Origin: Pontiella agarivorans
GTDB lineage: Bacteria > Verrucomicrobiota > Kiritimatiellia > Kiritimatiellales > Pontiellaceae
Direction of reading: 5' to 3'
DNA: 64,000 nt
Assembly (NCBI RefSeq): GCF_034531395.1
Contig: NZ_JARVCO010000002.1
Coordinates: 806,001 to 870,000 of the forward strand
A program made the translations under genes and the position numbers. Under the pieces are notes generated by a model. It saw nothing but the letters and a program-made list of their open reading frames with translations, ran no database searches and was not told where the DNA came from. Of the stretch, positions 1-64,000 are shown one piece after another. The first letter of the stretch is position 1. Each line of letters starts with the position of its first letter.

Positions 1-584
1 AGCTTAACCGTTTCGCCCTGTGTTCGAACAAATACCCCGTCGCGCACGACATGTACCTTGTCCATCACATCCAGCCAGGTGTGCGCATAAATCCCGCTTC
101 CGGTGTACCAGCGCGCCGACGGCTGTTTTTCATTATCCACCCGTACGGCAAAAGTAATCGAATCTTCGTTCTGGACGGCATCGGAAATATCGTAAGCAAA
201 GGAAATCCAGCCGTAGGGCCGTGTTCCGAGCTTTCGGCCATTCGCCCAGACTGTGGAATTCATAAACACGCCGTCAAAGACAATTTCCACGTGCTGCCCT
301 TTCCAGGCCGGATCCACATCAATGGTTTTCCGGTACCAGGCAATGCCCGCCGGAAGATACCCGCACTGATCACCCATGGGATGACTCTCGCTGTATTCGC
401 CTTCAATGCTCCAGTCATGCGGAAGATGTAACGCTCGCCAGTCTGAATCATCAAAAGCGGAAACCTTCCATTCGGGGTCGTCGCCCTTTCTGAATTTCCA
501 GTCCCCGTCAAAATTCTGCCGAATATGGCCGGCCTGTGCAGAAATCACCGCACACAACGCCAGCATTGCTGAGATCCATCGCAT
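1..584 (-). CDS. Glycoside hydrolase family 2 (beta-galactosidase type), N-terminal part
   Basis: This is the first 194 codons of a GH2 enzyme; the rest lies beyond the left edge. The start ATG at 584 follows an AGAGGT ribosome site and opens a short signal peptide (MRWISAMLALCAVISAQA). The mature part shows the GH2 jelly-roll pattern: NFDGDWKF, DDSDWRALHLPHDW, GIAWYRKT, FDGVFMNSTVWANG and SARWYTGSGIYAHTW. The same blocks occur in the complete GH2 at 21169. GH2 galactosidases act in the periplasm or outside the cell on terminal beta-galactosides. The catalytic domain is not visible, so substrate is inferred from the neighbours (GH86, sulfatases). It is probably the last visible gene of a leftward operon with the GH86 and HzsA-like genes. 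Confidence 0.85.
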   Translation of the reverse strand, partial: MRWISAMLALCAVISAQAGHIRQNFDGDWKFRKGDDPEWKVSAFDDSDWRALHLPHDWSIEGEYSESHPMGDQCGYLPAGIAWYRKTIDVDPAWKGQHVEIVFDGVFMNSTVWANGRKLGTRPYGWISFAYDISDAVQNEDSITFAVRVDNEKQPSARWYTGSGIYAHTWLDVMDKVHVVRDGVFVRTQGETVK

Positions 585-679
585 GTATACTACCTCTAGT
601 TTAATGAGTGGCAGTTATACGGTGGGAAGGCCCTTCGGAAAACATGCGTTTGCGTAAATCATATATGTGAAATTGCCAC

Positions 680-2518
680 CTATTCTTCGAGCAGATTGAC
701 CTGCAGAACCGCGCAGGCCAGCCGTCCGCCGGAATCGGGATAAATGATTTTCGCCACGTTGCTTTCCTCCAGAAGTTTAGCGGGAACCGGGATGGCAAGA
801 GTTCCGAAAAAGGTGGAACGCCCGGCCTGATCATCACCCGCCCAGCGGGTTGGAATTTCAAGCGGCGCTCCATTGAAAAGGACCCGTTCCGGAAGAATGG
901 CCAATCCCTTTTTCCGGCCCGGTGTTAAACGAAGAAATGCCGTTCCTTTTCCCGTCGGTGTATCCGGAAATTCAAAAGCGACCGCTTCGTCCGCCACAAT
1001 ATTTTTCATATAATCCGCGGCATAGACGCGGTGCTCCCGAATTGTTCGCAGCGCCGTGACCGGAGTTTCCGTTTCAAATTTAAGCAGCATACTGTGTCCC
1101 GGATACAGCTTTACGGTTGAAGGCGGGCGCTTCAACTGTCCTTCATGAAAACGCGGTTTCAAGCCATGCGTTTCCAGGCTTCGGAAAAACACCGCTCCGT
1201 TTCCAGAGTCCGGAAACCCGGACAAATGCACTGTTTTGTCGCGCTGATCCAGATTAACCAGAATCAGGTTCAGTTTATTTCCGTCTGCCAGCAGATGAAC
1301 CCGCACATCCGGATGCGACGATGTGCTCCAGCGCCACTGTCCGGAAATCCCTTTCCAGAAATGGTAAAACAGCGAGAGTTGCGTCTCCACAAATGAGCCG
1401 TCGGACTTCATGCGCCAGAGCAGAAACGGGTTGGCGGCATCTTTCTCGCGGTCGGGCTGATACGTCCAGAGTCCTTTGCCGAGAATAAAGGGAACCGTTT
1501 TAATGATTCGGTCGGGATGATCCATAAACATCACCAATTGTCCGTTGAGCGAGCTGAGCTGTTTCGCCGTACGCTCAGGGCTGTAGATATGATTGGCCAT
1601 TCCGCCCCCCGGAATTTTTCCGTATTCGGAAATCACCTGCGGTTTCGCCTCCCCCAGACGAATGAAGCTATAGCTGTCAAACAGATCCATGATACCTTCG
1701 GTGTTGGCCCCGGTGCGATTGCGCGGTTCGCCGGTAACGTTTACACCGTCGTAGGTGTGATAAGAGAAAAAGTCCATTGCTTCACCGGCCGTATCAATAA
1801 ACATTTTTTCCCAGTTGAACCAGTGGCGAAAATCGTTCTGCTCCACCTCAATCCAGGCTGCCGTATAGCCCCCGACCTTCACATCCGGATTCAGCGCCTT
1901 CACCCGCTTTGCCACATGCACATGCTGCTCTGCCATTTTTTCCGCAGTGGTACCGATTTCATCGGCATGCACAAACGGCTCGTTCAGCACCTCCAGATAA
2001 AGCGGTCGCGTTTCATCGGTAAAATAATATTTCAGGAAATACGCATAAAATTCTGCCGCGCCCTCCATGGTTCTCGGGCCCCATGCGGCATAATTGTTTT
2101 CCGGCGTCGGATGCATCCGTTCAGGATGAGTGCAGATCACGGTTTCGCGCACCTGCTGCGGATCCGCATCGGGACGCCAGCCTGCACGTTCACGATGCTT
2201 TTTTCCTCGTTTTTTCATCTGCCCGATATCGGGAAAATCAGGCCGGTCAGGATCTGCCGGAATATTCCGAGCCGCGCCGGAAAGCGATCCGCCGTCGCGT
2301 CCGTAGCGCACGTCGAGTTCATCTTCGAGGTAGCTGTAATACTCCTTCAGCCGGGAATTCAGGGGGCCTTCATGAATCGTAATAAACTGATTACGGTCAA
2401 ATTCCGTAACACCGCCGATGCTGCGGATCACCGTCGGATACAGCTTCACCTCGACCTGCTCCTTGGCCGACAGTACCAGCGGCAACGCCAACAGTCCCCA
2501 AATCAAACGGTATTTCAT
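680..2518 (-). CDS. GH86-like beta-agarase/beta-porphyranase
   Basis: A 612-aa secreted glycoside hydrolase. The start is set at the ATG at 2518, which opens a clear signal peptide (MKYRLIWGLLALPLVLSA); the longer open frame to 2797 is arginine-rich and overlaps the upstream gene. Near the N terminus it has IGGVTEFDRNQFITIHEG, the opening block I associate with GH86 agarases/porphyranases. It continues with a (beta/alpha)8-like core (LYLEVLNEPF is a typical acid/base-Glu strand; PQVISEYGK a likely nucleophile-Glu strand) and C-terminal beta-sandwich modules. GH86 enzymes cleave agarose or porphyran internally. It lies 73 bp after the HzsA-like gene on the same strand. Family call is by recognition of blocks, not by a profile search; GH50 or a related clan GH-A family is the alternative. 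Confidence 0.7.
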   Translation of the reverse strand: MKYRLIWGLLALPLVLSAKEQVEVKLYPTVIRSIGGVTEFDRNQFITIHEGPLNSRLKEYYSYLEDELDVRYGRDGGSLSGAARNIPADPDRPDFPDIGQMKKRGKKHRERAGWRPDADPQQVRETVICTHPERMHPTPENNYAAWGPRTMEGAAEFYAYFLKYYFTDETRPLYLEVLNEPFVHADEIGTTAEKMAEQHVHVAKRVKALNPDVKVGGYTAAWIEVEQNDFRHWFNWEKMFIDTAGEAMDFFSYHTYDGVNVTGEPRNRTGANTEGIMDLFDSYSFIRLGEAKPQVISEYGKIPGGGMANHIYSPERTAKQLSSLNGQLVMFMDHPDRIIKTVPFILGKGLWTYQPDREKDAANPFLLWRMKSDGSFVETQLSLFYHFWKGISGQWRWSTSSHPDVRVHLLADGNKLNLILVNLDQRDKTVHLSGFPDSGNGAVFFRSLETHGLKPRFHEGQLKRPPSTVKLYPGHSMLLKFETETPVTALRTIREHRVYAADYMKNIVADEAVAFEFPDTPTGKGTAFLRLTPGRKKGLAILPERVLFNGAPLEIPTRWAGDDQAGRSTFFGTLAIPVPAKLLEESNVAKIIYPDSGGRLACAVLQVNLLEE

Positions 2519-2591
2519 CGTGTCCCTGCCTTTTTTCATTGTGCAGGTAACGAACACAGTCCCCGGTTCGGGACAGCTGCAGGGCGGTCTT

Positions 2592-5300
2592 TTAGTCAGT
2601 ATGGGGACACTGCTCTTTAAACGGATAAACCTTTCTACCCTCGCGGATCGCTTTAACCGCCAGCTGGTTGGCCGTCCGGTTGGCGATATATCGTGCCTTG
2701 TTATGTCTATCGATTTCCGACTGTGCCACGTTGGAATTGGTCTGATCCTCTCTCGGGTTTTCGGCCAGCACCGCAGACGCCTCCTGAAGGATGGCAAGCA
2801 CCTCGCTGCGCTCTGCGTCGTCCGAAATCATCTCCAGAACCGGGCTAAGCGCTGGCCGGGTAAAGTTAATGAGGTGTCCGTGTTCCACATAGAAATCAGC
2901 AATTTTTTTGCGATTTTCCATACCGAGCATCACTTTTTTCTGTTTGTTCCATCCGTTTTCCAACGCGAGAATCGGATTTCTTCCGTTGTAGGAAGAGGCA
3001 TAGGCGCCGTAATAGACGGCGTTCACGTCGATCCAACTGATGATACGATGCATTTCATCTTCGGACAGTTTCACGTTATAATGCCCTTTCTGCAGTATAC
3101 GCACCAGCCGGCTTCGGTGCGATCCCCAGGCGTAGGCCGGCAGCACCCCGGGCGGTCCGTCCTGCACAGAGTTGACGAGTTTTTCCGCCGGTCCATCATA
3201 CCGCAAGCCCGATTTTGCCATCAGTTCAGTATAGGAAACATTAAAAGGCAGACTCAGATCACCTGCCAGGTTGAGCACCCGCCCGCCCTCCGTGCCATAG
3301 TCATGACAGCTGACACAATGCTGATCAAAAACCGGTTGCACATCGGTCAGATAATTGAAGGGTTTTGCTTCTTCCACACTCGGTGTATCCAACCAGGGCT
3401 CCAGCTGGCTGGGCGGCCGTTGCATGGCCTTTGGAAAAGGATTCGAAGCCGAAGGCGCATCCCGCCGGTTTTCATGACAGCCGATGCAGCCCTGCGTCTC
3501 CCCCGGGCGCACCACGGTGCCGGAACGCATGGCCTGCACCATCTGTTTGTTTTCATCCAGAGCCAGAATCTGAACAAAGGTATCTGCCGGAAGGTTAAAA
3601 TAGGCCGAACCGTCTGCCTCAACCGGAACATCTCCGAGAATCCGTTTATTATTGGTCAGATTCCAGTTCATGGCCGTCACCTGCGCGGCATCAATTCCCC
3701 AGATCTGACCTTCTGACCACATTCTGCGCGGCGGCGCTTCCACAATCCGCAGGTATTTAATATCGCCGCGCTTCACCCCGGCCATTTCATCATCGGTTCC
3801 CAGATACACATCGTTCACATACAGGCTGCCATGATCTCGGGACAGATCAACGGAACTCGGGATAACCGGCGGTTTCGGGCGCGCCGCAAGCGGAACGGGA
3901 CCGTAAGGACTCTGGTGCGGAGTTTTCACCTCATAAAGCACGACTTCGTTGCCAAAAACATCAACAAGCATAATGGCCATATTCACCGGATCCTTTTTCC
4001 GGGCATTTTTATAGGCCACCAGCGGTCCGTCCAACGCCTTTGCAACAAGGAAAAAATATCCGCCGCCGTTCCCTTGCTCTACATTGTGAACGGGATAAGG
4101 ATCTTCATATCGTGCCGGAAGATTGCGGAACTTGTCGATATGCCAGCGGTTCTTCATATCCATATTACTCTCGTCATCCGGCGAAATCAGTTTTCGGCCG
4201 GCCTCCGGCCACATATGAATGACGGGTTCCGGACCTTCCAGACCTTTTGAACGATCCACTACAGCCAGTGCTCCCCACGGCAGATCATGACACGCTCCGT
4301 AAATGCAGACCACCTGATCTGTTCCCGGTATCACCCGGGCATCTCCCATAAATCCCGGACTCCATGCGTTGTTCCCCATAAACAGCGCATGTCGGGTGCC
4401 GTCAGGATTGGTGGTCCACAACCCCAGCGATGGACCGAAATGCCGATCCACATATTCCCAGCGGCTGTAAAGCACCCGTCCGTCCGGCATCAGACTGGAA
4501 TGAAAATCAGCCAGTCCGTTAAAGCTGATCTGCTGGATGTTGGCTCCGTCGCCCTCCATCGCAAACAGGTTGTTCGAAATATGCCGATTGCACTGGCAGA
4601 ACTTTGGATCGCGCGTTGAGCTGAATATAATTTTTCCGTCCGGCATATAAATGGGATCCACATCGGAAATCATAGAGCCGAATGTCAATTGGCGCACCTT
4701 TCCGGTTTCCAGCTCCATTTCATACAGATGATAATCATCCGCTTTATTGCGGCGCATCGAATAGAGGATCTTCTTGCCGTCGAAACTGACATCCGCATCG
4801 CGCAGGGTACCTTGCGGCTCTTCCGCCAATACCGCTTTGCGCACCACTGAACCGTCATCCTGAACGGAAATCACTTCCAGACGGCCCCCATGACTGTGCC
4901 AGTGCTTAATTCCGGCAAGATCCCCTTTATGCGTATCACCGTTTTGAAACATGGTGTTAATCGGACCGTGACTGCCCCAATACTGATTGCGCACCTCCAC
5001 CAACCATTCATACTTTTTCACATACGGATGATTCAGCAAGGCCTCGCGTTGGAGGTTTGTAAAAGCCGGTGAAGCGGCATCGGTTAGGTTTTCCAGACGC
5101 TGAAGATATTCATCCGCCTTTGGATACGCATTGCCATAGGTTTCCGACAAATGTTCCACCGCAGCCCGCAACGAAGCCTTCGAATTTTCCTGAGCGTTTC
5201 CTCGCATTGGAAAAACGCCGCAGCCCACGATGCCCATTATAAGAACCATACGGAAAAATTTGCGCATAAAAACAGCTGTCCATAAGGTATTTGGTTTCAT
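2592..5300 (-). CDS. HzsA-related PD40 beta-propeller protein with two c-type haem motifs
   Basis: A 902-aa exported protein. The N-terminal two-thirds is a TolB/PD40-like propeller (blocks such as DADVSFDGKKILYSMRR, YMPDGKIIFSSTRD, LMPDGRVLYSRW). The C-terminal third carries two CxxCH haem-binding motifs: CIGCH at residues 605-609 and CVSCH at 662-666. This layout matches proteins annotated 'HzsA-related' in Planctomycetes and Verrucomicrobia, named after the hydrazine synthase alpha subunit; their function outside anammox is unknown. The N terminus has a hydrophobic segment (MRKFFRMVLIMGIVGCGVF) after 11 extra residues. ATG 5300 is preceded by an AGGGAT-type ribosome site, so I kept it. The gene diverges from the IclR regulator and heads a leftward unit with GH86 and GH2. 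A role as a redox partner in sugar oxidation is conjecture. Confidence 0.8.
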   Translation of the reverse strand: MKPNTLWTAVFMRKFFRMVLIMGIVGCGVFPMRGNAQENSKASLRAAVEHLSETYGNAYPKADEYLQRLENLTDAASPAFTNLQREALLNHPYVKKYEWLVEVRNQYWGSHGPINTMFQNGDTHKGDLAGIKHWHSHGGRLEVISVQDDGSVVRKAVLAEEPQGTLRDADVSFDGKKILYSMRRNKADDYHLYEMELETGKVRQLTFGSMISDVDPIYMPDGKIIFSSTRDPKFCQCNRHISNNLFAMEGDGANIQQISFNGLADFHSSLMPDGRVLYSRWEYVDRHFGPSLGLWTTNPDGTRHALFMGNNAWSPGFMGDARVIPGTDQVVCIYGACHDLPWGALAVVDRSKGLEGPEPVIHMWPEAGRKLISPDDESNMDMKNRWHIDKFRNLPARYEDPYPVHNVEQGNGGGYFFLVAKALDGPLVAYKNARKKDPVNMAIMLVDVFGNEVVLYEVKTPHQSPYGPVPLAARPKPPVIPSSVDLSRDHGSLYVNDVYLGTDDEMAGVKRGDIKYLRIVEAPPRRMWSEGQIWGIDAAQVTAMNWNLTNNKRILGDVPVEADGSAYFNLPADTFVQILALDENKQMVQAMRSGTVVRPGETQGCIGCHENRRDAPSASNPFPKAMQRPPSQLEPWLDTPSVEEAKPFNYLTDVQPVFDQHCVSCHDYGTEGGRVLNLAGDLSLPFNVSYTELMAKSGLRYDGPAEKLVNSVQDGPPGVLPAYAWGSHRSRLVRILQKGHYNVKLSEDEMHRIISWIDVNAVYYGAYASSYNGRNPILALENGWNKQKKVMLGMENRKKIADFYVEHGHLINFTRPALSPVLEMISDDAERSEVLAILQEASAVLAENPREDQTNSNVAQSEIDRHNKARYIANRTANQLAVKAIREGRKVYPFKEQCPHTD

Positions 5301-5352
5301 ATATATCCCTATTGTCTAAATATAGCTCGCAATATAAACGCTGTGTCGCGTA

Positions 5353-5368
5353 ATTTGAAGACTCAAAT
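5353..5368. promoter_or_regulatory. Candidate IclR operator (inverted repeat)
   Basis: A perfect inverted repeat, ATTTGA-AGAC-TCAAAT, lies in the 89-bp region between the divergent HzsA-like gene and the IclR gene, 21 bp before the latter's start. IclR proteins usually bind such palindromes in shared divergent promoters and repress themselves. The assignment rests on position and symmetry only. Confidence 0.4.
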
Positions 5369-5389
5369 ATCGGTAAAAAAGGCTCAATC

Positions 5390-6160
5390 ATGGCAGATAA
5401 CAAATATCATGTTCCCAATCTCGAACGTGCACTCCACATTTTTCAGCTGCTGGCCGATCACCCGCAAGGCCTGACCCAGAAAGAAATGATTGATGCGCTC
5501 GAAATTTCGAAAAACAGTGTCTACCGGATTACAGAAACTCTGATTGATCACGGCTACATTGCCCGCGATGAACCGACACGCCGGTATGCGCTGACCCGAA
5601 AAATGATGTCACTCGGAGCCACCGCAATGGGCGACCGTAAAATTGTTGAAGCTTCATTCAGTGAAATGCTCGATCTGCGCGATGCTGTGAATGCCTCAGT
5701 CTATCTCGCGGTTCTCGAAGGCACCCAAGGCGTTATTCTCGAACAGGCCACCGGCGGCAGCCCTTTTAAGTTTTCTGTTGATCTCGGTTCCCGATTCAAC
5801 CTGCACTCCGGCGCACCCGGAAAAGCGTTGCTCGCATTTCTGCCCGACGATGAACGCGATATTATTCTTTCAAAAATCACCCTCACCAAATTCAACGACC
5901 GTACCATTACAACGAAAAAAGGGCTGCTGGCTGAAATTTCCGATATTCGGAAAAAAGGCTACGCAACGGATCTGGCCGAAGAATTCGAAGGCTGCCACTG
6001 CGTCGGTACGGTCATCCGCGATCATGCCGGTTATCCGATCGCCATGATCTGGGCCACAGGCACCTCCTTCAATCTCACTGAAGCTTCTTTTCCAATGGTT
6101 GGAAAAAAGGTTGTCGCAACCGCACGGCGGATTTCGCGCAAATTCGGATACCAGGATTAA
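5390..6160 (+). CDS. IclR family transcriptional regulator
   Basis: A 256-aa DNA-binding regulator. Residues about 5-70 form the winged helix-turn-helix (LERALHIFQLLADHPQGL, then NSVYRITETLIDHGYI). The rest is the IclR effector domain with the typical AVLEGTQGVILEQA, LHSGAPGKALLAFL and GYATDLAEEFEGCHCVGT blocks. IclR proteins sense small metabolites, often sugar acids or aromatic acids. Lying divergent from the GH86/HzsA-like operon and just before the sulfatase run, it is the obvious local regulator of the polysaccharide genes. A TTCCA-N5-TGGAA palindrome (6090-6104) falls inside its 3' coding region. Start ATG follows an AAAAAAGG ribosome site. Confidence 0.93.
   Translation: MADNKYHVPNLERALHIFQLLADHPQGLTQKEMIDALEISKNSVYRITETLIDHGYIARDEPTRRYALTRKMMSLGATAMGDRKIVEASFSEMLDLRDAVNASVYLAVLEGTQGVILEQATGGSPFKFSVDLGSRFNLHSGAPGKALLAFLPDDERDIILSKITLTKFNDRTITTKKGLLAEISDIRKKGYATDLAEEFEGCHCVGTVIRDHAGYPIAMIWATGTSFNLTEASFPMVGKKVVATARRISRKFGYQD
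6090..6104. repeat. TTCCA-N5-TGGAA palindrome, copy 1
   Basis: TTCCAATGGTTGGAA, inside the IclR coding region where it encodes part of SFPMVGKK. One of 15 dispersed copies in this window. Confidence 0.7.
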
Positions 6161-6245
6161 CCAGCAGTAAAGCGATTCGATATGACAAATTAACGCATGT
6201 CTTTTCCGCAATATTGCACCCGTTTCACGTCCAGCATGTGTATCC

Positions 6246-6257
6246 TGTAACGTTACA
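6246..6257. promoter_or_regulatory. Perfect 12-bp palindrome before the first sulfatase
   Basis: TGTAACGTTACA is perfectly self-complementary and sits 26 bp before the sulfatase start at 6284. Palindromes of this shape, with a central CG, are typical LacI/GntR-class operators. A TGTAAC half-site recurs at 26434-26439 before the GH29 gene. No cognate regulator is visible in the window. Confidence 0.4.
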
Positions 6258-6283
6258 TACGCATGATCGAACGAGGGCACGGG

Positions 6284-7777
6284 ATGATGAAAATATGGAT
6301 AAGCACGTTTGCATTTTTGTGCGCGACATGGGTCTCCGCCGAAATGCCGAATGTTGTGCTGGTGATGGCCGACGATATCGGTTTGGGTGATCTCAGCTTT
6401 TATCAACGTGCGGCCGGCCATAAAAAGCCGACAGTGGAAACCCCGAATATCGATCGGCTCATTTCCGAAGGTATGCGCTTCACCGATGCACACTCCCCGG
6501 CATCGCTCTGCGCCCCCACCCGCTTTTCGATGCTGACCGGAAATTATTCCTATCGGAACCACAAACCGTTCGGAGTCTGGAAGCCGGAAGAAAAATCAGG
6601 CATCGACGAAGGCGGTTTCACCACCATAGCCCGACTGGCGAAAGCCGGTGGCTACCGGACGGCCTTTTTTGGAAAATGGGGGCTCGGGAGTTCGTGGCTG
6701 GGTTATCCGATAGACTGGAAAAAAGAATCCGGCGGAGCGCTGCATTTCGGGTTTGAGTATGCCCTCGAACTCCCGGAGGGGGTGCAGAATATTCCATTTG
6801 CTTTTTATGAAAACCAGACCTGGATGAAGCTGGCCGACGATTCTGTAATCATGGAAATCGATGCTGACCAGACCCATTATTCCACATCGAAAAAACATCT
6901 CGATCGCGGCGGCATCGCCGATTCCAACTGGGACCCGACGCAGGCGGGACCGATCCTTGCCGCCAAAGCGGTGGAATATATTGCCTCCCAGGCCAAAGAC
7001 CCCTTCTTCATCTACTATTGCTCTCAGGCCGTGCATATTCCTCATGCGCCTCCCGAAGAAATTGACGGCATCAAAATCAAAGGCACAACTCCGGGCAAAC
7101 ACGGCGATATGATTAAAGAGCTGGATGTACAGGTCGGCATGCTGGTACGGGCTCTGAAAGCTTCCGGCGTTTACAGCAACACGCTGTTTATCTTCACCTC
7201 CGACAACGGCGGGCTATCCTGGGATAAAGAGATGAAGGCGGCCGGGCACGATACCTCGAACGGCCTGACCGGGAGTAAGGGCTCTATTATGGAAGGCGGG
7301 CACCGCATTCCTTTCATTGCAGTCTGGCCGGGAAAAATCAAAGCGGGATCAGTTTCCGATGAACCGATGGTTTCTCATGACATGGTGGCCACTGTCGCAA
7401 CACTTGCCGGCCAGCGGGTTGACCGTAATCGGATCAAAGATTCTCTCAATCTCATTCCTCTCTTTCTGGGGGGTGAAAATCGCGAGCGTCACCTGAATCT
7501 GATGCATCAGTCCTCCGGCGGGCCTACTTGGGCCATTCGCGATGGAGACTGGAAACTGATTCTTAAAGCATCCCGTAAAATTCCTGATTTTAAGTTTAAG
7601 CCCGAAAAGCTGTTGGAAGACGGCGTGATGAAACCCATCGGGCTTTACAACCTGCGCACTGATTTGAAAGAACAGAACAACCTGATCAAAAATCCGGAAT
7701 ACCGGCAACGTATAGAGACGATGCACCGGCGCTGTATTGAACTGCGCCGAAGCGGAGTTCCAACCATTGGAAAATAA
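6284..7777 (+). CDS. Secreted formylglycine-dependent sulfatase (S1 family)
   Basis: A 497-aa arylsulfatase-type enzyme that hydrolyses sulfate esters on a glycan. I start it at ATG 6284 so that the signal peptide (MMKIWISTFAFLCATWVSA) is N-terminal; an upstream in-frame ATG at 6263 adds seven polar residues. Metal-binding motif MADDIGLGD is near the N terminus. Cys76 in LCAPTR is the CxPxR site to be converted to formylglycine. GKWGLGS and the FTSDNGG block (Asp/Asn metal ligands) are present. The formylglycine-generating enzyme or anSME it needs is not in this window. The extreme 3' end is made of a TTCCA palindrome (GVPTIGK-stop). The next sulfatase starts 10 bp later, so the two are co-transcribed. 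Confidence 0.93.
   Translation: MMKIWISTFAFLCATWVSAEMPNVVLVMADDIGLGDLSFYQRAAGHKKPTVETPNIDRLISEGMRFTDAHSPASLCAPTRFSMLTGNYSYRNHKPFGVWKPEEKSGIDEGGFTTIARLAKAGGYRTAFFGKWGLGSSWLGYPIDWKKESGGALHFGFEYALELPEGVQNIPFAFYENQTWMKLADDSVIMEIDADQTHYSTSKKHLDRGGIADSNWDPTQAGPILAAKAVEYIASQAKDPFFIYYCSQAVHIPHAPPEEIDGIKIKGTTPGKHGDMIKELDVQVGMLVRALKASGVYSNTLFIFTSDNGGLSWDKEMKAAGHDTSNGLTGSKGSIMEGGHRIPFIAVWPGKIKAGSVSDEPMVSHDMVATVATLAGQRVDRNRIKDSLNLIPLFLGGENRERHLNLMHQSSGGPTWAIRDGDWKLILKASRKIPDFKFKPEKLLEDGVMKPIGLYNLRTDLKEQNNLIKNPEYRQRIETMHRRCIELRRSGVPTIGK
7758..7772. repeat. TTCCA-N5-TGGAA palindrome, copy 2
   Basis: TTCCAACCATTGGAA spans the last codons of the first sulfatase; the AAGGAG ribosome site of the next sulfatase begins four bases later. 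Confidence 0.75.
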
Positions 7778-7787
7778 GGAGCACACT

Positions 7788-9260
7788 ATGAACAGAAGAC
7801 AATTTTCATCCCTTATGACTGCGGCAGGATTCAACAGCATGACGCGTACAACGCTGGCCGGAAAAACAAAAAAACCGAACCTCCTTATCATTCATACCGA
7901 TGAGCACAACTTCCGCACACTCGGCTGCTACCGTGAGCAGCTTTCGCCGGACCAGGCCTTTGTCTGGGGCGGAGAGTACGGCGTAGACACGCCGAACATT
8001 GATTCCATCGCCCACGAAGGCGCCATCTGTAATAATTATTACTGCTCCTCCCCGGTATGTACCCCGTCGCGTGCATCGCTGATTACCGGCCTTTATCCGC
8101 AAGCTACCGGCGCTCCGAAAAACGGCGATCATATCCGGCAGGATATTCCCACTTTTGCAACCATCCTCAGCGATGCCGGCTATGCCACATCGTATGTCGG
8201 AAAATGGCATCTGGATGGGCACAGCAAATACACTTTCGGGATTGAATATAAAGCAGGATTTGCAGACAACACCCATATGATGCGCGGCGGCCATTCCCCT
8301 TTCTTCCAGGTGAAAAACAAACAGGTTTTCAAAGGCGGCCTGGGAGAACGGTCCGTGACGAAGCTGCCGAAAGATGAAGTCGTTCATATGACCGACTGGT
8401 TCACCGACAAAACCCTTGAAATTCTTGAACGGGATAAAGATAAACCGTTTGCAGTGATGCTCTCAATTCCAGATCCGCACACCCCGGACTATGCGCGGCC
8501 GCCCTACCATACGATGTATGACCACATGGATCTGCAGCCGCCGAAAACACAGGATCCGGAATATACGGCCGCCAAACCGGGATGGGCCAAACCGCTGAAT
8601 AAGATGGATCATAACGAGGCAGAAAGATTCGATCCGAAACCGTTGCGGCAGTATTTCGGTATGGTGAAACATATTGATGACTCGGTCGGACGTATTCTGA
8701 CCTTCCTCGATAAAAACGGCCTGAAGGATAATACGATTATTGTGTTTACTGCCGACCACGGCGATATGTTCTACGAACACAACCGGCGCAACAAAGGGGT
8801 CCCCTACGAAGCTTCGGCAAAGATCCCCTTTGTGATCCGTTATCCGAAAACGATTCCGGCCGGAAAAGTGATTAATAAGGCATATACCAACTGCGATTTC
8901 ACGCCGACCACACTGTCGATCATGGGCATTAAAACCGATGCATCGTTCCATGGGCAGGATACTTCGACCGATTTCCTGAATCCGGAAAAGGTGGTGAAGA
9001 GCGACCGTGTTACCTACTTCGCCAAAACCGGCGGATGGTGGGTGGCGGCTGTGAACAATCGTTACAAACTGGTGCTCGATAAAAATGAAAAACCCTGGCT
9101 GTTCGATCTCGAAAAAGATCCGGATGAACTGGAGAACCAGTACACCAATCCGGAATATAAAGAGATCGCCAAAAAAATGCAGGACGAACTTTTCCGCCAG
9201 ATGAAGCAGTACGATGAACCCGGCCTGAAAAGTAAGCGGCCGTATGTACTGGAAGGGTAA
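7788..9260 (+). CDS. Tat-exported sulfatase (S1 family)
   Basis: A 490-aa sulfatase. ATG 7788 follows AAGGAG; an upstream extension to 7737 overlaps the previous gene. The N terminus MNRRQFSSLMTAAG is a twin-arginine-type signal, so it is probably exported folded. LLIIHTDEHNFRTLGCYR holds the first metal ligands. Cys91 in VCTPSR is the formylglycine site; GKWHLDG and FTADHGDM complete the active site. It is a close paralogue of the sulfatase at 14117, with the catalytic Cys at the same residue number. It precedes a beta-propeller glycosidase by 2 bp, the reverse order of the 12047/14117 pair, which suggests the two enzymes act on the same sulfated sugar. Confidence 0.93.
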   Translation: MNRRQFSSLMTAAGFNSMTRTTLAGKTKKPNLLIIHTDEHNFRTLGCYREQLSPDQAFVWGGEYGVDTPNIDSIAHEGAICNNYYCSSPVCTPSRASLITGLYPQATGAPKNGDHIRQDIPTFATILSDAGYATSYVGKWHLDGHSKYTFGIEYKAGFADNTHMMRGGHSPFFQVKNKQVFKGGLGERSVTKLPKDEVVHMTDWFTDKTLEILERDKDKPFAVMLSIPDPHTPDYARPPYHTMYDHMDLQPPKTQDPEYTAAKPGWAKPLNKMDHNEAERFDPKPLRQYFGMVKHIDDSVGRILTFLDKNGLKDNTIIVFTADHGDMFYEHNRRNKGVPYEASAKIPFVIRYPKTIPAGKVINKAYTNCDFTPTTLSIMGIKTDASFHGQDTSTDFLNPEKVVKSDRVTYFAKTGGWWVAAVNNRYKLVLDKNEKPWLFDLEKDPDELENQYTNPEYKEIAKKMQDELFRQMKQYDEPGLKSKRPYVLEG

Positions 9261-9262
9261 TC

Positions 9263-10381
9263 ATGAAAAATATGTTTTGCATACTTGCTCTGGGGGTCTC
9301 CGGCTTAACCGCTCAGGGAAAATCTCTGGTGGATTATTTTCTGCCGATGGAACCCCGGGGGCCTATGATTGCAGAAGGAATATGGGGCGATCCCAATGTG
9401 CTTCCGCGTGACATCAAAAATGGACTCGAAGATTCATCGTTGAAAAACTGGTGCTATTGGGACGGTCGGATTGTTAAGGATGATGCGGGGCGGTTTCACC
9501 TGTATGCCAGCCGCTGGCATCATTCATTTCCGCACAGCACAGGGTGGAAAGAAAATTCCAAAGGCATACATGCGGTCAGTGACCACATTATGGGACCGTA
9601 TACCGATAAGGGGCTGGTTTATCCCCAATGGCAGAACGGCAAAGGGCACAATGTGATCGGTCTGCGCATGCAGGACGGACGTTATGCGGTCGTGACCAGT
9701 GAAATTACACAGGGTGAAGTTTTTGTTTCGGACTCGCCTGACGGTCCGTTTGAACTGCTCGGGAAAATTAAATGGGAGGCTAACGGATTTAATCCGGGGC
9801 TCGCTGCATATCAGGGCGGTAAAGGGCATATGTCAAATGTCAAAGTGCTGCTTCGTCCGGACGGGCGCTATATGATTGTTCCGCGCTCCACCTGTGTAAT
9901 GATCAGCGATGACGGCATTCTCGGTCCTTATAAAATTATGAGCGACCGCGTATATAAAAACTACCCGGAACTTCCGCAGGAAAAAAATGAGGATCCCACG
10001 GTCTGGTACAGCGGCGGGATGTATCACATCGTCTACAACCACTGGCCCAGCAAAACCTCGCACCACTTCAGTTCAGTGGATGGCATAAGCAATTGGAAGT
10101 ACCGTGGTATTGCCTTTAAAAAAGAAGAATCAAAGATCTTCAAATACACCGATGGCACCGTGAACGACTGGCAGTTTGTCGAACGGCCGACGGCATATGT
10201 TGATGAGCAGAGCGGGCATGTGACCCACTTTATTTTCTCCGTAATCGATGTGAAAAAAGGACAGGACCGAGCCAACGACAACCATGCCAGCAAAATTGTC
10301 GTGGTGCCTTTCGATGGAGAAACCTTTGACCGGGATATGCTGCAAATTGTGGAAAACGAAAAGAAAGAAGCCAGCCCATGA
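9263..10381 (+). CDS. Secreted five-bladed beta-propeller glycosidase (GH43/GH117-like fold)
   Basis: A 372-aa exported protein with signal MKNMFCILALGVSGLTAQG. The sequence has repeated propeller-blade phrases: KNWCYWDGRIVKDDAGRFHLY, GKGHNVIGLRMQDGRYAV, VFVSDSPDGPFELLG, NEDPTVWYSGGMYHIVYNHW. This is the pattern of the GH32/43/62/68/117 propeller enzymes. It is strongly similar over its length to the N-terminal part of the 12047 product and more distantly to the 27990-29633 product. In agar/porphyran loci propeller enzymes of GH117 release 3,6-anhydrogalactose, a possible role here; I cannot fix the CAZy family. Its stop overlaps the next sulfatase start by 4 bp (ATGA), so the three genes are coupled. 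Confidence 0.7.
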   Translation: MKNMFCILALGVSGLTAQGKSLVDYFLPMEPRGPMIAEGIWGDPNVLPRDIKNGLEDSSLKNWCYWDGRIVKDDAGRFHLYASRWHHSFPHSTGWKENSKGIHAVSDHIMGPYTDKGLVYPQWQNGKGHNVIGLRMQDGRYAVVTSEITQGEVFVSDSPDGPFELLGKIKWEANGFNPGLAAYQGGKGHMSNVKVLLRPDGRYMIVPRSTCVMISDDGILGPYKIMSDRVYKNYPELPQEKNEDPTVWYSGGMYHIVYNHWPSKTSHHFSSVDGISNWKYRGIAFKKEESKIFKYTDGTVNDWQFVERPTAYVDEQSGHVTHFIFSVIDVKKGQDRANDNHASKIVVVPFDGETFDRDMLQIVENEKKEASP

Positions 10382-11871
10382 AGCGAAACATAATCCTTGG
10401 CAGTCTCCTCCTTCCCGCCAGTATTTTTGCTGCGGAACCCCCGAACATTCTGCTGATCATGGTTGATGATCTGAACACCTCGATCGGCTGTTTTGACGGT
10501 CCCGCTTTTACCCCGAACATGGATCGGCTTGCCGAAACCGGAATAAAGTTTACCAACGCTTATTCCGCCTGCCCGTCATGCAATCCATCACGGGTTTCGA
10601 TGCTCGTCGGACAGCGTCCGGAAAACAACGGGGTGTTTAACAACAGCCAGCATTTCCGGGCAACGGCACCGGCCAGAAATCTGACCACGCTTCCGCAGCT
10701 GCTGAAGTCCAACGGTTATAACACCATTGCCGCTGGCAAAGTCTTTCACCATCGCCGCGGTTCCCGTGATCTTCCGGACCCGCAGTCGGATCCCGACTCC
10801 TGGACGTATCAGCCGGGGATTTCAAGCGGGAAATTTTTCGGACACGATTTCAAAAACCGGTTTCATCAGCCGGACGGATTGCCGAAATGGGTGCTGAACA
10901 CCCGCGTAAAAGTAGATCCAAAAGACCGCAAACTATTGAAATCAACCTGGGTCTGGGGACCGCTGGAAGAGGATATCGAACCGACTGATACGCTCGATTG
11001 GAATACGGCGGAATGGGGTGCGGCCTGGCTGAATAAAAAAACGGATGAGCCGAATGTACAGGGGGCGCCGTCGCCGGATGAAAAACCCTGGTTGCTCGCC
11101 TGCGGAATTTTCCGCCCCCATATTCCGTTGATCTGTCCGCAGGAATTTTTTGATCTCTACGAAACCGATGAGCACCGGCACCGGTTGGTGATGCCCGATA
11201 TTCCGCCGGATGACATTGCCGATCTGCCGAAAGCTGCCGGAGCCGGAAAGGACTGGTTTGCAAAATATGTGAAAGACTGGCCGCAGGAATGGGCCTATCT
11301 GCGCCAGTCCTACTATGCGTGTACAACCTATGCCGATGCCGCGGTGGGGATTCTGCTCGACGGGCTTCAAAAGAGCGGGTACGCCGACAATACCCTTGTG
11401 ATTCTTATGGGCGATCATGGGTATCACCTCGGCGAAAAGGACCGTCTGGGCAAAGCAAAAGTCTGGCGGGGCGCTTCCAGCATGCCCATGATTATCCGCA
11501 TGCCGGGCGGAGTGACCGGAACCGCAGATGCCGCTGTTTCCATGCTTGATATCTACCCCACCCTCGTTGAACTGCTCGGGTTAAAAGCTCCGCACAAACT
11601 GGATGGAACCAGCCTGCTCCCGCTTCTTGAAAATCCGGCGGAAAAACGTTCTGAACCGGCCGTGATCACCAGCACCAGCGGAACGCAAATCGGTGTCGTG
11701 CACGATCACTGGCATTACATCAGCTACAGCGACGGATCGGAAGAGCTGTATGATCACCGCGCGGATCCCGGAGAGATTACCAATCTGATGCATCCATCCA
11801 ATTACAAAGAAAAATACCGGGCTGTTGCAGACCGGTTGAAAAAATATGTACCGGCAAACCGTAAAGGCTAG
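10378..11871 (+). CDS. Secreted sulfatase, iduronate-2-sulfatase-like (S1 family)
   Basis: A 497-aa sulfatase with signal peptide MKRNIILGSLLLPASIFA. ILLIMVDDLNTSIGCF carries the first metal-binding Asp pair; Cys68 in SCNPSR is the formylglycine site; GKVFHH, FRPHIPL and MGDHGYHLGEKDRLGK are the blocks seen in iduronate-2-sulfatase-like S1_7 members. The start codon overlaps the stop of the preceding glycosidase (ATGA). A strong hairpin follows at 11930-11958. It would remove a sulfate from a position different from that served by the CTPSR sulfatase two genes earlier (inference from subfamily difference). Confidence 0.92.
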   Translation: MKRNIILGSLLLPASIFAAEPPNILLIMVDDLNTSIGCFDGPAFTPNMDRLAETGIKFTNAYSACPSCNPSRVSMLVGQRPENNGVFNNSQHFRATAPARNLTTLPQLLKSNGYNTIAAGKVFHHRRGSRDLPDPQSDPDSWTYQPGISSGKFFGHDFKNRFHQPDGLPKWVLNTRVKVDPKDRKLLKSTWVWGPLEEDIEPTDTLDWNTAEWGAAWLNKKTDEPNVQGAPSPDEKPWLLACGIFRPHIPLICPQEFFDLYETDEHRHRLVMPDIPPDDIADLPKAAGAGKDWFAKYVKDWPQEWAYLRQSYYACTTYADAAVGILLDGLQKSGYADNTLVILMGDHGYHLGEKDRLGKAKVWRGASSMPMIIRMPGGVTGTADAAVSMLDIYPTLVELLGLKAPHKLDGTSLLPLLENPAEKRSEPAVITSTSGTQIGVVHDHWHYISYSDGSEELYDHRADPGEITNLMHPSNYKEKYRAVADRLKKYVPANRKG

Positions 11872-11911
11872 AGACTGGACTATGCGGTCATGCGACCGGC
11901 CGAATGGATTC

Positions 11912-11926
11912 TTCCATACGTTGGAA
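11912..11926. repeat. TTCCA-N5-TGGAA palindrome, copy 3 (intergenic)
   Basis: TTCCATACGTTGGAA, 41 bp after the sulfatase stop and directly before a terminator-like hairpin. Confidence 0.8.
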
Positions 11927-11929
11927 ATG

Positions 11930-11958
11930 AAAAGGATTCCGCGCTGCGGAATCCTTTT
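11930..11958 (+). terminator. Terminator-like hairpin after the sulfatase operon
   Basis: AAAAGGATTCCGC and its exact reverse complement (13 bp) enclose a 3-nt loop. The 3' arm ends in TTTT. It would end the 6284-11871 operon; the bidirectional A/T flanks allow it to work in both directions. Confidence 0.7.
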
Positions 11959-12046
11959 CGGTGTATCGCCATAATAAAGTTTACGCAATTATATATATCC
12001 CCGCTTAACGCAACGATTCATCATAGCGTTTTAATGGAGAATTTTT

Positions 12047-14035
12047 ATGAAACTTGCCATCCTGACTGCACTGCTGCTGGCTGCCCCTTTGGTGAAGGCC
12101 GGGCAAAAGACCCTGATCGATTTTTTCCTGCCCATGGAACCGCGCAACATGGTTTCAGAAGGCATTTGGGGTGCGGACCCAGTGCTGCCCCGGGATATTG
12201 ATAATGGACTTGAAGACCCGACAATGAAAAACTGGTGTTACTGGGACGGCAGTATTGTTAAGGACGATACCGGCCGATACCACATGTATGCCAGCCGCTG
12301 GAGTCAGGCCTATTCGCATAGCGTGGGCTGGAATAAACAGTCCAGAGGCCTTCATTCCGTCAGCGATTCGCTCTTTGGTCCGTACAAAGATCTGGGCGAA
12401 ACCTGGCCGCACTGGAATAACGGGGCCGGGCATAATGTGGTGGGGTTGCGCATGCATGACGGCCGCTATGCATTAATCAGCTCAGAGGTTACTCCGGGCA
12501 ATGTGTTTGTGTCGTCTTCTCCCGATGGTCCGTTTGAGCATCTTGGCGAATTTATCATTGATCCCAATGGTTTTTACGAAGGCTGGGCCAGGTATGATGA
12601 ACTGGATGATGGTGCCGTACGAGCCGGCGTGCTCGGCCACCTTTCCAATGTAATGATTATCCTGCGTCCGGACGGGCGCTATATGATGCTCGCCCGCCAC
12701 TGCGTTCCGATGATCAGTGATGACGGCATTCTCGGTCCGTATAAAATGCTGAATGACCGTGTCTGGGAGGGGCTGAAAAATATGCCGCAGTTTAAAAATG
12801 AAGACCCGACCATTTGGTACAGCGACGGTCTGTACCATATTGTGGTCAATCATCACGGCGGAGGGGATATTACTTATCACCTTACTTCGGAAGACGGGAT
12901 TCATAACTGGACAAACCGGGGCCTGGCCTTTCACAAAGCATACGGTGTTTTCCGTTATACAGATGGAACGCGGAACGATTGGAACATTGTTCAGCGCCCT
13001 ACGGTCTACACAGAGAACGGAATGGTGAAAGCTTTCAATTTTTCCGTAATTGATGTGCACAAGGGAAAAGACCGGGGGAACGATAACCACGGGAGTAAAA
13101 TTATTGTGGTTCCGTTCGACGGAACAGGGTTCAGCAAACATATCCGCTCCATTGTGAATGCCGAGAATGCGCAGGTTGATGCCACGCCGCCTCCGTCTCC
13201 CTGGAAATCGGTCGACCTCGGCTCCGTTAAAAAGGCAGGAAATACCGGATTTAATACAGCATTCAACACCTTTCGCATTCAATCAAACGGCGGCCTTTCG
13301 GAGGGACGTTTGGTTTATCAGAAAATGGAGGGAGATATATCCGCTCGGGTGCTGGTTCTCTCACAGGATATATCTGCGGAGTCGGTTCTTTCCGGGCTGA
13401 TGTTTCGTGAAAGTCTGAATTCTGATGCCCGTACCGTGTCCGCTGTGATCTCGAAATCTGATGGACTGCTTTTTGAGCATTCGGGAACACCGGTTTCGAA
13501 GCAGAAGCTGAAAGCCCCCTACTGGCTTCGTATGGAAAAACGGGGTCAGCGTATTACCGCCTATATCTCGTCCAGTAATAAAATGAACTGGGAAAAAATC
13601 GGTGAAACCACGGTGGATCTGGGCAATGAGTTTTATGCGGGACTTTATGCTCATGCTGACGGCGCTGCAAAAAAAGCCGTTTCCCGCTTCAAAGATGCAG
13701 ATTTTCATGTCTGGGGCGAACCGCTCAGTGAAGGGATTATCAACCATACCTTCCCCGACCGGATTCCGGCTTCAGGAAAAATCCGCTTTGAAGTGGAATA
13801 TGAAAACCGCCAAGCGCTGGATGTTTTTGCTGAGCTGCAGAACGTGCATACCACGAAAAAACTTAAAGCGCTGCGCCGGCAAATGCCCTCCAAAAAAAAT
13901 ACGTTGGAACTGACCTATGATGCGGGGCCGCTGCAACCGGGCGATATCTATTGGTTCGTACTGAAAAGCATTCCTATACACGGGCACGAAAACAGGGCCA
14001 TTCAGCACACCTACAAAAAAGTGACGGTGGAATAA
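12047..14035 (+). CDS. Secreted beta-propeller glycosidase with C-terminal concanavalin-like domain
   Basis: A 662-aa exported protein (signal MKLAILTALLLAAPLVKA; ribosome site AATGGAG). Residues about 20-370 repeat the propeller of the 9263 product almost block for block (LIDFFLPMEPRN, KNWCYWDGSIVKDDTGRYHMY, GAGHNVVGLRMHDGRYAL). Residues about 375-560 look like the beta-sandwich module often fused to propeller glycosidases and DUF1349 proteins (SGLMFRESLNSDARTVSAV, YWLRMEKRGQRITAYISS, FYAGLYAHADG), probably glycan binding. The last 100 residues form another beta-rich module. It precedes the CTPSR sulfatase at 14117 by 81 bp. It appears to be a duplicated and extended copy of the 9263 gene. 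Confidence 0.72.
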   Translation: MKLAILTALLLAAPLVKAGQKTLIDFFLPMEPRNMVSEGIWGADPVLPRDIDNGLEDPTMKNWCYWDGSIVKDDTGRYHMYASRWSQAYSHSVGWNKQSRGLHSVSDSLFGPYKDLGETWPHWNNGAGHNVVGLRMHDGRYALISSEVTPGNVFVSSSPDGPFEHLGEFIIDPNGFYEGWARYDELDDGAVRAGVLGHLSNVMIILRPDGRYMMLARHCVPMISDDGILGPYKMLNDRVWEGLKNMPQFKNEDPTIWYSDGLYHIVVNHHGGGDITYHLTSEDGIHNWTNRGLAFHKAYGVFRYTDGTRNDWNIVQRPTVYTENGMVKAFNFSVIDVHKGKDRGNDNHGSKIIVVPFDGTGFSKHIRSIVNAENAQVDATPPPSPWKSVDLGSVKKAGNTGFNTAFNTFRIQSNGGLSEGRLVYQKMEGDISARVLVLSQDISAESVLSGLMFRESLNSDARTVSAVISKSDGLLFEHSGTPVSKQKLKAPYWLRMEKRGQRITAYISSSNKMNWEKIGETTVDLGNEFYAGLYAHADGAAKKAVSRFKDADFHVWGEPLSEGIINHTFPDRIPASGKIRFEVEYENRQALDVFAELQNVHTTKKLKALRRQMPSKKNTLELTYDAGPLQPGDIYWFVLKSIPIHGHENRAIQHTYKKVTVE

Positions 14036-14116
14036 ACATAACCCTTTGGGCAGTATCAAAGTCGTCCATTTTAAATAAAGTAAGCCGTTTCATAGATAAA
14101 TGAATGGAGAACCACG

Positions 14117-15586
14117 GTGAACAGAAGACACTTTTCCAAGCTGCTTACGGGTACGGCACTGACGGCGGCGGCATCAACGACGCTGGCGGCTAAATCGAAA
14201 AAACCAAATCTGCTGATTATTCATACGGACGAACATAATTTCCGTACACTGGGTTGCTACCGCGAGCTGCTCAGCGAAGATCAGGCCTATGTCTGGGGCG
14301 AAGGGGTCAAAGTGGATACGCCGCATATCGACCGGATTGCCCATGAGGGGGCCATCTGTACCCGCTACTATGCCACGTCCCCGGTCTGTACGCCGTCGCG
14401 TGCTTCATTTGTGACCGGTCTTTATCCGGCTGCCACCGGATCGCCGCGCAATGATATGCCGCTGCACGACGGCCTTGAAACATTTGCCAGTGTTCTGCAG
14501 AAACAGGGGTATGCCACGTCCTATGTCGGAAAATGGCATCTCGACGGAAAGGCAAAACCCGGCTTTGAACCGCCCCGGAAGTTCGGATTTTCTGACAATC
14601 GCTACATGATGAACCGCGGGCACTGGAAAGGACTCGGACACGATGAAAACGGAAAGCCGATAGTGATCGGATTGGTTCCCGAAAAAGAAACATCTCGGTT
14701 CAATGTTTCCAAAGCAACACCGGAAGATTTCACCACGGATTTTCTGACCAGTCGGGCGCTGGAAATTATGGAGCGGGATAAAGGCCGGCCCTTTGTGCTT
14801 ATGCTCTCGATTCCGGATCCGCATACCCCCAACCTGGTGCGCCCGCCATACAACACGATGTTTGATGATCTGCATTTTGAAGAGCCGCGCACCATGCAGG
14901 TACCGGACGAAGAAATGCCGAAATGGGCCCTCTCCAATAAAAACGTTGATTATCTCGAACAGAATAAAATGCAGGACTATTTCGGGATGGTGAAGTGTAT
15001 CGATGACAATATCGGCCGCCTGTTTAAATTTCTCGAAGACAACCGGCTGGATGAGAACACCATTGTGATCTTTACCTCCGACCATGGCGATTTGATGGGT
15101 GAACACAAACGGCACAACAAAGGCATGCCGTTTGAAACCTCGGCTAAAATTCCGTTTGTAATTCGCTGGCCGAAAGGTATTCCTGCCGGAAAACAGATCA
15201 ATACGGCCTACACGACGGCGGATTTCACGCCGACCATTCTAGGGATGATCGGGGCGCCGCAAATCAGCGAACAGCATGGTCTGAATGATGCGAAATCTTT
15301 TCTTTCGAAAAAGAAAGTGATCCGTTCCGACCGCATCACTTATATGTCGATGGGTAACTGGGTTGCTGCCGTTTCCGACCGATATAAATATGTACTCTCG
15401 CCGCAGGATGTTCCGTGGCTGTATGATATTGAACGTGATCCCGATGAACTGATCAATTTTGCCGGCCATCCGGAATATACCGCAATTGAGAAACGGCTGA
15501 GCACGGAACTGGACCGTATGCTGGAACAGTATCAGGATCCGATTCTTAAGGGAAAACCGCTGATACGCACTTCCGCAGCGCTTTAA
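14117..15586 (+). CDS. Tat-exported sulfatase (S1 family), paralogue of the 7788 gene
   Basis: A 489-aa sulfatase starting at GTG 14117 after ATGGAG. The N terminus (NRRHFSKLLTGTALTAAA) is a twin-arginine signal. LLIIHTDEHNFRTLGCYR, Cys91 in VCTPSR, GKWHLDGK and FTSDHGDLMGEHKRHNKG are present, so it should be active after formylglycine maturation. The whole protein aligns with the 7788 product, including the spacing of the catalytic Cys. Both copies sit beside a beta-propeller glycosidase, so a propeller-sulfatase pair has been duplicated within the locus. Confidence 0.93.
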   Translation: MNRRHFSKLLTGTALTAAASTTLAAKSKKPNLLIIHTDEHNFRTLGCYRELLSEDQAYVWGEGVKVDTPHIDRIAHEGAICTRYYATSPVCTPSRASFVTGLYPAATGSPRNDMPLHDGLETFASVLQKQGYATSYVGKWHLDGKAKPGFEPPRKFGFSDNRYMMNRGHWKGLGHDENGKPIVIGLVPEKETSRFNVSKATPEDFTTDFLTSRALEIMERDKGRPFVLMLSIPDPHTPNLVRPPYNTMFDDLHFEEPRTMQVPDEEMPKWALSNKNVDYLEQNKMQDYFGMVKCIDDNIGRLFKFLEDNRLDENTIVIFTSDHGDLMGEHKRHNKGMPFETSAKIPFVIRWPKGIPAGKQINTAYTTADFTPTILGMIGAPQISEQHGLNDAKSFLSKKKVIRSDRITYMSMGNWVAAVSDRYKYVLSPQDVPWLYDIERDPDELINFAGHPEYTAIEKRLSTELDRMLEQYQDPILKGKPLIRTSAAL

Positions 15587-15697
15587 ACGAAGCGGGGATG
15601 ACGCAAATCAATATGTTTTTTGCGGCAATCACTCTATTGATGCTTCGCGGTCTTGTTTATTTTCCAGTGTTAAATTCAGACTAGGAGTTAACGAGTG

Positions 15698-17638
15698 ATG
15701 AAACGTAGATGCTTTTTTAAGACCTCAGCCGGTACCCTCGGGGCGGCTGGACTGATTTCCATGAACGGCGAAGCGGCCATTGCCTACAATGAATCCGGCA
15801 AACGGGTCACCGATAAATGGCACCAGATGGGCTCCGGTAAAAAAGGCCTGCCCAAACGCCGGGAAACGTTGGAATTTGATGTGGCGGTGCTGGGTGCAGG
15901 TATGTCGGGGATTGCGGCGGCGGTGGCGGCGGCACGTTCCGGAGTTAAAACCGTGCTGGTGCAGGACCGTCCGGTTCTGGGCGGAAATGCCTCCAGCGAA
16001 ATGCGCGTGACAGTAAACGGTGTGCATGGTCTGCGCGGTGTCCCGAAAGAACTGCGGGTGGAGCGTGAGACCGGGATCATTGAAGAAATCATGATCGAAA
16101 ACTGGCACTACAATCCTCAGGAGTCCTATCCCGTCTGGGACCATGTACTGTACAACTTTGTCTATCGTCAGCCGAATCTGACCCTGATGCTCAATACCCA
16201 GGCCACTGAAGCTGTTATGGAAGGCGACCGGATCAAAGCGGCGATCTGCCGGGGCTACACAAACGAAACGGAATACACCATTCATGCCGAACAGTTTATC
16301 GACTGTTCCGGCGACGGCCTGCTGGCCGCCACTGCCGGCGCAGAATACCGCACCGGCCGTGAAGGCCGTGCGGAATTCAATGAATCGTACGCTCCGGAAA
16401 AACCGGACGGCTGGGTGATGGGTGACTGCATCATGATGATCACCAAGGATATGGGACGCCCGGTTCCTTTCTACCCGCCGGAATATGCCCTTCCGTTTGA
16501 CCACGAAACGGCGTTTAAAGACAAGCACCGTAAAATCAAGCAGGTTAAAGAAGGATTCTGGTGGATTGAAGTCGGCGATGATTTTGACATCATCGGCAAC
16601 CGTGAAGAGGTCCGCCATAAACTGATGGCCTACTTTTACGGCGTCTGGGATTATGTGAAGAATTCCGGCGATTTCCCGGAAGCGGAAAATATGGCACTGG
16701 ATTGGATCGGCTCCATTCCCGGCCGCCGGGAATCGCGCCGCTTTATGGGCGATCATATTCTCACGCAGAACGATCTGCTGGAATACCGTCATTTTGAAGA
16801 TGCTGTTGCCTATGGCGGCTGGTCGCTCGATGAGCATAATCCGGGCGGTATTGAAAATCTGAAAGAGCCGGCGAGTTATTTCCACAAAGGGTTCACCAAG
16901 CTCTACGAAATCCCCTACCGCAGTCTCTATTCAAAAAATATTTCGAACCTGCAGTTTGCCGGACGGAATGCCAGCCTAACACACATTGCGCTGTCCTCCA
17001 CGCGTATCATCAGCACCTGCGCACTGATGGGTCAGGCCGTTGGAACGGCTTCAGCTCTGTGCATAAAGTACGGCAAAAACCCGCGTCAGATCGGCCGGGA
17101 ACACATCAGTGAACTGCAGGAGCAGCTCATTCGCGATGATGTATTCATTCCCAACCGTATGGCTCGTGACCCGAAGGATCTTGTACGCAATGGCGGCCAG
17201 GTGTTCGGCTCTCCAGCAAAAAGCGGAGATACCGCCCTGCTGACAGACGGCGTCGGACGCGATATTTACGGTGAGCTCCATCACTGGGAATCGGTATCCC
17301 TTCCGGCCGAGCTTCAGGTAGTCTGGGAAAAACCGGTTGAGATTTCCACGGTTGAGCTTAAAGCCGATACGCAATTGCATAAAAAAATCGCCATGCATAA
17401 AAATCCGGCCAAAAATGCCGGGCAGCATACGACGGTTCCTCCAGAGCTGATCAAAGCGCTGACGGTTGAAGCGCAGGTGAACGGGCAGTGGAAAGAAGTG
17501 GCTTCGGTTGAAAACAACCTCGTCCGCCGGATTAAAGTCGAATTTCCGAAAATCAAAGCGACTGCGATTCGCCTGAATATCAAAGTAACGCACGGCAAAC
17601 CGACGGCCAAAGTGTTCGAAGTTCGTGCCTATGCATAA
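15698..17638 (+). CDS. Tat-exported FAD-dependent oxidoreductase
   Basis: A 646-aa flavoprotein of the FAD-dependent oxidoreductase (PF12831-like) type. KRRCFFKTSAGTLGAAG is a good twin-arginine signal, so it acts outside the cytoplasm. The Rossmann motif DVAVLGAGMSGIAAAVAAAR is at about residues 59-78, followed by GGNASSEMRV and, later, IDCSGDGLLAATAGAEYR. The C-terminal 150 residues are beta-rich and may be a discoidin-like sandwich. A GTG directly before the ATG (15695) has the better ribosome-site spacing and could be the true start. Proteins of this type are common in PVC polysaccharide loci, but their substrate is not known; oxidation of a released sugar is one guess. Confidence 0.85.
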   Translation: MKRRCFFKTSAGTLGAAGLISMNGEAAIAYNESGKRVTDKWHQMGSGKKGLPKRRETLEFDVAVLGAGMSGIAAAVAAARSGVKTVLVQDRPVLGGNASSEMRVTVNGVHGLRGVPKELRVERETGIIEEIMIENWHYNPQESYPVWDHVLYNFVYRQPNLTLMLNTQATEAVMEGDRIKAAICRGYTNETEYTIHAEQFIDCSGDGLLAATAGAEYRTGREGRAEFNESYAPEKPDGWVMGDCIMMITKDMGRPVPFYPPEYALPFDHETAFKDKHRKIKQVKEGFWWIEVGDDFDIIGNREEVRHKLMAYFYGVWDYVKNSGDFPEAENMALDWIGSIPGRRESRRFMGDHILTQNDLLEYRHFEDAVAYGGWSLDEHNPGGIENLKEPASYFHKGFTKLYEIPYRSLYSKNISNLQFAGRNASLTHIALSSTRIISTCALMGQAVGTASALCIKYGKNPRQIGREHISELQEQLIRDDVFIPNRMARDPKDLVRNGGQVFGSPAKSGDTALLTDGVGRDIYGELHHWESVSLPAELQVVWEKPVEISTVELKADTQLHKKIAMHKNPAKNAGQHTTVPPELIKALTVEAQVNGQWKEVASVENNLVRRIKVEFPKIKATAIRLNIKVTHGKPTAKVFEVRAYA

Positions 17639-17723
17639 CCTCTAGTATTTTCCGGGGGGCGGTTGTACGGTAATGGCGTTTGATTTCGTCTATTCGAACG
17701 TACACTTAACCCCGGGGGATCTA

Positions 17724-19286
17724 ATGAAACGGTTCAGAGCACTTTTAATCCTGCTCACAGCGGCTGCGCTTACGGTGCAGGCCGCAGTGAAACCTGCTGA
17801 TATTTTTTCGGATGGCCTCGTTTTGCAACGCGGCGAACCGGTAAATATTTGGGGCACGGCCGATTCCTCTGAAGAAATTACCGTGGAGTTTGCCGGACAG
17901 AAAAAGACGACTGAGGCCGGCGCGGATGGAAAATGGTTGATTACACTCGACCCGCTTCAGGGATCTGAACATCCGCGTGAACTGATCTTCTATTCATTCG
18001 GCAACCGGCAGTCGGCAATTAAAAATGTTCTGGTCGGCGAAGTCTGGCTTGCCGGCGGTCAGTCCAATATGGCCACGACCATGCAGACGTATAAGCGGAA
18101 AACCCAGCCGGATATTGATCGAGCACAGGATGACCTGCTGCGATTTTGCACGATTCCGCAAAACCATTTTCCCGGTCATAACAAAGGTCAGCGGCCGGAG
18201 TGGCTGAAAACCAATCCCGAAACGGTGAAAGGATTTTCCGGCACCGCGTATTATTTTGCAAAGGAACTGCGTAAACATCTTGATGTTCCTGTAGGCATCA
18301 TTGTGTGTGCCACCGGAGGGACGCCCGCAGAAGCCTGGATGAGCCGCAAAACGCTCGACAGTAAGCCGGAACTGAAACGGACCATCGATGCCTACGACCG
18401 CCATGTGACGAGGGAATTTCCGACGGATGCGGATTATGAAGAAGCGCTGAAAGAATACAATCGGGCAAAAAAAGAATATACCCGACTTCGGGAAGCTGGA
18501 AAAAAAGTCAAAAAACCGCGTGAAGTCATGGGGCCGCGCAATTTCAAACGCCCTTGCGGGCTTCATGAAAATATGCTGACGCAGACCATTCCCTTCACCG
18601 TTAAAGGTGTGATCTGGTATCAGGGGGAAAACAATGCATCACAGAAAGCCGGCCTGCATTATCGCACCGTCTTTTCCACGCTGATCGAAGAGTGGCGCAG
18701 TGAATTCGGCAAACCGGAGCTGCCGTTTTTTTTCTGCCAGCTGGCTACCCTCGGATGGGGCGATGATTCACACTGGCCGGAATTGCGCGATGCTCAGCAA
18801 TGGGTTGCCGATCATGTTCCAAACACCGGAATCGCCATTCTTCTCGACGGCGGTGAAAAGACGGATATCCACCCCCACTCCAAAGATATTGCCGGATATC
18901 GGCTCGGGTTGCTGGCGCGCAATAAGATCTATGGAGAAAAGGGGCTCTGCGCCGAAGGGCCGCGCTTTAAAAAAGTTGATTTCCAGGGCCGCAAAGCGGT
19001 GATCTCATTTGCAGATACCAACCTTGTGCTAAGGCCTGGCGGCGAAAACACCTTTGAACTGGCCGGGAAAGACGGCGTCTTTAAACCGGCTTCCGCAGAA
19101 TTGAAAAACGGAAAAATCATTTTGACGGCTGAAGACCTTCCTGTACCCGCTTACGTCCGTTACGGTTGGCGAAAATGGGTCACTCCCACGCTGTATAATC
19201 GCGAAGGGCTTCCTGCCGGGCCGTTCCGGAGTGATGATCTTCCGATGGCCTCGGCCGGAGGGTATTTCCTGGATTGGGTTGAATAA
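17724..19286 (+). CDS. SGNH-type carbohydrate esterase (sialate O-acetylesterase-like)
   Basis: A 520-aa secreted esterase. The start is placed at ATG 17724 so that the signal peptide (MKRFRALLILLTAAALTVQA) is terminal; the frame is open back to 17673 but there is no ribosome site there. The family signature VWLAGGQSNM gives the nucleophile Ser114; GVIWYQGENNA is block III and DIHPHSK supplies the Asp-x-x-His pair. These enzymes remove acetyl or similar groups from sugars. An unusual Lys-rich stretch (about residues 245-275) probably forms a helical insertion. In this locus it may deacylate the algal glycan before hydrolysis. Confidence 0.85.
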   Translation: MKRFRALLILLTAAALTVQAAVKPADIFSDGLVLQRGEPVNIWGTADSSEEITVEFAGQKKTTEAGADGKWLITLDPLQGSEHPRELIFYSFGNRQSAIKNVLVGEVWLAGGQSNMATTMQTYKRKTQPDIDRAQDDLLRFCTIPQNHFPGHNKGQRPEWLKTNPETVKGFSGTAYYFAKELRKHLDVPVGIIVCATGGTPAEAWMSRKTLDSKPELKRTIDAYDRHVTREFPTDADYEEALKEYNRAKKEYTRLREAGKKVKKPREVMGPRNFKRPCGLHENMLTQTIPFTVKGVIWYQGENNASQKAGLHYRTVFSTLIEEWRSEFGKPELPFFFCQLATLGWGDDSHWPELRDAQQWVADHVPNTGIAILLDGGEKTDIHPHSKDIAGYRLGLLARNKIYGEKGLCAEGPRFKKVDFQGRKAVISFADTNLVLRPGGENTFELAGKDGVFKPASAELKNGKIILTAEDLPVPAYVRYGWRKWVTPTLYNREGLPAGPFRSDDLPMASAGGYFLDWVE

Positions 19287-19353
19287 AGGGCATGTACTGA
19301 ATCGGCCGACGCAGGACTGCCGTGAGCGATTGAAAAAATGACATAGGGGAAAA

Positions 19354-20850
19354 ATGAAAGCACTGTTTGCAACGTTGATATTATCCGCACTAGTTTGCAC
19401 CTTGTGGGCCGACAAACGGCCCAACATCGTTTTTATTCTTGTTGACGATCTGGGCCATGGCGATGTCGGTTTTAATGGGTCAACCTATTATGAAACACCG
19501 AATATCGACAGACTCGCCAACCGCGGATTGATTATTGAAAATGCCTATATGTATCCCACCTGTTCGCCTTCCCGCACAGCAATTGCCACGGGCAAGCAGT
19601 CTTTTCGCACGGGCGTCTATACCGTACCGGTGTTGGAAAGAGGCGACGATCAGGTCAGTATTTTTTCCCGCTGGACGGTAGGCGAAGAGCACATCATGTA
19701 CAGCCAACCGCTTGCTGAAGCCGGGTATAAAAGCATTCATCTGGGTAAGTGGCATCTGGTGGGTCCCTATCCCGAAGAGGAACTCAACGGGGACTGGCCG
19801 CGTAAAGAAAAGCTGAGCCAGCCCGATCCGTGGGACTACAGCTGGGCGGAAAAGCATAAAAAAGAATATGTAAAATACTATCCTGAAGGTCGCGGCTACC
19901 TGAAAAACATCGGCGGAACCTATCGCGGAGACCCCGCCCTGGAAGTCGGCGGTTATAAAGGGGAAACCGGAGGCTATTGGGCCCCGTTTAACAACCCGTT
20001 CATTCCCGAAAAAAATCCCGAAGATAAGTGGCTGACCGATTACCTGACTACGGAAGCCATCAAATTTATGGACGAATATAAAGAGGGTCCTTTTTTCATT
20101 AATCTTCATTATTACACGGTTCACGCCCCGGTCCGCGGGCGCAGCGAAGAGCTCGTCGAAAAATACCTCAATAAACCCGGCGATCCGGAAAGCGGTCAGG
20201 GCATGCAGGAAGGCAATCGCCGCCGGCATACCGCTGAATATGCAACCATGATCGAATCGCTCGACGACAACGTCGGTCGAATCGTGAATTTTCTGGAAGA
20301 AAACGGACTGCGTGAAAACACACTGATCGTCTTCACTTCCGATAACGGTTGGAACGCCGGCATCAACAACCGGATGCGCGGGAAAAAAGGGTATATCTGG
20401 GAAGGCGGGATCAGGGTTCCGGCATTTGTAAACTGGCCGGGAAAAATCAAGGCCCGCCGCACCCAGACTCCGGTCTCCGGTCTCGATCTGTTCCCCACAT
20501 TTATGGATGTAGCCGGAATTGACTACACCGATCCGAATCTGGATGGTGATTCAATCACCGGTCTCTTTAACGACGAACCGAAAAATCTGCGAAACCGGCC
20601 TCTTTTCTGGCATCTTGCCAGCGAATTCCGCAATCCCACCTGCTCCATCATCCGCAAAAACGACATGAAACTGATCCAGTTCCTGGCCACCGGTGATCTG
20701 GAACTCTACGACCTCAAAGCGGATCCCAAAGAAGAACATAATCTAGCCTCCGAAAAGCCGGAAATCGCGGCTCGGCTTCTGAAAGAGCTCAAAGCCTGGC
20801 GTAAAGCCAACCATGTCCCCCTGCCCCCCAATGCTGTGGTCGGCAACTGA
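19354..20850 (+). CDS. Secreted sulfatase (S1 family, CSPSR)
   Basis: A 498-aa sulfatase with signal peptide MKALFATLILSALVCTLWA and a GGGGAA ribosome site. IVFILVDDLGHGDVGF holds the Asp-Asp metal pair; Cys70 in TCSPSR is the formylglycine site; GKWHLVG and FTSDNGWN follow. A long insertion between residues about 140 and 210 (WDYSWAEKHKKEY, YPEGRGYLKNIGG) sets it apart from the other five sulfatases here and suggests a different substrate subsite. It is followed by 318 bp without a gene. Confidence 0.92.
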   Translation: MKALFATLILSALVCTLWADKRPNIVFILVDDLGHGDVGFNGSTYYETPNIDRLANRGLIIENAYMYPTCSPSRTAIATGKQSFRTGVYTVPVLERGDDQVSIFSRWTVGEEHIMYSQPLAEAGYKSIHLGKWHLVGPYPEEELNGDWPRKEKLSQPDPWDYSWAEKHKKEYVKYYPEGRGYLKNIGGTYRGDPALEVGGYKGETGGYWAPFNNPFIPEKNPEDKWLTDYLTTEAIKFMDEYKEGPFFINLHYYTVHAPVRGRSEELVEKYLNKPGDPESGQGMQEGNRRRHTAEYATMIESLDDNVGRIVNFLEENGLRENTLIVFTSDNGWNAGINNRMRGKKGYIWEGGIRVPAFVNWPGKIKARRTQTPVSGLDLFPTFMDVAGIDYTDPNLDGDSITGLFNDEPKNLRNRPLFWHLASEFRNPTCSIIRKNDMKLIQFLATGDLELYDLKADPKEEHNLASEKPEIAARLLKELKAWRKANHVPLPPNAVVGN

Positions 20851-21168
20851 TTCGTGGGCAGGTAAGCCAGACAAGATATACCGTCATTCAGTTGAAGAAA
20901 TATATTTTAATATCCATACAGAAATGGATGTAGAGGTGCCGTTTGTTTAAAGGAGGAGTCCGCATTATCGGACCCGGTAATACGCTATGTTCGGCTTAAA
21001 CGAATTTGGCAAAAAATAAGAATAAATTTTCGAACCGCTGGTTTACGGTTATCGGGAAAACGTCCATTTGCGGTCAGGTGTCAACATTGTGCATGTTTTT
21101 GGCTGATCCCCTTATTTCATGAGTTTTCCCGTTTGGTAAACTCAGACGTTTAATTTGGAGATCTGTTT
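20851..21168. other. 318-bp gene-free region before the GH2 gene
   Basis: No open frame of note. It holds a GTCCG-CATTAT-CGGAC inverted repeat near 20960 and an AACCG-N8-CGGTT repeat near 21040, plus AT-rich stretches suited to a promoter for the GH2 gene. I see no clear -35/-10 pair and no classical terminator. Confidence 0.5.
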
Positions 21169-23616
21169 ATGAAATATCTGTTTACTCTTCTTGCGCTGTT
21201 TTCGGTTCTGCTTCCGGCAACGGCCCGAGAACGACTGGCCTTTAATGACGATTGGAAATTTGCACGGTTCGGCCTGATGCCGGATGGAACCGAGCAGGCG
21301 GAACCGAAAGGACTGGAAAAAGCGGGATTCGATGATTCCGACTGGCGGACGCTGGATGTCCCGCACGATTGGGGCATCGAGGGACCGTTCCGTCCGGAGT
21401 TACCGAATCGGACAGGCAAACTGCCCTGGGCCGGTATCGGCTGGTACCGGAAAAGTTTCCAATCCCTGGAAAGCGATGCGGGGCGTAATATTTATCTGGA
21501 TATCGACGGTGCCATGTCGGGCGCGCAGGTCTGGCTTAATGGTGAATACATCGGTGAATGGCCGTACGGCTATTCTTCGTTCCGCATGGATCTGACCGGT
21601 AAAATCCGGATCGGAAAGAAAAATACCGTAGCCGTCCGGCTGGATAATAAACCGGAATCTTCGCGCTGGTATCCCGGTGGCGGCATCTATCGCAACGTCT
21701 GGCTGGTTAAGACGGAACCGACTCATGTGGCGCACTGGGGCGTTTATGTGACGACGCCGATCGTGAATGACGACCATGCCATGGTCAAAGTGGTCACCGC
21801 GCTCGAAGGCGAACAGCCGGATACCGCGGTTTCCTATGAAATTATGGAAGCCGGTTCCTCCAAAATTCTCGCCACGGGAAAAGGAAAAACGGCTTTCATT
21901 CGTCTGGATCAGCCGAAACGCTGGGATCTTGACAGCCCTAATCTGTATCAGGTCAGAACTACAGTTTCCAATGCCGGGAAAACGGTCGATACGTATCTCA
22001 GTACATTTGGCGTACGGACCATCGAGTACACCGCCGACGAAGGTTTTTTCCTGAACGGAAAGCTCACAAAAATGAATGGGGTCTGCCAGCATCACGATCT
22101 CGGTCCTCTGGGAACCGCCGTCAATGTGCGTGCCATGGAACGGCAGATTGAAATTCTGAAAAGTTTCGGGGTGAATGCCATCCGTACATCGCACAATCCC
22201 CCGGCCCCGGAGTTTCTCGATCTGTGCGACCGTATGGGCATACTGGTTCAGGTGGAGTCGTTCGATTGCTGGGGACGCAAAAAGGCAGACAACGATTATG
22301 CCCGTCATTTCTGGGACTGGTGGGAGCGAGACACGGTCAACATGGTTCGCCGCGACCGGAACCATCCTTCCGTGGTGATGTGGAGCACCGGCAACGAAAT
22401 CCTGGAAATGAATTATGCCGAAGAAGCCTGGATTTCGCAGATGCAGACCGATGTGATTCATCGCGAAGATCCCACGCGTCCGGTTTCATTCGGCGGTAGT
22501 CGGCCCGTCGCCGCGTTTAATGGGTTCCAGCATACTGTGGATGTTTACGGCTTCAACTATAAGCCGCATCTCTATGCTGAATTTCGTGAAAAAAATCCGG
22601 ATATCCCGCTTTACGGCAGCGAAACGGCCTCCACGATTTCCTCTCGCGGTGAATATTTCTTTCCGGTGCTGAACGACAAATTCAAGGGACAGGGCGGTTA
22701 TTTTCAAGTCAGCAGCTATGATCTTTACGCACCGAATTGGGCCTACCCTGCCGACGTGGAGTTTGAAGCGCAGGCAAAATACCCCTGGGTTTTCGGTGAA
22801 TTTGTCTGGACCGGATTCGACTATATCGGAGAGCCGACGCCGTATAACAAAGATAAGACCAATCTGCTCAATTTCACCGATCCCGAAGAACGCGCACGCA
22901 TGGAAAAAGAGCTGGATAAACTGGGGGGCGATATTCCGGCCCGCAGTTCCTATTTCGGCATCGTCGATCTCTGCGGTTTTCCGAAAGACCGGTATTATAT
23001 GTACCAGTCCCAATGGCGCCCCGATCTGCCGATGGTTCACATTCTGCCGCACTGGAACTGGCCGGAACGCATTGGTAAAATTACGCCGGTGCATGTCTAC
23101 ACTTCAGGCGATGAAGTGGAACTGTTTTTGAACGGAACATCGCTGGGCCGAAAAATCCGCGGTGAATTTGAATCGCGCCTGCGCTGGGACGACGTGATTT
23201 ATGAACCGGGTGAACTGGTGGCTGTTGCATACCGCAACGGAAAACCATGGGCGGAAACATCGATGCAGACCACCGGTGCAGCCGCAGGGCTCGGTCTTTC
23301 TGTGGATCGTAATGTGATTAAAAACGATGGCAAGGATCTGGCCTTTATCACCGTCGATGTGATCGATTCACAGGGACGCGTGGTTCCGCGTTCCCATAAT
23401 CTGGTGAAATATTCCGTAAAAGGTCCGGGCCGCATCATTGCCACAGGCAATGGCGACCCGACGGATCTGACGGATTTCCAATCGCTGGAACGTAAGGTGT
23501 TCAATGGTAAAGCGCTGGTGATTGTGCAATCGCTGGATGGTAAAAAGGGTCGGGTAACCGTTACTGCGGAATCAGAAGGGCTCAAGCCCTCCGAGATCAC
23601 CTTTATCTCCAAATAA
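21169..23616 (+). CDS. Secreted GH2 beta-galactosidase
   Basis: An 815-aa GH2 enzyme with signal peptide MKYLFTLLALFSVLLPATA. The jelly-roll domain (DWKFARF, WRTLDVPHDWGIEGPF, GIGWYRKSF, SSRWYPGGGIYRNVWL) is followed by an immunoglobulin-like domain and the TIM barrel. GVNAIRTSHNPPAPEFLDLCD leads to the acid/base Glu410 (WSTGNEI) and the nucleophile Glu485 (YGSETAS). The C-terminal part carries DUF4982- and Big-like sandwich modules (VHVYTSGDEVELFLNG, DLAFITVDVIDSQGRVVP). GH2 members of this shape occur in porphyran and agar loci as exo-beta-galactosidases. It has its own upstream region; the esterase gene follows 35 bp later. Confidence 0.93.
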   Translation: MKYLFTLLALFSVLLPATARERLAFNDDWKFARFGLMPDGTEQAEPKGLEKAGFDDSDWRTLDVPHDWGIEGPFRPELPNRTGKLPWAGIGWYRKSFQSLESDAGRNIYLDIDGAMSGAQVWLNGEYIGEWPYGYSSFRMDLTGKIRIGKKNTVAVRLDNKPESSRWYPGGGIYRNVWLVKTEPTHVAHWGVYVTTPIVNDDHAMVKVVTALEGEQPDTAVSYEIMEAGSSKILATGKGKTAFIRLDQPKRWDLDSPNLYQVRTTVSNAGKTVDTYLSTFGVRTIEYTADEGFFLNGKLTKMNGVCQHHDLGPLGTAVNVRAMERQIEILKSFGVNAIRTSHNPPAPEFLDLCDRMGILVQVESFDCWGRKKADNDYARHFWDWWERDTVNMVRRDRNHPSVVMWSTGNEILEMNYAEEAWISQMQTDVIHREDPTRPVSFGGSRPVAAFNGFQHTVDVYGFNYKPHLYAEFREKNPDIPLYGSETASTISSRGEYFFPVLNDKFKGQGGYFQVSSYDLYAPNWAYPADVEFEAQAKYPWVFGEFVWTGFDYIGEPTPYNKDKTNLLNFTDPEERARMEKELDKLGGDIPARSSYFGIVDLCGFPKDRYYMYQSQWRPDLPMVHILPHWNWPERIGKITPVHVYTSGDEVELFLNGTSLGRKIRGEFESRLRWDDVIYEPGELVAVAYRNGKPWAETSMQTTGAAAGLGLSVDRNVIKNDGKDLAFITVDVIDSQGRVVPRSHNLVKYSVKGPGRIIATGNGDPTDLTDFQSLERKVFNGKALVIVQSLDGKKGRVTVTAESEGLKPSEITFISK

Positions 23617-23651
23617 TTCCGCCAAAGGACGGCCGCAGCAAAAAAGATACG

Positions 23652-24923
23652 ATGAAAAAACTCCTTTTTATAGCAGCCGTTTTTCTGGCCGGTATATCGG
23701 CGGCATCGCCCCGACTGCAGGTTGGAGCATTCGAGGAAGAACGCGCCCGGGCCACCCGGCTCGATGGCGTAAAACTCTTGCGAATGGAACTCGCACCGAA
23801 GCGTGATTCCTTTGCTTCGGTGCTGATTCATCCCCCGGAAGACCCTTGGGATTTTTCCGGATACCGCCGGATCGTATCCGAATTCACCAATATTGGAGAT
23901 GTTCCGGTGACGGTTGCTTTCTGGGCCGTCGGCAGGCCGGGCTGGGACGCGGCGGTTGGAACGGTTAAACTCGCCCCTGGAGAGAGAGCCCCCTGCTCCA
24001 TTGACCTTGCTCAGCGCTGGCCCGGCGGACGGGTTCCAAAAGTGGATTCCGGACATATTGAATATCTGCGCGTTTCCTTCGTGCGCCCCGCAGCGGGTAC
24101 CGTGGTTGAAATGGAGGACATTCGGCTGGAAGGTAATTCGCAACCGCTTATTTATCCGGAAGGCTACAAACGGCTCGAAGTGCCGGCCATGGTGAATGCG
24201 CCGCCCGCCCCGGGGCTGCGGGTGAAACATCAGCTGAAAGTTTTTCGGGAAAAGGAAGCATATCATGCACTTTACCTTCCGCCCGGCTGGACACCGGGAA
24301 AGCGCTATCCGGTGATTGTGGAGTATTCCGGGAATCGCTGGCTCAATCCCCCGTGCCATTCCCCGGGCCGGCCTGAGAGCGGCCGCATGGGATTCGGCAT
24401 GTCGGAGGGTAAAGGTTTTATCTGGGTGAATGCGCCTTTTGTGAATCGGGACGGATCACTGGCGCTCAACGGCTGGGGCGATGCCGACGTTACGGCAGAT
24501 TATGCCGTCGATCTGGTGAAGATGCTCTGCGCCGATTTCGGCGGTGATCCGGATAACGTCATACTCACCGGATTTTCGCGCGGGGCCGTGGCGTGCGGAT
24601 ATATCGGGTTGCGGAACGATAAGATTTCCAGCCTGTGGAAAGCCTTCCATCCCTGCCAGCACTATGACGGTGACGGCGTACACGGAGCAACATTTGAAAG
24701 CGCACTGAACGAACGGATGCCCAGGCTCAACGGGCGCCCCACGTTTCACACCGATAACGGCCGGCATGCCGAACTGCACGACCTGTTTGAACAGACCGGC
24801 CAGCCGGTCACCTTTGCCGAATCGGGCATTGGTGCACATACGGATTCCATGCTGCTGGAAAACCGCCCGTCCACCTTGGAGCTGAGAGCGTGGTTGAAAC
24901 GGATTACAGCTGCGGAAAAATAG
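23652..24923 (+). CDS. Secreted alpha/beta-hydrolase esterase with N-terminal CBM-like domain
   Basis: A 423-aa exported protein (signal MKKLLFIAAVFLAGISA). Residues about 20-170 resemble the beta-sandwich found in front of agarases (FSGYRRIVSEFTNIGDVPV, VTVAFWAVGRPGWD). Residues about 195-420 are an alpha/beta hydrolase: nucleophile elbow GFSRGA with Ser309, a preceding oxyanion-type block (YPVIVEYSGNRW), and His candidates near the end (GIGAHTDSM). It is likely to cleave an ester on the glycan. The closest comparison I can make is with feruloyl-esterase/PHB-depolymerase-like hydrolases. It lies 35 bp after the GH2 gene and 63 bp before a sulfatase. Confidence 0.7.
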   Translation: MKKLLFIAAVFLAGISAASPRLQVGAFEEERARATRLDGVKLLRMELAPKRDSFASVLIHPPEDPWDFSGYRRIVSEFTNIGDVPVTVAFWAVGRPGWDAAVGTVKLAPGERAPCSIDLAQRWPGGRVPKVDSGHIEYLRVSFVRPAAGTVVEMEDIRLEGNSQPLIYPEGYKRLEVPAMVNAPPAPGLRVKHQLKVFREKEAYHALYLPPGWTPGKRYPVIVEYSGNRWLNPPCHSPGRPESGRMGFGMSEGKGFIWVNAPFVNRDGSLALNGWGDADVTADYAVDLVKMLCADFGGDPDNVILTGFSRGAVACGYIGLRNDKISSLWKAFHPCQHYDGDGVHGATFESALNERMPRLNGRPTFHTDNGRHAELHDLFEQTGQPVTFAESGIGAHTDSMLLENRPSTLELRAWLKRITAAEK

Positions 24924-24943
24924 AATTTTCTTCCTGTCCTTTT

Positions 24944-24977
24944 CCCTGCAATGAAGGCGTTTCTTCATTGAACAGGG
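24944..24977 (+). promoter_or_regulatory. Hairpin that covers the ribosome site of the next sulfatase
   Basis: CCCTG-CAATGAAG, a 6-nt loop, then CTTCATTG-AA-CAGGG: a 13-bp stem with a 2-nt bulge. The 3' arm takes up part of the AGGGGG ribosome site (24974-24979) for the ATG at 24987. It could limit translation or partly terminate transcription. Confidence 0.5.
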
Positions 24978-24986
24978 GGAACGCAC

Positions 24987-26378
24987 ATGAATTGTTTTGC
25001 ACTTACTGCACTGGCCGCCAGTGCACTTTTTTCTGCACAGGCCGCACAGCCTAACATTATCATTATTTTCAACGACGATCAGGGCTATCAGGATCTCGGC
25101 TGCTATGGTTCGCCTGATATCCGGACACCGCGCGTGGATGAGCTGGCATCCGAAGGGATGCGATTCACCGATTTTTATGTCGGTTCGCCGGTCTGCTCCG
25201 CATCGCGCGCCGCGCTGTTGACGGGATGCTACCCCTACCGTGTCGGCGTTTCCGGCGTATTCTGGCCCAACCGGGATCACGGTCTTCCGCCCGAAGAAAC
25301 CACTCTGGCCGAAATGCTGAAAAAAGCGGGCTATGCCACGGCTGCGGTCGGGAAGTGGCATTTGGGTGACGAACTGCGTTTTCTGCCGACCCGCCAGGGA
25401 TTCGACACCTATTTCGGTATTCCCTATTCCAACGATATGTATCCGGCCGAACATATGCGTTATGCTCCGGATTGCCTATGGCGCGAGGGGCAGAATTTCC
25501 AAACACTGGAAACCGCCTTTGCTCACAAAAAACGGGGCCAGCCGCGCACCTTGAAAAACAAGGTTCCGCTGATGCGAAATGAAGAATGCATCGAATTTCC
25601 GTGCGACCAAACCACGATTACCCGCCGATATGCAGATGAAAGTCTGCGTTTCATTTCCGAATCGGTGGAATCCGGAAAACCGTTCTTTCTCTACCTCGCC
25701 AATTCCATGCCGCATATTCCGCTGTTCGCCTCCCCCGATTTCAAAGGAAAAAGCGCCGGCGGATTGTATGGCGATGTGATCGAAGAGATCGACTTCAACA
25801 CCGGGCGCATTCTGGATCGACTGAAAATGCTCGGTATAGAAGATGACACCATCGTGATTTTCAGTTCGGATAATGGCCCGTGGTTGACTGTCGGTGATGC
25901 GGGCGGTCATGCCGACCCGCTTTTCGAGGGGAAATTCACCTCGTTCGAGGGCGGCCAGCGTGTGCCGTTTATCATTCGCTGGCCCGGCACTGTACCGGCC
26001 GGAACAACCTGTTCCGGCATGGCGGCCACAATCGATCTTTTTCCAACTCTGGCCGCCCTCACCGGCGCGGAGCTGCCGGAAAAGAAGCTCGATGGTGTGG
26101 ATCTTTCCAGCCTATGGAAAAATCCCCATGCAATCTCGCCGCGCAGTACTTTTTTCTATGAGCACAACGCCGTACGTTCCGGAAACTGGAAATATCATCG
26201 AAAAGAGATCTTTAAGGTTAAGAAAACGAAACGTGCAAATACCGGCCCGACGCTCTACAACCTGAAAGATGATGTCGGTGAAGCGCAGAATGTGATTGCC
26301 GACCACCCCGAAGTGGCGGAGCGTCTTTCCAAAATGCTTGATGCACATATTCAATACGCGCCGCGTCCGCGAAAATAA
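24987..26378 (+). CDS. Secreted sulfatase (S1 family, CSASR)
   Basis: A 463-aa sulfatase with signal peptide MNCFALTALAASALFSAQA. IIIIFNDDQGYQDLGCYG carries the metal-binding Asp pair. Cys70 lies in VCSASR, the CxAxR variant of the formylglycine motif. GKWHLGD, and FSSDNGPW with the DNG metal ligands, are present. S1 enzymes with this motif are often placed near N-sulfoglucosamine or galactose-6-sulfatase types, but the substrate cannot be read from sequence alone. It lies between an esterase and the GH29 fucosidase. Confidence 0.92.
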   Translation: MNCFALTALAASALFSAQAAQPNIIIIFNDDQGYQDLGCYGSPDIRTPRVDELASEGMRFTDFYVGSPVCSASRAALLTGCYPYRVGVSGVFWPNRDHGLPPEETTLAEMLKKAGYATAAVGKWHLGDELRFLPTRQGFDTYFGIPYSNDMYPAEHMRYAPDCLWREGQNFQTLETAFAHKKRGQPRTLKNKVPLMRNEECIEFPCDQTTITRRYADESLRFISESVESGKPFFLYLANSMPHIPLFASPDFKGKSAGGLYGDVIEEIDFNTGRILDRLKMLGIEDDTIVIFSSDNGPWLTVGDAGGHADPLFEGKFTSFEGGQRVPFIIRWPGTVPAGTTCSGMAATIDLFPTLAALTGAELPEKKLDGVDLSSLWKNPHAISPRSTFFYEHNAVRSGNWKYHRKEIFKVKKTKRANTGPTLYNLKDDVGEAQNVIADHPEVAERLSKMLDAHIQYAPRPRK

Positions 26379-26465
26379 GATTAAAAGTACGTCCAGAACC
26401 TGTCCTCGCATACGTCAAAAAGGTAATGTTATCTGTAACAACCTATTTAATGAGAGGATACATCC

Positions 26466-27971
26466 ATGAAAATCGCCCTGATCGGTCTGACTCTGCTATG
26501 TGCCGGTTCCGCCTTTTCCGAAGATTGGAAACCGGAATGGGAAAATCTGAAACAGCATAAGGCGGTGCCGCAATGGTTTGCCGATGCCAAGCTGGGCGTT
26601 TATTTCCACTGGGGCGTTTATTCGGTCCCGGCCTGGGGCACGGAATGGTATCCGCGCTGGATGTATGTGCCGGACCGTCCGGATAACCTCTGGGGCGGCG
26701 ATGTGTATGAATATCACCGGAAAACCTACGGCCCCGACGTTCATTATCACGATTACATCGACAAATGGACCGGCGAAAATTTTGATGCGGCGGAATGGGT
26801 GGATATGTTTGAAAACATGGGCGCAAAATTTATCGGTTCCATTGCCGAACACCACGACGGCATCTCGCTTTGGGACAGCCAAACGAATGAATGGAATTCG
26901 GTTAAAATGGGTCCGGGTATCGATGTGGTGAAAGCCATTGCGGATGAGACGCATAAACGGAACCTTAAATTTATGGCTACCTTTCATCACGGATTTCACA
27001 TGATGTTCTATCCGAAAATCAAAGGCAAATGGCCGCGCCCGGGCTATGAGGAATATTATTACGATGAAGTCGATGTGCCGCAGGATCCGAAATATGCCAA
27101 GCTTTACGGCAATCTGTCGTACGACGATGCCAACGACCTGTGGCTGGCCAAACTCGATGAAGTGATCGATGCCCATTGCCCGGATTATATCTGGATGGAT
27201 TTCGGTCAGCGCTATGTCAAGGAATCGCACCGGAAGCAGTTTCTGGCAAACTATTTCAACAAGGCGGCTGAAGTTGGAAAAGAAGTGGTTGTGAACACGA
27301 AGGGCGATTTTTTCCCCACCGAGCTGGCTGTGGTGAATGTTGAGCGCGCTACAATGCAGGATATTACGTCCGAGGTCTGGATTACCGATTTTATTCTCGG
27401 CTCTTCGTGGTGCTTCAACCGGGAAAAACGCACGGCCATTGAACCGTCGGAAGCCATCCGCGTGCTGGCCGATGTGGTAAGCAAAAACGGTGTGATGCTG
27501 CTTTCGGCCGGTCCCATGGCCGACGGCACAATTCCGGAAGAACAGGTGAAGGCCATGGAAGGGATCGGTGCCTGGATGAAGCTCTACGGCGAAGCCATTT
27601 ACGGCACCCGCCCTTTCCATATGTTCGGCCATGGTCCAACGGAACTGAAACGCGATGAGGCCGATGCCTGGAATGAATACGGAAAGATCAAAAAGGGCAT
27701 CTGGGATTTAATGGAGGACGATGTCCGCTACACCACCAAAGGAAAAACGGTGTATGCCATCCAGCTCGGCTGGCCCGGAAAAAACAAGGAAATCCTGTTG
27801 GAAGGTTTCAGCGATCCGGTGTTACGCATGCGGGTGAAATCCATTTCTGTGCTCGGCAGTTCTCAGCGCATTAAATGGAAAAAATCCAGTAAAGGGCTGA
27901 AAGTCCGGTCACCGAAAGAAAAGCCGGCCGAGGCCGACTCTGCTCTGGTTTATAAAATAGAGATGAGATAG
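26466..27971 (+). CDS. Secreted GH29 alpha-L-fucosidase-like enzyme
   Basis: A 501-aa glycosidase with signal peptide MKIALIGLTLLCAGSAFS and a GAGAGG ribosome site. GH29 blocks are clear: WFADAKLGVYFHWGVYSVPA, GAKFIGSIAEHHDG, FHHGFHMMF, and YIWMDFGQ with the retaining nucleophile Asp245. The C-terminal beta-sandwich is present. GH29 hydrolyses terminal alpha-L-fucose, or in porphyran loci alpha-L-galactose-type residues; L-galactose differs from fucose only at C6, so the latter is possible here. The gene faces the 27990-29633 gene with 18 bp between their stops. Confidence 0.92.
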   Translation: MKIALIGLTLLCAGSAFSEDWKPEWENLKQHKAVPQWFADAKLGVYFHWGVYSVPAWGTEWYPRWMYVPDRPDNLWGGDVYEYHRKTYGPDVHYHDYIDKWTGENFDAAEWVDMFENMGAKFIGSIAEHHDGISLWDSQTNEWNSVKMGPGIDVVKAIADETHKRNLKFMATFHHGFHMMFYPKIKGKWPRPGYEEYYYDEVDVPQDPKYAKLYGNLSYDDANDLWLAKLDEVIDAHCPDYIWMDFGQRYVKESHRKQFLANYFNKAAEVGKEVVVNTKGDFFPTELAVVNVERATMQDITSEVWITDFILGSSWCFNREKRTAIEPSEAIRVLADVVSKNGVMLLSAGPMADGTIPEEQVKAMEGIGAWMKLYGEAIYGTRPFHMFGHGPTELKRDEADAWNEYGKIKKGIWDLMEDDVRYTTKGKTVYAIQLGWPGKNKEILLEGFSDPVLRMRVKSISVLGSSQRIKWKKSSKGLKVRSPKEKPAEADSALVYKIEMR

Positions 27972-27989
27972 ACGACGGTCCCGGCGCTC

Positions 27990-29633
27990 TCAGTTCATCG
28001 GAAGCTGCACTTTTTGTGAATGCTTTTCGGTGGGCAGACCTTTGTGTTCGAGCAGTACAGTAAATTCACCTTTACTGCCTTTGGGGAGCGCTTTTTTCAC
28101 CGAAAGACGTACCATCGCTTTTTCAAAGGGGTTCAGTCTCCGGACGGTGCCTTCTGAAAGCAGCTCACTGCCTTTCAGCAGTTTAACGGTGGACGGTTCG
28201 GAATTCACCGTGCCGAAGTTTGTGACTTCCACATACGCTTCAAGCCCCGCTCCGGTAAATTCAAATTTCGGCGCAAGTGCGGAGAGAACCGGAACCTCAT
28301 AGACCACTCCCGGAAGACGACTCCAGCCATATAGAATTTCCCCGCTCTTTGTTTTTCCCAGAAGTTTTCCTGCAAAATTCTCTTCGGTGAGCCCGGACTC
28401 TTTTCCGGAGAAAACCAGAATGAGGTCGTCTCCGTCTTTTTCCAACGATTGGAATTTTGCCCCGCGTCCATAATTCACCGCTGTGGAATCACCGAAACGA
28501 ATGGAATCGAAGTCGATATCCTTTATCGGATCAAAATCGCTTTCGGCGGAAATTTTCACCCGGATATCTGCAGAAGAAGCAAAAACGGGCTCTGTATTCA
28601 GCACCTCGATCAGGCGGGGTTTCTGAACCGGGATCACGATACTTTTCGAGTTGTGAATATCGTTTGGCAGATCGGAATGTTTGTCCGTATCGATGACCGC
28701 AAAGAAGCTCAGATACGGCCGTCCATATTCATCTTGCAGAAAACGGATCCGCTCATACTTATACCAGTCCAGGGAGGAACCGTCGGTATATCGGGCAATG
28801 CCCGGCACATAGGCTTCTCCCTCTTCCGTTTTCCAATGAAATCCGTCTTTGGAACGCAGATAATAGGCAATGCGGCCTTTCCAGTCGTTCACGATAATAT
28901 GATACTGAATATCATCCCGCCACATCACCGGATCCTCAAAAATGCCGGGCACCTTGGGATAGACCGATTCAGAACTTACTTCATACCAGCGGTCACGCCC
29001 TTTCGGACTGGCCCAGATATATCCCCGACGAGAGACCGCAATCACCGAACGGTTGTCCCGTTCTGCGAATGAAAAATTGACAAAATTCTTGAAGGCATAA
29101 CGTCCACGCTGATCAAAAATATAGGTTCCCGCCTTCCAGGGGCCATTCAGACTTTTAGAGGAGTAGAAACGGCCATGTGTGGAATAAATCATCCACTCGT
29201 CCAGCGCATTGCGGTAGAGCTCCGGATTGTGCCCCGGTCCGATCCAGTCCTTGAAAATATAGGGTCCCGCAGGGTCATCGGCTACAGCATGAACAATTTC
29301 AGAATCAAAATAGCCGAAATGTCCGCGCGGTTCGTTTTCAGGCCAGCGGGACGTGTAGAGATGATATTTCCCATTTTCGGCATGGGCTGATGCGCACCAG
29401 TAGGACCACTCGGGATCTTCAATGCCGTTTGTGATGTCACGCGGTTTGACGTTTTCACCGCCCCACGTTTCGGAAGTCATACCGTCCCGCACCGGCATCG
29501 GTAGAAATAAATCTTTAAACTGCCCGCCACGAATCAGATTCTTCCATTCCTGCGGCCGTTCCCGAACCACACTGTCCGCAACAGAAAATAAACAAAGTCC
29601 GGTGCATAACAATCCCAGCACAATTCGTTTCAT
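27990..29633 (-). CDS. Secreted beta-propeller glycosidase, divergent paralogue
   Basis: A 547-aa exported protein. The third of three tandem ATGs (29633) is chosen because it is correctly spaced from AAGGAG; the signal is MKRIVLGLLCTGLCLFSVA. The propeller phrases match the 9263 and 12047 products at lower similarity: DLFLPMPVRDGMTSETWGG, PRDITNGIEDPEWSYWCA, ENGKYHLYTSRW, FYSSKSLNGPW, FEDPVMWRDDIQYHIIVND. Two beta-sandwich modules follow the propeller (residues about 370-540). The same Asp/Glu-bearing phrases are kept, so the catalytic mechanism is probably shared. Convergent with the GH29 gene. Confidence 0.68.
   Translation of the reverse strand: MKRIVLGLLCTGLCLFSVADSVVRERPQEWKNLIRGGQFKDLFLPMPVRDGMTSETWGGENVKPRDITNGIEDPEWSYWCASAHAENGKYHLYTSRWPENEPRGHFGYFDSEIVHAVADDPAGPYIFKDWIGPGHNPELYRNALDEWMIYSTHGRFYSSKSLNGPWKAGTYIFDQRGRYAFKNFVNFSFAERDNRSVIAVSRRGYIWASPKGRDRWYEVSSESVYPKVPGIFEDPVMWRDDIQYHIIVNDWKGRIAYYLRSKDGFHWKTEEGEAYVPGIARYTDGSSLDWYKYERIRFLQDEYGRPYLSFFAVIDTDKHSDLPNDIHNSKSIVIPVQKPRLIEVLNTEPVFASSADIRVKISAESDFDPIKDIDFDSIRFGDSTAVNYGRGAKFQSLEKDGDDLILVFSGKESGLTEENFAGKLLGKTKSGEILYGWSRLPGVVYEVPVLSALAPKFEFTGAGLEAYVEVTNFGTVNSEPSTVKLLKGSELLSEGTVRRLNPFEKAMVRLSVKKALPKGSKGEFTVLLEHKGLPTEKHSQKVQLPMN
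28440..28454. repeat. TTCCA-N5-TGGAA palindrome, copy 8
   Basis: TTCCAACGATTGGAA inside the leftward glycosidase gene, encoding FQSLE. Confidence 0.65.
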
Positions 29634-29824
29634 CATCATCTCCTTAATTTTGAGCCTGATAATATCGTCCGTATAATTCAGCACCCGATAGGTGTATTTA
29701 CGCGAAAAAAATGTGAAATTCCGTCAATGCGTCATCCTGTTTCTGCGGACCATCTTATTTCGCGGTGTTCAATCATTTGTAAATGCGGCGGCACCGGCTT
29801 TTGACAGCAAGCTGAACCGAGCCG

Positions 29825-30355
29825 TTATACATTTTTGGCTTTATACAGCATCCAGGCGGCCAGGGTTTTGGCATCGGCAATTTCATTATTGCGGATTTTG
29901 GCATCCATTTGTGCTTCGGTCAGAATGACGGTTTCGATGCGCTCGTCGTCATCGAAAGATACCTGCCCGCGTTCGGCGGAAACCTTGGCGAAAAAAATGT
30001 CGATGCGCTCGGTGCAGTATCCAACACTCGGGAAGACGGGCCCTAGCAGTTCGAGCGTTTCGGCCCGGTAGCCGGTCTCCTCCTGCAGCTCGCGTTCGGC
30101 GGAAACAATCTCCTTTTCTCCGGGATCGCAGTTGCCGGCCACCACTTCGAAGCAGATCCGCTCCATCGGCTTGCGGAACTGACGGATAAATACAAACCGG
30201 CCGTCGGGCAGTTGCGGAATGATGGCGACGGCGACGCCGTGCTGCACAATTTCCCGTTTGGATTTCCGCCCGTTCTCCAGTTCGACATCGAGGACATCCA
30301 CATTGAGAATAAGGCCTTCGTAAACGGTTTTTCGGGAAAGGGTTTTTTCGTACAT
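29825..30355 (-). CDS. Nudix hydrolase, ADP-ribose pyrophosphatase type
   Basis: A 176-aa cytoplasmic enzyme. The Nudix box (Gx5Ex7REUxEExGU) is intact at GNCDPGEKEIVSAERELQ plus EETGY. The preceding VFIRQFRKPMERICFEVVAG is typical of ADP-ribose/ADP-sugar pyrophosphatases (NudF-like), which split ADP-ribose into AMP and ribose-5-phosphate. A GGAG ribosome site precedes ATG 30355. It diverges from dgt with 49 bp between starts, so the two nucleotide-housekeeping genes share a promoter region. Confidence 0.9.
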   Translation of the reverse strand: MYEKTLSRKTVYEGLILNVDVLDVELENGRKSKREIVQHGVAVAIIPQLPDGRFVFIRQFRKPMERICFEVVAGNCDPGEKEIVSAERELQEETGYRAETLELLGPVFPSVGYCTERIDIFFAKVSAERGQVSFDDDERIETVILTEAQMDAKIRNNEIADAKTLAAWMLYKAKNV

Positions 30356-30367
30356 CTGTTATCTCCG

Positions 30368-30396
30368 TTGAACTGCTGAATCTCCTTCTTTATAAT
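30368..30396 (+). promoter_or_regulatory. Promoter of dgt; transcript nearly leaderless
   Basis: TTGAAC, exactly 17 bp, then a consensus TATAAT (30391-30396). The expected start of transcription is about 30403, and the dgt ATG is at 30405. There is no ribosome site upstream of that ATG. Confidence 0.7.
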
Positions 30397-30404
30397 CCCT
30401 CCCT

Positions 30405-31544
30405 ATGAACCACGCGAGAAAAGACTGGGAAGAGGCCGAAGCGGCCTACCTTGCCCCCTATGCATCAAAGAGTTTCGAGAGTCTGGGCCGCCATTATCCG
30501 GAGCCGCCGCACCCCCGGCGCAGCTGTTTTGCGCGCGACCGTGACCGGATTTTTCACAGTCGCTGCTTCCGGCGGCTGGAATATAAAACACAGGTTTTTG
30601 TGAACGGCACCGCAGATCACTACCGCACGCGTCTTACGCATACTATGGAAATGTCGGCCACCGGCCGGACACTTGCACGTATTCTGAAGGCCAATGAGGA
30701 TCTTACGGAATGCATCTGTCTGGCTCATGATCTTGGCCACAGCCCGTTCGGTCACGAGGGTGAACACGTGCTCGATCAACTGATGAAAGGCCACGGCGGT
30801 TTTGACCATAATCTGCAGAGCCTGCGGAATGTGGAGCGGGTGGAATCGCCCTACCCCGATTTCAAGGGGTTGAACCTGACCTGGGAAGTGCGTGCCGGAC
30901 TGCTTAAGCACGAGGCGCACCGGGCGGGCGCGGAGCTCGACGGTCATGCCATCGGTCCGTTCCAGTCATTGGAAGCGCAGATTGCCGATATTGCCGATGA
31001 TATGACCTATCATGCCCATGATGTTGATGACGGGCTCGAAGCGGGTATTGTTACACTGGAACAGCTCGAAACGACTGAATTTTGGAACAAAGCGGCTGCG
31101 CTGACCCAGGAGCGCTATCCCAATTTGTCGGAGTACCAGTTCCTGCGGGCTACGATTCGGGCCATGCTGGAACTGCAGATAGATGATGTGGCCGACCACG
31201 CGCTCCGGATGCTGGAAAAACTCAATCCTCAAAGTCCGCGCGATGTGATGACCGCACCGGAGCGGATTATTGATTTCAGCCCCGAAATGCAGGAGATGCT
31301 CAGCCGGTTTTCCGCATTCATGTTTAAAAATCTGTATTATCACCGCAGTGTGGCCGATGCCACTCAACAGGCGGTTTCCATGATGCGCAAACTGTTTCTG
31401 CATTATATTGAGCACCCCGAATCAATGGGCGAAAAGGCCCGCGAACGAATCGATGAAGAAGGTCTGTGGCGCACGGTCTGCGATTATGTTGCGGGCTGTA
31501 CCGACCGGTATGCCATTGAAGAATTCCGGAAATACAGTCTGTAG
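30405..31544 (+). CDS. dgt: Deoxyguanosinetriphosphate triphosphohydrolase
   Basis: A 379-aa HD-domain enzyme that splits dGTP (and related dNTPs) into deoxynucleoside and triphosphate. The family blocks HSRCFRRLEYKTQVF, RTRLTHTMEMSATGR and LAHDLGHSPFGHEGE give the His...His-Asp metal site; DDMTYHAHDVDDGLEAG supplies the distal Asp ligand. The N terminus (ARKDWEEAEAAYLAPYA) is as in the shorter Dgt-like proteins. No ribosome site precedes the ATG; the promoter position suggests leaderless translation. A TTCCA palindrome (30960-30974) is inside the gene. Confidence 0.93.
   Translation: MNHARKDWEEAEAAYLAPYASKSFESLGRHYPEPPHPRRSCFARDRDRIFHSRCFRRLEYKTQVFVNGTADHYRTRLTHTMEMSATGRTLARILKANEDLTECICLAHDLGHSPFGHEGEHVLDQLMKGHGGFDHNLQSLRNVERVESPYPDFKGLNLTWEVRAGLLKHEAHRAGAELDGHAIGPFQSLEAQIADIADDMTYHAHDVDDGLEAGIVTLEQLETTEFWNKAAALTQERYPNLSEYQFLRATIRAMLELQIDDVADHALRMLEKLNPQSPRDVMTAPERIIDFSPEMQEMLSRFSAFMFKNLYYHRSVADATQQAVSMMRKLFLHYIEHPESMGEKARERIDEEGLWRTVCDYVAGCTDRYAIEEFRKYSL
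30960..30974. repeat. TTCCA-N5-TGGAA palindrome, copy 9
   Basis: TTCCAGTCATTGGAA inside dgt, encoding FQSLE just before the conserved AQIADIADD block. Confidence 0.65.
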
Positions 31545-31583
31545 AATAGAATCGGCAGATTTAAGTGAACACAGGAGATTGAA

Positions 31584-31997
31584 ATGGATGTGTATATCCC
31601 GCTTTTCCGGTTTGCATCGGATATCGCCATGGTCGTCCTGATCTGGCTGGTTCAACGAATCATTTATCCGTCGTTCTATCACATCGACGCCGACCAGTTT
31701 ACCGCCTGGCACGCGCGTTATACCCGGCGAATTTCTGTGGTGGTGATTCCTCTGATGATGACCCAGGCCGTTACCACGGCTTTTCTGCTCGCACAGAATC
31801 CTGACCCGAGGCTGTGGATGGAAACCGTCGGCCTGATTGCGGCCTGGACGGTGACGTTCTCCCTTTCAGTCCCCTGTCATAAAAAGCTTCAGGAATCGGG
31901 AAAAAACGAAGAGGTCATTCATCGCCTGATCGCTACCAACTGGTTTCGAACAGCCGCGTGGACGCTGGTTCTGCTACTGGGTTTGCCGCCGAATTAA
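31584..31997 (+). CDS. Small integral membrane protein, unknown function
   Basis: A 137-aa protein with about four hydrophobic segments (FASDIAMVVLIWLVQRIIY, ISVVVIPLMMTQAVTTAFLL, VGLIAAWTVTFSLSVP, AAWTLVLLLGLP). A conserved-looking polar pair, HARYTRR and HKKLQESG, sits between them. A clear AGGAG ribosome site precedes ATG 31584. I do not recognise the family with certainty; it looks like uncharacterised 4-TM proteins of marine PVC bacteria. It lies 39 bp after dgt and may be co-transcribed with it. Confidence 0.75.
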   Translation: MDVYIPLFRFASDIAMVVLIWLVQRIIYPSFYHIDADQFTAWHARYTRRISVVVIPLMMTQAVTTAFLLAQNPDPRLWMETVGLIAAWTVTFSLSVPCHKKLQESGKNEEVIHRLIATNWFRTAAWTLVLLLGLPPN

Positions 31998-32103
31998 CCG
32001 ACCGGTTGCACGAAGCCTGACGCAAAGCTTCTTGACGTTGCCATGGGCAAATGGCATATATGTCATCTTTATTAACAAATAGTGTAATGAATCAACCGGT
32101 CGG
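31998..32103. promoter_or_regulatory. 11-bp inverted repeat flanking the Nramp-like promoter
   Basis: CCGACCGGTTG (31998-32008) and its exact reverse complement CAACCGGTCGG (32093-32103) enclose the promoter and leader of the transporter gene. The left arm begins right after the stop of the membrane-protein gene; the right arm ends 9 bp before the transporter ATG and abuts its GGGGAG ribosome site. Confidence 0.55.
32032..32060 (+). promoter_or_regulatory. Candidate promoter of the Nramp-like gene
   Basis: TTGACG, 17 bp, CATATA. It lies inside the 11-bp inverted repeat pair. Confidence 0.5.
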
Positions 32104-32112
32104 GGAGAAAAA

Positions 32113-33552
32113 ATGAGTGATGAGCAGAAATCCAGCGGGCTTCCGATGGCCAGCAAATGGGATCCGGAAAAGATCCGCGAAGAAGAACAATTCCTTCAGG
32201 ATCTGAACGCCAAACCGTTCGGCCAGAAAATTAAAGGTTATTTTAAACTGACGGGTCCGGCGTGGATGCAGAGTGCCATGACGCTGGGAGCCGGTTCAGC
32301 TGCAGCTTCGGTGGTGGCCGGCGCATTTTTCGGTTATCAGCTGCTATGGGTTCAGCCGATCGCGATGTTCCTGGGCATTTTCATGATGGCGGCCCTCTCC
32401 AATATCACGCTGACAAAAGGTGAGCGCGGCTATGAAGTGGTCAAGCGTGAGCTGCATCCTTCCATTGCTTTTTTCTGGGCCCTGGCCACTGTGGTTTCGA
32501 CGGTCATCTGGCACTTCGGTCAATATGCCCTGCTTGGCGGCGCATTTTGGGATATTGCCAATGTGGCCGGCATTGAAAACGCAGGAGATTCAAAAACGAT
32601 TGAAACGGTGGTGCGTTTTGCCGGCGGATTTCTGATTCTGGGCATCAATATTGCACTGACGTGGAACTACGGCGGGAAATCCAAAGGCATCAAAATTTAT
32701 GAAGGTTTTCTCAGCTGGACCATCCGTGCGGTAATGGCGGCCTTCCTGATTGTGGTCGTTGTGCAGGCTGTGAAAATGGAAGTTGATTGGGGCGGCGTCT
32801 TTAAAGGCTTTTTTGCTTTCTCGGTTCCCGGCGAAGGTTCCATTACCACGATTCTCGGTGCGATCGGCGCAGCGGTGGGCATTAATATGACTTTTCTCTA
32901 TCCGTACTCCATTCTCGCAAAGGGCTGGGGAAAACATCATAAGGGGCTTGCCCGTTTCGACCTGGTGATGTCGCTGTTTGTGCCCTACATCATTCTGACC
33001 TCGCTGATCATTATCGGTATGGCATCGACCGTGCACGGTAATCTGGGAGAAGGAGTGACCCAGGCAAACTTTAAACCGATTGATGCCGCACAGGCCCTCG
33101 CCAGTGTGCTCGGCAGCGGAGTCGGCCGTATTGTGTTTGACCTCGGCTTCGCCGGAATGGCCTGCGGCGCCATCAGTGCACATATGGTCTGCTGCGGATT
33201 CACGGTCTGTGAAATGTTCGGGCTTGAATACACCACGAAACGCTACCGCATGTTTACGCTGGTTCCGGCCATCGGAATTCTGGGGGTAATGATCCAGAGT
33301 CCGATCTGGCTGCCCGTGATTGCTTCCGCACTCGCATTCACCATGCTCCCGATTGCCTACGTCAGCTTCTTTATTCTCAACAATAAACGTTCCTACCTCG
33401 GCGACGCGGTCGGAAAAGGCTGGAAGCGCATTGCTGTGAATACGGTGCTTCTGATTGCCGTGATTCTTTCACTGATTGGTGCCGGCATTAAAATCAAGGG
33501 CGGCGTCATCGATAAAATCGCAGCCATGACCAATAGGGAAGCCGCGAAATAG
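32113..33552 (+). CDS. Nramp-superfamily transporter, non-canonical
   Basis: A 479-aa membrane protein with about 11 transmembrane helices. GPAWMQSAMTLGAG...FFGYQLLWVQP aligns with helix 1-2 of Nramp metal transporters, and GINMTFLYPYSILAKGW with helix 6. The hallmark metal-binding residues are changed: helix 1 DPGN reads LGAGS, and helix 6 MPHN is absent. It is therefore not a standard Mn/Fe symporter; the substrate may be another cation such as magnesium, or unrelated. A long charged N terminus (KWDPEKIREEEQFLQDLNA) is unusual. The gene has its own promoter and a GGGGAG ribosome site. It faces mnmA with 7 bp between stops. Confidence 0.82.
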   Translation: MSDEQKSSGLPMASKWDPEKIREEEQFLQDLNAKPFGQKIKGYFKLTGPAWMQSAMTLGAGSAAASVVAGAFFGYQLLWVQPIAMFLGIFMMAALSNITLTKGERGYEVVKRELHPSIAFFWALATVVSTVIWHFGQYALLGGAFWDIANVAGIENAGDSKTIETVVRFAGGFLILGINIALTWNYGGKSKGIKIYEGFLSWTIRAVMAAFLIVVVVQAVKMEVDWGGVFKGFFAFSVPGEGSITTILGAIGAAVGINMTFLYPYSILAKGWGKHHKGLARFDLVMSLFVPYIILTSLIIIGMASTVHGNLGEGVTQANFKPIDAAQALASVLGSGVGRIVFDLGFAGMACGAISAHMVCCGFTVCEMFGLEYTTKRYRMFTLVPAIGILGVMIQSPIWLPVIASALAFTMLPIAYVSFFILNNKRSYLGDAVGKGWKRIAVNTVLLIAVILSLIGAGIKIKGGVIDKIAAMTNREAAK

Positions 33553-33559
33553 CCGTTTT

Positions 33560-34645
33560 CTACGGCACTGCGTCAATCCAGCCCCCGCCAAGCACCTCGC
33601 CGTTTTTATAGAAAACGGCTGCCTGCCCGGGGGTCAGCGCAAATTGAGGGCCGTCGAATACGACGCGCCCTTTTTTTCCGTCGTCGAAAACTTCGACCGC
33701 AGCCACAGCCCCGTTGCTTCGATAGCGCGGGCGCACTTCACAGACGAGATCCCCTTCCGGAGGCTCGCCGACGACCCAGTGAATATCGTCGAGCAGACAT
33801 TCAGACTTCATCACTCCGGGCCGAGGTGCGACTTCCACCACATTATTCTCTTTGTCGAGGCGTTTTACGTACATTCGCTCCCCCAGCGCAATGCCCAGTT
33901 TTCCGCGCTGGCCCACCGTGAAATTATGCAGTCCGTCGTGCTGGCCGACCACGTTGCCGTTGTGGTCGATAATATCGCCCTTTTGAATTACCGACGGATC
34001 GCGCTTTTCAACAAATTCCGCAAGCTTCCCCTCCTCGATGAAACAAAGATCCTGACTGTCGCCCCGGGAAACGACGGGAAGCCCGCGCTTTGCGGAATAG
34101 GCCTTAACCTCCGGTTTTTCAATGCCTGCCAGAGGGAAGAGCAGCATGCCGAGCTGTTTCTGGCCGAGGCGGTGCAGAAAATAGGACTGATCCTTATTCG
34201 GGTCGGCCGCGGCTAAAAGATGATAGGTTCCGTTTTCATCCTGCTCAACACGCGCATAATGGCCTGTCGCCACAAAATCGCAGTTGAGCTGTACGGCACG
34301 ATCGACCAGAAATCCGAATTTTACGAACGAATTGCAGTAAATACAGGGCGACGGCGTGCGTCCGGCTGCATAGGCTTCTACGAAAGGATCGACGATTTTA
34401 TCGGTGAAGATGTCCTGCGCATTGACGACATAGTGTCGGATATCCAGATACGTACAGACGCGACGCGCACGTTCGACATCTTCAAGCGAACAGCAGCGCG
34501 AGCCGTCCTTCCACATATGGGCCGTTAAGCCGATGACTTCATAGCCCTGATCCACGAGCATCGCTGCGGCCGCCGAGCTGTCGGTTCCGCCACTCATACC
34601 CACCGCCACGCGGCCTTTTGTACTGTTCCGGTCTGAATTTGACAT
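33560..34645 (-). CDS. mnmA: tRNA-specific 2-thiouridylase
   Basis: A 361-aa enzyme that puts sulfur on U34 of tRNA-Lys, -Glu and -Gln. The ATP PP-loop SGGTDSS is near residue 19. The catalytic cysteines are in TPSPCIYCN (about residue 100) and SQDLCF (about 199). The C-terminal beta-barrel (FTVGQRGKLGIALGERMYV, LTPGQAAVFY) is complete. Length is normal. The start codon coincides with the predicted transcription start, with no ribosome site. Confidence 0.95.
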   Translation of the reverse strand: MSNSDRNSTKGRVAVGMSGGTDSSAAAAMLVDQGYEVIGLTAHMWKDGSRCCSLEDVERARRVCTYLDIRHYVVNAQDIFTDKIVDPFVEAYAAGRTPSPCIYCNSFVKFGFLVDRAVQLNCDFVATGHYARVEQDENGTYHLLAAADPNKDQSYFLHRLGQKQLGMLLFPLAGIEKPEVKAYSAKRGLPVVSRGDSQDLCFIEEGKLAEFVEKRDPSVIQKGDIIDHNGNVVGQHDGLHNFTVGQRGKLGIALGERMYVKRLDKENNVVEVAPRPGVMKSECLLDDIHWVVGEPPEGDLVCEVRPRYRSNGAVAAVEVFDDGKKGRVVFDGPQFALTPGQAAVFYKNGEVLGGGWIDAVP

Positions 34646-34651
34646 GCGCGG

Positions 34652-34680
34652 AAGATAGACACGGTGATGCGCCTTGGCAA
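34652..34680 (-). promoter_or_regulatory. Promoter of mnmA; leaderless
   Basis: Read on the minus strand: TTGCCA, exactly 17 bp, TATCTT, then six bases, then the mnmA ATG at 34645. The -10 spacing puts transcription start on the A of the ATG. The -10 plus the next five bases (TATCTTCCGCG) is identical to that of the small-basic-protein promoter at 35193. Confidence 0.65.
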
Positions 34681-34725
34681 GTTAAGCACACATTTATTTG
34701 AACGACGCTTTAAAAGGCCGGTCTT

Positions 34726-34804
34726 TAGTACGTAAATACTTAATAAATAACAACAAAGCTAATATTCCGGGATGCGAATTCACTTTTCTAGTACATTTTA
34801 CTAG
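34726..34804. promoter_or_regulatory. Repeated TAGTA half-sites before the ribbon-helix-helix gene
   Basis: TAGTAC at 34726 with TACT at 34737, and a perfect repeat CTAGTA-CATTT-TACTAG at 34788-34804; a further TACTAC follows near 34823. Arrays of short half-sites are typical operators of ribbon-helix-helix proteins, so self-regulation of the next gene is likely. Confidence 0.4.
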
Positions 34805-34864
34805 ACCGCATTGGCAGGTTTTACTACAAAAGAAAGAACTTTAATAAACAACGAGGTATAACAC

Positions 34865-35047
34865 ATGGCTACGAACCCTATCGGAAAAAACACAAAAACC
34901 ATCGGAATCAACATGTCGAAGAAGATGGCTGATGAACTTGAGAAACGCGCAGATTCCATGCACCTGTCCACCAGCAAATACTGCAAGGTGATTCTGACCG
35001 AGTGGCTGGAATCCGGTCGCAAACTGACCCTGCAGGAAAAGAAATAA
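34865..35047 (+). CDS. Ribbon-helix-helix (Arc/CopG-like) DNA-binding protein
   Basis: A 60-aa protein. KTIGINMSKKMADELEKRAD fits the beta strand and first helix of a ribbon-helix-helix domain, and MHLSTSKYCKVILTEWLESG the second helix. Such proteins are dimeric repressors that bind short repeated half-sites. A GAGGT ribosome site precedes the ATG and a strong terminator follows at 35082, so it is a single-gene unit. No toxin partner lies next to it. Confidence 0.8.
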   Translation: MATNPIGKNTKTIGINMSKKMADELEKRADSMHLSTSKYCKVILTEWLESGRKLTLQEKK

Positions 35048-35081
35048 GTTTTTCCGGCAATGATGAGAACGGATTGCAAAA

Positions 35082-35110
35082 GGGGACCCTTCGGGGGCCC
35101 CGCTTTTTTT
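35082..35110 (+). terminator. Rho-independent terminator
   Basis: GGGGACCC-TTCG-GGGGCCCC stem (one internal A/G mismatch) followed by GCTTTTTTT. It ends the ribbon-helix-helix transcript. Confidence 0.9.
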
Positions 35111-35169
35111 AAGGTTTTCTATGGATTGAAGTGCCTGCCTTTTAATCGGTAAAAACAGCAGGTTAGTCT

Positions 35170-35198
35170 TTGACATCCTTCGTCTTAAGGGGTATCTT
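35170..35198 (+). promoter_or_regulatory. Promoter of the small basic protein gene
   Basis: Consensus TTGACA, exactly 17 bp, TATCTT. It lies 42 bp before the ATG at 35240, leaving a short leader with a GGAGAG ribosome site. Confidence 0.75.
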
Positions 35199-35239
35199 CC
35201 GCGATCATTTTTTGAGAAAACAACGACGGAGAGTTTATC

Positions 35240-35395
35240 ATGTCCATGCACAGCAGCTTGAAAGGCGCGGCTAAAATCCGCACGAAACGTAATGTACTGA
35301 AGCGCTTTGAGCGCGTTGAAAAACTGAAATCTGAAGGCCGCTGGGCCGAAGGCGATCGCGCACACGGTCTGCCGAAGACCAAGCCGGAAGCTTAA
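35240..35395 (+). CDS. Small basic protein, Chlamydiae/Verrucomicrobia family
   Basis: A 51-aa protein, too short for a standard open-frame list. It begins MSMHSSLKGAAKIRTKRNVL, continues with KRFERVEKLK, and ends with the family hallmark GLPKTKPEA. I recognise it as the small basic protein family (TIGR04137-type) restricted to Verrucomicrobia and Chlamydiae and suspected to be ribosome-associated. It has a consensus promoter, a GGAGAG ribosome site and its own terminator, which fits high expression. It is the best single lineage marker in the window. Confidence 0.88.
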   Translation: MSMHSSLKGAAKIRTKRNVLKRFERVEKLKSEGRWAEGDRAHGLPKTKPEA

Positions 35396-35416
35396 TTCAG
35401 CAGTTACGAGTTTGCA

Positions 35417-35451
35417 AAGCACTCCAGGCCCTGTGCCGGGAGTGCTTTTTT
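35417..35451 (+). terminator. Rho-independent terminator
   Basis: AAGCACTCC and its exact complement GGAGTGCTT (9 bp, 13-nt loop) followed by a T run. It ends the small basic protein transcript, only 8 bp before the rluB-type start codon. Confidence 0.9.
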
Positions 35452-35458
35452 ATTAAAA

Positions 35459-36208
35459 ATGTCTGAAAAAGAATCCATCCGACTCCAGAAATATCTGGCC
35501 GACTGCGGTCTGGGCTCCCGCCGCTTCTGTGAAAAATTGATCAGCGCCGGCCGGGTTAAGGTAGACGGTGAAATTGTCACCGCGCTGGGCACCAAGGTGG
35601 TTCCCGGACGGCAGAGCGTCGTGTGCAACGGAAAACCTGTTGCGCAGGAGGCCTCGGTCACCCTGTTGCTCAATAAACCGCCGAAAGTGATCTGTACCTC
35701 GGACGATCCGCAGGGTCGGACCACTGTACTCGATCTGCTTGAGGATCTGCCGGAACGGGTTTATACCGTCGGCCGACTCGATTTCATGAGCGAAGGACTT
35801 ATTGTGGTCACGAATGACGGTGATCTTGCTCATGCGCTGATGCATCCGCGCTACCATGTTCCGAAAGTCTATAGAGTCTGGATTGATACGCCGCTGGGCT
35901 ACCACCAACGCCCGAAAATGATGCGCGGCATTCCCAATCAGGGCGAGACCCTGCGTGTGCTTGATATTGATGAAGGCAAGCACACCAAGCAGGGGGTTGA
36001 ATACACCATAACGCTGGGTGAAGGCCGCAACCGCCATATCCGCCGCCTGATGGAGCATTTCAACAAAAAGGTTTTCCGGCTGCAGCGCGTTGCCATCGGA
36101 CCGATTCGGCTCGATGACCTTAAAACCGGAGAATGGCGCCGTGCAAAACCGGCTGAGCTGAAGCTGCTTCGTATCGCCATCAAGGAAGCCAAAGGGCTGA
36201 CAAAATAG
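35459..36208 (+). CDS. Pseudouridine synthase, RluB/RsuA family
   Basis: A 249-aa rRNA modification enzyme. The N-terminal S4 RNA-binding domain (IRLQKYLADCGLGSRRFCEK) is followed by the synthase domain with the catalytic-Asp motif GRLDFMSEGL and by GRNRHIRRLMEHF. RluB modifies 23S rRNA near the peptidyl transferase centre; RsuA modifies 16S rRNA. Length favours RluB. The ATG lies 8 bp after a terminator T run and no ribosome site can be seen, so initiation is unusual (read-through or leaderless). Confidence 0.9.
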   Translation: MSEKESIRLQKYLADCGLGSRRFCEKLISAGRVKVDGEIVTALGTKVVPGRQSVVCNGKPVAQEASVTLLLNKPPKVICTSDDPQGRTTVLDLLEDLPERVYTVGRLDFMSEGLIVVTNDGDLAHALMHPRYHVPKVYRVWIDTPLGYHQRPKMMRGIPNQGETLRVLDIDEGKHTKQGVEYTITLGEGRNRHIRRLMEHFNKKVFRLQRVAIGPIRLDDLKTGEWRRAKPAELKLLRIAIKEAKGLTK

Positions 36209-36219
36209 CGCAAAGCCGC

Positions 36220-36225
36220 TTGACG
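36220..36225 (+). promoter_or_regulatory. Candidate -35 box of the metY-metX promoter
   Basis: TTGACG lies 12 bp after the rluB-type stop. Its context (CGCAAAGC, two bases, CTTGACG) resembles that of the Nramp-like promoter at 32020-32037. The -10 is not clear; TAATAC and ATACCG at 36241-36248 are candidates. Confidence 0.35.
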
Positions 36226-36271
36226 GCGACAGATGATAAATAATACCGTATTTGTCATATATAAATTGCAT

Positions 36272-36360
36272 TAAGAGCGACGTGAGGGAACTGGCCCGAT
36301 GATCGTCCGGCAACCTGAAACGCATAAAGGTGCCAAGGCCAGGCTTTGCTGCGCAAAGCA
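36272..36360 (+). promoter_or_regulatory. SAM riboswitch (SAM-I clan) controlling metY-metX
   Basis: The leader contains AAGAGCGACG, GAGGGAACTGGCCCGATGA, CGTCCGGCAACC and AAAGGTGCCAAGGCC, the conserved order of the S-box aptamer. GACG/CGTC can form P2, and ACCT/AGGT with its 11-nt loop P3. A perfect GCTTTGC-TGC-GCAAAGC hairpin (36343-36359) follows and could be P4 or part of the switch. S-adenosylmethionine binding would shut off methionine synthesis. P1 and the expression platform are not resolved by eye, so the subclass is open. Confidence 0.8.
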
Positions 36361-36368
36361 ACGATGTG

Positions 36369-36383
36369 TTCCAGTCTTTGGAA
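36369..36383. repeat. TTCCA-N5-TGGAA palindrome, copy 10 (in the metY leader)
   Basis: TTCCAGTCTTTGGAA lies between the riboswitch and the metY start, followed by a run of A. Confidence 0.75.
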
Positions 36384-36449
36384 AAAAATCGGTGTCTTTC
36401 CGCAAAGTATTTCCCGCACGGCGTGAATATCAAACCGAAGGAGAGACCC

Positions 36450-37715
36450 ATGAGTAAACTGGAAACCAAATGTCTTCACGCCGGATACGAATCCGTTGAA
36501 GGAAGCACCAAATCCCAGGCCGTTCCGCTGTACCGTACGGCATCCTACCGTTTCGACAGCACGGAACATGCAGCCAATCTGTTCACCCTTAAAGAACTGG
36601 GCAACATCTACACCCGCCTGATGAATCCCACGTCCGACATTCTCGAACAGCGCGTTGCCGCGCTGGAAGGCGGAGCAGCTGCCCTTGCACTGGCATCAGG
36701 TACCAGCGCGGTATTCTACAGCATCATCAACCTGGCTAAATCCGGGGATGAAATCGTATCGGCCAGCAATCTTTACGGCGGTACGTACACGCAGTTCAAC
36801 GACATTCTTCCGGGCATGGGCATCAAGGTGAATTTTGTTGATCCGTCCGATCCGAAAAACTTTGAAGCCGCCATTAATGAAAAGACCAAAGCGGTCTTCT
36901 GCGAAACGATCGGTAACCCAGCGCTGGGTCTGACCGATATTCAGGGTATTGCCGATGTGGCCCACGCGCACGGGCTTCCGCTGATTGTTGATTCGACGTT
37001 TACCACGCCGGCTCTGCTGCGTCCGCTGGAACACGGGGCCGACATCGTAGTTCACTCGCTGACCAAATGGATGGGCGGCCATGGCACCGGTATCGGCGGC
37101 ATTGTTGTCGACTCCGGAAAATTTGACTGGACCACCGGGAAACACCCGCTGCTGTCTGATCCGGAACCCAGTTACTGGAACGTCAGTTTCGCCAACGATC
37201 TCGGTGATCTGGCTCCCCTCGCCTACATTTTGCGCATGCGTCTGATTCCATTGCGCAACCTCGGTGCCTGCATTGCGCCGGATAACGCCTGGCTGGCGCT
37301 GCAGGGCATTGAAACGCTGGCGCTGCGCATGGAACGTCATTCCGAAAACGGCCGTGCTGTTGCAGAACACCTGAAGAACAGCGACAAGGTTGAATGGGTG
37401 AAATATGCCGGTGACGATAAGCTGGCCTCCAAATATCTTCCGGACGGTGCCGGCGGCATGGTGGTCTTTGAAATTAAGGGCGGCGAAGAGGCCGGCCGTA
37501 AATTCATCGAAGCGCTCGGTATGTTCTCGCACGTGGCCAATGTCGGTGACGCGCGCAGTCTGGCCATTCATCCGGCCAGCACGACGCACTCGCAGCTGAA
37601 TGCCGAACAGCAGGCGGCCGGCGGCATTACGCCCGGACTGATCCGCCTGTCGGTGGGCATCGAAAATATCGACGATATTCTGGCCGACATCGACCAGGCT
37701 CTGGCACAGGCATAA
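36450..37715 (+). CDS. metY: O-acetylhomoserine sulfhydrylase (aminocarboxypropyltransferase)
   Basis: A 421-aa PLP enzyme that makes homocysteine from O-acetylhomoserine and sulfide. The start is ATG 36450 after AAGGAG; an open extension to 36330 runs through the riboswitch leader and is not real. Blocks: VPLYRTASYRF, YTRLMNPTSDILEQRVAALE, VDSTFTTPALLRPLEHGADI, and VVHSLTKWMGGHG with the PLP lysine. Direct sulfhydrylation fits an organism that releases much sulfate. It is followed 51 bp later by metX, which supplies its substrate. Confidence 0.95.
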   Translation: MSKLETKCLHAGYESVEGSTKSQAVPLYRTASYRFDSTEHAANLFTLKELGNIYTRLMNPTSDILEQRVAALEGGAAALALASGTSAVFYSIINLAKSGDEIVSASNLYGGTYTQFNDILPGMGIKVNFVDPSDPKNFEAAINEKTKAVFCETIGNPALGLTDIQGIADVAHAHGLPLIVDSTFTTPALLRPLEHGADIVVHSLTKWMGGHGTGIGGIVVDSGKFDWTTGKHPLLSDPEPSYWNVSFANDLGDLAPLAYILRMRLIPLRNLGACIAPDNAWLALQGIETLALRMERHSENGRAVAEHLKNSDKVEWVKYAGDDKLASKYLPDGAGGMVVFEIKGGEEAGRKFIEALGMFSHVANVGDARSLAIHPASTTHSQLNAEQQAAGGITPGLIRLSVGIENIDDILADIDQALAQA

Positions 37716-37766
37716 GCCTGATGCAACATCGGCCGGCCCGGAGACGGGGCGGCCGAAAGGAATACC

Positions 37767-38927
37767 ATGAACATCCGCACCCGGTTCTTTACCTACGGTG
37801 AAGATCCCGAATCCAGACTACGGCTGCACAACGGTACCGATTTCGGGCCCGTTACCCTCGCCTATGAAACCTTCGGCACGCTCAACGATGCTAAAGACAA
37901 TGCCGTGCTGGTTTTTCATGCCCTTTCCGGATCGCAGCATCTTGCGGGTCATAATCCCGAAGTTCCGGGCGTGGGCGACCGCTGGGATCTTTCCTGCCAG
38001 ACCGGTTGGTGGGCGGATTTTGTCGGTTCGGGCAAAGCGGTCGATACCGATGTTTTTTATGTAATCTGTGTGAATTATCTGGGCGGCTGTTACGGAACAA
38101 CCGGACCTTCATCCGTAAATCCCGCAACAGGAAAACCGTATGGCGGCGATTTTCCGCATATTTCATTCGGCGATATTGTGGATTCGCAGCTGCCTCTGTT
38201 TGATGAATTGGGCATTACAAAATTCCATGCCGCAATCGGCTCATCGCTGGGCGGCATGATGGTATTGAACTTTGCCGCGCGCTATCCGGAAAAAGTGGAT
38301 CGTGTAATTCCTGTTGCGACGGGCCTGGAATCAACCACCCTCACCCGCGTACACAATCTTGAACAGATTCTGGCTATTGAAAATGATCCGAATTTCTGCA
38401 ACGGCCACTTTTATGACGGACCGCCGCCGCTGCGCGGTATGGCGCTCGCCCGTATGATTTCGCACAAAACCTTTGTTTCGTTGAAGCACATGGAAGCTCG
38501 GATGACGGACAGATGCGAACAGGAGCAGGATGAATTCTCCTGGTATAAAATTCGCACACCGCTGGAGTCCTATATTCTGCATCAGGGCCGAAAGTTTTTA
38601 CGGCGTTTTGATGCCAATACCTACCTGCAGCTGATCTCGGCCTGGACCAACTTCAACCTGGCGCGCGATATGGGGTGTGCGGATTACCGAGATGTTTTTT
38701 CCAACTGCGGGCATCAGAACTATCTGGTATTCAGCATCGATTCCGACTGCTGCTTCTATCCCGAGGAACAGATTCACCTGCGCGACGCCCTGGTATCCGC
38801 CGGACTGAATGTTGATTTTGTTTCGGTATCATCGGACAAAGGTCACGATTCATTTCTGCTCGAGCCGGAACTGTATACTGAACCGATAAAAAATATGCTG
38901 AAAAAAGAAATACTGCAACCGGCCTGA
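37767..38927 (+). CDS. metX: Homoserine O-acetyltransferase
   Basis: A 386-aa alpha/beta hydrolase-fold acyltransferase, first step of methionine synthesis from homoserine. HALSGSQHLAGHN, GGCYGTTGPSS and AIGSSLGGM (nucleophile Ser) are diagnostic; SIDSDCCFYPEEQ and SSDKGHDSFLLE hold the Asp and His. An AAAGGA ribosome site precedes ATG 37767. Co-transcribed with metY under the SAM riboswitch. The stop lies 2 bp from the stop of the convergent symporter gene. Confidence 0.93.
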   Translation: MNIRTRFFTYGEDPESRLRLHNGTDFGPVTLAYETFGTLNDAKDNAVLVFHALSGSQHLAGHNPEVPGVGDRWDLSCQTGWWADFVGSGKAVDTDVFYVICVNYLGGCYGTTGPSSVNPATGKPYGGDFPHISFGDIVDSQLPLFDELGITKFHAAIGSSLGGMMVLNFAARYPEKVDRVIPVATGLESTTLTRVHNLEQILAIENDPNFCNGHFYDGPPPLRGMALARMISHKTFVSLKHMEARMTDRCEQEQDEFSWYKIRTPLESYILHQGRKFLRRFDANTYLQLISAWTNFNLARDMGCADYRDVFSNCGHQNYLVFSIDSDCCFYPEEQIHLRDALVSAGLNVDFVSVSSDKGHDSFLLEPELYTEPIKNMLKKEILQPA

Positions 38928-38929
38928 GT

Positions 38930-40330
38930 TCACGTTTTCTGCGGCAGCAGCCGGGATGAAACCAGCAGAATCAGCAGCCCGGACAAAATACCCGGCATGC
39001 CTTCATAGATCATGTTATGCCATCCGGCCCAGCGCCAAAGAAGCGCAACGGCGAGCCCCGAAAGCATGGAAAATACGGCCGTTTTATGGCCGGGCTTTCC
39101 GCCGAAACAGAGATAAATCAGCAACGGGGCAAAAGCACTGGCGAGCCCGGACCACGCCATAATGACAAGGCTGAACACACTCTGTTTATTCAGCAGCGCC
39201 CAGCCCAGTGCAAACACCGTAATCAGAACCGTCGTCACTTTCAGAATCCACGTTTTCTCAATATTCTGCGGAAGCAGGTCATGGGTAACCGCCGAGGAAC
39301 AGCTCAGCACCACGGAATCGGCCGTGGACATCGTTGCCGCAAAAACACCCGCGAGAATCAGACCGACCAGAAACGGCGGCAACAGCTCCTGCGCCATCAT
39401 CGGCAGAGCCAGCTCGGCAAATGTTCCGGTGTCGGACAGATAAATCCGCGACAGCATGCCTACAGCTGTGGCGGCAGCATAAAATACGATAAACCAAAGA
39501 TAATACCAGAATTTGGCACGCATCATTTTGGTTTTACAATCGAGCGTCATGAACCGCACCATGACATGCGGCTGACCGGCCACGGACAGTCCGGCAAAGC
39601 CCCAGCTTACGGCGAAAAGCAGACCGCCCAGCAATCCGGGCAGTATCAGCCCCTTGGGAAACCAGTCGAGAAAACCCTCCACCTGCCCCATCTGCTGAAT
39701 GGCACCGGATACACCGCCGACCGATGTTGTTGCCACAAAAAGAAGCAGGCCCATGGCCAGAATCATTACAACGGACTGGGCCGCATCGGTCCAGATGGAT
39801 GCCCGGATGCCGCCGGAAAAACAGTAGACGGCCACCAGCACAGCTCCGATGACCGCACCGGCCCACTCGGGCCAGCCGAACAGAACATGCAGGGCCTTGC
39901 TGCCGGCCACCAGCTGAGCACCGGCGTAGGCCAGCAAAAAGATCAAGGTCACGACACCGGCGATCCGTTGCAGCGCAACATTCCGACTTCCGTTCCAGGC
40001 GCTGAGCACCCCGGCATAACTGACTTCGCCGGTACGTTCGGTTGCCGCCCGCAAGCGGCGGTGAACCATCGTGGCAGCCGTCATATCGCCCAGAATCCAG
40101 CCGATCATCAGCCAGATCGAGGCCAATCCGGTTACATAGGTATAGCCGATGACCCCGATAAACATATAGCCGCTGTTGTTGGTTGCAACGGCGGAAAGCC
40201 CGACAAGCGATGGCGGGATTGAGCTGCTGGCCAGATAATAATCTTTTTTGGTTCCCCGGCTATGTAACACCGAACTGATACCGATGAGTGCAAATAAACT
40301 GAGAAACAAAAGAAATCCGAAAACCATCAT
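38930..40330 (-). CDS. Sodium:solute symporter (SSF/PutP-like), ectoine operon
   Basis: A 466-aa inner-membrane protein with about 12-13 helices. SSSIPPSLVGLSAVATNNSGYMFIG in two overlapping blocks and SWGFAGLSVAGQPHVMVRFM are typical of the SSF family (PutP/OpuE). Lengths and the TMSTADSVVLSCSSAVTHD block (sodium-site serines) agree. It starts 24 bp after ectC on the same strand and is the last gene of ectABC-ssf, which suggests uptake or recapture of a compatible solute such as ectoine, proline or betaine (inference from position). Tandem ATGs at 40330/40327. Confidence 0.9.
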   Translation of the reverse strand: MMVFGFLLFLSLFALIGISSVLHSRGTKKDYYLASSSIPPSLVGLSAVATNNSGYMFIGVIGYTYVTGLASIWLMIGWILGDMTAATMVHRRLRAATERTGEVSYAGVLSAWNGSRNVALQRIAGVVTLIFLLAYAGAQLVAGSKALHVLFGWPEWAGAVIGAVLVAVYCFSGGIRASIWTDAAQSVVMILAMGLLLFVATTSVGGVSGAIQQMGQVEGFLDWFPKGLILPGLLGGLLFAVSWGFAGLSVAGQPHVMVRFMTLDCKTKMMRAKFWYYLWFIVFYAAATAVGMLSRIYLSDTGTFAELALPMMAQELLPPFLVGLILAGVFAATMSTADSVVLSCSSAVTHDLLPQNIEKTWILKVTTVLITVFALGWALLNKQSVFSLVIMAWSGLASAFAPLLIYLCFGGKPGHKTAVFSMLSGLAVALLWRWAGWHNMIYEGMPGILSGLLILLVSSRLLPQKT

Positions 40331-40354
40331 ACGCCAAATCCCCGCCCGCCGGTT

Positions 40355-40762
40355 CTATTCATCCACAACGGCTTCCGCTTCGAGCGAATAGGATCCGTCT
40401 TCGTGATGCACTTCTTTCCCATTCAGCGGCGGATTGAATACACAGGCCATTTGCATTTCCTCAAAAGCACGAAGCATATGATCATCGTTTTTATCGAGGA
40501 TATAAATGGTCCCCGGCTCAATGGGATATTTTACGCCATCGCTGAGCGTTTCCACTTCCCCTCGTCCCGAGATGCAATACACCGATTCCAGATGCTTTTT
40601 ATAGTGGAGATGAAAATCCGCATCCTTATAAATCGTTGTGATGTGGAAAGAAAACCCCATGCCGTCATCCTTGAGCAGCAGACGGGTGCTTTCCCAGTTT
40701 CCATCCGGCGAAACAATCCGGCGCGCGGAAGCATTGGCGTCCTTCAGGTTACGGACAATCAT
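40355..40762 (-). CDS. ectC: L-ectoine synthase
   Basis: A 135-aa cupin enzyme that cyclises N-gamma-acetyl-diaminobutyrate to ectoine. [51 protein letters not shown] and [18 protein letters not shown] are the conserved EctC blocks, including the metal-binding Glu/Tyr/His set. The ATG overlaps the ectB stop (ATGA), so translation is coupled. Length is normal. Confidence 0.96.
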
Positions 40763-42093
40763 GCCTGAACCTCCGTTTTTTCTTCGTTTTTCTCGACGAC
40801 AACATCGTCGAAATAATCATTTTCTTCCGGAATTTCATCCACACGCCGACACACCAGCCGAACGGCGTCCTCAAGAATATCAATTCCCCGCTTTAGATTT
40901 TCATCGGTAATAATCAAGGGGCAGAGCAGTTTAATCACCTGATCATCGGCGCCGCTCGTTTCAATGATCAGCCCCTGACGAAAGGCGGCATTGGTAATCT
41001 GCCCGGCAATATCACCGTTTACACAGTTAATCCCCTGGAACATACCGCGGCCACGGGTGGTAAAGTTGCCTTCCCCGTGTTCATCCACAATTTTATTCAG
41101 CCGTTCCTCAATATATTTACCTTTGCGCCGCACCTCTTTCTCGAAGCTATCGTCGCTCCAGAATTCGTCGATGGCGGCTTTGGCCGTAACAAACGCCATG
41201 TTGTTTCCGCGGAACGTACCGTTGTGCTCGCCCGGTTTCCAGTTATCGTATTTCGGTTTAATCAGCACTACAGCAAACGGAAGACCGTACCCGCTGAGCG
41301 ATTTGGACAGCGTAACGATATCGGGTTTGATCCCCGCTTCTTCGAAACTGAAGAAGTTTCCGGACCGGCCGTTTCCGGCCTGAATGTCGTCCACAATCAA
41401 CAGCATATCATGTTTTCTGCACACGGCTTCCAGGTTGCGCAGCCACTCCGCCGTACAGGCATTAATGCCGCCTTCCCCCTGAATGCATTCCACAATAGCC
41501 GCCGCCGGTTTATCGATGCCGCTGCTCGAATCGGAAAGTACTTTGTCCATGTATTCAATCGTATCGAGGTCATCCCCCATATAGCCGTCGTACGGCATCC
41601 GGCTGCTGCCCGCAAGCGTCAGCCCGGCCGCTCCGCGATGATGCGAGTTTCCGGTGCAGGCCAGTGATCCCATGCTGACGCCGTGAAATCCGTTGGTGAA
41701 CGAAATAATGTTGCTGCGGCCGGTATAGCTCCGCGCCGCTTTCAACGCGGCCTCCACAGCATTCGTTCCGGTCGGCCCGGTAAACATCACCATGTAATCG
41801 AGCTCCCGCGGCTGCAGAATTTTTTCCTGGAAGGTTTCCAGAAACTCGCGTTTGGCTTCGGTATGCAGGTCCAGGCTGTGCGAGATACCGTCGTTGGCAA
41901 TATATTCCAACAGCTTTTCTTTGAATACCGGATGGTTGTGGCCGTAGTTCAGAGAACCGGCACCCGCCAGAAAATCGAGATATTCATTACCATCGGTGTC
42001 ATAAACATACTCCCCTTTTGCACGTTCGAAAATGCGGGGGAAATTTCGAGCATAGCTCTGAACTTCTGATTCTATTTCGTCGAAGATCTTCAT
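40759..42093 (-). CDS. ectB: Diaminobutyrate--2-oxoglutarate transaminase
   Basis: A 444-aa PLP-dependent class III aminotransferase that makes L-2,4-diaminobutyrate from aspartate semialdehyde. [63 protein letters not shown] and [13 protein letters not shown] (PLP lysine) are all present. It starts immediately after the ectA stop with a GAGG ribosome site inside ectA. No ectoine-type aspartokinase (ask_ect) or hydroxylase (ectD) is in the window. Confidence 0.96.
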
Positions 42094-42609
42094 CTATTTT
42101 TCCTCGCTTTGTTTTTGGGTTATCGGCCCGATACGCCACAGCTCTTCTGATTCGTGGGCCCCTTCAAAATGGGTATTGCGGTCAAACCCGGCCGAAACGT
42201 TTACCGGAACCTCAAGTACAGCGGCCAATTTAGTGAATACCGCTTGCGAGGCTCCGTTCGACGGGGTAATGGTGGTTTCCAGAAACCGGACATTCCGGCA
42301 GGCCGGGCGTTCCAGCAGCGCAATCAGCATCCGGCCGGCCAATCCCTGCCCTCGTGCCGATTCCGCCACCGCAACCTGCCAGACAAACAGGGTGTCGGGA
42401 CGGTCCGGAATCAGATAGCCGCTGATAAAGCCGACCAGATTCCCCTGCTCTTTGGCGCAGATCGCTGTTTCATTAAAGTGGGAACACTGCAGCAGGTTGC
42501 AGTATGCCGAGTTCGGGTCCAGCGGCGGACATGCCGCAACCAGCCGGTGCAATGCATACCCGTCGGTTGAAACCGGTGGGTAAAAGTCAATTTTTGTTGT
42601 TTTCTGCAA
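42094..42609 (-). CDS. ectA: L-2,4-diaminobutyrate N-acetyltransferase
   Basis: A 171-aa GNAT enzyme, second step of ectoine synthesis. VSTDGYALHRLVAACPPLD, NSAYCNLLQCSHF, FVWQVAVAESARGQGLAGRM (acetyl-CoA loop) and TITPSNGASQAVF are diagnostic. The start is TTG 42609 preceded by AGAGGT; no in-frame ATG lies nearby. The C terminus is slightly extended. First gene of ectABC-ssf and divergent from a MarR gene. Confidence 0.94.
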   Translation of the reverse strand: MQKTTKIDFYPPVSTDGYALHRLVAACPPLDPNSAYCNLLQCSHFNETAICAKEQGNLVGFISGYLIPDRPDTLFVWQVAVAESARGQGLAGRMLIALLERPACRNVRFLETTITPSNGASQAVFTKLAAVLEVPVNVSAGFDRNTHFEGAHESEELWRIGPITQKQSEEK

Positions 42610-42647
42610 GATACCTCTCTTTGCAATGGGTCGCGGTTGCTTTAGAA

Positions 42648-42661
42648 TGAAATGCGTTTCA
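42648..42661. promoter_or_regulatory. Candidate MarR/EctR operator
   Basis: A perfect TGAAA-TGCG-TTTCA repeat lies in the ectA-marR divergent region, 38 bp upstream of ectA. MarR proteins bind such sites, and EctR of methylotrophs is a MarR protein controlling ectABC. Confidence 0.4.
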
Positions 42662-42828
42662 ACTGAAATGTATTGATATGGATATTGGTTTTTATGTTTG
42701 GGCTTTTGAGAGCCTCTCTGATCCGGGGAAGTGCAAGCACCGTAGAAAAGGATGTACTTGCATGCAAACTATTTCGTGGTAGAAATATTCGTCCACATAT
42801 CTTATCAGGTATAAAGAAAGAGCTCATC

Positions 42829-43374
42829 ATGACGAAACAAAATAATATTACGCCGGAACAACGGACCGCTTTTTTTGAAACCTACGGCATTCGTGTGCTG
42901 AAATCGCTGCGCCGTATTATCCGGGCGGTTGACATTCACTCCAAAAAACTGAGCCATGAACACAAAATCACGGCACCGCAGATGATCTGTCTGTACAGTC
43001 TTCAGAAAAACGGCCCGATGACCCAATCCGCACTGGCACAGGATGTCGATCTTGGAATGAGCACGGTGAACGGCATTATTGACCGCCTGCATGCCAAAGG
43101 CTGGATCCAGCGCGAGCGCGACAAAGTGGATCGCCGTAAAGTTTTCCTCGAATTAACCGAAAGCGGAACCGCACAGGCTAATGAAGCCCCTGCTCTGCTG
43201 CAGGACAAACTCTCTGAAGCCCTGCAGGCTTTGCCCGAACTGGAGCAGGCCGCCATTGCATTATCGCTCGAACGCATCGTTGAGCTGATGGGCGTAGGCC
43301 ATCTGGAAGCCTCGAGCAACCTGATCCCCACAGAACAGATTCCGGAAAACCCTTCCTCCTCGTCTCCGGCTTAA
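42829..43374 (+). CDS. MarR family regulator (EctR-like)
   Basis: A 181-aa winged-helix regulator. ATG 42829 follows AAAGAG; the open frame back to 42673 has no ribosome site. MTQSALAQDVDLGMSTVNGI is the recognition helix region and RLHAKGWIQRERDKVDRRKV the wing. Position divergent from ectABC and the MarR class match EctR, the known repressor of ectoine genes. It is clearly related to the second MarR at 43632. Beyond the DNA-binding domain it has a 30-residue polar tail rich in Ser and Pro. Confidence 0.9.
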   Translation: MTKQNNITPEQRTAFFETYGIRVLKSLRRIIRAVDIHSKKLSHEHKITAPQMICLYSLQKNGPMTQSALAQDVDLGMSTVNGIIDRLHAKGWIQRERDKVDRRKVFLELTESGTAQANEAPALLQDKLSEALQALPELEQAAIALSLERIVELMGVGHLEASSNLIPTEQIPENPSSSSPA

Positions 43375-43631
43375 GTCCTGAAAAATGAAATATTGCATAT
43401 TATCCGGATAAAAAATTAAAAACATTACCCTTAAGAACGTAAAAATAAGCCTTCCATCCCGCATTGCTCGTTCAGTTTTCGGATAAATTCCGGTATTTTA
43501 TATCGAACGCTAATTCTTCCAGAGCAAAATAGAGTTAAAATACGGAAAAATCATAATAATCCCTTGCGCTCCTAATATTTCGTGTTAGAAACAATTCATC
43601 ACGAATTATTCTTACTGAAGCGAAGGATTGC

Positions 43632-44135
43632 ATGATTTTTTCAGAATCCAGAGGTCAGACCGAGGGGCAATACCTTTACCTTGAACGTGTGCGAAAGGCC
43701 CTGCGGAAGATCAGCCACGCGGAAGATGTCTATTCAAAAAAACTGGATCGGGAATTCGGGGTCACCCTTTCGCAGCTCATTTGTCTGTATACACTGCATC
43801 AGCATGGGCGGCTGACGCTTGCCGAACTGGCGAACGATGTTCACCTCGGGCCCAGTACGGTTCACGGAATTGTGAAACGGCTGCAGCGCAAAGGATGGGT
43901 GCAGCAGTATCCGGACGCACTCGATCAGCGGAAACGCTATCTGCAACTGACCGAAACCGGACGCCATTTTGCAGAAAAATCCATTCACCTGCTTGCCCGG
44001 AACTTTTCGGAGGCGCTTCATGCGCTTTCGCCGTTGGAACAAACCACGCTTATGGCATCACTTAATCTGATGGCCCGACAGGTCGGTTCCGAAATCCCGC
44101 TCCTGATCACACCGGAAAAAGGTCCCGCATCATGA
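43632..44135 (+). CDS. MarR family regulator, osmolyte operon
   Basis: A 167-aa paralogue of the upstream MarR: LTLAELANDVHLGPSTVHGI and RLQRKGWVQQYPDALDQRKR match it segment by segment. It begins after a 257-bp AT-rich gap that includes a TTCGTG...CACGAA repeat at about 43581-43604. Its stop overlaps the mscS start (ATGA), making it the first gene of the marR-mscS-ablB-pfkB-sps-sucrose phosphorylase unit. It is thus a good candidate for the regulator of that operon. Confidence 0.9.
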   Translation: MIFSESRGQTEGQYLYLERVRKALRKISHAEDVYSKKLDREFGVTLSQLICLYTLHQHGRLTLAELANDVHLGPSTVHGIVKRLQRKGWVQQYPDALDQRKRYLQLTETGRHFAEKSIHLLARNFSEALHALSPLEQTTLMASLNLMARQVGSEIPLLITPEKGPAS

Positions 44136-45001
44136 ACCTTAAACTCTATTATCTCATCACCATACTGCTGATCACGCCCGGCCTGGTCTGGTTGAGCATC
44201 AGAAAACTTAAAGTCCTGCAGGCGGAGCGCGAAGAACGGCTGAAAAATCAGGATCATGCCGGACCGGTTCCCTCGCCCAAATCCCAGAAGTCGATTCGAA
44301 GACAGCAGATTAAACGGATGGAAAACCGTTTCAGCATTACGCGCTGGACCATGGTTTTGACGATTTTCATGGCCGGAGCAATTTTTGCAGCGGCGCCGTT
44401 TATCCGGAAGGTTTCGCCTACGTTCCTTCCGGTGATTATGGGGGTCGTTTCCGTCATTATCGGTATTGCGGCCAAACCTTTCATTGAAAATATGATCTGC
44501 GGGCTGGTGCTGTGCCACAGCAAACTGGCCCGAATCGGTGATGTTACCCTGGTGGATGATGCCTACGGGGTGATCGAAGACGTCACGCTGACGCACAGCA
44601 TTATCAAACGCTGGGATTCCCTGCGATACGTGGTGCCCAACAGCTCCATGATGACCAAGGAATTTGTCAATTATTCGCTGCACGACAATGACCGCTGGGT
44701 GATTGTTGAATTCTGGATCGATTATCAATCCGATATTTCAGAGGTGGAGCAAATCGCCATCGAAACACCGAAAAAAAGCCGCTATTTCGCCGATAAAGAA
44801 GAACCCGGCTTCTGGGTCATCGATACGGAAAAGGCGGGCGTGAAATGCATGATCACTGCTTGGGCCACCTCACCTTCCGAAGGTTGGATGCTGGGGCACG
44901 ATATCCGCAAATCTCTTTTGGTTAAACTGAAAGAACACGGCATTACAACCCATGCGCATCGGCTCAGAACGGAACCTCAACCACAGGAGAAAACGGCATG
45001 A
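44132..45001 (+). CDS. Small-conductance mechanosensitive channel (MscS family)
   Basis: A 289-aa membrane protein with an N-terminal helix (LYYLITILLITPGLVWLSI), a Lys/Arg-rich linker, two further helices and the MscS beta domain. The pore-lining helix is PVIMGVVSVIIGIAAKPFIE, followed by RIGDVTLVDDAYGVIEDVTL and VVPNSSMMTKEFVNYS. MscS channels release solutes during osmotic downshock. Overlap with both neighbours (ATGA at each end) couples its translation to the MarR regulator and the acetyltransferase, an informative context for an osmotic valve. Confidence 0.9.
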   Translation: MNLKLYYLITILLITPGLVWLSIRKLKVLQAEREERLKNQDHAGPVPSPKSQKSIRRQQIKRMENRFSITRWTMVLTIFMAGAIFAAAPFIRKVSPTFLPVIMGVVSVIIGIAAKPFIENMICGLVLCHSKLARIGDVTLVDDAYGVIEDVTLTHSIIKRWDSLRYVVPNSSMMTKEFVNYSLHDNDRWVIVEFWIDYQSDISEVEQIAIETPKKSRYFADKEEPGFWVIDTEKAGVKCMITAWATSPSEGWMLGHDIRKSLLVKLKEHGITTHAHRLRTEPQPQEKTA

Positions 45002-45846
45002 CCGACCACATTGAAACCATTCAGGGCGCAACGGTTCAGCATGGCCCGAAAAGCGGCCGTGTATTCATGAAGGAACTGGGTCAGGCCGATCCGGCCCGGC
45101 TGATTCCCAAACTGGCGGAACTGGCTGTACGCAACAACTACCCTAAAGTTTTTGTAAAAGTTCCTGCATCGGAATCCCGCACATTCTATCGAAGCGATTA
45201 CCGAAAAGAAGCGGCCATCCCGGATTTCTATGACGGAGAGGAAGATGCCGTATTCCTATCAAACCTTTCAGGATCCCTCCCCCGCGAAGAGCCCGGCCAG
45301 AACCAGCTCGATGAAATTATGATAACGGCGCGCGAATACCAGAACAGCGGGCTGGCCCATCCTCTGCCCCAAGGCGCAGTGATCCGCAAATGCTGCGGCG
45401 AAGATGTCCCTGCCATGGCCCGCATGTATCGCATGCTGTTGCCGGCCTATCCATTTGCCGTGCACGATATCGACTATCTGCTGCAATCCATGGCTGATGA
45501 AAGTCACTACTACCGTGTTGAAATCCGGAATGAACCTGTTGCCTTGGCTGCCGCAGTGGTTGATACGGAAACCGGCAGCGCTGAAATGACTCATTTTGTC
45601 ACCCATCCCGACTGGCGCAAAAACGGCCTGTCCGCCCGGCTGATCCAGACGATGGAAAATGCGATGAGGCATTTTGATATTCAGACGGTTTACGCCATGG
45701 CGAGGGCCTCATCGGCGGGCATCAACATCGCCTTTGCCCGGCTGGGCTATTCATACGGCGGACGACTGATTAATAAAACACGGATTTCCGGCCATACGGA
45801 AAGCATGAATGTCTGGCACAGAAATCTGCAGTTCACCCCTTCATAA
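44998..45846 (+). CDS. ablB: Beta-lysine N-acetyltransferase (AblB-like)
   Basis: A 282-aa GNAT enzyme. The N-terminal part has NNYPKVFVKVPASESRTFY and EAAIPDFYDGEEDAVFLS; the C-terminal part has HFVTHPDWRKNGLSARLIQT (acetyl-CoA loop), AFARLGYSYGGRLINKTRI and HTESMNVWHRNL. These blocks match AblB, which acetylates beta-lysine to the compatible solute N-epsilon-acetyl-beta-lysine in methanogens and some bacteria. Its usual partner, lysine 2,3-aminomutase (AblA), is not in this window. The start overlaps the mscS stop. Confidence 0.83.
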   Translation: MTDHIETIQGATVQHGPKSGRVFMKELGQADPARLIPKLAELAVRNNYPKVFVKVPASESRTFYRSDYRKEAAIPDFYDGEEDAVFLSNLSGSLPREEPGQNQLDEIMITAREYQNSGLAHPLPQGAVIRKCCGEDVPAMARMYRMLLPAYPFAVHDIDYLLQSMADESHYYRVEIRNEPVALAAAVVDTETGSAEMTHFVTHPDWRKNGLSARLIQTMENAMRHFDIQTVYAMARASSAGINIAFARLGYSYGGRLINKTRISGHTESMNVWHRNLQFTPS

Positions 45847-45866
45847 CCAGCCGACGGAGGCGTCCC

Positions 45867-46799
45867 ATGATTGGAAAAAGAAAATGGAAAATACCCGGAA
45901 CCGGGAAACAGATATTCGGTATGGGGCCGGGCACCGAAGCATCGACTGAACGCGCGCTCGTGATCGGCGAAGCCATGATACAGAATCTGCTGACTGGTCG
46001 CACACCGCAGAGTTCGCCTCTGCAGGTTGCCCGGCAGCTGCAGGAACTGAATATTTCAACACAGTTTGTTACCCGGGTCGGCGACGATGATGACGGGCAC
46101 ATCATTTTAAGTCATATCGATCAAAACGGTCTGGATACCTTCCATATACAGCGTGACCGCACTCATCCGACCGCCAGCATTGAAACCGACAACGCCCGTG
46201 ATGGCGAAGGATATAATCAGCCGGTTGTTCCCCGGGCCGCTTTTGATTTTATTGAATTCGACTCCTTCATTCCTTTTGCACAGTCCGAATCGCTGCTGAT
46301 TTATTTTGATTCGCTGATCCAGCGGAACCATGCATCCCGCAAACGGTTTCATCAGTTCCTCGAACAGATTCCGGAAACCGCCATCTGCACATACGACATG
46401 AATCTGTATCCGGAATGCTGCAAACGTGAACTCATCATTCCGTCGCTCCAACGGGCGGACCTGCTGATTCTTTCCGAAGATGAACTGACTGTAATCGGCG
46501 AACTGATGGGGGCGCCGCCGGGGATTGATTATCTCGCTCAGTCAATTATGGATATTTTTGAAATTACGCAGATCGCGATCACACGCGGGACAGCAGGCAG
46601 CATTCTGTATACCCCGCAGGGTTGCTACAGTCAGCGGCCGACGCGTTTCGGCCGCAGTACCAATATTGATTCCGGTCAGGCCGCAGCCACATTCGCCGCC
46701 ATGATTTCGGACTGTTTTCTTAAACAGGTCCCGCCGAAAAAATCGGTTAAACGCGCCACAAAGCGCGCTGAAAATTACCGCGCGCCGTTATCCCCCTGA
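45867..46799 (+). CDS. PfkB-family sugar kinase homologue, catalytic motif lost
   Basis: A 310-aa protein of the ribokinase/fructokinase fold. SSPLQVARQLQELNISTQFV, RVGDDDDGHIILSHI and ILSEDELTVIGEL are PfkB blocks. In place of the DTxGAGD motif it reads DSGQAAATF (Asp268 onward), so the catalytic-base Asp and the glycine-rich anion hole are gone. It may be a non-catalytic regulator or sugar sensor. Co-transcribed with sucrose-phosphate synthase, where fructokinase would be expected in a sucrose pathway. Gap of 20 bp to ablB; the frame is intact. Confidence 0.8.
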   Translation: MIGKRKWKIPGTGKQIFGMGPGTEASTERALVIGEAMIQNLLTGRTPQSSPLQVARQLQELNISTQFVTRVGDDDDGHIILSHIDQNGLDTFHIQRDRTHPTASIETDNARDGEGYNQPVVPRAAFDFIEFDSFIPFAQSESLLIYFDSLIQRNHASRKRFHQFLEQIPETAICTYDMNLYPECCKRELIIPSLQRADLLILSEDELTVIGELMGAPPGIDYLAQSIMDIFEITQIAITRGTAGSILYTPQGCYSQRPTRFGRSTNIDSGQAAATFAAMISDCFLKQVPPKKSVKRATKRAENYRAPLSP

Positions 46800-46855
46800 A
46801 CACCGCTCATTAAGCCGTATTCATAGAACGATCATATCATAGAGAAAGCAGTCAG

Positions 46856-49042
46856 ATGACGAACGAAAAACTATACATACAGATGTTCAGCCTGCACGGA
46901 CTGATCCGCAGCTCCAATCTGGAAATGGGCCGCGACGCCGACACCGGCGGACAGATTAAATATGTCCTCGAAGAAGGCCTTGAACTTTCCCGGCAGCCCG
47001 AAGTGGAACGGGTCGATCTGTTCACCCGGCAGATTCGGGATAAAACGGTGTCGGAGGATTACAGCATTTCCATTGAACAGGTCACGGATACGTTCCGCAT
47101 TGTGCGCATCCCCTGCGGCGGCGGAAAATACCACCGGAAAGAACTGCTCTGGCGCTACCTCGATGAGTATATCGACAAAACCGTTCAGTTTATCAAACGC
47201 GAAGGCCGCATGCCCGACGTCGTACACGGTCATTATGCGGATGCCGGTTATGTTGCCATGTGGCTCAGCCGTCTCTTCGGCGTACCGTTCATTTTCACCG
47301 GGCATTCGCTGGGCCGTTCCAAAAAACAGAAACTGCTCAGCGACGGAATGACCGAAGAAAAAATCAACCGAAAATATATGATTTCCCAGCGGATCGATGC
47401 GGAGGAAGAGGTGTTGAAATCCGCTGAACTGATCATCACCAGTACCCGTCAGGAAGTGGACGAGCAATACGGACAGTACACCTATCAGCACGGCCCCGAA
47501 TACCGCGTCATACCGCCGGGGATCGATCTGGAAAAATTTTATCCGTATTACCACGATCAATTCGAAGAAAATGAACCGGATATCGAAGCCCGGTATGCAC
47601 GCGCCTCGCTTCTCCGGGAACTCGAACGCTTTTTCAAAGCAAAGGATAAACCGCTTGTTCTGGCGCTCTGCCGTCCCGACAAACGCAAAAATATATCCGG
47701 TCTGATTGAAGCCTTCGGTGCGGACAGGGAGCTGCAGGCCATGGCCAACCTCGCCATCTATGCCGGCATTCGTAAAGACATCACCATTATGGAGGACAAC
47801 GAACAGGGTGTGCTGACCGATATGCTGCTATTGATGGACAAGTATGATTTGTATGGAAAAATGGCGATTCCGAAGAAGCATGATTTTGACCTGGAAGTTC
47901 CGGAACTCTACCGGATCGCAGCCGCCAGCAACGGTGTATTTGTGAACGCCGCCCTCACGGAACCCTTCGGTCTCACGTTGCTTGAAGGCGCCGCCACTGG
48001 TCTCCCGCTGGTGGCTACCGACGACGGCGGACCGCGCGATATTCTGGCAAACTGTAAAAACGGGCTGCTCGTCGATCCGACCGATTCCGACGCCATTGCA
48101 AAATCGATTAAATCCATCATTTCCGATCCCGACGTGTGGGAGAATTATTCCAAAAACGGTATTCTGAATATCCGCAACCACTACACCTGGGAAAGTCACG
48201 CCCGGCAGTACATCAAAGAAATCTCGGGCGTCATCGAAAAAAACAAACCTGCGGAAACCGCCGCACCGGCCACGCCTTCAGCCATCGGGCGGCGGTTTGC
48301 CGAATTGAATCATTTTCTGATTACCGATATCGATAATACCCTGATCGGCGATGACAACAGCCGGCTGCCGGAGCTGATTGATTTTCTTCGGAACTGTCAC
48401 GGCCGTATCGGCTTCGGCATCGCCACCGGGCGTACCATTGAATCGGCCACTGAAATTCTGGCGGAACACGGCATTCCGCAGCCGGATATCATGATCACAT
48501 CGGTGGGAGCGGAAATTTATTACGGAGCCGAACAGCATGCCGACCAGGGCTGGAAAGCACATATTTCCAACCATTGGAACCGGGAAAAAATACGGCAGTT
48601 GCTCCGTCCGCTGGATTTTCTGGAATATCAGGAAGAGGATACCCAGCGGCCGCACAAGGTCAGTTATAATATGGATCCCGGCAAGGACCGCCTGACCCGG
48701 ATTCATGATCTGCTTCAGAAAAACCGCTGCCGCTATACCCTGATCTATTCACACGAACAGTTTCTCGACATCCTCCCGCATCGGGCATCGAAAGGAAAAT
48801 CCATCCGCTACCTCAGCTATAAATGGCACATCCCGCTTGCGAATATTCTGGTGGCCGGCGATTCCGGTAATGATGCCGAAATGCTGCGCGGCGATACCGC
48901 CGGTGTGGTGGTCGGAAACTACAGCGCCGAACTCGAAGCCTTTAAGGGAAAACGTAAAATTTATTTTGCAGATGCCGACTGCGCCGGCGGAATTCTCGAG
49001 GGCATTGCGCACTACAACCTCCAAAACAGTATTGAGGCATAA
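46856..49042 (+). CDS. Sucrose-phosphate synthase fused to sucrose-phosphate phosphatase
   Basis: A 728-aa two-domain enzyme. Residues about 1-470 are a GT4 sucrose-phosphate synthase: GRDADTGGQIKYVLEE, VHGHYADAGYVA, FTGHSLGRSKK, CRPDKRKNISGLIEAF, and TEPFGLTLLEGAATGLP with the retaining-GT Glu pair. Residues about 485-728 are a HAD phosphatase: ITDIDNTLIGDD (Asp491, Asp493) and VAGDSGNDAEML. It would make sucrose from a nucleotide-glucose and fructose-6-phosphate in one polypeptide. In marine bacteria sucrose is a compatible solute, which agrees with mscS, ablB and ectoine genes nearby. Sucrose phosphorylase follows after 2 bp. Confidence 0.94.
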   Translation: MTNEKLYIQMFSLHGLIRSSNLEMGRDADTGGQIKYVLEEGLELSRQPEVERVDLFTRQIRDKTVSEDYSISIEQVTDTFRIVRIPCGGGKYHRKELLWRYLDEYIDKTVQFIKREGRMPDVVHGHYADAGYVAMWLSRLFGVPFIFTGHSLGRSKKQKLLSDGMTEEKINRKYMISQRIDAEEEVLKSAELIITSTRQEVDEQYGQYTYQHGPEYRVIPPGIDLEKFYPYYHDQFEENEPDIEARYARASLLRELERFFKAKDKPLVLALCRPDKRKNISGLIEAFGADRELQAMANLAIYAGIRKDITIMEDNEQGVLTDMLLLMDKYDLYGKMAIPKKHDFDLEVPELYRIAAASNGVFVNAALTEPFGLTLLEGAATGLPLVATDDGGPRDILANCKNGLLVDPTDSDAIAKSIKSIISDPDVWENYSKNGILNIRNHYTWESHARQYIKEISGVIEKNKPAETAAPATPSAIGRRFAELNHFLITDIDNTLIGDDNSRLPELIDFLRNCHGRIGFGIATGRTIESATEILAEHGIPQPDIMITSVGAEIYYGAEQHADQGWKAHISNHWNREKIRQLLRPLDFLEYQEEDTQRPHKVSYNMDPGKDRLTRIHDLLQKNRCRYTLIYSHEQFLDILPHRASKGKSIRYLSYKWHIPLANILVAGDSGNDAEMLRGDTAGVVVGNYSAELEAFKGKRKIYFADADCAGGILEGIAHYNLQNSIEA
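48565..48579. repeat. TTCCA-N5-TGGAA palindrome, copy 11
   Basis: TTCCAACCATTGGAA, identical to copy 2, inside the phosphatase domain of the sucrose-phosphate synthase gene (ISNHWN). Confidence 0.65.
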
Positions 49043-49044
49043 AC

Positions 49045-50490
49045 ATGAATCTGCAGAATAAAGTACAACTCATCACCTATCCCGACAGCCTGGGCGGAAA
49101 TCTGCTGACCCTGCATTACTGTCTGCGTAAATATTTCGCCGACGCCATCGGCGGCGTGCACATTCTGCCGTTCTATCCCTCGTCCGCTGATCGCGGTTTT
49201 GCCCCGATCAACTATGCGGAGGTGGATGAACAGTTTGGAACCTGGGAGGATATTGAAAAAATCGGAGCCGATTTTGACCTGATGATCGATTTTATGGTCA
49301 ACCACATTTCCCGCCAGTCCGCTGCGTTCCAGGATTATCTTGAACTGGGTCCGGAATCAGAATTTGCGGATCTGTTTTTAAGCTTCCAGAAATTCGGACC
49401 CGAAGGGATCAGCGATGAAGATCTGGCCAAAGTATATACCCGGAAACCACGGCCGCCCTACCTGGAAATTCAGCGGCCGGACGGCAGCAATGAGCGAATC
49501 TGGTGCACCTTTGATTATGAACAGATCGATCTGGACTGGAGTACACAGTTAACCCGGACCCTGATGCGTAATGAACTGATCCGGCTGTCACGAACCAACG
49601 CAAAAATGATTCGGCTTGATGCTTTTGCCTACACGACCGTGGAGATCGGCACCGACTGTTTTTTCCGGGAGCCGGCGGTGTGGGAACTGCTGAACTGGCT
49701 CAAAGACTGCGTTGAGCCGTTCGGCACCGATGTGCTTCCCGAAGTCCATGAGCATTACAATTATCAGCTTAAACTTCAGGAAAAGGGCTATTGGTGTTAC
49801 GATTTTGCGCTTCCCATGCTGATGCTTCATGCACTTTACCATCACACCGGAAAGCGCCTGATCAAGTGGCTGCAGACCTGCCCGACCAAACAGTTTACTA
49901 CGCTCGATACCCACGACGGTATCGGAATTGTGGATGTGCAGGATCTGCTCAGTCCGGAGGAAATCGATTCTACGGTTGAGGGTCTTTATGAAAAAGGGTC
50001 CAACGCCAAAAAAGTCTACTCGGGCCCTGAATACCAGAATCTCGATCTTTATCAGATCAACTGCACCTATTATTCCGCGCTTAACCACGACGACGATGCC
50101 TACATCGCCGCCCGGGCCATCCAGTTTTTCGCCCCCGGAATTCCGCAGGTTTATTATGTCGGCCTGCTGGCCGGCGAAAATGATACCGATCTGGTCGAAC
50201 AGACCCGCAACGGCCGCGACATCAACCGGCATAATTACAGCATTGAAGAAATCAGTCAGCAGGTCAGTCGTCCGGTTGTTCAGCGCCTGCTCAAACTGAT
50301 GGAATTCCGCAACACGCACCCCGCGTTTGACGGCCCGCTGTTTATTCCCGAAACACCGGACGATCGTCTGGAGATGGTCCGAAAAAACGGTATTCACAGC
50401 GCAACGCTTTCGGTCGACCTCAGAACGCATGCGGCAGAACTTACTCACAGCGGAGCCGGGCCGGCCGGCGAAGAAAGGATGACGATCTGA
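49045..50490 (+). CDS. Sucrose phosphorylase (GH13_18)
   Basis: A 481-aa enzyme that splits sucrose with phosphate to glucose-1-phosphate and fructose. Catalytic residues are in place: Asp192 in MIRLDAFAY, Glu233 in LPEVHEHY and Asp291 in LDTHDGIG; these positions nearly equal those of characterised sucrose phosphorylases. It starts 2 bp after the synthase stop. A synthase and a phosphorylase in one operon allow sucrose to be made on salt stress and reclaimed later without loss of the glycosidic bond energy. Sucrose-6'-phosphate as an alternative substrate cannot be excluded. Confidence 0.9.
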   Translation: MNLQNKVQLITYPDSLGGNLLTLHYCLRKYFADAIGGVHILPFYPSSADRGFAPINYAEVDEQFGTWEDIEKIGADFDLMIDFMVNHISRQSAAFQDYLELGPESEFADLFLSFQKFGPEGISDEDLAKVYTRKPRPPYLEIQRPDGSNERIWCTFDYEQIDLDWSTQLTRTLMRNELIRLSRTNAKMIRLDAFAYTTVEIGTDCFFREPAVWELLNWLKDCVEPFGTDVLPEVHEHYNYQLKLQEKGYWCYDFALPMLMLHALYHHTGKRLIKWLQTCPTKQFTTLDTHDGIGIVDVQDLLSPEEIDSTVEGLYEKGSNAKKVYSGPEYQNLDLYQINCTYYSALNHDDDAYIAARAIQFFAPGIPQVYYVGLLAGENDTDLVEQTRNGRDINRHNYSIEEISQQVSRPVVQRLLKLMEFRNTHPAFDGPLFIPETPDDRLEMVRKNGIHSATLSVDLRTHAAELTHSGAGPAGEERMTI

Positions 50491-50552
50491 CACCGCCGAA
50501 GCTCCCGTGAGCGATATCGTTTTTATGAAGAACACAAACATGGAGGTACAAC

Positions 50553-51260
50553 ATGAAAATGCAACGCATCATAACAACCGTAATTCCGTTGCTGTTCATC
50601 ATCGTCCGTTCGGCGGAAGCCGTTCGCAAAAACCCGCCCGATGAAAAAGAGGTGGAGGAGATCCTCATTGAACTCGGGGATGACCATTGGGTAAAAGATA
50701 TGGATGTCGACGAATTCGCCTCCAGTCGGATTGAAGATCCCGTCACGGAGGAGGATACCTATCTGCATATCTACACCAGTTATGTCGATGCATCCGAAAA
50801 ATATCGAATTATTCTGTTTGATAACGAACAGCGCTATCTCGGGTATTATCGTTCCAGATTTGAACCGGTTGATTATGAAGAAAATGCGGTTTTGGTTGAT
50901 GCGGAAGATGGGTCGACATACTTTCGTCTGCCATTATCGACCGAAGGTTTTCCGAGCCGCGTTCGTACCGGACTGTCCATTACAACCTTTATTGAAAATG
51001 AACATATTGAACCTGATCCGGGCCCCGAAACCCATGACGAACAGCAGCCCGTTCAGGAATCCGATCCGGATGAACCGCAATATCGTGACTGGACGGTGAA
51101 TATCAGAGATCGGGAAATTACATTCAATGCGGTATTCGTGCGCCGCGACGGCGATAAAATCGTTCTGAAAGAGTCGAAACAGGGAAAAGTTAACGGAATT
51201 CCCGGGCAACTGTTCAGTGAAAAAGATCAGGAATATCTCAAAGACATTCTTGAGCTTTGA
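50553..51260 (+). CDS. Exported acidic protein of unknown function
   Basis: A 235-aa protein with a signal-like N terminus (MQRIITTVIPLLFIIVRSAEA) and a good GGAGGT ribosome site. The mature part is very acidic (DEKEVEEILIELGDDHW, EPDPGPETHDEQQPVQE), with beta-rich segments (YRIILFDNEQRYLGYYRS) and a C-terminal domain (REITFNAVFVRRDGDKIVLK). I do not recognise a family. The last segment, KEDQ-like KVNGIPGQLFSEKDQEYL, resembles SHD1-type domains of PVC proteins (RxWxDxTGxF...), but I cannot confirm it. It lies 62 bp after the sucrose operon. Confidence 0.75.
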   Translation: MKMQRIITTVIPLLFIIVRSAEAVRKNPPDEKEVEEILIELGDDHWVKDMDVDEFASSRIEDPVTEEDTYLHIYTSYVDASEKYRIILFDNEQRYLGYYRSRFEPVDYEENAVLVDAEDGSTYFRLPLSTEGFPSRVRTGLSITTFIENEHIEPDPGPETHDEQQPVQESDPDEPQYRDWTVNIRDREITFNAVFVRRDGDKIVLKESKQGKVNGIPGQLFSEKDQEYLKDILEL

Positions 51261-51312
51261 TGCGCTCACAGAGTGACATTTAAGCATCGCCGTTCGCATT
51301 TCGATATGGTTG

Positions 51313-51369
51313 TGTATTTCCGGCAGCACGAAGTCAGACCCTGCGATGCAGGAAATTGCCGGAAATACA
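51313..51369 (+). repeat. Nested inverted repeats in the yaaA leader
   Basis: TGTATTTCCGGCA (51313-51325) and its exact complement TGCCGGAAATACA (51357-51369) form a 13-bp outer stem. Inside it a second perfect hairpin, CCTGC-GAT-GCAGG, occupies 51340-51352. The yaaA ATG is 17 bp downstream. Confidence 0.8.
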
Positions 51370-51386
51370 AATCGGATGGAAAGAAA

Positions 51387-52151
51387 ATGATCTGTTTATT
51401 GTCCCCCTCGAAAAGCATGAATATGGAACCGGCGAAATTGAAAGATTTCACGGAACCGGCCTTTCTCGAAAAATCGCGGAAACTGGTTTCCAAAGCCCGG
51501 AAGTTTTCCACCCCGCAGCTGATGGAATTTATGGAGATCAGCGAAAAACTGGCGGAATTGAATCGTCAGCGTTTTAAGGACTGGAACCCGCCGTTTAATC
51601 TGGAGAATGCCAAGCAGGCCGCACTCGCATTTACCGGCGATGTGTATGACGGGTTGGATGCCCCTTCACTGAAAAAGGCTGATCTGGATTTTGCGCAGCA
51701 GCATCTGCGGATACTCTCCGGTCTTTACGGGCTGTTGAAACCGCTTGATCTGATCCAGCCCTATCGCCTGGAAATGGGCCGTCCGCTGGAAACTCGCGGC
51801 GCAAAAAATCTGTATGAATTCTGGAGAGCGTCGATTACCGAAGAGCTTAATCAAACCGAAGCTGATGTTGTGATCAATCTGGCATCAAACGAATACTTTA
51901 AAGCAGTCGACAAAAAGGGGCTGAACAAGAACATCATATCCCCTGTATTCAAGGATGAAAAAAACGGAAACTTTAAAATTATCAGCTTTTTCGCCAAAAA
52001 GGCGCGTGGCAGCATGGCGCGCTTTCTCATCGAAAATCGGATAAAAACACCTGACGGCCTGTTGGAGTTCAGCGAAAACGGTTATGCCTTCAATACCGAA
52101 CTTTCCACACCGGCCAAGCCGGTTTTTACGCGTCCGGAAAACTTGGCGTAA
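51387..52151 (+). CDS. yaaA: Peroxide stress protein YaaA family (DUF328)
   Basis: A 254-aa cytoplasmic protein. It begins MICLLSPSKSMN, the family hallmark, so ATG 51387 (ribosome site GGAAAG) is chosen over an open extension to 51273. FTGDVYDGLDA, LRILSGLYGLLKPLDLIQPY, RLEMGRPL, VINLASNEYFKAV and FFAKKARGSMARF are conserved. E. coli YaaA lowers free iron and limits Fenton damage under H2O2 stress. The gene follows an unusual hairpin leader. Confidence 0.93.
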   Translation: MICLLSPSKSMNMEPAKLKDFTEPAFLEKSRKLVSKARKFSTPQLMEFMEISEKLAELNRQRFKDWNPPFNLENAKQAALAFTGDVYDGLDAPSLKKADLDFAQQHLRILSGLYGLLKPLDLIQPYRLEMGRPLETRGAKNLYEFWRASITEELNQTEADVVINLASNEYFKAVDKKGLNKNIISPVFKDEKNGNFKIISFFAKKARGSMARFLIENRIKTPDGLLEFSENGYAFNTELSTPAKPVFTRPENLA

Positions 52152-52158
52152 AAACAGG

Positions 52159-52362
52159 TCAGGCTTTGCAGCAGCAGGAACATCCGTTAGCGCGTCGGTA
52201 GATTTTCCGCGCTTCGGACATGGCATTCAATGCTGTCGCAAATGCACCGAGTGCTTTCAGCTGTTTCTTTTCGGGCATCAGCGCACATCCCGCCGCGTGC
52301 ATCTGTCGCACGCCGCTCCAGGACTGCGGTTCGGTTTCAAGGTAGTATCTCACTTTGGCCAT
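52159..52362 (-). CDS. Small Cys-rich-tail hypothetical protein
   Basis: A 67-aa protein from ATG 52362, chosen because GGAG lies six bases upstream; the frame stays open to 52521 but that part would overlap the acylphosphatase start and the palindrome at 52398. It reads MAKVRYYLETEPQSW at the start, has an Ala/Leu-rich middle (LKALGAFATALNAMSEARKI) and ends GCSCCCKA. I do not recognise it. The terminal Cys cluster could bind a metal. It faces yaaA with 7 bp between the ends. Confidence 0.55.
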   Translation of the reverse strand: MAKVRYYLETEPQSWSGVRQMHAAGCALMPEKKQLKALGAFATALNAMSEARKIYRRANGCSCCCKA

Positions 52363-52397
52363 CATGCTCTCCATGTTTTTATGGACCCAATGGTAAC

Positions 52398-52412
52398 TTC
52401 CAATATTTGGAA
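52398..52412. repeat. TTCCA-N5-TGGAA palindrome, copy 12 (intergenic)
   Basis: TTCCAATATTTGGAA in the divergent region between the small hypothetical protein and acylphosphatase genes. Confidence 0.75.
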
Positions 52413-52519
52413 AAGATAAACTGCGGGTTAAAGGATCGTTTTCACGAACAAGCAGTCTGTTACATTTTTCAAGGTTTGGAACTTTTCCGCCGCTGATGAG
52501 ATGCGGTATAAACAAAGCC

Positions 52520-52810
52520 ATGAGTTCGGAGGATAGAGACAGGCAGTTGCATGCTTTTTTTTCAGGACGCGTTCAGGGTGTCGGTTTCCGTTACACGGTC
52601 TGCGAACTGGCTTCCTCATTCGCAATCACCGGATTTGTAAAGAATATGTGGGACGGTGATGTTGAACTTGTGGCAGAAGGTACGCATCAGGAATTGGTTG
52701 ATTTCCTGAACTGCATCAAGACATCACAGCTGGGCCGGAAAATTACAAATGCCCGGGTAGGCTGGCATGATGCTACAAACCGGTTTAAACAGTTTGGAAT
52801 TGAATTTTAA
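52520..52810 (+). CDS. acyP: Acylphosphatase
   Basis: A 96-aa enzyme that hydrolyses acyl phosphates. FFSGRVQGVGFRYTV (phosphate-binding loop with the catalytic Arg), GFVKNMWDGDVELVAEG and the later Asn in the KNMWDG strand are diagnostic. ATG 52520 gives the usual length; 52496 is an alternative, and neither has a clear ribosome site. The stop overlaps the next ATG (TAATG). Confidence 0.92.
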   Translation: MSSEDRDRQLHAFFSGRVQGVGFRYTVCELASSFAITGFVKNMWDGDVELVAEGTHQELVDFLNCIKTSQLGRKITNARVGWHDATNRFKQFGIEF

Positions 52811-53532
52811 TGAAGTATGCAATTTTAGGAGACATTCATGCCAACCTTGAAGCACTATCTGCTGTGCTGGAGGATGCCGAACAACAGAGCGTTACCCATT
52901 ATGCCTGTACAGGAGATGTGGTAGGTTATAATGCCGATCCCAAAAGCTGCCTCCAGATGATCCGCAGCCTGAACTGCAGCGTGGTGCAGGGAAACCATGA
53001 TTACTATGCGGCCTGCAATGAAAATATGGAACTGTTCACGCCCATGGCCCAGAAAAGCATCCGCTGGACCCGTAAACACCTGTCCCCCTTCGAACGAAAA
53101 TATCTGCGGCATCTGCCGCTGATCATCGATATCGAGAATTTCACGATTGTGCACAGCTCCCTGAGCAATCCGCACCGATGGAACTATATTTTCAAGCGCC
53201 GGGCCGCTGATGCCAATTTCCGGAACCAGTTCAACAATGTCTGTTTTTTCGGGCACACCCACGTGCCGCTGGCTTTTGTGAAAGGCGATGCCATTGAAAA
53301 AGGATTTTACGAGACGCTGCATGTTAAACCGGGGTTTCAGTATCTGATCAATGTAGGCAGTGTGGGACAACCGCGTGACCGTAACCCCAAAGCGGCCTAT
53401 GTAATCTACGATCTTGATGCGCAGACAATTACGATACGCCGGGTGGACTATGACCTCGCGACAACGCAGAAAAAAATAAGGGCAGCCGGGCTGCCCTTCA
53501 GAAATGCACTGCGTCTCGCCAGCGGACGTTAA
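52810..53532 (+). CDS. Calcineurin-like metallophosphoesterase
   Basis: A 240-aa phosphoesterase with all metal-site motifs: GDIHANLEA, GDVVGYNADP, GNHDYYA, and FFGHTHVPLAF. Proteins of this size (YfcE/ApaH-like) act on cyclic or dinucleotides, but substrate is unclear. The start overlaps the acylphosphatase stop by 1 bp, so the two are co-translated. The 3' coding end contains a perfect hairpin that works as a terminator on the other strand (53470-53498). Confidence 0.9.
   Translation: MKYAILGDIHANLEALSAVLEDAEQQSVTHYACTGDVVGYNADPKSCLQMIRSLNCSVVQGNHDYYAACNENMELFTPMAQKSIRWTRKHLSPFERKYLRHLPLIIDIENFTIVHSSLSNPHRWNYIFKRRAADANFRNQFNNVCFFGHTHVPLAFVKGDAIEKGFYETLHVKPGFQYLINVGSVGQPRDRNPKAAYVIYDLDAQTITIRRVDYDLATTQKKIRAAGLPFRNALRLASGR
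53470..53498 (-). terminator. Terminator of the ispD-like gene, inside the convergent CDS
   Basis: On the minus strand: AAGGGCAGC-CCG-GCTGCCCTT (perfect 9-bp stem, 3-nt loop) followed by ATTTTTTT. It lies 57 bp after the ispD-like stop and within the last codons of the phosphoesterase gene. Confidence 0.85.
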
Positions 53533-53554
53533 GTGGTCCGGCGAAAACGTACGT

Positions 53555-54271
53555 TTATCTTTTCCCCTCACCGGGTGCGTCATCTCCCACCAGCTTGGCA
53601 TGCAGCAAAGCGGCTGCAACTTCGAGATCGTGCCGGGTTCGGATTTTCATATTTTCAAAACCGGCCTCGAACAGATGGGTTTCAGTTGAAGGCATAACCA
53701 GTGAAGACTCATCATCAATAAGCTTCATGCCCTTGTTTTTTGAGTCGATGACTTCTTTAATAACCGGCGTTTTGAACGCCTGCGGTGTTTGTGCTGCCCA
53801 AACGGTATTGCGATCCAGTGTTTCAACCACACGGCTTCCTTTCGGCGCATACTTTGTTGCATCTTCAATTTTATGCGCAGCAATACAGCTCCCATACCGT
53901 TTTGCGCGTTTCACCGTTTCTGATAAAACATTCTGCGTCAGAAACGGACGTGAAGCTTCATGAATCACAACCACTCCCGGATCGGTCTGGATTTTGCTGA
54001 ATACAGTCCGCAATGAGCTCAACCGGTTTACCCCCCCGATCACAACACCGTGCACCTTGGTGCACCCAAACCGTTTAATGGCATGAATAGTGGATTCAAC
54101 CCGTTCTTTCCTCACAACCACCACAATATGGTCGATACAGTCCGCATCTTCAAACGTCTTCAAGGAGTGCAATAAAATAGGTCCGCTGCCCAGCGGCAGA
54201 AATGCGGCTTCTGTCCCAGACGCAATTTCTTCTTCTTTCCCGCAGGCGATAACGATGGCCATAACACTCAT
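53555..54271 (-). CDS. IspD-like cytidylyltransferase with altered active site
   Basis: A 238-aa protein. ATG 54271 follows a perfect AGGAGG. VVIHEASRPFL, WAAQTPQAF and the C-terminal MKIRTRHDLEVAAALL match 2-C-methyl-D-erythritol 4-phosphate cytidylyltransferase (MEP isoprenoid pathway). The N-terminal signature is degraded: the expected AAGxGxRM...PKQFL reads ACGKEEEIASGTEAAFL, so the conserved Arg and Lys that bind the CTP phosphates are missing. It may be an inactive paralogue or use another nucleotide. A true IspD would then be elsewhere in the genome. Confidence 0.8.
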   Translation of the reverse strand: MSVMAIVIACGKEEEIASGTEAAFLPLGSGPILLHSLKTFEDADCIDHIVVVVRKERVESTIHAIKRFGCTKVHGVVIGGVNRLSSLRTVFSKIQTDPGVVVIHEASRPFLTQNVLSETVKRAKRYGSCIAAHKIEDATKYAPKGSRVVETLDRNTVWAAQTPQAFKTPVIKEVIDSKNKGMKLIDDESSLVMPSTETHLFEAGFENMKIRTRHDLEVAAALLHAKLVGDDAPGEGKR

Positions 54272-54398
54272 ATTTCCTCCTAGAACACCCATGCAAAGCA
54301 CTTGAGTACAAAAATTTACATCCTTGAAAAGAGTGCGTCAAGGTTTCAGGTCGACGGTTTTCCTTTCCTTCAGAAAGGCAACCCTCCATGATCACCAG

Positions 54399-54773
54399 AT
54401 GGATTTAGATAGCCCGATGCTTATTCTTTATGATGGTGACTGTCCGATCTGTTGCGCTAAACGTGATTTTCTGATGAGAAGAGATCCTAGGGGCGCTCTT
54501 GAATTTTCAGATATTCGCGATCCGGACTTTCGCCCTCCTGCAGACCATCTTACCATCGATATGCTGGCGGCTGAAATTCATGCCGTTACTCCGGAGCATG
54601 AGGTGTTGCGCGGTATGGAAGTGATCCGTGCTGCCTATCGTGCCATAGGTATAGGCTGGCTGGCAGCTCCTACGGGCTGGCGGCTCCTACGACCGCTATT
54701 TGACCGGCTGTATATTTTTGTTGCCAAAAACCGCCTTAAAATAAGCCGGTTGTTTTCTAAATCTATACGTTAA
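54399..54773 (+). CDS. DCC-family thiol-disulfide oxidoreductase-like protein (DUF393)
   Basis: A 124-aa protein. LILYDGDCPICCAKRDFLMR is the DCC-family hallmark, with the CxxC-like cysteines; FSDIRDPDF and HEVLRGMEVIRAAYRAIG follow. The C-terminal part (PTGWRLLRPLFDRLYIFVAK) may attach to the membrane. ATG 54399 is chosen to place DGDC near the N terminus; the frame is open to 54324. Function is not established for the family. Divergent from the ispD-like gene. Confidence 0.85.
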   Translation: MDLDSPMLILYDGDCPICCAKRDFLMRRDPRGALEFSDIRDPDFRPPADHLTIDMLAAEIHAVTPEHEVLRGMEVIRAAYRAIGIGWLAAPTGWRLLRPLFDRLYIFVAKNRLKISRLFSKSIR

Positions 54774-54802
54774 TCTTTTATCTACAATATCTTGTACAAC
54801 CC

Positions 54803-54815
54803 GGTCTCTGAGACC
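54803..54815. promoter_or_regulatory. Palindrome upstream of the phoH promoter
   Basis: GGTCTC-T-GAGACC, a perfect 6-bp repeat with one central base, ends 12 bp before the -35 box. It could be an operator. Confidence 0.35.
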
Positions 54816-54827
54816 ACAACTTGTTCG

Positions 54828-54856
54828 TTGACATATTTTATCGGCTTCGACAGAAT
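54828..54856 (+). promoter_or_regulatory. Promoter of the phoH-type gene
   Basis: Consensus TTGACA, 17 bp, CAGAAT. Expected transcription start about 54863, leaving a leader of about 105 nt that contains a palindrome and a short open frame. Confidence 0.6.
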
Positions 54857-54886
54857 TTATGTATGAAAGGCGAATATACGACAGCT

Positions 54887-54901
54887 TTCCAAGGGTTGGA
54901 A
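54887..54901. repeat. TTCCA-N5-TGGAA palindrome, copy 13 (phoH leader)
   Basis: TTCCAAGGGTTGGAA directly abuts the AAGGAG ribosome site of the short leader frame. Confidence 0.8.
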
Positions 54902-54915
54902 AGGAGATGAAACTG

Positions 54916-54972
54916 ATGCCCTTGACCCCTAATCCTTCCAATTCCAACCCCGAAAGGCCTCAGGAAATATGA
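54916..54972 (+). CDS. Putative 18-aa leader peptide coupled to the phoH-type gene
   Basis: ATG 54916 lies nine bases after AGGAG (54902-54906). The frame reads MPLTPNPSNSNPERPQEI and stops at TGA 54970-54972, which overlaps the next gene's ATG (ATGA). An in-frame ATG at 54907 touches the ribosome site. The peptide is Pro/Asn-rich. It could couple translation or serve as an attenuator; it may also be chance. Confidence 0.4.
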   Translation: MPLTPNPSNSNPERPQEI

Positions 54973-56297
54973 TCACCCCTAAGGAGAAAATCTTCGTTCT
55001 TGATACTAATGTAATCCTTCATGACAGCAGCTGCATCCACCAGTTTGGCGAGCATGATATTGTCATCCCCATAACGGTGCTCGAAGAGCTCGACCACTTT
55101 AAAAAAGGGAATGATTCACTGAACTTTCACGCCCGCGAGTTTACCCGTACCCTCGACTCATTGGCGGAAGATAAACTGTTCAACGGCGGCGTATCCATCG
55201 GCACGGGCCGTGGGAAAATCAGCATTAAACTCGATCGCGAGTTCGATCAGGATATTGCGGCCAACTTTTCCGATACCAAAAAACCGGATCACCGGATTCT
55301 GAACAGCGGCTATGCGGTGGCTAAAGACCATCCGGATAAACTCGTTACACTGGTAACCAAAGACGTTAATTTGCGAATGAAGGCTAAAGCGGTCGGTCTT
55401 CTTGCCGCCGACTATAAAAACGACCATGTTTCTGACATTCAGCGACTTTACACAGGGACCCGTATTGAAGAGCAGGTGGAACCGGAGCTGATCAACCTGA
55501 TGTATACCCCTCCGTATGAATTTCCTTCCGATCGGCTGAACGTGGATCATCCGCTGACTCCAAATGAATACCTGATTTTACGCGGCGAACGGAAATCGGC
55601 CCTGGCGGTATATGACGACGAACTTCGCCTCATCAAACATGTGGATAAAGTTCCGGCCTTTGGAATTACACCGCGGAATTCCGAGCAGACCTATGCCCTC
55701 GACGCCATCCTGAACGATAACGTCCGCCTCGTTACGCTCACCGGAAAAGCCGGAACGGGAAAAACGCTGATTGCACTCGCAGGGGCACTGAAACGGAAAA
55801 AAAGTTACCGTCAGATTCTGATGGCCCGCCCTATTGTTGCACTCAGTAATAAAGACATTGGCTTTCTCCCGGGGGATATCCAATCCAAACTCGACCCCTA
55901 CATGAAACCGCTGTTTGATAATCTTGCCGTCATTGAACATGCACAGGGCGATACTAAAAAAAGTCAGGTGAGTAAGCTGATGGATGATAAAAAACTGATC
56001 ATTGAGCCGCTCTCCTATATTCGCGGTCGAAGTCTCGTCAATACGTTTTTTATTATCGATGAAGCCCAGAATTTAACACCGCATGAAATTAAAACCATTA
56101 TCACCCGCGCGGGCGAGGGAACGAAAATTGTATTTACCGGTGATATTTTTCAGATTGATCACCCCTACCTCGACAGTCATTCAAACGGCCTGAGTTATTT
56201 GATCGAAAAAATGACCGGTCAGCGATTGTATGCACACGTTAACCTGACCAAAGGAGAGCGCTCAGAGCTGGCGGATCTTGCCGGCTCGCTGCTTTGA
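54969..56297 (+). CDS. PhoH-like ATPase with N-terminal PIN domain
   Basis: A 442-aa protein of the PhoH2/YlaK type. The N-terminal PIN nuclease domain shows FVLDTNVILHD and PITVLEELDHFK with the acidic residues, and VTLVTKDVNLRMKA. The C-terminal PhoH domain has Walker A GKAGTGKT, Walker B FFIIDEAQNLTPHE and FTGDIFQID. PhoH2 proteins are reported to be RNA helicases/ribonucleases. The only nearby ribosome site is AGG three bases upstream, so coupling to the leader frame is plausible. It abuts the DUF721 gene tail to tail with no gap. Confidence 0.92.
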   Translation: MITPKEKIFVLDTNVILHDSSCIHQFGEHDIVIPITVLEELDHFKKGNDSLNFHAREFTRTLDSLAEDKLFNGGVSIGTGRGKISIKLDREFDQDIAANFSDTKKPDHRILNSGYAVAKDHPDKLVTLVTKDVNLRMKAKAVGLLAADYKNDHVSDIQRLYTGTRIEEQVEPELINLMYTPPYEFPSDRLNVDHPLTPNEYLILRGERKSALAVYDDELRLIKHVDKVPAFGITPRNSEQTYALDAILNDNVRLVTLTGKAGTGKTLIALAGALKRKKSYRQILMARPIVALSNKDIGFLPGDIQSKLDPYMKPLFDNLAVIEHAQGDTKKSQVSKLMDDKKLIIEPLSYIRGRSLVNTFFIIDEAQNLTPHEIKTIITRAGEGTKIVFTGDIFQIDHPYLDSHSNGLSYLIEKMTGQRLYAHVNLTKGERSELADLAGSLL

Positions 56298-56681
56298 TCA
56301 GTTGTGCTTCAATTCAAAGCGAAGCTGACGGATCTGCATACTGGTGTAACTGGACTGGATTTTCAACAGAAGCGGTCGTTTCATCCGCTCCAGTTCAGGA
56401 ATCCAGCCGGGATGATCCACAATAACAACCAAAGCACGGTCCTTGATATATCCGGGTTCACTGTGTTTGGCGATCTGTGGTCCCGCCAACCGCTCCCATG
56501 CGTTCCGAAGCACAACAACATATTCCTGCACCGGCTGTTCGAAATCTGAAACAACATCTTTCAGAATTTCGCCCACACTTTTCATATCTCGCTGTGGCGC
56601 CATCGGTTTGCTCAGATGATACCGAACACGGTCGATGGCCCATCGGCTCTGATTTTTGCGGCTGTACCGAGGCTGCTCCAT
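56298..56681 (-). CDS. DUF721 (DciA-like) protein
   Basis: A 127-aa protein. SVGEILKDVVSDFEQPVQEY, LRNAWERLAGPQIAKHSEPG and ALVVIVDHPGWIPELERMK followed by IQSSYTSMQIRQLRFEL are the DUF721 order. DciA members load the replicative helicase in bacteria lacking DnaC; others are uncharacterised. ATG 56681 (MEQPRYSRK) is chosen over 56717 by comparison with typical lengths; no ribosome site decides it. Confidence 0.78.
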   Translation of the reverse strand: MEQPRYSRKNQSRWAIDRVRYHLSKPMAPQRDMKSVGEILKDVVSDFEQPVQEYVVVLRNAWERLAGPQIAKHSEPGYIKDRALVVIVDHPGWIPELERMKRPLLLKIQSSYTSMQIRQLRFELKHN

Positions 56682-56799
56682 AGATTCATTGAGCCAGATC
56701 AGTGATCCGGATGACAAGGCTGTTGACGGGGAAATATACTTTTCACCCCGGTGTTTGCGAAATCAAAAGACAAACCAGCGCGCTGAAACAGAAATTATT

Positions 56800-57600
56800 T
56801 CAGTTTCCGTTGATAAAATTTACCGCATTCTGGAACAGCTTCAGGCCAAGCCCCTGCTCCGGCAGGTCACCGTTCAGCTTCTGCTTGTCCCAGTTCGGGT
56901 GGTTTTCCGGGAAAAGATAGGCTTCCGGGTGCGGCATCATTCCGAAGATACGCCCGCTCGGATCGGTCAGCCCGGCAATCGCATGCAGCGATCCGTTCGG
57001 ATTGGCGGGAAACGCCTGCGTCGGCTTATTGTCGGCATCCACATAGCGTGCGGCCGCGCAGCCATTCGCTTCCAGTTTTTCGAGCAGCGCATCATCGAGC
57101 GTGAAAATCTTGCCTTCACCGTGCCGGATTGGCAGCGGCATGGTGCCCAGCCCCTTAGTGAACACACAGGGAGAATCCTCTTCAAATTTAATGTCGCACC
57201 AAAAGTTCTGAAAGGTGCCGCAGTCATTCTGCATCAACGAAACCGTCGGCTCAAAACAGTTTCCGTCCAGCCCCGGCAGCAGCCCCATTTTCGTCATCAC
57301 CTGAAATCCGTTACAGATGCCCATGACCAGTTTGCCGTCATCGATAAACTGCTGAAGCTGCGCCTGCATATGGTGTTTGACGCGCAGAGCGAAAACATGG
57401 CCGCTGGTCATGTGATCGCCGTAGGAAAATCCGCCGATAAACATCATGGCCTGAAAATCGTTCAGTTGATCCGGATGATCCAGCAGGTCATTTAAGTGCA
57501 CCAGTTCCGGTTCGGCACCGGCCAGTCTCCATGCATGGGCGCTCTCCGCTTCGCAGTTCACCCCGTACCCGGTAATAATCAAAACTTTTGGTTTGTTCAT
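56800..57600 (-). CDS. purQ: Phosphoribosylformylglycinamidine synthase, glutaminase subunit
   Basis: A 266-aa class I glutamine amidotransferase of purine synthesis. VLIITGYGVNCEAESAHAWR, FIGGFSYGDHM, the nucleophile Cys96 in GICNGFQ, RHGEGK and MMPHPEAYLFPENHP are diagnostic. ATG 57600 follows GGGGAA; the open extension to 57624 overlaps a hairpin. It supplies ammonia to PurL, which is not in the window. Longer than the usual 220-230 aa, as in other PVC members. It lies 45 bp after pyrF. Confidence 0.93.
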   Translation of the reverse strand: MNKPKVLIITGYGVNCEAESAHAWRLAGAEPELVHLNDLLDHPDQLNDFQAMMFIGGFSYGDHMTSGHVFALRVKHHMQAQLQQFIDDGKLVMGICNGFQVMTKMGLLPGLDGNCFEPTVSLMQNDCGTFQNFWCDIKFEEDSPCVFTKGLGTMPLPIRHGEGKIFTLDDALLEKLEANGCAAARYVDADNKPTQAFPANPNGSLHAIAGLTDPSGRIFGMMPHPEAYLFPENHPNWDKQKLNGDLPEQGLGLKLFQNAVNFINGN

Positions 57601-57616
57601 TTTTTTTATTCCCCAT

Positions 57617-57635
57617 GGGCACACGCCGTGTGCCC
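57617..57635. repeat. Perfect hairpin between pyrF and purQ
   Basis: GGGCACAC-GCC-GTGTGCCC, 8-bp arms and a 3-nt loop, fills most of the 45-bp gap and ends just before the purQ ribosome site. There is no T run, so it is more likely a processing, stability or REP-like element than a terminator. Confidence 0.65.
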
Positions 57636-57645
57636 CTCCATAAAC

Positions 57646-58338
57646 TTATTTATTCATATCTTCAAGCATGGCCGTGGCGGCGGCAACCGGATCTTCCGCA
57701 TGCATAATCGGTCGGCCGATCACCAGATGCGTCGCTCCCTGATCGACCGCGAACGACGGTGAGGCCACACGTTTCTGATCGCCCACATCGCCATCCGGCA
57801 TGCGGATCCCCGGCGTAACGAGCAGTGCATCCGGAAACGCATCGCGCAGCGCCTGGGCTTCGTGCGCACTCGTCACCATGCCGTCAATGCCGGAACTGAT
57901 CGCCAGCTCACCCAGTTTTACGGCCTGCTCAGAAACCGTGCGGTTGATTCCAAGGTCTGTAAAATCGTCGGCGCTCAGGCTGGTCAGCGTGGTTACCGCA
58001 ACAATTTTCGGCGGATGTTCACATTCTGCCGCAGCTTTTGCCGCATGCTCAAGCATGGCCCGGCCGCCGATGGCGTGAACAGTCATCAGATTTACGCCAT
58101 GGCTCGCCGCGGTTTTTACGGCATTGGCTACAGTCTGGGGAATATCGTGCAGTTTCAGATCGAGAAAGATTTTTTTACCGCGTTTTTTCAGCGGTTCCAA
58201 CACGGCCGGCCCTTCCGCGCAAAACAATTCCAGGCCCACTTTATACCATTCTATAAAATCGGGTAGTTCCTGAAGTTTAGCCTCCATGGCTTCGGCATTC
58301 GGCACGTCGAGTGCCACGATCAAATCAGCTTTATTCAT
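57646..58338 (-). CDS. pyrF: Orotidine 5'-phosphate decarboxylase
   Basis: A 230-aa TIM-barrel enzyme, last step of UMP synthesis. LIVALDVPNAEAMEAKL, VGLELFCAEGP, FLDLKLHDIPQTVANAV (the catalytic Asp/Lys set), VTTLTSLS and THLVIGRPIM are present. ATG 58338 has AAAGGA upstream; the frame is open to 58362. Followed by purQ, giving a small purine/pyrimidine operon. Confidence 0.95.
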   Translation of the reverse strand: MNKADLIVALDVPNAEAMEAKLQELPDFIEWYKVGLELFCAEGPAVLEPLKKRGKKIFLDLKLHDIPQTVANAVKTAASHGVNLMTVHAIGGRAMLEHAAKAAAECEHPPKIVAVTTLTSLSADDFTDLGINRTVSEQAVKLGELAISSGIDGMVTSAHEAQALRDAFPDALLVTPGIRMPDGDVGDQKRVASPSFAVDQGATHLVIGRPIMHAEDPVAAATAMLEDMNK

Positions 58339-58450
58339 CCGAAAATCCTTTCTGCGTTCCAAAGTGCGGAAATCTAGCAGAAAAGTTCCGGCGGCTGGAA
58401 TCCTTTACCGCGCGTTTTTTCCTCCCGGCCGGCGGCGAACCCTGCAGTTC

Positions 58451-60184
58451 TTAAATTTTAAGCCAGACGGTCTGATAGGGTTCGAAGGGAATCACTTTTC
58501 CGTCGCCCATATAGCGCCGGCCGGTAAGCAGGTCGGTGCAGGTGTCGGTGCGGTTCAGGCGGTACAGGCGATCGTCGACCGTCAGCTCCTGGTACCCGGC
58601 TGTAAAATTACTGATGCACACCACGCGCTCTTCGTTCCACTCGCGCTCAATCGCAAACCACTCCGGACCCAGATTGACGACCTGCTGGGCGGCATCGGGA
58701 TGAAACATTTTATGCTGCGACCGGCAATTCAGGCGGCGCGTATATTCTTTGAGCACTTTTGCCGTCGGTGACTCCGGGTCGGCGATGCGTTTTTCCAGCT
58801 CCTCTTCATCCCATTTCAACCGGTTAATGGTCCGCGCCCGACCGGTTTCCTCGACCCCCGCATAGTTATTCCGTGTGGCAGTCAGACTGTGGAAATAGAC
58901 GGCCGGCACACCGCGAAGCGACATCGCAACGGTCTGCGAGCAAAGGAAACGCGCCAGATGCTGATCAGTGACCCGTTCCGGATCGTCCCCCATGGCATCA
59001 AAATAGGTAATATTCAATTCATAGGGACTTTCAGTTCCGTCGGAGTTCGCTTTCATGGAAACGTGACCGCCCAGCGATTTCACACGATCCGCCAGTTTCA
59101 GCAGTTCATCATTCGGTATAATCCCCTGCAGCGGCCGTACCCCGATACCGTCGTGCGAAGCGGTAAAATTAAAATAGGTGCACTTTTGCGGAAGGTCATT
59201 CAACGATGCCGCCCAGTTGGTGAGATAGGTGGAATTCCCTTTTGTCAGCCCATGAAGCAACAACGGCGGCAGACTGAACTGATAAACCATATGGGCTTCA
59301 TCGCCCTTGCCGAAATAGGAAATATTTTCCGCGTGCGGCACATTGGTTTCTGTCAGCAGTACGACCTCCGGCGCCACCATATCCAGCAGATCGCGCATCA
59401 GTTTCACCACTTCGTGCGTCTGTTTAAGGTGAATGCAACTTGTTCCCACTTGCTTCCAAAGGTAGGCGATGGCATCCAGTCGGATAATCGTTGCTCCGTT
59501 GGCAACATAGAAAAGCAGAATATCCAGAAACTCAAAAAGCACATCCGGATTGGAAAAATTGAGATCCATCTGGTCATCACTGAACGTGGTCCAGACGTGG
59601 GTATCACCATGCTGCGTGTGCACCGGTGTCAACAGCGGAAGCGCGCGCGGCCGCGTTACTGCACTCAGATCCGTTTCCGGATCTTCTTCGATAAAATAAT
59701 TCCGGTACGGCGCAATGTTATTTACATAGTCGATAAACCATTTGCTGCTTCGTGAACAGTGATTCAGCACCAGATCAAACATCAGGCGGAATCCACGGCC
59801 GAGCTCTGCGACGTCGTTCCATTTCCCCAGATTGCGGTCAACCGCACGATAGTCGACCACGGAAAATCCGTCGTCCGAGGTATAAGGATAAAACGGCAGA
59901 ATATGCACAGTATTAACGGCACCGCTCAGATGCCGGTCCGCAAATCGTTTTAGCACTTTCAGCGGGGCCTCATCTCCATTCTGCACCATGTCGCCATAGG
60001 TAATGAGCACCGAAGACGTTTCGTCCCACAGGTCTGACTCGCTGAATCCCTCCAGGCCAATGCCGTACCGTCCGATGAGTTGCACCATGCGTTCCAGCAG
60101 ACGCTCTACCTCCTGCGGTCCATACAGCCGGTTAAACCGCATGCGCATCCGTTCCAAAGCATGAATATCGAGGTTTTTAATCAT
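58451..60184 (-). CDS. GH13_18 sugar phosphorylase, probably glucosylglycerate phosphorylase
   Basis: A 577-aa alpha-amylase-clan phosphorylase. Catalytic residues: Asp237 in [11 protein letters not shown], Glu279 in [16 protein letters not shown] and Asp345 in FTASHDGIG. The [18 protein letters not shown] block and TETNVPH, in place of PEIHEHY, match the glucosylglycerate/YcjM-type phosphorylases rather than sucrose phosphorylase, and an extra N-terminal segment of about 80 residues agrees. It would turn glucosylglycerate plus phosphate into glucose-1-phosphate and glycerate. It overlaps the GT4 gene stop (ATGA) and lies near gpgS, which supports the assignment. Confidence 0.82.
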
Positions 60185-61443
60185 GGTTCTAAACCTTTGA
60201 TGTTGGTGATGAGTGTACGCAGGCTTCTGCGCAGTACGGAATAACTGAAGAAACGGTTTGCGACAGCATAGTTGTGCTCAACCGTGGTCCGCCGGTATCC
60301 CTCATCCGCGAGCAGACGGCGGACATCATCCACCACTTCTTTCGTCAGATAGCCATCCATCAGAGGCACACGGAAACCTTTCGGTTCAATATCGCGCGCA
60401 AAAATGGAGTAGCGGTTGATCAGGATCGGCAGCTTGAAATAGACCGCTTCAAGAAAAGCGTTTCCGAAACCTTCATACAGACTCGGATAAGTCACAAAAT
60501 CAACAAACGGATAGATATCCCATAATGTATAGATCTTCTGTCCCTTTGAATTTTTCTGCCGGAACTCTCCGACGCGGTCATCGATAATCCGCAGATCCAC
60601 CCCCGAATCATGGGCCAGTTCTTCGAGCATGTGCTGATACTCATAGCCCTCGTCCCCGCCCGCATGAGAGATTACCAGTTTCATTTTCGGATCACCCAGT
60701 GTTTCCAGCAGTTTGATCGAATGTTCGATCCCTTTTCGCGGTACGATACGCGTCGGCTGGAGAATCAGGATATCATCTTCTGAAAAACCGAGATCAGCGC
60801 GCAATCCCTCGGTATAGGCATCCGGCGGCGGCGGCGGCGTTTCAAAATCGAACACATTCGGAATCAGCTCGGAAGAGAGGCCTTTCCGCCATGACAGTTC
60901 CTCGCGGGCTGCCTGATTAATCACCACATGCTGCAACTCGTCGTCACGCGGCGGAAACGCCATATCGAGAAAATCCGGAACCCCGTTCACGGAAAAGCGT
61001 ACCCGTTCCCAATAAAAATCATGATGATGCGCAATGGAGGGAATCCGTGTTTCGGCCAGAAATTCTGAGATCGCCACACCAAGCGGAACATGCATCGGAA
61101 TCGTCAGTGCATTCTGGAAAATAAGGATACGCAGATCATAGTGATTGACGAATTCATACAGCGTCGTTTTCAGATATTCCGCCATATCGCGAATCCGGCG
61201 GCTCACAATCGGATCCCGAAAACTCTTTCCCCAGATGCGCTCATTGATCCAGACATTTTCCGGATGTTCAAAGTGCGCCTCCGGAACGCAGTAGCTTACT
61301 TCGGGGGCTCGATCGAGCCGGCCCGCATACCAGAAGCTCCTGAACTCATGATCCCATAAAACTTTCGCCCATTTTGCACTCTCCAGGGAAACCCCGTCAG
61401 TGCCGGCAAAGCGCGTTGAAACAAATCCGATATTTTCGCTCAT
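60181..61443 (-). CDS. GT4 glycosyltransferase, glucosylglycerate cluster
   Basis: A 420-aa GT-B glycosyltransferase. [19 protein letters not shown] is the N-terminal acceptor-side glycine loop; [20 protein letters not shown] and [20 protein letters not shown] (the Glu-x7-Glu region) are the donor site. It is translated just before the GH13_18 phosphorylase. In bacteria that make mannosylglucosylglycerate, a GT acts on glucosylglycerate, so this is a candidate for such an enzyme; the evidence is context only. Confidence 0.8.
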
Positions 61444-61544
61444 ATTCGCCTCTGAATTGTTTCGGAAAGCATAGACGCACCGATGAGCATGAAAAGCATT
61501 TTTGTCGTTTTATTAATTCCTGTCACAAAAAAGTGCATACTGGG

Positions 61545-61574
61545 TTGCCAAGGCTCTATGTCTTTCATTACAAT
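61545..61574 (+). promoter_or_regulatory. Candidate promoter of the M20-like/gpgS operon
   Basis: TTGCCA, 18 bp, TACAAT, 28 bp before ATG 61603, with an AAGGA ribosome site between. Confidence 0.5.
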
Positions 61575-61602
61575 TAATGGACATCATTAAACAAGGATCT
61601 CT

Positions 61603-62784
61603 ATGGAAACTAAAATTGGAAGCATTGACGAAATACTCGAACTGCTCCCCACTCTTCCTGACAAACTTACGGGCATACAGGAAACCCTCCTGGCCAACCT
61701 GATCATGCTCAGCGAAATTCCATCACCGACATTCGAGGAAGAAGCCCGTGTAAAACTGTTGCTCCAGCGCATGCTTGAAAGCGAACTGGATAAAATTTCA
61801 ACTGACGAAGCCGGCAACGGAGTCGGCATTATTCCCGGGAAAGATCCATCCCGTAATATCCTGCTGGTTGCCCACGCGGATTCGGTTTACTCCGAAAAAG
61901 TCGACCATGCCATCAGTGTACTGGCCGAAGAAATTGTCGGTCCCGGCGTTGCAGACAACAGCCTCGGCATGGCTGTGCTGGCCACCCTGCCCAATATTCT
62001 GAAGATGCTCGGCATCCAGCTGAATGCCAATCTGGTGCTGCTATCGAGTACCAAAGGACTCGGCCGCGGCAACCTCGACGGGCTTCGCTTTTTCATGGAT
62101 AATAATAAAATTCCTTTTGAAGCGGGCATCTGCATCGAAGGCGAAAAACTCGGGCGCCTCAGCTACACCGCCGAAGGCATGTTCCGCGGATACATCACCT
62201 GCCGCATTCCCGAAGAACTCGACTGGCAGCGTGCCGGGCAGAACAGCGCCATCATTGCACTGAACGAAGTCATCAACCGTATTCTTGAAATTCCGATTCC
62301 GAAACGCCCCCGGACCTCCATTGTGCTTGGCGCCATTCGCGGCGGAAAAAGCTACAATGTCATGGCCACTCACTCCAGCCTGCGTTTTGAAGTCCGCAGC
62401 CAAGATGCCGGAATGGTCCAGACCATACGGGAACGGATTGAAGACATTATCGCCGATGCCTCCTCCCCGAACAACGCGGAATTTGACTTTCAGATTGTCT
62501 CCTCCCGTGAACCGGGCGGAATCGACATCAGCCACCCGCTGGTTAAAAACTGCAGACTCGTCATGGAAAAACTCGGCGTACAGCCAACCATCCGCCCGAG
62601 CATGTCCGAAGTTTCCGAACTGATTGCCCGCGGCCTCCCGGCTGTAACACTGGGTATTACGGAAGCCAGCAACCTGCACGATCTCAATGAAACCATTCGC
62701 ATCAAACCCATTTACACCGGTCTGGCACAGCTGCTGGCCATGCTGCTCGCCATCGACGGAGGATTCTGCAATGAGCCTGAATGA
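61603..62784 (+). CDS. M20-family peptidase homologue with altered catalytic Glu pair
   Basis: A 393-aa protein with the M20 fold. The metal-binding blocks VAHADSV, GPGVADNSLG, CIEGEKLGRL and the distal His in ASNLHDLNE are present, and a dimerisation domain lies at about residues 195-310. The catalytic/ligand GEEG motif reads STKGLG (about residues 148-153), so the usual general-base Glu and one metal ligand are missing. It may not be a peptidase, or it may be inactive. It overlaps gpgS by 14 bp, implying a tie to glucosylglycerate metabolism, where a phosphatase would be expected. Confidence 0.78.
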   Translation: METKIGSIDEILELLPTLPDKLTGIQETLLANLIMLSEIPSPTFEEEARVKLLLQRMLESELDKISTDEAGNGVGIIPGKDPSRNILLVAHADSVYSEKVDHAISVLAEEIVGPGVADNSLGMAVLATLPNILKMLGIQLNANLVLLSSTKGLGRGNLDGLRFFMDNNKIPFEAGICIEGEKLGRLSYTAEGMFRGYITCRIPEELDWQRAGQNSAIIALNEVINRILEIPIPKRPRTSIVLGAIRGGKSYNVMATHSSLRFEVRSQDAGMVQTIRERIEDIIADASSPNNAEFDFQIVSSREPGGIDISHPLVKNCRLVMEKLGVQPTIRPSMSEVSELIARGLPAVTLGITEASNLHDLNETIRIKPIYTGLAQLLAMLLAIDGGFCNEPE

Positions 62785-63745
62785 TTGGATTAAAAACAAC
62801 ACCATGCACCACTCCCAATTCTGGGACCTCAAAAAACTGGTGGAGGAAAAAGAGAAACAGAATCTGAAAATCTCCCTTTGTCTGCCGACGCTCAACGAGG
62901 AAAAAACCATCGGAAAAGAGATTGTCATGTTCAAATCCGAACTGATGGATCGCTATCCTTTGCTCGACGAAATTGCCGTGATCGACTCCGGCTCCACTGA
63001 TGCCACCCGCGAAATTTCCGCGAATTTCGGAGCCGATGTTCATCTCTCCTCCGACATTCTTCCGCAATACGGGGAAAAAAAGGGAAAAGGCGAAAACCTT
63101 TGGAAAGCGGTATACGAACTGAACGGCGACGTCATTGTGTATGTCGACGCCGACATCAAAAACATCCACCCGCGTTTCGTCTACGGCCTGGTTGCTCCGT
63201 TGATTTACCGCCCGGAAGTACACTATGTGAAAGCGTTCTACGACCGTCCACTCGCCTTTTCACAAGGCGTACGGCCATCGGGCGGCGGACGCGTTACCGA
63301 GATTCTCACACGTCCGCTCTTCTCACTTTTCTTCCCCGAGCTGACCGGTCTGGTGCAGCCGCTTTCCGGTGAATACGCTGTACGACGCGAAGTACTGGAA
63401 TCCATCCCGTTCCCCATCGGCTACGGGGTGGAAACTTCACACCTGATCGACGTCTATGAAAAATGGGGCATGGAAGCCATCGCCCAGGTCGACCTCGATC
63501 AGCGCGTGCACCGCAATCAGGAAACACGCGATCTTGGAAAAATGGCGTTCGGCATTCTGCGAGCTTTCCTTTTCCGCGCCGAAGAGCTCGGGGTCATCGG
63601 AGAACTTCCGGAGCTCAGCACCGTGCTCAAGCAGTTCCAGGCCCACGACGAAGAATTCGAGCAGGTTTCCCATACCATCGTCGAAGAAGAAAGACCGCCG
63701 ATGATTGAACTGCCCGAATACCGCGAAAAATTCGGCATAAAATAA
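62771..63745 (+). CDS. gpgS: Glucosyl-3-phosphoglycerate synthase (GT81)
   Basis: A 324-aa retaining GT-A enzyme joining glucose from a nucleotide sugar to 3-phosphoglycerate. LCLPTLNEEKTIGKEI, VIDSGSTDATREI, GKGENLWKAVY, VYVDADIKNIHPRFVYGL, RVTEILTRPLFSLFFPELT, QPLSGEYAVRREVLE and GYGVETSHLIDVYEKWG are GpgS hallmarks. ATG 62771 lies inside the upstream gene; the open extension to 62687 is out-of-frame coding of that gene. No GpgP phosphatase is visible, so dephosphorylation depends on another enzyme. Confidence 0.92.
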   Translation: MSLNDWIKNNTMHHSQFWDLKKLVEEKEKQNLKISLCLPTLNEEKTIGKEIVMFKSELMDRYPLLDEIAVIDSGSTDATREISANFGADVHLSSDILPQYGEKKGKGENLWKAVYELNGDVIVYVDADIKNIHPRFVYGLVAPLIYRPEVHYVKAFYDRPLAFSQGVRPSGGGRVTEILTRPLFSLFFPELTGLVQPLSGEYAVRREVLESIPFPIGYGVETSHLIDVYEKWGMEAIAQVDLDQRVHRNQETRDLGKMAFGILRAFLFRAEELGVIGELPELSTVLKQFQAHDEEFEQVSHTIVEEERPPMIELPEYREKFGIK

Positions 63746-63754
63746 AAAACACGA

Positions 63755-63820
63755 AAACACGGAATACGCAGACATTCCAGCGCTGCCGTTTCCGTGTATT
63801 CAGTGTAGTCCGTGGTTGGA
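63755..63820. repeat. Degenerate short-period repeat and hairpin between gpgS and the GT4 gene
   Basis: ACACGAAA-ACACGGAA-TACGCAG is followed by CCGTGTATT-CAGTGTAGT-CCGTGGTTG, with units of 8-9 bp. ACACGGAA (63757-63764) and TTCCGTGT (63790-63797) can pair. Elements of this look are scattered in many PVC genomes. Confidence 0.5.
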
Positions 63821-63821
63821 T

Positions 63822-64000
63822 ATGAATAAATTAGCTGTAGCTGTCATTCATTATCACCTGCGTCCCGGCGGCGTGACGCGGGTGATTGAACGTGCCGTTG
63901 AATCACTGAACGACCGAATCGACTTTTTTTGTATCAGCGGAGAGGCCACGTCCGAAGATGCGCAACTGTTTCCCATCTCCGGAACCTTCCAGCCATTGGA
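63822..64000 (+). CDS. GT4-like glycosyltransferase, N-terminal fragment
   Basis: The first 59 codons of a gene cut by the right edge. MNKLAVAVIHYHLRPGGVTR resembles the start of GT4 enzymes with the glycine-rich acceptor loop, and VIERAVESLNDRIDFFCISG the first helix and strand. It lies 76 bp after gpgS and may add a further sugar to glucosylglycerate. The last bases form a truncated TTCCA palindrome. Confidence 0.6.
   Translation, partial: MNKLAVAVIHYHLRPGGVTRVIERAVESLNDRIDFFCISGEATSEDAQLFPISGTFQPL
63987..64000. repeat. TTCCA-N5-TGGAA palindrome, copy 14, cut by the window end
   Basis: TTCCAGCCATTGGA; the final A would be base 64001. Encodes FQPLE. Confidence 0.5.

Follow-up and report, generated by a model that had tools for sequence, protein, structure and literature searches.

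A degenerate PfkB protein in the sucrose operon of Pontiella agarivorans is probably a lineage-specific pseudokinase

The PfkB-family protein encoded just upstream of the sucrose-phosphate synthase gene (sps) of Pontiella agarivorans has very probably lost kinase activity. Catalytic inactivity is strongly supported by the sequence because the catalytic Asp, the anion-hole glycines, the N-terminal GG, D39 and R181 are all absent. The reading that we favour, with a probability of roughly 0.55, is that this protein (hereafter the window kinase, the window being the whole 64,000-nucleotide stretch of genome analysed) is a pseudokinase confined to its lineage, without catalysis yet still translated and folded, and that its ancestor was the fructokinase-like kinase encoded in a pfkB-sps(-gtfA) operon.

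Results

The signature motifs of the kinase are lost

The frame is open on the + strand over its 310 codons, as the first-pass annotation had read it. Its product matches PF00294 at 40.2 bits, above the cut-off of 25.8, which places it in the PfkB/ribokinase family by profile. The label 'PfkB family carbohydrate kinase' is thus earned by the Pfam score; the residues of the known mechanism are absent. Coordinates of the gene, its motifs and its neighbours are collected in Table 1.

Table 1 Features of the window kinase gene and its surroundings
Feature	Position	Strand	Evidence
MarR-family regulator, overlapping the channel gene	43632..44135	+	PF01047 E 8.7e-14
MscS-type mechanosensitive channel	44132..45001	+	PF00924 E 4.8e-11
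AblB-type putative beta-lysine N-acetyltransferase	44998..45846	+	TIGR03827 249 bits, above cut-off
GGAGG ribosome-binding site, 6 nt upstream of ATG	45856..45860	+	direct sequence reading
Degenerate PfkB/fructokinase-like protein (probable pseudokinase), 310 aa	45867..46799	+	PF00294 E 3.4e-10; 2qhp; Foldseek
N-terminal extension, 29 codons, without counterpart in four Kiritimatiellota orthologues	45867..45953	+	alignment, model, GC
N-terminal GG motif lost: residues 46-53 TPQSSPLQ vs RPGGAPFN of orthologues	46002..46025	+	
DxNxR motif, Arg lost (DMNLY)	46395..46409	+	orthologue alignment
KxNxxE motif, Lys and Asn lost (ILSEDE)	46467..46484	+	orthologue alignment
Catalytic/anion-hole motif lost: DSGQAAATF vs DTVGAGDSF	46668..46694	+	orthologue alignment
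Early stop and 56-nt gap before sps start	46797..46855	+	coordinates; C-terminal alignment
Sucrose-phosphate synthase fused to sucrose-phosphate phosphatase domain (sps)	46856..49042	+	TIGR02472 619 bits, TIGR02471 288 bits, above cut-off
Sucrose phosphorylase (gtfA)	49045..50490	+	TIGR03852 656 bits, above cut-off

Residues 268–276 read DTVGAGDSF, DTVGAGDAF or DTVGAGDSY in four orthologues. The first-pass annotation had noted that the DTxGAGD motif is replaced by DSGQAAATF in the window kinase, and this holds: residues 271–274 are QAAA, three of the four GAGD residues are gone and the catalytic Asp is among them, so that the anion hole and catalytic Asp of an active PfkB kinase are missing. 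At the N-terminal region RPGGAPFNFA has become TPQSSPLQVA, and Q48 and S49 are found where an active kinase carries GG. Further substitutions are D39 to Q, R181 to Y, K201 to I and N203 to S, the last shared with one intact relative (L063), which likewise has Ser. The loss is therefore wider than the single motif on which the earlier claim of lost catalysis, itself sustained from the sequence, was built. A frameshift or sequencing error at the motif region was ruled out, as D268, A272 and the next FAA stay in register through the alignment.

Several cleft residues are retained (E35, D74, D177, N179, E206, T239, G241, G244 and D268, with TRGxxG present), as might be expected of an enzyme with altered chemistry or substrate that uses other residues of the old cleft. 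We consider such an enzyme very unlikely, since the protein lacks all at once the catalytic Asp and the two glycines of the anion hole, the Lys of KxN, the GG, D39 and R181, and joint loss of GG and Asp occurs in none of a further 75 rows of the alignment, which include one genome twice and two rows that cannot be read at the Asp.

At 64 positions conserved across 17 intact operon-type kinases, the window kinase has lost 31, five of these by conservative replacement (V to I, for example); when the intact operon-type kinases are left out one by one, each retains 45 of 45–50 conserved positions. Losses are concentrated in the two signature motifs, where 16/23 positions are gone (7/23 kept) vs 15/41 elsewhere (26/41 kept; Fisher p 0.018, with motif boundaries chosen by the analyst). 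When DxNxR, KxNxxE and TxGxxG are added to the active-site class the comparison is not significant (13/32 kept vs 20/32, p 0.13).

The predicted structure is compatible with the PfkB fold

An AlphaFold model of the window kinase, built with 30 homologues in the alignment, has a pLDDT of 85.9 and a pTM of 0.86. Because homologues guided it, we take the model as compatibility with the PfkB fold and no more. Foldseek returned PfkB structures at probability 1.00 with fructokinases on top, in keeping with a ribokinase-like fold for this homologue-guided model. Sequence (E 3.8e-16) and fold (TM 0.76/0.82) both point to the Bacteroides thetaiotaomicron fructokinase 2qhp as the nearest solved structure, and it retains the GAGD that the window kinase does not. 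A kinase fold is thus predicted with its catalytic residues lost, which is one mark of a pseudokinase. The claim in the first-pass annotation that the rest of the fold is intact survives as regards the confidently predicted fold; it fails for GG, D39, R181, K201, N203 and about 15 C-terminal residues, all of which are gone. The NCBIfam fructokinase equivalog NF006957 scores the window kinase at 49 bits vs a cut-off of 450, a profile that does not discriminate here, as four intact orthologues also fall below the cut-off at 64–92 bits.

Both ends of the protein differ from those of relatives. The GC content by codon position of the N-terminal extension is not coding-like (over 29 codons only), and residues 1–30 are of low confidence in the model; one of the four orthologues compared could start 15 residues earlier, at TTG. 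The true start may lie further downstream, despite the GGAGG at 45856–45860. The C-terminus is about 15 residues shorter vs the orthologue from genome G033, and a search for a C-terminal remnant in the other frames of 46770–46858 found none (170/300 shuffles score equally high).

The gene keeps its place in a sucrose operon

The order of genes is MarR, MscS, AblB, then pfkB, the sps/phosphatase fusion and gtfA. The kinase gene, open and with host-like codon usage, stands in a sucrose operon with sps and gtfA as neighbours, which supports the placement first proposed. The window sps is 76–79% identical to its four Kiritimatiellota orthologues. Ectoine genes lie nearby on the opposite strand, and in 40355–45846 the ectoine genes, two MarR regulators, the MscS channel and the AblB acetyltransferase adjoin the sucrose operon, which suggests an osmolyte gene cluster. 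No Rfam RNA element was found in 42000–51000 at the gathering threshold. A promoter scan returned 6 sites vs 8.0 in shuffles, which is no excess, and gave no promoter-like match on the + strand over 42649–47834, hence none between pfkB and sps, such scans being weak evidence.

The earlier suggestion that the protein is conserved and regulates the sucrose operon by sensing a ligand is favoured by this location, between osmolyte genes and sps, and non-catalytic carbohydrate kinase-like regulators are known, for example yeast Gal3p in the part of PMC3409070 available. A sensor of this kind is nonetheless highly improbable here. Orthologues are intact and the form is not conserved (see below), Pfam finds no DNA-binding domain in the window kinase, and conserved residues are damaged on the sugar side and the nucleotide side alike, which makes sensing through ATP or sugar binding less likely.

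Related kinases are intact

In the same order, four genomes, including one from the same genus, encode kinases 31–35% identical to the window kinase with both signature motifs intact. A contig scan with an alignment of four orthologues returned at least 90 relatives, from which 80 loci were retained, and 21 related kinases, the closest among the matches listed, were compared; they come from Kiritimatiellota, Desulfobacterota-type genomes and one Desantisbacteria genome. Among these listed matches all 21 keep the GG, N53, R181, K201 and the catalytic Asp. Two more distant kinases near sucrose genes (G015, G050) also read GAGD. The sps gene lies directly downstream of the kinase in 18 of the 21 loci; of the other three, one contig ends about 100 nt past the kinase (L050), one shows no sps in its remaining 1 kb (L062), and at L047 (G033) there is no sps within 6 kb of the kinase and sps is found on another contig of that genome. 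At L046:9087-11492 and L082:9100-11514 a second sps-like glycosyltransferase, 28–30% identical to sps, follows sps in the place held by gtfA elsewhere.

In the tree the window kinase groups with the operon kinases of its own phylum (supports 79 and 87). Replacement by an unrelated paralogue is unlikely, given the same operon place and this moderately supported grouping.

The first-pass annotation had held the pseudokinase form to be conserved, had asked for an orthologue alignment to see whether the loss is shared, and had named an intact motif in close orthologues as evidence against its reading. The alignment was made and the loss is not shared: with 21/21 related kinases intact among the matches listed, conservation of the degenerate form does not stand. 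The motif is thus intact in orthologues, but with identities of 35% or less these do not count as close; in the genomes searched no orthologue above 35% identity to the window kinase was found. No close orthologue of the degenerate form was present in 58 relatives or 387 genomes of the phylum (the sets overlap and include the host's own genome), nor in a contig scan with the window protein alone, a search that may leave out very near records. Among the genomes searched the degenerate form occurs in that of P. agarivorans only, and as far as searched the loss is specific to this lineage.

A separate set of PfkB loci also lacks the catalytic Asp. In a Bacteroidota clade (L069-L110) it is absent in 29/29 readable loci (30 examined, among the matches listed), replaced by Met (24), Val (4) or Ile (1), mostly as DN[IV]GSGMAF. 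The hosts are Draconibacterium, Maribellus, Mariniphaga and other Prolixibacteraceae/Bacteroidales, with examples at L077:5989-6894 and L073:5917-6906. The L077 protein matches PfkB at 105 bits, and the gene after it belongs to the 2-oxoadipate dioxygenase/decarboxylase family; the L073 neighbour is similar by eye. From its sequences this clade appears to be a bacterial PfkB pseudokinase that has been conserved, and it could prove of greater interest than the window gene. Two actinobacterial PfkB proteins, from Arcanobacterium haemolyticum and an Ancrocorticia MAG (L095:6001-7008 and L102), read DT[IV]GAGAAF, in which Ala replaces the catalytic Asp.

The gene has changed fast and does not look decayed

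The window kinase branch measures 1.58 substitutions per site vs 0.58–0.78 for the four Kiritimatiellota orthologues from the same node, 2.0–2.7 times longer (the tip branches of the four are 0.19–0.56). In same-taxa trees the window branches of sps (0.15) and gtfA (0.16) lie within the relatives' range. Unconstrained dN/dS on the window branch was uninformative, as synonymous change saturates and no usable omega results; the neutral distance was instead fixed from sps and gtfA at 1.7–2.25. Omega for the kinase branch is then 0.87 at a distance of 1.7 and 0.65 at 2.25; for sps and gtfA it is 0.10–0.13. An omega of 1 for the kinase is not rejected at 1.7 (1.2 log units) and is rejected at 2.25 (10.8). 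Averaged over the protein, amino-acid change has therefore been nearly free, through relaxed constraint, adaptive change or both.

Such values, together with the altered signature motifs, C-terminus and region of the orthologues' start codon, are what a pseudogene in early decay would show, its function recently lost and its disabling mutations yet to come. We regard early decay as distinctly unlikely, for the excess divergence amounts to about 0.9 neutral changes per codon. Drift was simulated from the four living orthologues, matched for identity, at 0.89 neutral changes per codon in 400 runs without small insertions and deletions; an average of 7.9 nonsense hits accrued and 0/400 runs were free of them. 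The window frame has no nonsense codon before its end, but stops about 15 residues early. Its codon preference, 0.196, also stands against decay, being the 8th highest of 54 window frames (a mechanical gene list, doubtful frames included), with an intergenic mean of -0.10. Pieces of 930 nt from the host sps and gtfA, drifted equally, fall to about 0, and 0/200 of each reach 0.18. The preference is weaker in the first third of the gene (0.084), and the argument assumes that it has no origin in context-dependent mutation, an assumption supported by the negative intergenic score.

Hydrophobic residues are kept at 66/77 columns, a level equalled by 19/400 drift runs and thus modestly above drift. 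Replacements average -0.375 on the BLOSUM62 scale, milder than drift (2/400 runs as mild) and inside the range of four intact controls (-0.56 to -0.15). With no stops, its codon preference, the GGAGG and a confident homologue-guided model, the gene does not look like a decaying one. The lack of stops and the host-like codon usage favour maintenance of the gene by selection, against which stands the omega of 0.65–0.87.

The main rival is a translated placeholder: an inert protein through whose frame ribosomes pass and so spare sps and gtfA from polarity, with stops purged while amino acids drift. The near-neutral amino-acid change with no stop would fit, as would the retained gene order and the lack of a promoter-like match between pfkB and sps in the weak scan. 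It is weakened because the kinase stop and the sps start now have 56 nt between them, whereas in the 18 relatives with an adjacent sps the kinase stop overlaps or lies at most 20 nt from the earliest possible sps start; the tight spacing has already been lost through C-terminal truncation. Core hydrophobicity and the mildness of replacements above drift also run against it. On balance we judge the placeholder unlikely, though less so than early decay.

Another kinase may phosphorylate fructose in the host

The host genome (4,436,865 bases, 12 contigs) encodes an intact fructokinase-like PfkB on contig 7 (G000:C7:424952), with GGAP and DSVGAGD present and fructokinase as its best NCBIfam match (90 bits, below the cut-off of 450), and one ROK kinase. 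Growth of P. agarivorans NLcol2 on fructose and sucrose is reported in the available part of PMC10880615. Host fructose is probably phosphorylated by another kinase, for example the contig 7 PfkB.

Discussion

In relatives the operon kinase presumably phosphorylates the fructose freed by sucrose phosphorylase and returns fructose 6-phosphate to the synthase, as the operon's gene content implies. In the host this step would have been taken over by another kinase, of which the contig 7 protein is a candidate. After release from catalysis the two signature motifs would have been lost fastest, with more of the core, the frame, the start signal and the codon usage kept, as the calculations above indicate. 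We infer a translated and folded product that acts through binding, most likely as a protein-protein partner, for instance of the synthase-phosphatase or in a dimer with an active fructokinase. A regulatory role is possible. As a tentative extension, doubtful in itself, the protein may be a new recruit that serves the sucrose-phosphate synthase/phosphatase, or the cell's active fructokinase, as a regulatory or scaffolding subunit; if true, an operon enzyme would have been converted to a non-catalytic partner in one lineage while the active state persists in sister lineages.

Because 21/21 related kinases are intact among the matches listed, the step from enzyme to pseudoenzyme appears confined to one lineage. 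The host is in culture and the operon is small, and gene exchange with relatives could put this step to the test. For annotation, the case is a caution that a Pfam score can pass a protein lacking the residues of the known mechanism. Among the matches listed, judged by title or abstract opening, we found no paper on a bacterial PfkB pseudokinase.

The closest counterparts are the PfkB genes beside sps in Kiritimatiellota and Desulfobacterota-type genomes, which belong to the same family (23–35% identical) and hold the same operon position in 18/21 loci. They keep the GG, N53, R181, K201 and catalytic Asp, whereas the window kinase has lost them all. A further parallel is found in methanotrophs, whose fruK, sps, spp and amylosucrase genes we take to form one operon. 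FruK there is likewise the fructokinase of a cycle that makes and degrades sucrose; in contrast to the window kinase it is a characterised ATP-fructokinase, and amylosucrase serves there where sucrose phosphorylase is found here (PMC8062543, in the portion available).

In the accessible text of the papers cited, the PfkB proteins without kinase activity are plant FLN1 and FLN2, which lack fructokinase activity and act via partners (PMC5864856, PMC3409070); the window kinase would be a bacterial case. Its likeness to FLN1, FLN2 and yeast Gal3p is at best that all are non-catalytic relatives of sugar kinases. As described in the available sections of PMC5864856, FLN1 and FLN2 keep the catalytic Asp (GSGD, A/QSGD), carry a long N-terminus and insertions, and have a plastid role. 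In this plant type it is the other positions of the motif that have changed. The window kinase does not fit it, for it has lost the Asp and, beyond its 29-residue N-terminus, has no large insertion vs the G033 orthologue.
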